DNA of 11,695 nucleotides from a bacterium (GCA_025774205.1 JALGWK010000077.1:1-11695), one strand, 5' to 3'. Shown: positions 1-11,695, counted from the stretch's first letter. The notes: a model not told the origin generated them from the sequence alone. Numbers and translations: made by a program.

Positions 1-1224
1 CTGGTGGTGCTCCTCATGGCCGGGCTCGCCTCGAGCTACTCGACCTCCACCGAGGTCAACCTGGCGGGGAACGAGCGGATGGAAGCCCAGCTCTTCTACC
101 TGGCCGAGGCCGGGATCGCGCAGGTCAAGAAACACCTCAATACCCTCGGGGTTCCGATCACCGGGACAGGTCCGGACGGTACCGAGCCGGTGCAGGTCTT
201 CTTCGAAGAACCGATCGGCCAGGCGGGGGGGGCGCAGGGGCTCTTCACCGCCTACGTCGATCCCCAGGCGCGGCAGGAGGGGAAACCGACGAAGTTTGTC
301 GCTATCACTGTTCGGGCCTGGATGCCGAACTCCCCCAACTTCACCGACCTGGAGCAGATGGCCAGTGGTACCACCATCTGGTGGACGACCGGGGACGTCC
401 TGCGGGGACCGGTGCACTCCAACGACCAGCTCAATATCAACGGCGATCCGATCTACTTGAAGGAGGTGACCTCCTCTGCCTCCACCACCAACGAGGTCAA
501 CCCGAGCAATCCCGATTTCAGGGAGGGCATCACCTTCGATGTCCCGACGATCGAACTGCCGAACGACACCGGTCTGCTCCGGGCGAAAGCACAGGAAGCC
601 GACGGACTCTACTTCGGCGGCAACGCCGATCTCGTGCTCGGGTATGACAGCGTCACCGACTTCTCCTACGTCGATGTCGATGTCGGGGCCGGTTTCGTCC
701 GGTACCAGCTGCCCGCGAACGGTGTTATCCATGTTGAAGGCACCGTGACCCTGAAAGGTCTTCTGAACGGACAGTTGACGATCGCCAGCACCGGGGACAT
801 GTACCTGCTCGATGATATCCTCTACAATTCCGATCCGAGGGTGAATCCCGACAGCGATGATCTGCTCGGACTGGTCTCGGAGCAGAACATCATCGTGGAT
901 GATACCGCGGCGAACCTGGATGCCGGTGACGAAACCTTCATGTGCATTTTGATGGCGCTCAACACCTCCTTCACGGTCGAGAACTACGCATCGGGAACCC
1001 CCAGGGGGAGTCTGAAGATAATCGGCGGTGTTATTCAGAACCGACGCGGACCGGTGGGCACCTTCAACAGTGGCGGAATCGTGTCCGGCTATTCAAAGGA
1101 TTATGCCTGGGATTTCCGGCTGGCCGACAATCCCCCGCCTTCATTCCCGACGACCGGTGTAATCGTCACCCTGTCGTGGAAAGAGCGGGATCCGTCGTAC
1201 GATATCTCCTCGAATGTCTTCTGA
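1..1224 (+). CDS. PilX-like type IV pilus minor pilin/assembly protein (5' partial)
   Basis: The frame is already open at base 1 and ends at TGA 1222-1224 (407 codons seen). The true start, with the prepilin leader, lies upstream. The first residues are the end of a hydrophobic helix (LVVLLMAGLASSY), followed by an amphipathic stretch, NLAGNERMEAQLFYLAEAGI. This is the typical PilX N-terminal pattern in which the pilin helix continues into the globular part. Around bases 385-480 the protein reads TTGDVLRGPVHSND and then NINGDPIYLKEVTSSA. This resembles the GPVHSN signature I associate with DUF4900-type domains in PilX-like proteins. The rest is beta-rich, with no cysteine pair in an obvious pilin loop and one Cys near base 945. 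PilX-type minor pilins prime or modulate pilus assembly and sit in the inner membrane or pilus tip. The gene is followed by a 216-base gap with its own promoter, so it probably belongs to an upstream minor-pilin operon. The family call rests on N-terminal pattern and context. Confidence 0.7.
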   Translation: MVVLLMAGLASSYSTSTEVNLAGNERMEAQLFYLAEAGIAQVKKHLNTLGVPITGTGPDGTEPVQVFFEEPIGQAGGAQGLFTAYVDPQARQEGKPTKFVAITVRAWMPNSPNFTDLEQMASGTTIWWTTGDVLRGPVHSNDQLNINGDPIYLKEVTSSASTTNEVNPSNPDFREGITFDVPTIELPNDTGLLRAKAQEADGLYFGGNADLVLGYDSVTDFSYVDVDVGAGFVRYQLPANGVIHVEGTVTLKGLLNGQLTIASTGDMYLLDDILYNSDPRVNPDSDDLLGLVSEQNIIVDDTAANLDAGDETFMCILMALNTSFTVENYASGTPRGSLKIIGGVIQNRRGPVGTFNSGGIVSGYSKDYAWDFRLADNPPPSFPTTGVIVTLSWKERDPSYDISSNVF

Positions 1225-1280
1225 AGCCTGATCGGAACAGCAGGGGGAAGCGGCGAAAAAGCGAGGGGCGTTCAGGGGGG

Positions 1281-1339
1281 AAAAAAGACAAAAAAGGTGA
1301 TAGGAGTCGCTTGACAGCCAGACAAGGGTATTCTATTGT
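1281..1339 (+). promoter_or_regulatory. Predicted sigma70-type promoter of the pil operon with A-tract upstream element
   Basis: A perfect -35 box TTGACA lies at 1311-1316. It is followed after exactly 17 bases by TATTGT (1334-1339), which matches the -10 consensus at 4 of 6 positions. Transcription would start near 1346, leaving a leader of about 95 bases before pilM at 1441. Two A-tracts at 1281-1286 and 1290-1295 lie just upstream of the -35 box, roughly where an UP element would contact the RNA polymerase alpha subunit. They stand out in otherwise GC-rich DNA. No terminator-like hairpin with a T-run is visible between the previous stop (1224) and this site, so some readthrough is possible. 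Prediction from sequence only. Confidence 0.6.
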
Positions 1340-1405
1340 TGAATCCATTGTCTAGGTGTAAAGAGGTAGAAACAGAACGAAAGAGGCATAATTTGCATTA
1401 CTTTT

Positions 1406-1423
1406 CGTTCCGTCGCGGGAACG
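1406..1423. repeat. Short inverted repeat in the pilM leader
   Basis: CGTTCC (1406-1411) and GGAACG (1418-1423) form a perfect 6-base inverted repeat around the 6-base loop GTCGCG. It lies 17 bases upstream of the pilM start, inside the predicted 5' leader. It could be a small RNA hairpin affecting pilM translation, or half-sites of an operator. It could also be chance. The leader also carries AAAGAGG twice (1360-1366 and 1380-1386), 20 bases apart. Confidence 0.3.
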
Positions 1424-1440
1424 TACACCGGTAGGCATAT

Positions 1441-2490
1441 ATGGCAGCGAAACGGGGAAAAAGCACTGTCGGGCTCGATATCGGGTCTTCGTCCATCAAG
1501 GTGGCGCGTATCGCCCATGGGTCGGCGAGCTACTACCTTGAGGATTACGACGTGGAGCCGATGCCGGCCGGTGCCATCGTCTCGGGGGAGATCCGCGATC
1601 GCGACCTCGTCGAAGCGGCACTGAAGGACGTCATCAAGCGGAACGGGCTGAAACGGGCCAATGTCGTGGTCAGTCTCTCGGGCTTCGCGGTTCTGCACGA
1701 TACCCTGACCATGAAGGTCATGAGCGAGGACGATGCGAAGGACGAAGTCTATTCCGAGGTCGAGAAGATCAGTCCCTTCTCCATCTCCGAGGTTACCCTC
1801 GACTACAAGATCATGGAGGTGGAGGAGGCGGAAGACCAGATGCGGGTCCTCCTGGTAGCGGCCAAGAACGACGTTCTCGAAGACCGCCTCGAGATCCTCA
1901 ACAACCTCGGCGTGCGCCCGGTCATCGTCGATGTGGACATCTTCGCTCTCTACAACGCCTTCGAAGCGAATTACGACATGGCCGATTACCGGGGTGCGGC
2001 CCTCATGAACATGGGTGCCAACACCACCAGCATCACCTTCGTCTTCGAAGGGGGATTCCACTCGGCGCGCGATCTCTCCATCTCCACCGGACATTTCAGC
2101 GATCGTCTCGAAAAGGAGATGAACCTGCCGCAGGAGATCGCTCTCGACGTGCTGTATGGATCGCCCCCGGAAGACCTGGATGTGGAAAAGGCGGCTAAAG
2201 TGATCTCCGGGGTGGGGGCCGAGCTGAGCGATTCGATCGAGATGGCGGTCAGTTACTTCCGCTCCACGGTCGATCTCGACCAGCTCGATGTGATCATGCT
2301 CTGTGGCGGCGGGGCCGCAATCCCGGGCCTCACCAGCCTGCTGGAAACGAAGAATGGTGTGCGGACCGAGATCGCCAATCCGCTCCGCAGCATTGAGTTC
2401 AATCCATCTCTCTTCAAAGACGCGGATATCGACATGGTCGCACCGACTTTGACGGTCGCGGTGGGACTGGCACTGAGGAAGTCGGGCTGA
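1441..2490 (+). CDS. pilM: Type IV pilus assembly protein PilM (actin-like ATPase)
   Basis: The 349-residue product has the usual PilM length and the ATP-binding signature of the actin/FtsA-like fold. The phosphate-1 loop is VGLDIGSSSIKVARI (residues 10-24), phosphate-2 is ALMNMGANTTSIT (187-199), and the adenosine motif is VIMLCGGGAAIPGL (284-297). The stretch SPFSISEVTLDY (111-122) matches the conserved region after subdomain 1C in PilM. There is no signal peptide, as expected for the cytoplasmic ring protein that binds the PilN tail and links the PilN/PilO platform to the assembly machinery. The ATG at 1441 is the first in-frame ATG after the promoter. Its ribosome site is weak (GGTAGG at 1430-1435). 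It is the first gene of the operon, and its TGA is separated from the pilN ATG by one base, so translational coupling is likely. Confidence 0.95.
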   Translation: MAAKRGKSTVGLDIGSSSIKVARIAHGSASYYLEDYDVEPMPAGAIVSGEIRDRDLVEAALKDVIKRNGLKRANVVVSLSGFAVLHDTLTMKVMSEDDAKDEVYSEVEKISPFSISEVTLDYKIMEVEEAEDQMRVLLVAAKNDVLEDRLEILNNLGVRPVIVDVDIFALYNAFEANYDMADYRGAALMNMGANTTSITFVFEGGFHSARDLSISTGHFSDRLEKEMNLPQEIALDVLYGSPPEDLDVEKAAKVISGVGAELSDSIEMAVSYFRSTVDLDQLDVIMLCGGGAAIPGLTSLLETKNGVRTEIANPLRSIEFNPSLFKDADIDMVAPTLTVAVGLALRKSG

Positions 2491-2491
2491 G

Positions 2492-3091
2492 ATGGTCTTC
2501 GAGATAAACCTGCTTCCGGAGAAGTATCGCAAGAAGAAGCTGGCGATCCATCTCGACGCGCGGGTATTCGGCGTTATCGGCGGTGCGGCTCTGATCGCTC
2601 TGCTGGTCCTGGTAACCGTCAACCAGAGCAGGATCCTGAAAAATACCGAGGAACGTCACGTGGCCCTTGAGGCCGAGAAATTAATCGTGGAGGTGACCGC
2701 CAACCGGGTCCGCAGCCAGAAAGAAGAGATACGGAACGTCAACACCCGGATCGCCACCCTGCAGGCACTGGGGGGGCGCAATGCCATCCAGCTGCAGGTA
2801 CTGGAGATCGTGAGCAACAGATTGCCTGATGACGTCTACCTGCTCGACTTCAACCAGACCGTTGACAGGCAGAGTCAGCAGGCGGGGGGAGCCTTGTCCT
2901 TCCGGCCCGACCAGATCCTGAACTTCCGCGGGATCGCCCTGCGTAAAGAGGGGATCACCGAATGGCTGACGCAGCTGCAGGATGAGGATCTGATCCAGCA
3001 GGTGCAGACCAATTACCTGCGACCGACACGGGTCGAGGGCGTTGATATCTACGAGTTTTCACTGACCGCGGTCATGAACATAGCCGGATGA
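2492..3091 (+). CDS. pilN: Type IV pilus inner-membrane protein PilN
   Basis: The 199-residue protein starts with MVFEINLLPEKYRKKK, which contains the INLLP motif that PilN inserts into a groove of PilM. A single transmembrane helix follows at about residues 24-43. A heptad-like, charged coiled-coil segment runs from 45 to about 92, and a small alpha/beta periplasmic domain from 93 to 199 contains DVYLLDF and FRGIALRKEGITEWL. This is the canonical PilN layout. PilN heterodimerises with PilO in the inner membrane. The ATG at 2492 starts one base after the pilM stop, with TGAGGAA at 2474-2480 inside pilM as a likely ribosome site. A run of seven Gs (2770-2776) encodes LGGRN. Confidence 0.93.
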   Translation: MVFEINLLPEKYRKKKLAIHLDARVFGVIGGAALIALLVLVTVNQSRILKNTEERHVALEAEKLIVEVTANRVRSQKEEIRNVNTRIATLQALGGRNAIQLQVLEIVSNRLPDDVYLLDFNQTVDRQSQQAGGALSFRPDQILNFRGIALRKEGITEWLTQLQDEDLIQQVQTNYLRPTRVEGVDIYEFSLTAVMNIAG

Positions 3092-3098
3092 GCAGAAC

Positions 3099-3686
3099 GT
3101 GGACCTGAGCGATCAGAAAACGCAGATCATACTGGTTATAGTCCTCGGTGTGGCCGCACTGGTCTATGCCTGGTACACGTACATGTACACTCCGCGGAAA
3201 GAGGAGATCGATACCCTTAACGTAAATATCGAAACCCTGGAGCAGGAAATAGACCTGTTCCAGATCGAAGCGGATCAGGAAGAGGCGGTGGCGGTGCAGC
3301 TGGCTGACGCACGGCAGCGATGGTCCGCAGTCCTCCTGCAGTTCCCGACCGAGGCGAAGGAGGACGAGCTCCTCGCCAACATGAGCCTGGCCGGAGAGGC
3401 CAGCCGACTCTATCAGATCGATTTCGAGCGGGGGGGGCGGCGCGTCCAGGAACTCTACATAGAACAGGATTACACCATCCGGCTGCTGGGTGAATACCGG
3501 AATCTGGGCCGCTATATTGCAGTCCTGTCCGGCCAGCCTCGCCGGGTGAGTGTCGCGCGGATGCGGATCGCGCACCCGAGCGCCGCCACAGGAGCTTCCG
3601 GTGGTACCTCCGCGGGCCCGCTGCCGACCGAGGAAGAGGTCATCATCACCCTGACTGTCACGTCATACGTGGTTATAGAGAGATAA
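3099..3686 (+). CDS. pilO: Type IV pilus inner-membrane protein PilO
   Basis: The 195-residue protein has a short cytoplasmic tail, one transmembrane helix (about residues 9-29) and a coiled coil (about 34-74). A ferredoxin-like periplasmic domain follows. The hallmark GEYRNLGRYIAVLSGQPRRV (131-150) corresponds to the conserved PilO motif G-x-Y-x-x-[IL]-x-x-[FY]-[IL] followed by R-[VI]. A low-complexity Ala/Gly/Ser loop at about 161-174 precedes the last beta strand. PilO pairs with PilN to form the periplasmic part of the alignment complex and contacts PilP. The start is GTG at 3099, seven bases after the pilN stop, with GGATGAG (3086-3092) as a modest ribosome site. An ATG at 3088 is out of frame and stops after a few codons. 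A run of eight Gs at 3430-3437 encodes RGGR. Confidence 0.9.
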   Translation: MDLSDQKTQIILVIVLGVAALVYAWYTYMYTPRKEEIDTLNVNIETLEQEIDLFQIEADQEEAVAVQLADARQRWSAVLLQFPTEAKEDELLANMSLAGEASRLYQIDFERGGRRVQELYIEQDYTIRLLGEYRNLGRYIAVLSGQPRRVSVARMRIAHPSAATGASGGTSAGPLPTEEEVIITLTVTSYVVIER

Positions 3687-3697
3687 CATGAAATTCC

Positions 3698-3702
3698 GGA
3701 GG
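3698..3702 (+). promoter_or_regulatory. Ribosome binding site that favours the ATG at 3709
   Basis: A perfect GGAGG lies six bases before the ATG at 3709. The in-frame ATG at 3688 has only a weak GAG match upstream. Using 3709 removes a short charged stretch (MKFRRID) and leaves a standard signal peptide starting MRLAPMLLLAG. Confidence 0.6.
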
Positions 3703-3708
3703 ATCGAC

Positions 3709-4740
3709 ATGAGGTTGGCACCGATGCTCCTGCTTGCGGGAGCTGTCTCGTTTTCCCTCTCCACACAATCGAAGGTGGCGGGGCAGGAGGAGAGTACCCC
3801 GGGCAGGCTGCAGGCGGATCTGGTCGATATTACCTCGATCGAACTCATCAGAGGCTACAGCGAGGACCAGTTCACGCTCCTGGTGCGATGCAATATCTGG
3901 CGGGAGACGAACTGGTTCTGGGTACATCACAGGACATTTGTGCTCGACATTCGGCAGGCCTATATGCCCTTCCGCGGCCAGGCGCTCGGACAGCTGCTGC
4001 TGTCGCAGGTGGGTGGAGTAAGGGCCAGCCAGTTCATGGAAGGTATCAACCCCATTGCCCGGATTGAGATCGATGTGATCAAGGAGAAGGGGGTGGAAGT
4101 GTGGTGGACGACGGAGGGGATTGAAGTGATGTTCAACATTCCCGGACCATCGGTTCCGTCACCCACGCCGACGGGCAGGACTGATCGGGGCCCGACCTCT
4201 ACTACTGCGGTAACCCCACCACCCACGACTCCGGTCTCCGAAACTCCGGTTCCTGAAACTGCGGTTCCAGAAACTCTGGTCACCGAAGCGCCGGTTCCCG
4301 AAACTCCAGTCTCCGAAACACCGGTTTCAACAACTCCGGATTCCACAGCTCAGGTTTCCACTCCGCCGATTTCCACGCAGCCGGAGAGCACGGTGACTGA
4401 GGTACCGGCCGGTCGGGAGTTGCCCTACCGTCCCGGTACCAGGGTCAACCCGTTCGATCCGCTGTTGAAACCACTTGACGATACAGTTGACCTGACCAAC
4501 ACCCTGACGCGGCCGCTTCCCAATGCCGAGGCATTGCAGCTGACCGGTATCACCTGGCTGGCGAGTCGACCCGATGAATCGGTAGCTCTTCTCAGGGATG
4601 GTGAGGCGCGGAACTACATGTTGATGAAGGGTGATCGGGTGAAGTACGGATATGTCAGCCATGTGGGAGAGCGTGAGATCATCTTCGTGCTCGACATATA
4701 TGGCCGGCATAAAGTGGTAACTTTGAAGTTAAACCCTTAG
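3709..4740 (+). CDS. pilP: PilP-like alignment protein carrying an N-terminal AMIN-like domain
   Basis: The product is 343 residues from ATG 3709, or 350 from ATG 3688. A signal peptide (about residues 1-25, ending near SKVAG) exports it. It has no lipobox, and its only cysteine is in LVRCNIW. Residues about 41-142 look like an AMIN domain: a beta-sandwich pattern with TFVLDIRQAYMPF, VRASQF and ARIEIDV. These match the AMIN scheme of a buried VLD strand, a basic R-x-x-Q-F turn and alternating strands. A Pro/Thr/Ser/Glu linker (about 144-233) follows. The last ~105 residues (237-343) resemble PilP, with RVNPFDPL (245-252), LQLTGITWL (277-285), MLMKGDRVKYGYV (304-316) and a terminal strand pair. 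PilP links PilN/PilO to the secretin N0/N1 domains. It is usually a lipoprotein of about 170-180 residues, so this one is about twice the usual size and anchored differently. Position between pilO and pilQ supports the call. AMIN domains bind peptidoglycan, so this protein may tether the complex to the cell wall (inference). Confidence 0.8.
   Translation: MRLAPMLLLAGAVSFSLSTQSKVAGQEESTPGRLQADLVDITSIELIRGYSEDQFTLLVRCNIWRETNWFWVHHRTFVLDIRQAYMPFRGQALGQLLLSQVGGVRASQFMEGINPIARIEIDVIKEKGVEVWWTTEGIEVMFNIPGPSVPSPTPTGRTDRGPTSTTAVTPPPTTPVSETPVPETAVPETLVTEAPVPETPVSETPVSTTPDSTAQVSTPPISTQPESTVTEVPAGRELPYRPGTRVNPFDPLLKPLDDTVDLTNTLTRPLPNAEALQLTGITWLASRPDESVALLRDGEARNYMLMKGDRVKYGYVSHVGEREIIFVLDIYGRHKVVTLKLNP
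4231..4350 (+). repeat. 15-base minisatellite encoding the PilP linker, eight imperfect copies
   Basis: Eight consecutive 15-base units encode PVSET, PVPET, AVPET, LVTEA, PVPET, PVSET, PVSTT and PDSTA. Degenerate copies (QVST, PPISTQ) follow to about 4380. The period is a multiple of three, so gain or loss of a unit changes linker length without shifting frame. The encoded segment is extended and acidic/proline-rich and joins the AMIN-like and PilP-like domains. Confidence 0.85.
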
Positions 4741-4746
4741 GAGAGG
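4739..4746 (+). promoter_or_regulatory. Ribosome binding site that favours the GTG at 4755 for pilQ
   Basis: AGGAGAGG overlaps the pilP stop codon. It lies eight bases before GTG 4755 but directly abuts GTG 4746, which is too close to serve that start. The later GTG is therefore preferred. Confidence 0.5.
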
Positions 4747-4754
4747 TGAGGCAC

Positions 4755-6044
4755 GTGTCACGTACGCGGGCTCCAATCCTGATCCTTCTGGCGGTTATCT
4801 GTCTGGTCTCGACGGGTTCCGTACAGGCCCAGATGCAGACTCAGAACGGACTGATCATCGCTCTCGGATTCGAAGACGCAGATGTCAGGTCGGTACTCTC
4901 CACCCTCGCGGATTTCGGCGGAGAGAACATCGTGCCCGATAACGGAGTTACAGGTCGGGTGACCATGCAGCTGCGCAATGTGGACTGGCTCGACGCGCTG
5001 GAAGCGGTCATGTCCCAGATGGACCTGGTGTGCATTCCCACCGTCGAGTCGCTGCGGGTGGCGGAGCCGTATGATACCGAGTTCATACAGGTGCTTCGCC
5101 GGTCCGATTTCAACACCCGCATGCAGCAGCAACTGCAGCAGGTGCAGGACATCGAGACCAGCAAACCGCTCGAGACAAGAATCATCAAGCTTGACCACTC
5201 GCGGGTTATCGATATCCAGCAGGCGATCCAGTCCCTGGGATCACCTGACGGGATCATCACCACCGATCCGCGCACGAACAGTCTCATCATCCGCGATTAT
5301 CCCGAAAGCCTGCAGCTGATTGAGGAGGTCGTGGGCGAACTCGATATATCGGTGCCCCAGATCAGGATCGAAGCCAAACTGCTGGAGGTGGATACCGACC
5401 GCATCCACCAGCTCGGTCTGACCTGGGACCTGAATATCTCCGGCACGAATCCGCTCATCATCTCGGGAACGTCCGACCTTTCGACCAGCAACGTGATCTC
5501 GGGCACGTTCGGGGCCTCTACCGCGAGTATGACGCTTGACGCCACCATCACAGCCCTGGAGAACCAGGGTGTAGCACACACTGTTGCCAGACCGAGCATC
5601 TCGGTCCTCGACAACGTCCAGGGCCGTATCTTCATGGGTGAGAAGGTGCCGCTGCGGGAACTCGACGTGGCCGGTAACGTGACAATTCAGCTCCGGGACA
5701 TCGGTATCGAACTGGTCGTCACTCCTCACGTCGTTGAAGATGACATGATCATTCTGGAACTCCTGCCGAAGCGGGAGTCGTTCCGGGTCGACCCCTCGGC
5801 GGGCATCATCGTATCGACCCAGGACGCCTCCACGACAGTCAAGGTACGGGACGGTGAAACGGCCGTCATCGGCGGGCTGAAGTCGGAGACGGTGCAGGAA
5901 GCTGATACCGGCATTCCGATCCTGATGAACATCCCCATAATCGGAGCGCTCTTCCGGTATCACACTCAGCAGGTCCAGGTGCGGGACCTGATTATCTTTG
6001 TTACACCTAGAATCGAGCGTGAGAACACGGTAATCGTGCCGTAG
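4755..6044 (+). CDS. pilQ: Type IV pilus secretin PilQ, short form without AMIN domain
   Basis: Residues are numbered from GTG 4755 (429 residues); GTG 4746 would add three. The signal peptide (APILILLAVICLVSTGSVQA, about 6-25) has a cleavage site at VQA/Q. An N0/STN domain spans about 33-102 (ALGFEDADVRSVLSTLADF, then VTMQLRNVDWLDALEAVM). One N1/Secretin_N domain spans about 138-197 (TRIIKLDHS, DPRTNSLIIRDYPESL). The secretin core runs from about 200 to 420. Its C-terminal signature is clear: VTPHVVEDDMIILEL, DGETAVIGGL, GIPILMNIPIIGALF and RDLIIFVTPRI. Oligomers form the outer-membrane pore through which the pilus passes. PilQ proteins are often over 600 residues, with one or two AMIN domains ahead of N0. 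Here N0 follows the signal peptide directly. No C-terminal pilotin-binding extension is visible; the protein stops soon after the last strand. The gene starts 14 bases after pilP. Confidence 0.95.
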   Translation: MSRTRAPILILLAVICLVSTGSVQAQMQTQNGLIIALGFEDADVRSVLSTLADFGGENIVPDNGVTGRVTMQLRNVDWLDALEAVMSQMDLVCIPTVESLRVAEPYDTEFIQVLRRSDFNTRMQQQLQQVQDIETSKPLETRIIKLDHSRVIDIQQAIQSLGSPDGIITTDPRTNSLIIRDYPESLQLIEEVVGELDISVPQIRIEAKLLEVDTDRIHQLGLTWDLNISGTNPLIISGTSDLSTSNVISGTFGASTASMTLDATITALENQGVAHTVARPSISVLDNVQGRIFMGEKVPLRELDVAGNVTIQLRDIGIELVVTPHVVEDDMIILELLPKRESFRVDPSAGIIVSTQDASTTVKVRDGETAVIGGLKSETVQEADTGIPILMNIPIIGALFRYHTQQVQVRDLIIFVTPRIERENTVIVP

Positions 6045-6092
6045 GCCGATCGCCTCCCAGGGCGTGCCTTCTCCCCGCTTGAGGAGCTAATC

Positions 6093-9000
6093 ATGCGTAG
6101 CAAGCCACTGATCATTCTGGGTTCTCTTGTCGTCGTTGCGACCCTCGTCATCATCGCCTGCGACGGCGCAGCAACGGATTCGCCACTGGAACTGCGGGCA
6201 CCTGATCTGATCGTTGACGAACAGCGGATCCCCGCCGATGGTATTTCCAGTGTTGATGTGACGGTCACGGTTCTTTCAACCGAGAACAAAAAGGTTGAAA
6301 ACGTCCCCATCGAGTTTACTGCCCTGTCCGTCGCTGACGACTTGCAGGAGCTGGGGACACTCAGTCACACCAGCGTCCTGACCGACTCCGAGGGGGAGGC
6401 GACTGTCACCCTCACCAGCATCGAGAGTACCCGGGATACATCTGCCGTCGTCAGCGCGTCGATCGGTGACACGACGGGAACGGGAGTACGGGTTAATCCG
6501 AAGACCGGGGCGGTGGTCCCGGCCGTTTCAGCTCCTCCCGGCGCGGTGGTGATCGTCTCCTCGGCTCCGCTCGATGAAGAGGAACTGGAAGCGAGACTGC
6601 ACCACATCCTGCTGCAGCGGGCCATGGAGAAGGCCTCGGAGCGGCAGCGCGGGCTTTCCTCGATCCTGGGGCAACCGCAGACCGGTGAAGGCGCCGGAGT
6701 CCAGGCTGTCGATCTGACAGAGCAGGTGGTTGTCTTCGAGGGGATCGTCATCTCACTGACCTCGAGCAAGTCAGGGCTGCCGGCCGACGGAGTGTCGACA
6801 GCCGTGATCGAAGCCCGCGTGCGCACCAGCCGCGGGATCAACGTGCAGAGCATGCCTCTGGTCTTCTCCGCCGGCGAGGGCAAGATCACATCAACCGCCA
6901 CCACCGACCAGTTCGGTTCGGCCACCGCGACCCTGACGGCCGCGATCACCGATTCAACCAAAGATATCATCGTCGTGCGGATGGGATATACCCTCACCGA
7001 CACCCTTGAGCTGCCGTATGTGCAGCCGGTACTGACGATCTCTTCCGATGACGCCAATCTCGCCGCCGATGGTTCCTCGACCACGACCCTCCGCGCGCGG
7101 CTCCTCACGCCGGCGGGTAACCCGGTTGCGGGCGCCAGTGTCGCCTTCTCGCTCACCGGGCCGAACGATGCCTCCATCACGGTCCAGGGCACGACCAGCA
7201 GCAGCGGTGAGGCTACGGCGATACTCAAGGCCGGCGGAACGGCCGGTACCGCAACGATCACGGCCGGTTTCAGCAGCCTCTCGGCTGCTACAGCCGTACA
7301 GCTCCTGGGGCTCAATGTCACCCTGGCTTCGGATAATGCGAGCATCCAGGCCGACAACGCATCCACCACGACGATCAGGCTCGTGGCGAAGACACAGACC
7401 ACCTTCGCGACCGATCTGGGGACGATTCCTTCCACAGCGACGACGAACTCCTCCGGTATCGCCACGGTCGATCTGACGAGCGGGGACACACCGGGCACCG
7501 CCACGGTGACCGCGAACCTCGGCAGCGTCTCGGTCACGACCACGGTCTCCTTTACCGCCAAAACCCTGCTGTTGAGTATCGCCGCCGAGGAGGGTTCGAT
7601 CCTCCGTGATGGACTTGCCGAAGTGGATATCACCGTCGTCGCCCGAGACCCGATCGGCAATCTCCTCAATGGCCAAGACGTTACTTGGGTATTAACAGGC
7701 GGCGGCGATAAGATCTGGCCCGCATCCGGCCAGACCAGCCAGGGAACGAATCCGGCCGGTTCCCATACCACTACCCTGACCTCCGATGCCAGTTCAGTCG
7801 ATGCCACTGCGACCATCACGGCAACGGTGGGGGACAGCACGACGAGCATCGATATCGACCTTGCCGGTGTCAGCCTCACCTCCACCGTTGATGCAGATAC
7901 GATCCTGGCCAACGGGAGCGAATACACCGTCTTCAGATGGCAGGCCACCGAGACAACCAGCGGTAGAGTCATCCCGAACCACCAGATCGGGATCAGCAAG
8001 GTGAGCGGTCCGAATGTAACGCTCACGAGCATGTCGAATACTACCAACGCGTCGGGGATCGCCACGGTGACGGTCACGAGTACGAACAATTCGGGTGACC
8101 TGGTGATGGAAGCCCTGCTGGGCAACGTTACGCAGCAGGAAACCCTGCATCTCCTGGCCGACCAGTTCTCGCTCACCCTCACCAGTGACGAGTCGACTCT
8201 GCTGAGAGATGGCGCGGAAACAGCCGAAGTGAAAGCGCTTGTTCTGGACAAGCTCGGTTATCCGGTGGCCGACCAGCGGGTTGACTTCGCGCTGACCTCG
8301 GGCAGCGGCACGCTCGCGCACGCGTTCGCGAACACCAACGCCAGTGGCGAAGCCACCGTCGATTTCACGGCTGACGTTGCCACCACCAACGTGGATGCCG
8401 ATCTTCAGGCCTCTATCGGCGCCCTTACCGACAACCTCACCATCCCGCTCTATGGGGTATTGATCTCGATCTCGACGTATCCCGATTCCCTTGTCGCCGA
8501 CCGGAACAACGAGGTAGAGGTGGAGGTGACGGTGAAGGAGGCCGGTACGAGCACCCCGCTCACCGGTCGCACAGTGTACTTCGCGGTGGGACCGGGTACC
8601 TTCGGAACGATCACGGGCAACGACGTGACCGACAACCGGGGGATCGCGATCGCGACTTTGACCGGAGATACGACAGCCTCATTCACCGGTACGGTCTATG
8701 GTCGACTTGGAGATGATCCGACGACCGCTCTGGTGGACAACACCACCCTGAGCATTGTAGCGCCAGTGAGAAACGTCACCCTCACCAGCGACGAGGAGGG
8801 GATCCTTCGCAACGACCTGTCCTCTGCCACCCTCACCGCGCGAGTGACCGACAATAACGGAGATCCGATCGATTCCCAATCGGTAGCCTGGAGGCTGGTC
8901 GGAGCCACGCCTGCCGGTGTTTCCCTCTCAGTCTCCTCGAGCCGGACCACTTCAACCGGTGACGCCACAGTCATTCTGACCGGGGACGCCGGTAGTACAG

Positions 9001-11228
9001 ATGCCACCGCGACTGTTCAGGCAGCCGTCGGCAGCGTGACCGCCACCTTCGACGTCACGCTCCAGGGGGTGACGATCTCGATCGAGGCCTCTCCCGGCAC
9101 CATTACGGCCAACGGAGTTGATGTTGCCGAGATCGAGGCGACCCTGCGGGAGACCGTGTCAGGTCGGGGTATCGCTGATGAAACAGTCACCTTCGCGACC
9201 ACCCTGGGTACGATCGGCGGGACCGCCACAACCGATGCCAACGGCAGGGCCACCGTCAACCTGATCAGCGGCAGGACCGCCGGGACAGCGGTGGTGAAGG
9301 CCTACAACAGCTCCCTCAGCGCCGGTATTATCGATTCGGTCTCGGTTGTCATCGCCGATCCGGTGGCCGGTTCCGTCGAACTCCTCGCAACCCCCGATGT
9401 CCTTCAACCGAAGGGTACCGGCGGTACGGAATCCTCGACCATAACCGCCACGATCCGCGATGACGCCAATGAGCCTATCCCCTCCGGCGTTCCGGTCGCC
9501 TTCGCGCTCTTTCCGTCCAACGCGGGCACGTTCGAGGGGGGGGCGGCAGTTGACACGGTGTTGACGGACTCTGATGGTGTCGCCACCACCAGTTTCCAGA
9601 GCGGCACCGTCGCGACGCCGGTCACCATCTCGGCTGTCGTGGTCGGCACTTCCATCCAGAGCAGTGACGCGATCCTGGCGGTTGCCGCCGGTCCGGTAGC
9701 GCACCTGGACATCGCGGTCACGCCGATCTCCTGGAACGATGACGGTCTCTACGAGCGGGAGCTGCACATCGTCGTCACCGACACCTTCAGCAACGCGGTT
9801 GCCAACCAGCTCATTCTGTGGCGTGGTGAACCCGATTCGCTGGAGAACGCGGTGAGGCCGATCGGAGCGGAATCGCGAACCGATGCCACGGGGGTGGCGC
9901 ATAGCCTCCTGATCTACAACCGGGGTATGGAACCGATCGAGTTCACCCTCTATGCCGAGGCGGAGAACGGCGTGATCCAGTCCCGGACGCTCAATGAGGG
10001 GTATGTCTCAACAACGGTCGGTTCGAATACGTTGCTGCGGGACGGATTGGACTACACCAGCCTGAGCGCGACCGTACAGGACCTGTTCGGCACCAAGGTC
10101 GGTCTGGTCGCCATCGGCTGGTCGAATCCCTCCGGGATCGGCACCCTGGCCGGATCTGCTTCAATCACCGACCAGGACGGGGAGCCGACCGGTACGTTCC
10201 TCTACCAGAGCGACGCCAACAACGCAGATACTACGGCAACGATCTATGCGACGTACATGTCAACCCTCACCGACAGCGTGACGATCAATCTCACGGGGGT
10301 CTCGCTTGATGTCTCAGCTTCTAACGATACGCTGAGTGCCAACGGGATCACAACCTCAGCGATCTCGGGCAGATTCTTCGAGACCACCTCGCAGCGGAAT
10401 CTCGTGGGTTACGATGTGGGCTTCGCGGCGAAACTGGGAAGCATCACCGGCAGCGCGACCACCGGTGCCGATGGAGTCGCCACGGTTGCCTACACCGCTC
10501 CGAGCACGGCTGGTTCCGATACGATCATCGCTACTTATGGGGGGATTTCTGACACCACCTTCGTAGAGTTGATTACTGCCAGCTCTATATCGATAGCCCT
10601 CGAGGCTAGTGAGACGGCTCTCCAGGTCATGGGTACAGGCGGCCTTGAATTGTCGACCATCACTGCCACGGTGCGGGACGCGAATGGCAATACGGTACCT
10701 GGGGGAGTTCCTGTCAGTTTCACGGTATCTCCGGCTGGAACTTTCCGAAGCAACGATCAGGATACTACCGTCGTCACCAACAGCAGTGGACAGGCGATTG
10801 TTGTGTACCAGAGCGGTACCACTCCCGGGACAATGGAATTCACCGTCACTTCCGATGCTGCCACCGCAAGTGCAGCCCTGCTGACTGTTGCTTCCGGGCC
10901 TGCGACGCAGATCCTGCTTGGTTACGACAGCAATGCTACAACTCCGGTCGCTGGATTCTCAACTATCGACATCTCGGCCCTGGTATCTGATACCTATGGC
11001 AATACGGTGGTTGACGGTACCCAGATTTACTTCTCCATCACGGTGAATCCGGACAGGGGAGCAATCGTGCCGATGGGTGAGACAGCGGATGGTATGACAA
11101 CAGCTGCCTTGAGCTATACAACAGCTGCCTTGAGCTATCCTGCATCCGAGATCGGGAATACATTAACGGTGCAGGCGAAAACTCTGGATGGAACCGTATT
11201 GAAGACCATCGTGGTAACCCTTCCCTGA
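6093..11228 (+). CDS. Giant Ig-repeat (Big_1/invasin-like) lipoprotein at the end of the pil operon
   Basis: The 1711-residue protein starts at ATG 6093, preceded by GAGGAG (6081-6086) at ideal spacing. Residues 1-22 are a lipoprotein signal (SLVVVATLVIIAC) with Cys23 as the lipid-modified residue. It is the only cysteine in the protein, and Asp follows at +2. The rest is about 16 Ig-like domains of 83-111 residues. Typical Big_1 features recur: a start such as LTSDEST, then [AR]-[DN]-G, a G-[NDY]-P-[VI] turn, and T-[TD]-x-x-G-x-A-[TI]. Approximate domain starts are 36, 219, 314, 409, 492, 595, 694, 791, 894, 995, 1094, 1205, 1305, 1405, 1499 and 1607. Residues 141-218 are an insert with a charged helix (about 160-192). 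Domain 4 is short. Such proteins are usually adhesins or cell-surface stalks. Here there is no transmembrane barrel, LysM or sorting domain, so anchoring is by lipid. It lies 48 bases after pilQ with no terminator between, so co-transcription is likely. A pilus-related or surface-adhesion role is inferred. The final two domains are less GC-rich than the middle of the gene. Confidence 0.88.
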   Translation: MRSKPLIILGSLVVVATLVIIACDGAATDSPLELRAPDLIVDEQRIPADGISSVDVTVTVLSTENKKVENVPIEFTALSVADDLQELGTLSHTSVLTDSEGEATVTLTSIESTRDTSAVVSASIGDTTGTGVRVNPKTGAVVPAVSAPPGAVVIVSSAPLDEEELEARLHHILLQRAMEKASERQRGLSSILGQPQTGEGAGVQAVDLTEQVVVFEGIVISLTSSKSGLPADGVSTAVIEARVRTSRGINVQSMPLVFSAGEGKITSTATTDQFGSATATLTAAITDSTKDIIVVRMGYTLTDTLELPYVQPVLTISSDDANLAADGSSTTTLRARLLTPAGNPVAGASVAFSLTGPNDASITVQGTTSSSGEATAILKAGGTAGTATITAGFSSLSAATAVQLLGLNVTLASDNASIQADNASTTTIRLVAKTQTTFATDLGTIPSTATTNSSGIATVDLTSGDTPGTATVTANLGSVSVTTTVSFTAKTLLLSIAAEEGSILRDGLAEVDITVVARDPIGNLLNGQDVTWVLTGGGDKIWPASGQTSQGTNPAGSHTTTLTSDASSVDATATITATVGDSTTSIDIDLAGVSLTSTVDADTILANGSEYTVFRWQATETTSGRVIPNHQIGISKVSGPNVTLTSMSNTTNASGIATVTVTSTNNSGDLVMEALLGNVTQQETLHLLADQFSLTLTSDESTLLRDGAETAEVKALVLDKLGYPVADQRVDFALTSGSGTLAHAFANTNASGEATVDFTADVATTNVDADLQASIGALTDNLTIPLYGVLISISTYPDSLVADRNNEVEVEVTVKEAGTSTPLTGRTVYFAVGPGTFGTITGNDVTDNRGIAIATLTGDTTASFTGTVYGRLGDDPTTALVDNTTLSIVAPVRNVTLTSDEEGILRNDLSSATLTARVTDNNGDPIDSQSVAWRLVGATPAGVSLSVSSSRTTSTGDATVILTGDAGSTDATATVQAAVGSVTATFDVTLQGVTISIEASPGTITANGVDVAEIEATLRETVSGRGIADETVTFATTLGTIGGTATTDANGRATVNLISGRTAGTAVVKAYNSSLSAGIIDSVSVVIADPVAGSVELLATPDVLQPKGTGGTESSTITATIRDDANEPIPSGVPVAFALFPSNAGTFEGGAAVDTVLTDSDGVATTSFQSGTVATPVTISAVVVGTSIQSSDAILAVAAGPVAHLDIAVTPISWNDDGLYERELHIVVTDTFSNAVANQLILWRGEPDSLENAVRPIGAESRTDATGVAHSLLIYNRGMEPIEFTLYAEAENGVIQSRTLNEGYVSTTVGSNTLLRDGLDYTSLSATVQDLFGTKVGLVAIGWSNPSGIGTLAGSASITDQDGEPTGTFLYQSDANNADTTATIYATYMSTLTDSVTINLTGVSLDVSASNDTLSANGITTSAISGRFFETTSQRNLVGYDVGFAAKLGSITGSATTGADGVATVAYTAPSTAGSDTIIATYGGISDTTFVELITASSISIALEASETALQVMGTGGLELSTITATVRDANGNTVPGGVPVSFTVSPAGTFRSNDQDTTVVTNSSGQAIVVYQSGTTPGTMEFTVTSDAATASAALLTVASGPATQILLGYDSNATTPVAGFSTIDISALVSDTYGNTVVDGTQIYFSITVNPDRGAIVPMGETADGMTTAALSYTTAALSYPASEIGNTLTVQAKTLDGTVLKTIVVTLP
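7566..8171 (+). repeat. A-B two-domain Ig unit, copy 1
   Basis: Encodes residues 492-693. The A domain carries ILRDGLAE (503-510); the B domain carries ILANGSEYT (604-612) and ETTSGR (620-625). Conserved Arg505 of LRD is 200 residues before its counterpart in the next unit. Confidence 0.7.
8172..8771 (+). repeat. A-B two-domain Ig unit, copy 2
   Basis: Encodes residues 694-893. The A domain carries LLRDGAETAE (703-712). The B domain is more divergent, with VADRNNEVEVEV (801-812) and GTSTPLTGRTVYF (818-830) in place of ANG and ETTSGR. The LRD arginine is Arg705, against Arg505 in copy 1 and Arg906 in the next unit. Confidence 0.65.
8772..10004 (+). repeat. A-B-C-D four-domain Ig block, copy 1
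   Basis: Encodes residues 894-1304. The A domain has ILRNDLSSA (904-912). B has TANGVDVAE (1005-1013) and ETVSGRG (1020-1026). C has LQPKGTGGTESSTITATIRD (1104-1123) and ends in AAGPVAH (1198-1204). D has VVTDTFSNAVANQL (1227-1240). The same four domain types recur in the same order in the next block, so this is a duplicated supra-domain unit. Confidence 0.75.
10005..11225 (+). repeat. A-B-C-D four-domain Ig block, copy 2
   Basis: Encodes residues 1305-1711. The A domain has LLRDGLDYTS (1314-1323). B has SANGITTSAI (1415-1424) and ETTSQRN (1430-1436). C has LQVMGTGGLELSTITATVRD (1510-1529) and ends in ASGPATQ (1600-1606). D has LVSDTYGNTVVDG (1630-1642). Matching landmarks sit 402-410 residues after those in copy 1. 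The copies are well diverged, so the duplication is not recent. Confidence 0.75.
11097..11138 (+). repeat. Perfect 21-base tandem duplication in the last Ig domain
   Basis: Bases 11097-11117 and 11118-11138 are identical, end to end. Each encodes TTAALSY, giving residues 1669-1682. The duplication is in frame and free of mismatches, unlike the diverged domain repeats, so it looks like a recent slippage event. It adds seven residues near a predicted strand of the final domain. Confidence 0.95.
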
Positions 11229-11264
11229 CAGCCAGCCCGGCTGACTGAGGGAGTACGGAAAGGG

Positions 11265-11305
11265 AATGCGGACGCGGGGTTTCCCCTCGCGTCCGCATTT
11301 TTCTT
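11265..11305 (+). terminator. Strong intrinsic terminator of the pil/Ig operon
   Basis: AATGCGGACGCG (11265-11276) pairs perfectly with CGCGTCCGCATT (11288-11299). Three further G-C pairs (11277-11279 with 11284-11286) form if T11287 bulges out, leaving a small T-rich loop. The 3' arm runs straight into TTTTTCTT (11298-11305). It lies 37 bases after the Ig gene stop. A smaller hairpin (CAGCC/GGCTG, 11229-11243) directly follows the stop codon. No other structure of this strength appears between 1441 and here. Confidence 0.92.
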
Positions 11306-11413
11306 ATTACTGTGGGGCAGAACGGAATCCGAAGCGTAATATTATAAAGCTGTGCCGGGTGCAGGTATCCGGACAGAAACCTGGAATCTGGCTGCAAGGA
11401 TGATAGACGATCG

Positions 11414-11695
11414 ATGAGACGAGCGGTTCTGACAGGAGCGATCATCGCGGTTGTCCTGGCGCTTGCGCTGGGCGGCGCCGTGCTCTATCTGAACAGCTCC
11501 TTCGGCAAGAAGCATCTCCTCCGGATCGTCAATGAGAAGGCCCTGGCAGGGGCAGGGCTGGAACTGGGCTGGGCGGATGTACGGGGCTCCTTCCTCTACA
11601 ACTTCGTAGCTAAAGAACCATATCTTGTAGCTATTGATGGAGATACGGTCATCACCGCGGAGACAATCCGGATCCGGGTCAGGCCCCGGTCGGTC
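11414..11695 (+). CDS. AsmA/TamB-family protein, N-terminal part (3' partial)
   Basis: An open frame from ATG 11414 runs 94 codons to the window edge without a stop. The N terminus has a short basic start and a single membrane anchor (about residues 5-26). The next residues, SSFGKKHLLRIVNEKAL then LELGWADVRGSFLYNFVAKEP, and a later RIRVRP, follow the start of TamB/AsmA-like proteins: an anchor, a G-[RK]-x-x-[LI]-x-x-x-[LIV]-N segment, a G-[ST]-[LF] turn and the first beta-groove strands. These proteins are inner-membrane-anchored, periplasm-spanning bridges used in lipid transport or in outer-membrane protein assembly. The ribosome site is weak (AAGGA at 11396-11400, 13 bases away). It follows the operon terminator, so it should have its own promoter. 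AT-rich DNA at 11337-11348 has a -10-like TATTAT but no clear -35. The family call is from the N terminus only. Confidence 0.6.
   Translation, partial: MRRAVLTGAIIAVVLALALGGAVLYLNSSFGKKHLLRIVNEKALAGAGLELGWADVRGSFLYNFVAKEPYLVAIDGDTVITAETIRIRVRPRSV

Follow-up and report, generated by a model that had tools for sequence, protein, structure and literature searches.

In a type IVa pilus (T4aP) operon from a sparsely sampled bacterial lineage, the peptidoglycan-binding AMIN domain is likely to have been relocated from the secretin PilQ to the N terminus of the PilP-like protein, which would at the same time have lost its lipid anchor and would now provide the tether to the cell wall. The operon lies on the window, i.e., the whole stretch of 11,695 nucleotides that was analyzed (contig G000:C268), from a fragmented genome assembly (3.09 Mb, 527 contigs, 86% complete). 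Among the genomes compared there are three close relatives, all of one family, with all others related at the domain level only. A search of viral contigs gave no match.

Operon organization

The genes between 1441 and 6044 run head-to-tail on the plus strand, with the PilP-like gene between pilO and pilQ:

1441..2490, plus strand: pilM, actin-like cytoplasmic T4aP protein (Pfam PilM_2, E 5.2e-56)
2492..3091, plus strand: pilN (Pfam PilN, E 3.5e-7)
3099..3686, plus strand: pilO (Pfam PilO, E 2.8e-12)
3709..4740, plus strand: AMIN-PilP gene, encoding a signal sequence, AMIN domain, disordered linker and PilP homology-region (HR) domain
3811..4152, plus strand: predicted AMIN domain, residues 42-155 in the 3688 frame (AlphaFold, structural matches, hhalign, conserved core)
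4153..4434, plus strand: disordered linker with Pro/Thr/Glu-rich repeats (PVSET/PVPET), pLDDT 32-46 over most of its length
4435..4737, plus strand: PilP HR domain with an NPF motif (HR profile, E 5e-17)
4746..6044, plus strand: pilQ, 432 aa, with signal peptide, N0, N1 (Secretin_N) and secretin domains and without AMIN

The frame of the PilP-like gene is open from an ATG at 3688, and a second ATG at 3709 has GGAGG a few bases upstream; given this better ribosome-binding site, 3709 is probably the true start. Residues are numbered here in the 3688 frame, in which residues 41-142 of the 3709 product become 48-149. Elsewhere in the same genome, contig C402 carries a strong match to pilT and an adjacent ATPase gene, which makes a retractile type IVa pilus plausible. 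Two further secretin loci are found on other contigs, in type II secretion-like clusters. In one of these (L035, at about 2700 of contig C480) the gene for the second secretin, a type II-like one, is split over two reading frames; this may be an error of sequencing or assembly, or else a frameshift that is real.

The operon is flanked by two other genes. Just 5' of pilM (window 1-1224) lies a gene for a PilX_N-like protein with a DUF4900 domain, of which the N terminus is lost at the contig end. Directly 3' of pilQ (6093-11228) a lipoprotein-like protein of 1711 aa is encoded, with ~13 Ig repeats of the Big_1/invasin type (Pfam, E 1e-109). Similar big repeat proteins occupy the same position in G003 (L031 3690-5351) and in G060, a genome of another phylum (L033 6328-9000), which suggests that the Ig-repeat protein is a conserved surface partner of the pilus.

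The N-terminal domain of the PilP-like protein

Pfam gave no match at all on the PilP-like protein, the AMIN and PilP models included, and Pfam and NCBIfam by themselves called neither domain. As its AMIN domain becomes visible only through relatives and folds, we do not read the silence of Pfam as absence.

An AlphaFold model based on an alignment of 18 sequences contains two confident domains, at residues 46-150 (pLDDT about 92) and about 276-350 (pLDDT about 93). Residues 44-152 of the model superimpose on the AMIN domain of E. coli AmiC with Z 13.7 (104 residues, 2.4 A), on that of M. xanthus PilQ with Z 13.6 over 106 residues, and on the B2 domain of N. meningitidis PilQ with Z 11.2. The nearest unrelated fold is a small heat-shock protein at Z 8.5; likeness at this level or below was set aside, as the beta-sandwich is common. 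A model built from only three sequences left the AMIN answer unchanged.

Profile comparisons agree with the fold. With hhalign, the N-terminal domain of the three-member family matches an AMIN profile made from other loci (probability 96.4, E 1.4e-9). In searches with an HMM from which the family had been left out, the orthologue L031 scored about E 1e-5 and the window protein 0.007, and all three family members score above 1000 shuffles of the window domain, which rules out similarity from composition alone. Against PDB sequences, a profile of the relatives retrieves M. xanthus PilQ (E 5.5e-13) and AmiC (2e-6). Pfam does call AMIN in 13 of the 18 aligned proteins, though not in that of the window, and six out of six further ones exceed the Pfam AMIN curated cut-off. 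The core GVRASQF..P.ARIEIDV aligns with SIRTSQF..P..RVVLD of other phyla, and residues R112, S114, Q115, R125 and D129 do not vary among 18 sequences drawn from three phyla. On the modeled structure and the profile matches, the N-terminal domain of the PilP-like protein is an AMIN domain. This upholds the original prediction of an AMIN-like domain of ~100 residues over the other outcome considered there, a fold different from AMIN. The profile checks proposed alongside, with the Pfam AMIN and PilP models, gave no hit on the window protein; hhalign for AMIN and the HR profile did match.

As an alternative, the AMIN-fold domain on PilP might have ceased to bind peptidoglycan and instead dock a protein (PilN/PilO, a pilotin or some other protein of the envelope), with the machine anchored otherwise or not at all. 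AMIN-like folds may indeed serve as protein-interaction modules: the N-terminal domain of PflA, in complex with PflB, is among the structural matches (Z 7.2), and the AMIN domain of C. jejuni FliO affects FlhB stability (PMC12403147). The AMIN domain of the window family is moreover divergent, and its ligand could have changed. However, the top matches, the AMIN domains of AmiC and PilQ, have published peptidoglycan binding, the five residues named above are invariant across three phyla, and both the mutual exclusion with AMIN on PilQ and the SPOR-bearing PilP of G060 (see below) suggest that one and the same function has been substituted. We therefore consider a docking module without wall binding unlikely.

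Distribution of AMIN over PilP and PilQ

PilM was located in 307 of 386 diverse genomes, and PilP and PilQ were read in about 120 of the loci. The survey of related genomes called for in the original prediction thereby recovered the layout both near and far: it is identical in G001 and G003, which belong to the same family as the window, and AMIN is also carried by PilP in G011, G139 and G298, from two other phyla. All four genomes of the G139 phylum have it. In the large phylum of G011, a matching PilP is present in 89 of 98 genomes, and each of the 54 loci that were read, that of G011 itself included, has AMIN on PilP; PilQ of this phylum, typically 427-474 aa, is free of AMIN wherever its start is readable. 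Two loci of the same phylum (L229 and L230) start inside pilP and were left unscored.

The two locations exclude each other. None of the 60 AMIN-PilP loci with a readable PilQ has AMIN on PilQ, and none of the 69 loci with AMIN on PilQ has it on PilP. The median length of PilQ is 434 aa where PilP carries AMIN versus 750 aa where PilQ does. The AMIN profile misses some divergent AMIN domains on long PilQs (e.g., L040 and L141), so that counts of "none" are upper bounds; within the AMIN-PilP clade, the absence of AMIN from PilQ is settled by PilQ length.

An AMIN-encoding reading frame between pilP and pilQ in L044 resembled AMIN on PilP at first but was excluded: it overlaps the pilQ reading frame, follows a normal PilP of 219 aa, and is best seen as the N terminus of PilQ shifted out of frame. 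PilP reading frames of 298-309 aa in L088, L089, L094 and L103 encode an additional N-terminal domain (~130 residues) that follows a stretch resembling a membrane anchor, and PilQ in these loci has AMIN. L081 (2002-2955) encodes a probable PilO-PilP fusion of 318 aa, and reading frames of ~565-616 aa in L097, L114, L116 and L130 resemble PilM-PilN fusions.

In a tree of PilQ with 115 rows all AMIN-PilP loci fall into one clade (SH-aLRT 99), and a more careful tree with 41 rows recovers the same clade (support 99/98). Because of this shared ancestry the 60 out of 60 loci represent few independent events, and speak for fixation rather than repeated convergence. The clade also includes G060, the one genome of its phylum in the sample, where PilP (L033 4123-4989) has a C-terminal SPOR domain (Pfam, 9e-15) and lacks AMIN; no AMIN was detected in its PilQ. 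SPOR is another peptidoglycan-binding fold. The SPOR-bearing PilP suggests that a wall-binding function was kept rather than a particular domain. We do not claim that AMIN was exchanged for SPOR within the AMIN-PilP clade. In the 115-row tree G060 groups next to the family of the window (SH-aLRT 93), but a tree that groups the AMIN-PilP loci without G060 is 17 log units better (p-AU 0.82), and the 41-row tree is compatible with a place of G060 inside or beside them. The simplest reading would be that the wall-binding role moved to PilP once, ahead of the divergence of these phyla, or that it arose once and the operon was then transferred.

The same distribution could have arisen from two unrelated events, in which a dispensable AMIN was lost from PilQ and PilP separately gained a domain, with no relocation. 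Such losses do occur: AMIN was found on neither protein in 29 of 159 loci with a recognized PilP, although in some it is undetected or truncated, and PilQ has lost AMIN elsewhere without known compensation (PMC7545093). Yet no surveyed locus has AMIN on both proteins, and the layout is uniform within large clades, so that we hold independent loss and gain to be improbable and prefer relocation.

PilQ lacks an AMIN domain

PilQ of the window is recognized by Pfam through Secretin (6.7e-39), Secretin_N (3e-14) and, at residues 42-91, GspD_N0, the latter below the Pfam cut-off (23.4 vs 27 bits). Its top NCBIfam family is TIGR02515, PilQ (250.8 bits, for a cut-off of 284.35). Neither Pfam nor the profile reading found AMIN in this protein; with a signal peptide up to about residue 29 and N0 from about 36, there is no room for one, and PilQ passes straight from signal peptide into N0 as had been proposed from the sequence. 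The orthologues in G001 and G003 are 432 and 439 aa long and likewise begin at N0, which indicates that PilQ of the window is not truncated. The concern raised with the original prediction, that relatives might carry AMIN on PilQ and that this PilQ is merely shortened, is thus answered by the orthologues and by the 60 loci.

An artifact, by which PilQ would be truncated or misassembled, or a secretin with AMIN would be encoded elsewhere in the genome, could be suspected, since the assembly is fragmented and 86% complete and the genome has two additional secretin loci. It is at odds with the PilQs that start at N0 in G001, G003 and more than 50 further loci, and with the location of the other secretins within type II secretion-like clusters; Pfam finds no AMIN in the genome itself, though its model is insensitive here. 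We regard the artifact as essentially refuted, with a negligible chance of being correct.

Linker, HR domain and export of PilP

The linker between the AMIN and HR domains is not conserved in sequence among orthologues in the alignments, and its length ranges from 77 to 510 residues across the clade; a long linker with unconserved sequence is what is expected of a tether. In G298, pilP seems to be split over two contigs within a repetitive linker with ASKPEATKK units (L145 2817-3752 and L229 1-1551). Repetitive linkers may break assemblies in this way and hide AMIN-PilP genes.

The model of the C-terminal domain matches PilP structures (2lc4 and 2y4y with Z 9.5, the value for P. aeruginosa PilP, and 2ivw with Z 8.9, that for N. 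meningitidis), and the profile of the relatives, searched against the PDB, finds M. xanthus PilP over its C-terminal part (E 1.6e-5). A [D/N]PF motif is present in all 61 AMIN-PilPs. These structural matches (Z 8.9-9.5) confirm the PilP-like C-terminal domain initially proposed. That the protein is a GspC/GspB-type component of type II secretion, as could be argued from the fold shared by GspC, GspB and PilP HR domains (GspC HR, Z 8.9) and a weak NCBIfam GspC_delta match (E 0.0018), has next to nothing to recommend it in a pilMNO-pilQ operon with a secretin best matched by TIGR02515 (250.8 bits), where PilP structures match at least equally well, the PDB profile search finds M. xanthus PilP and not GspC, and GspC-like genes lie in separate type II secretion-like clusters on other contigs.

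In its canonical form, PilP is a lipoprotein of the inner membrane (PMC5285504). No lipobox was found in the PilP-like protein of the window, in which the sole Cys is residue 68; it was consequently filed under the PilP superfamily and not under the canonical lipoprotein type. By a simple rule, a lipobox is present in 2 of 60 AMIN-PilPs compared with 57 of 96 other PilPs. Shared ancestry confounds this difference, and among the 96 other PilPs there are 39 that lack a lipobox by the same rule. Of the two AMIN-PilPs scored as lipoproteins, L031 is doubtful and L205 probably a false positive, with a signal-peptidase-I-like site, which was nevertheless kept in the count. Roughly half of the AMIN-PilPs have an AxA motif close to where cleavage would be expected. 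The window protein has a hydrophobic helix at residues 8-29, which may act as an uncleaved membrane anchor. From these sequences, we infer that PilP may have exchanged anchoring by a lipid for anchoring to the wall.

Proposed mechanism

In P. aeruginosa, the AMIN domain of PilQ binds peptidoglycan, and PilQ recruits PilO via the contact between PilP HR and N0, while PilP binds PilN/PilO through its N-terminal stretch (PMC5285504); in M. xanthus, recruitment of PilQ to the pole needs AMIN (PMC10653833). For the operon described here, PilP would be exported and in most cases cleaved, giving a soluble periplasmic protein. Its AMIN domain would dock on (septal or polar) peptidoglycan, and the flexible linker would bridge the gap between the wall and the HR domain, and the latter would hold the N0 ring of PilQ and connect to PilN/PilO. 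With about 12-14 subunits in the ring, each could be tethered via PilP in this manner. The connection from wall to AMIN to HR to N0 would be kept, with the wall-reading step shifted to PilP. PilP would then bring PilQ to the site, the reverse of P. aeruginosa and M. xanthus, in which PilQ comes first via its own AMIN, followed by PilP and PilNO.

It is conceivable, though somewhat short of an even chance in our estimate, that across a clade of at least three phyla PilP is a soluble, wall-bound organizer of the machine, in which anchoring through AMIN (SPOR in a related lineage) replaces the inner-membrane lipid, and that it recruits an AMIN-less secretin, so that the machine would assemble in the opposite order to that of Pseudomonas and Myxococcus. 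With the genome 86% complete, an unrelated anchoring protein could also exist.

Comparison with known systems

We found no description of AMIN or SPOR on PilP in the open-access literature. AMIN domains on secretins have been proposed to track polar piliation and used to explain pilus placement (PMC10653833), whereas the domain is on PilP in at least one large clade. Predictions for this clade that consider PilQ alone can therefore be wrong, and a pore without AMIN does not necessarily mean an unanchored pilus machine. The clade can be seen as a natural experiment, according to which it would be essential that the ring is tethered to the wall at some point and not that a particular subunit carries the tether.

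AMIN-free secretins have been noted before. A survey found 27 of 197 secretins without the domain and stated that its loss "merits further investigation" (PMC7545093). Like PilQ of the window, the T4aP secretins in this group start at N0; the loss was described for the secretin only, whereas here AMIN sits on its partner PilP. FliO offers a precedent for an envelope machine that gained AMIN on one of its core components, with lineage-specific gains of AMIN or LysM, but it is a membrane protein of flagellar export, and the available part of the report describes no matched loss from a partner (PMC12403147).

Peptidoglycan anchoring of a secretin machine also varies in type II secretion, where the HR protein OutB (GspB) binds both secretin and wall, and the Legionella secretin LspD carries SPOR (PMC9239104). 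OutB belongs to another system and combines the HR fold with no AMIN, and LspD has SPOR on the secretin, the reverse of G060. Closest are the pilMNOPQ systems of P. aeruginosa, N. meningitidis and M. xanthus, which share with the window the gene order, PilM, PilN and PilO, the HR domain of PilP (the expected N0 binder), the secretin core and the class of AMIN domain. In contrast to these systems, AMIN is here on PilP, which lacks a lipobox and has a long linker of variable length, and PilQ is about 430 aa long compared with a median of about 750 aa.
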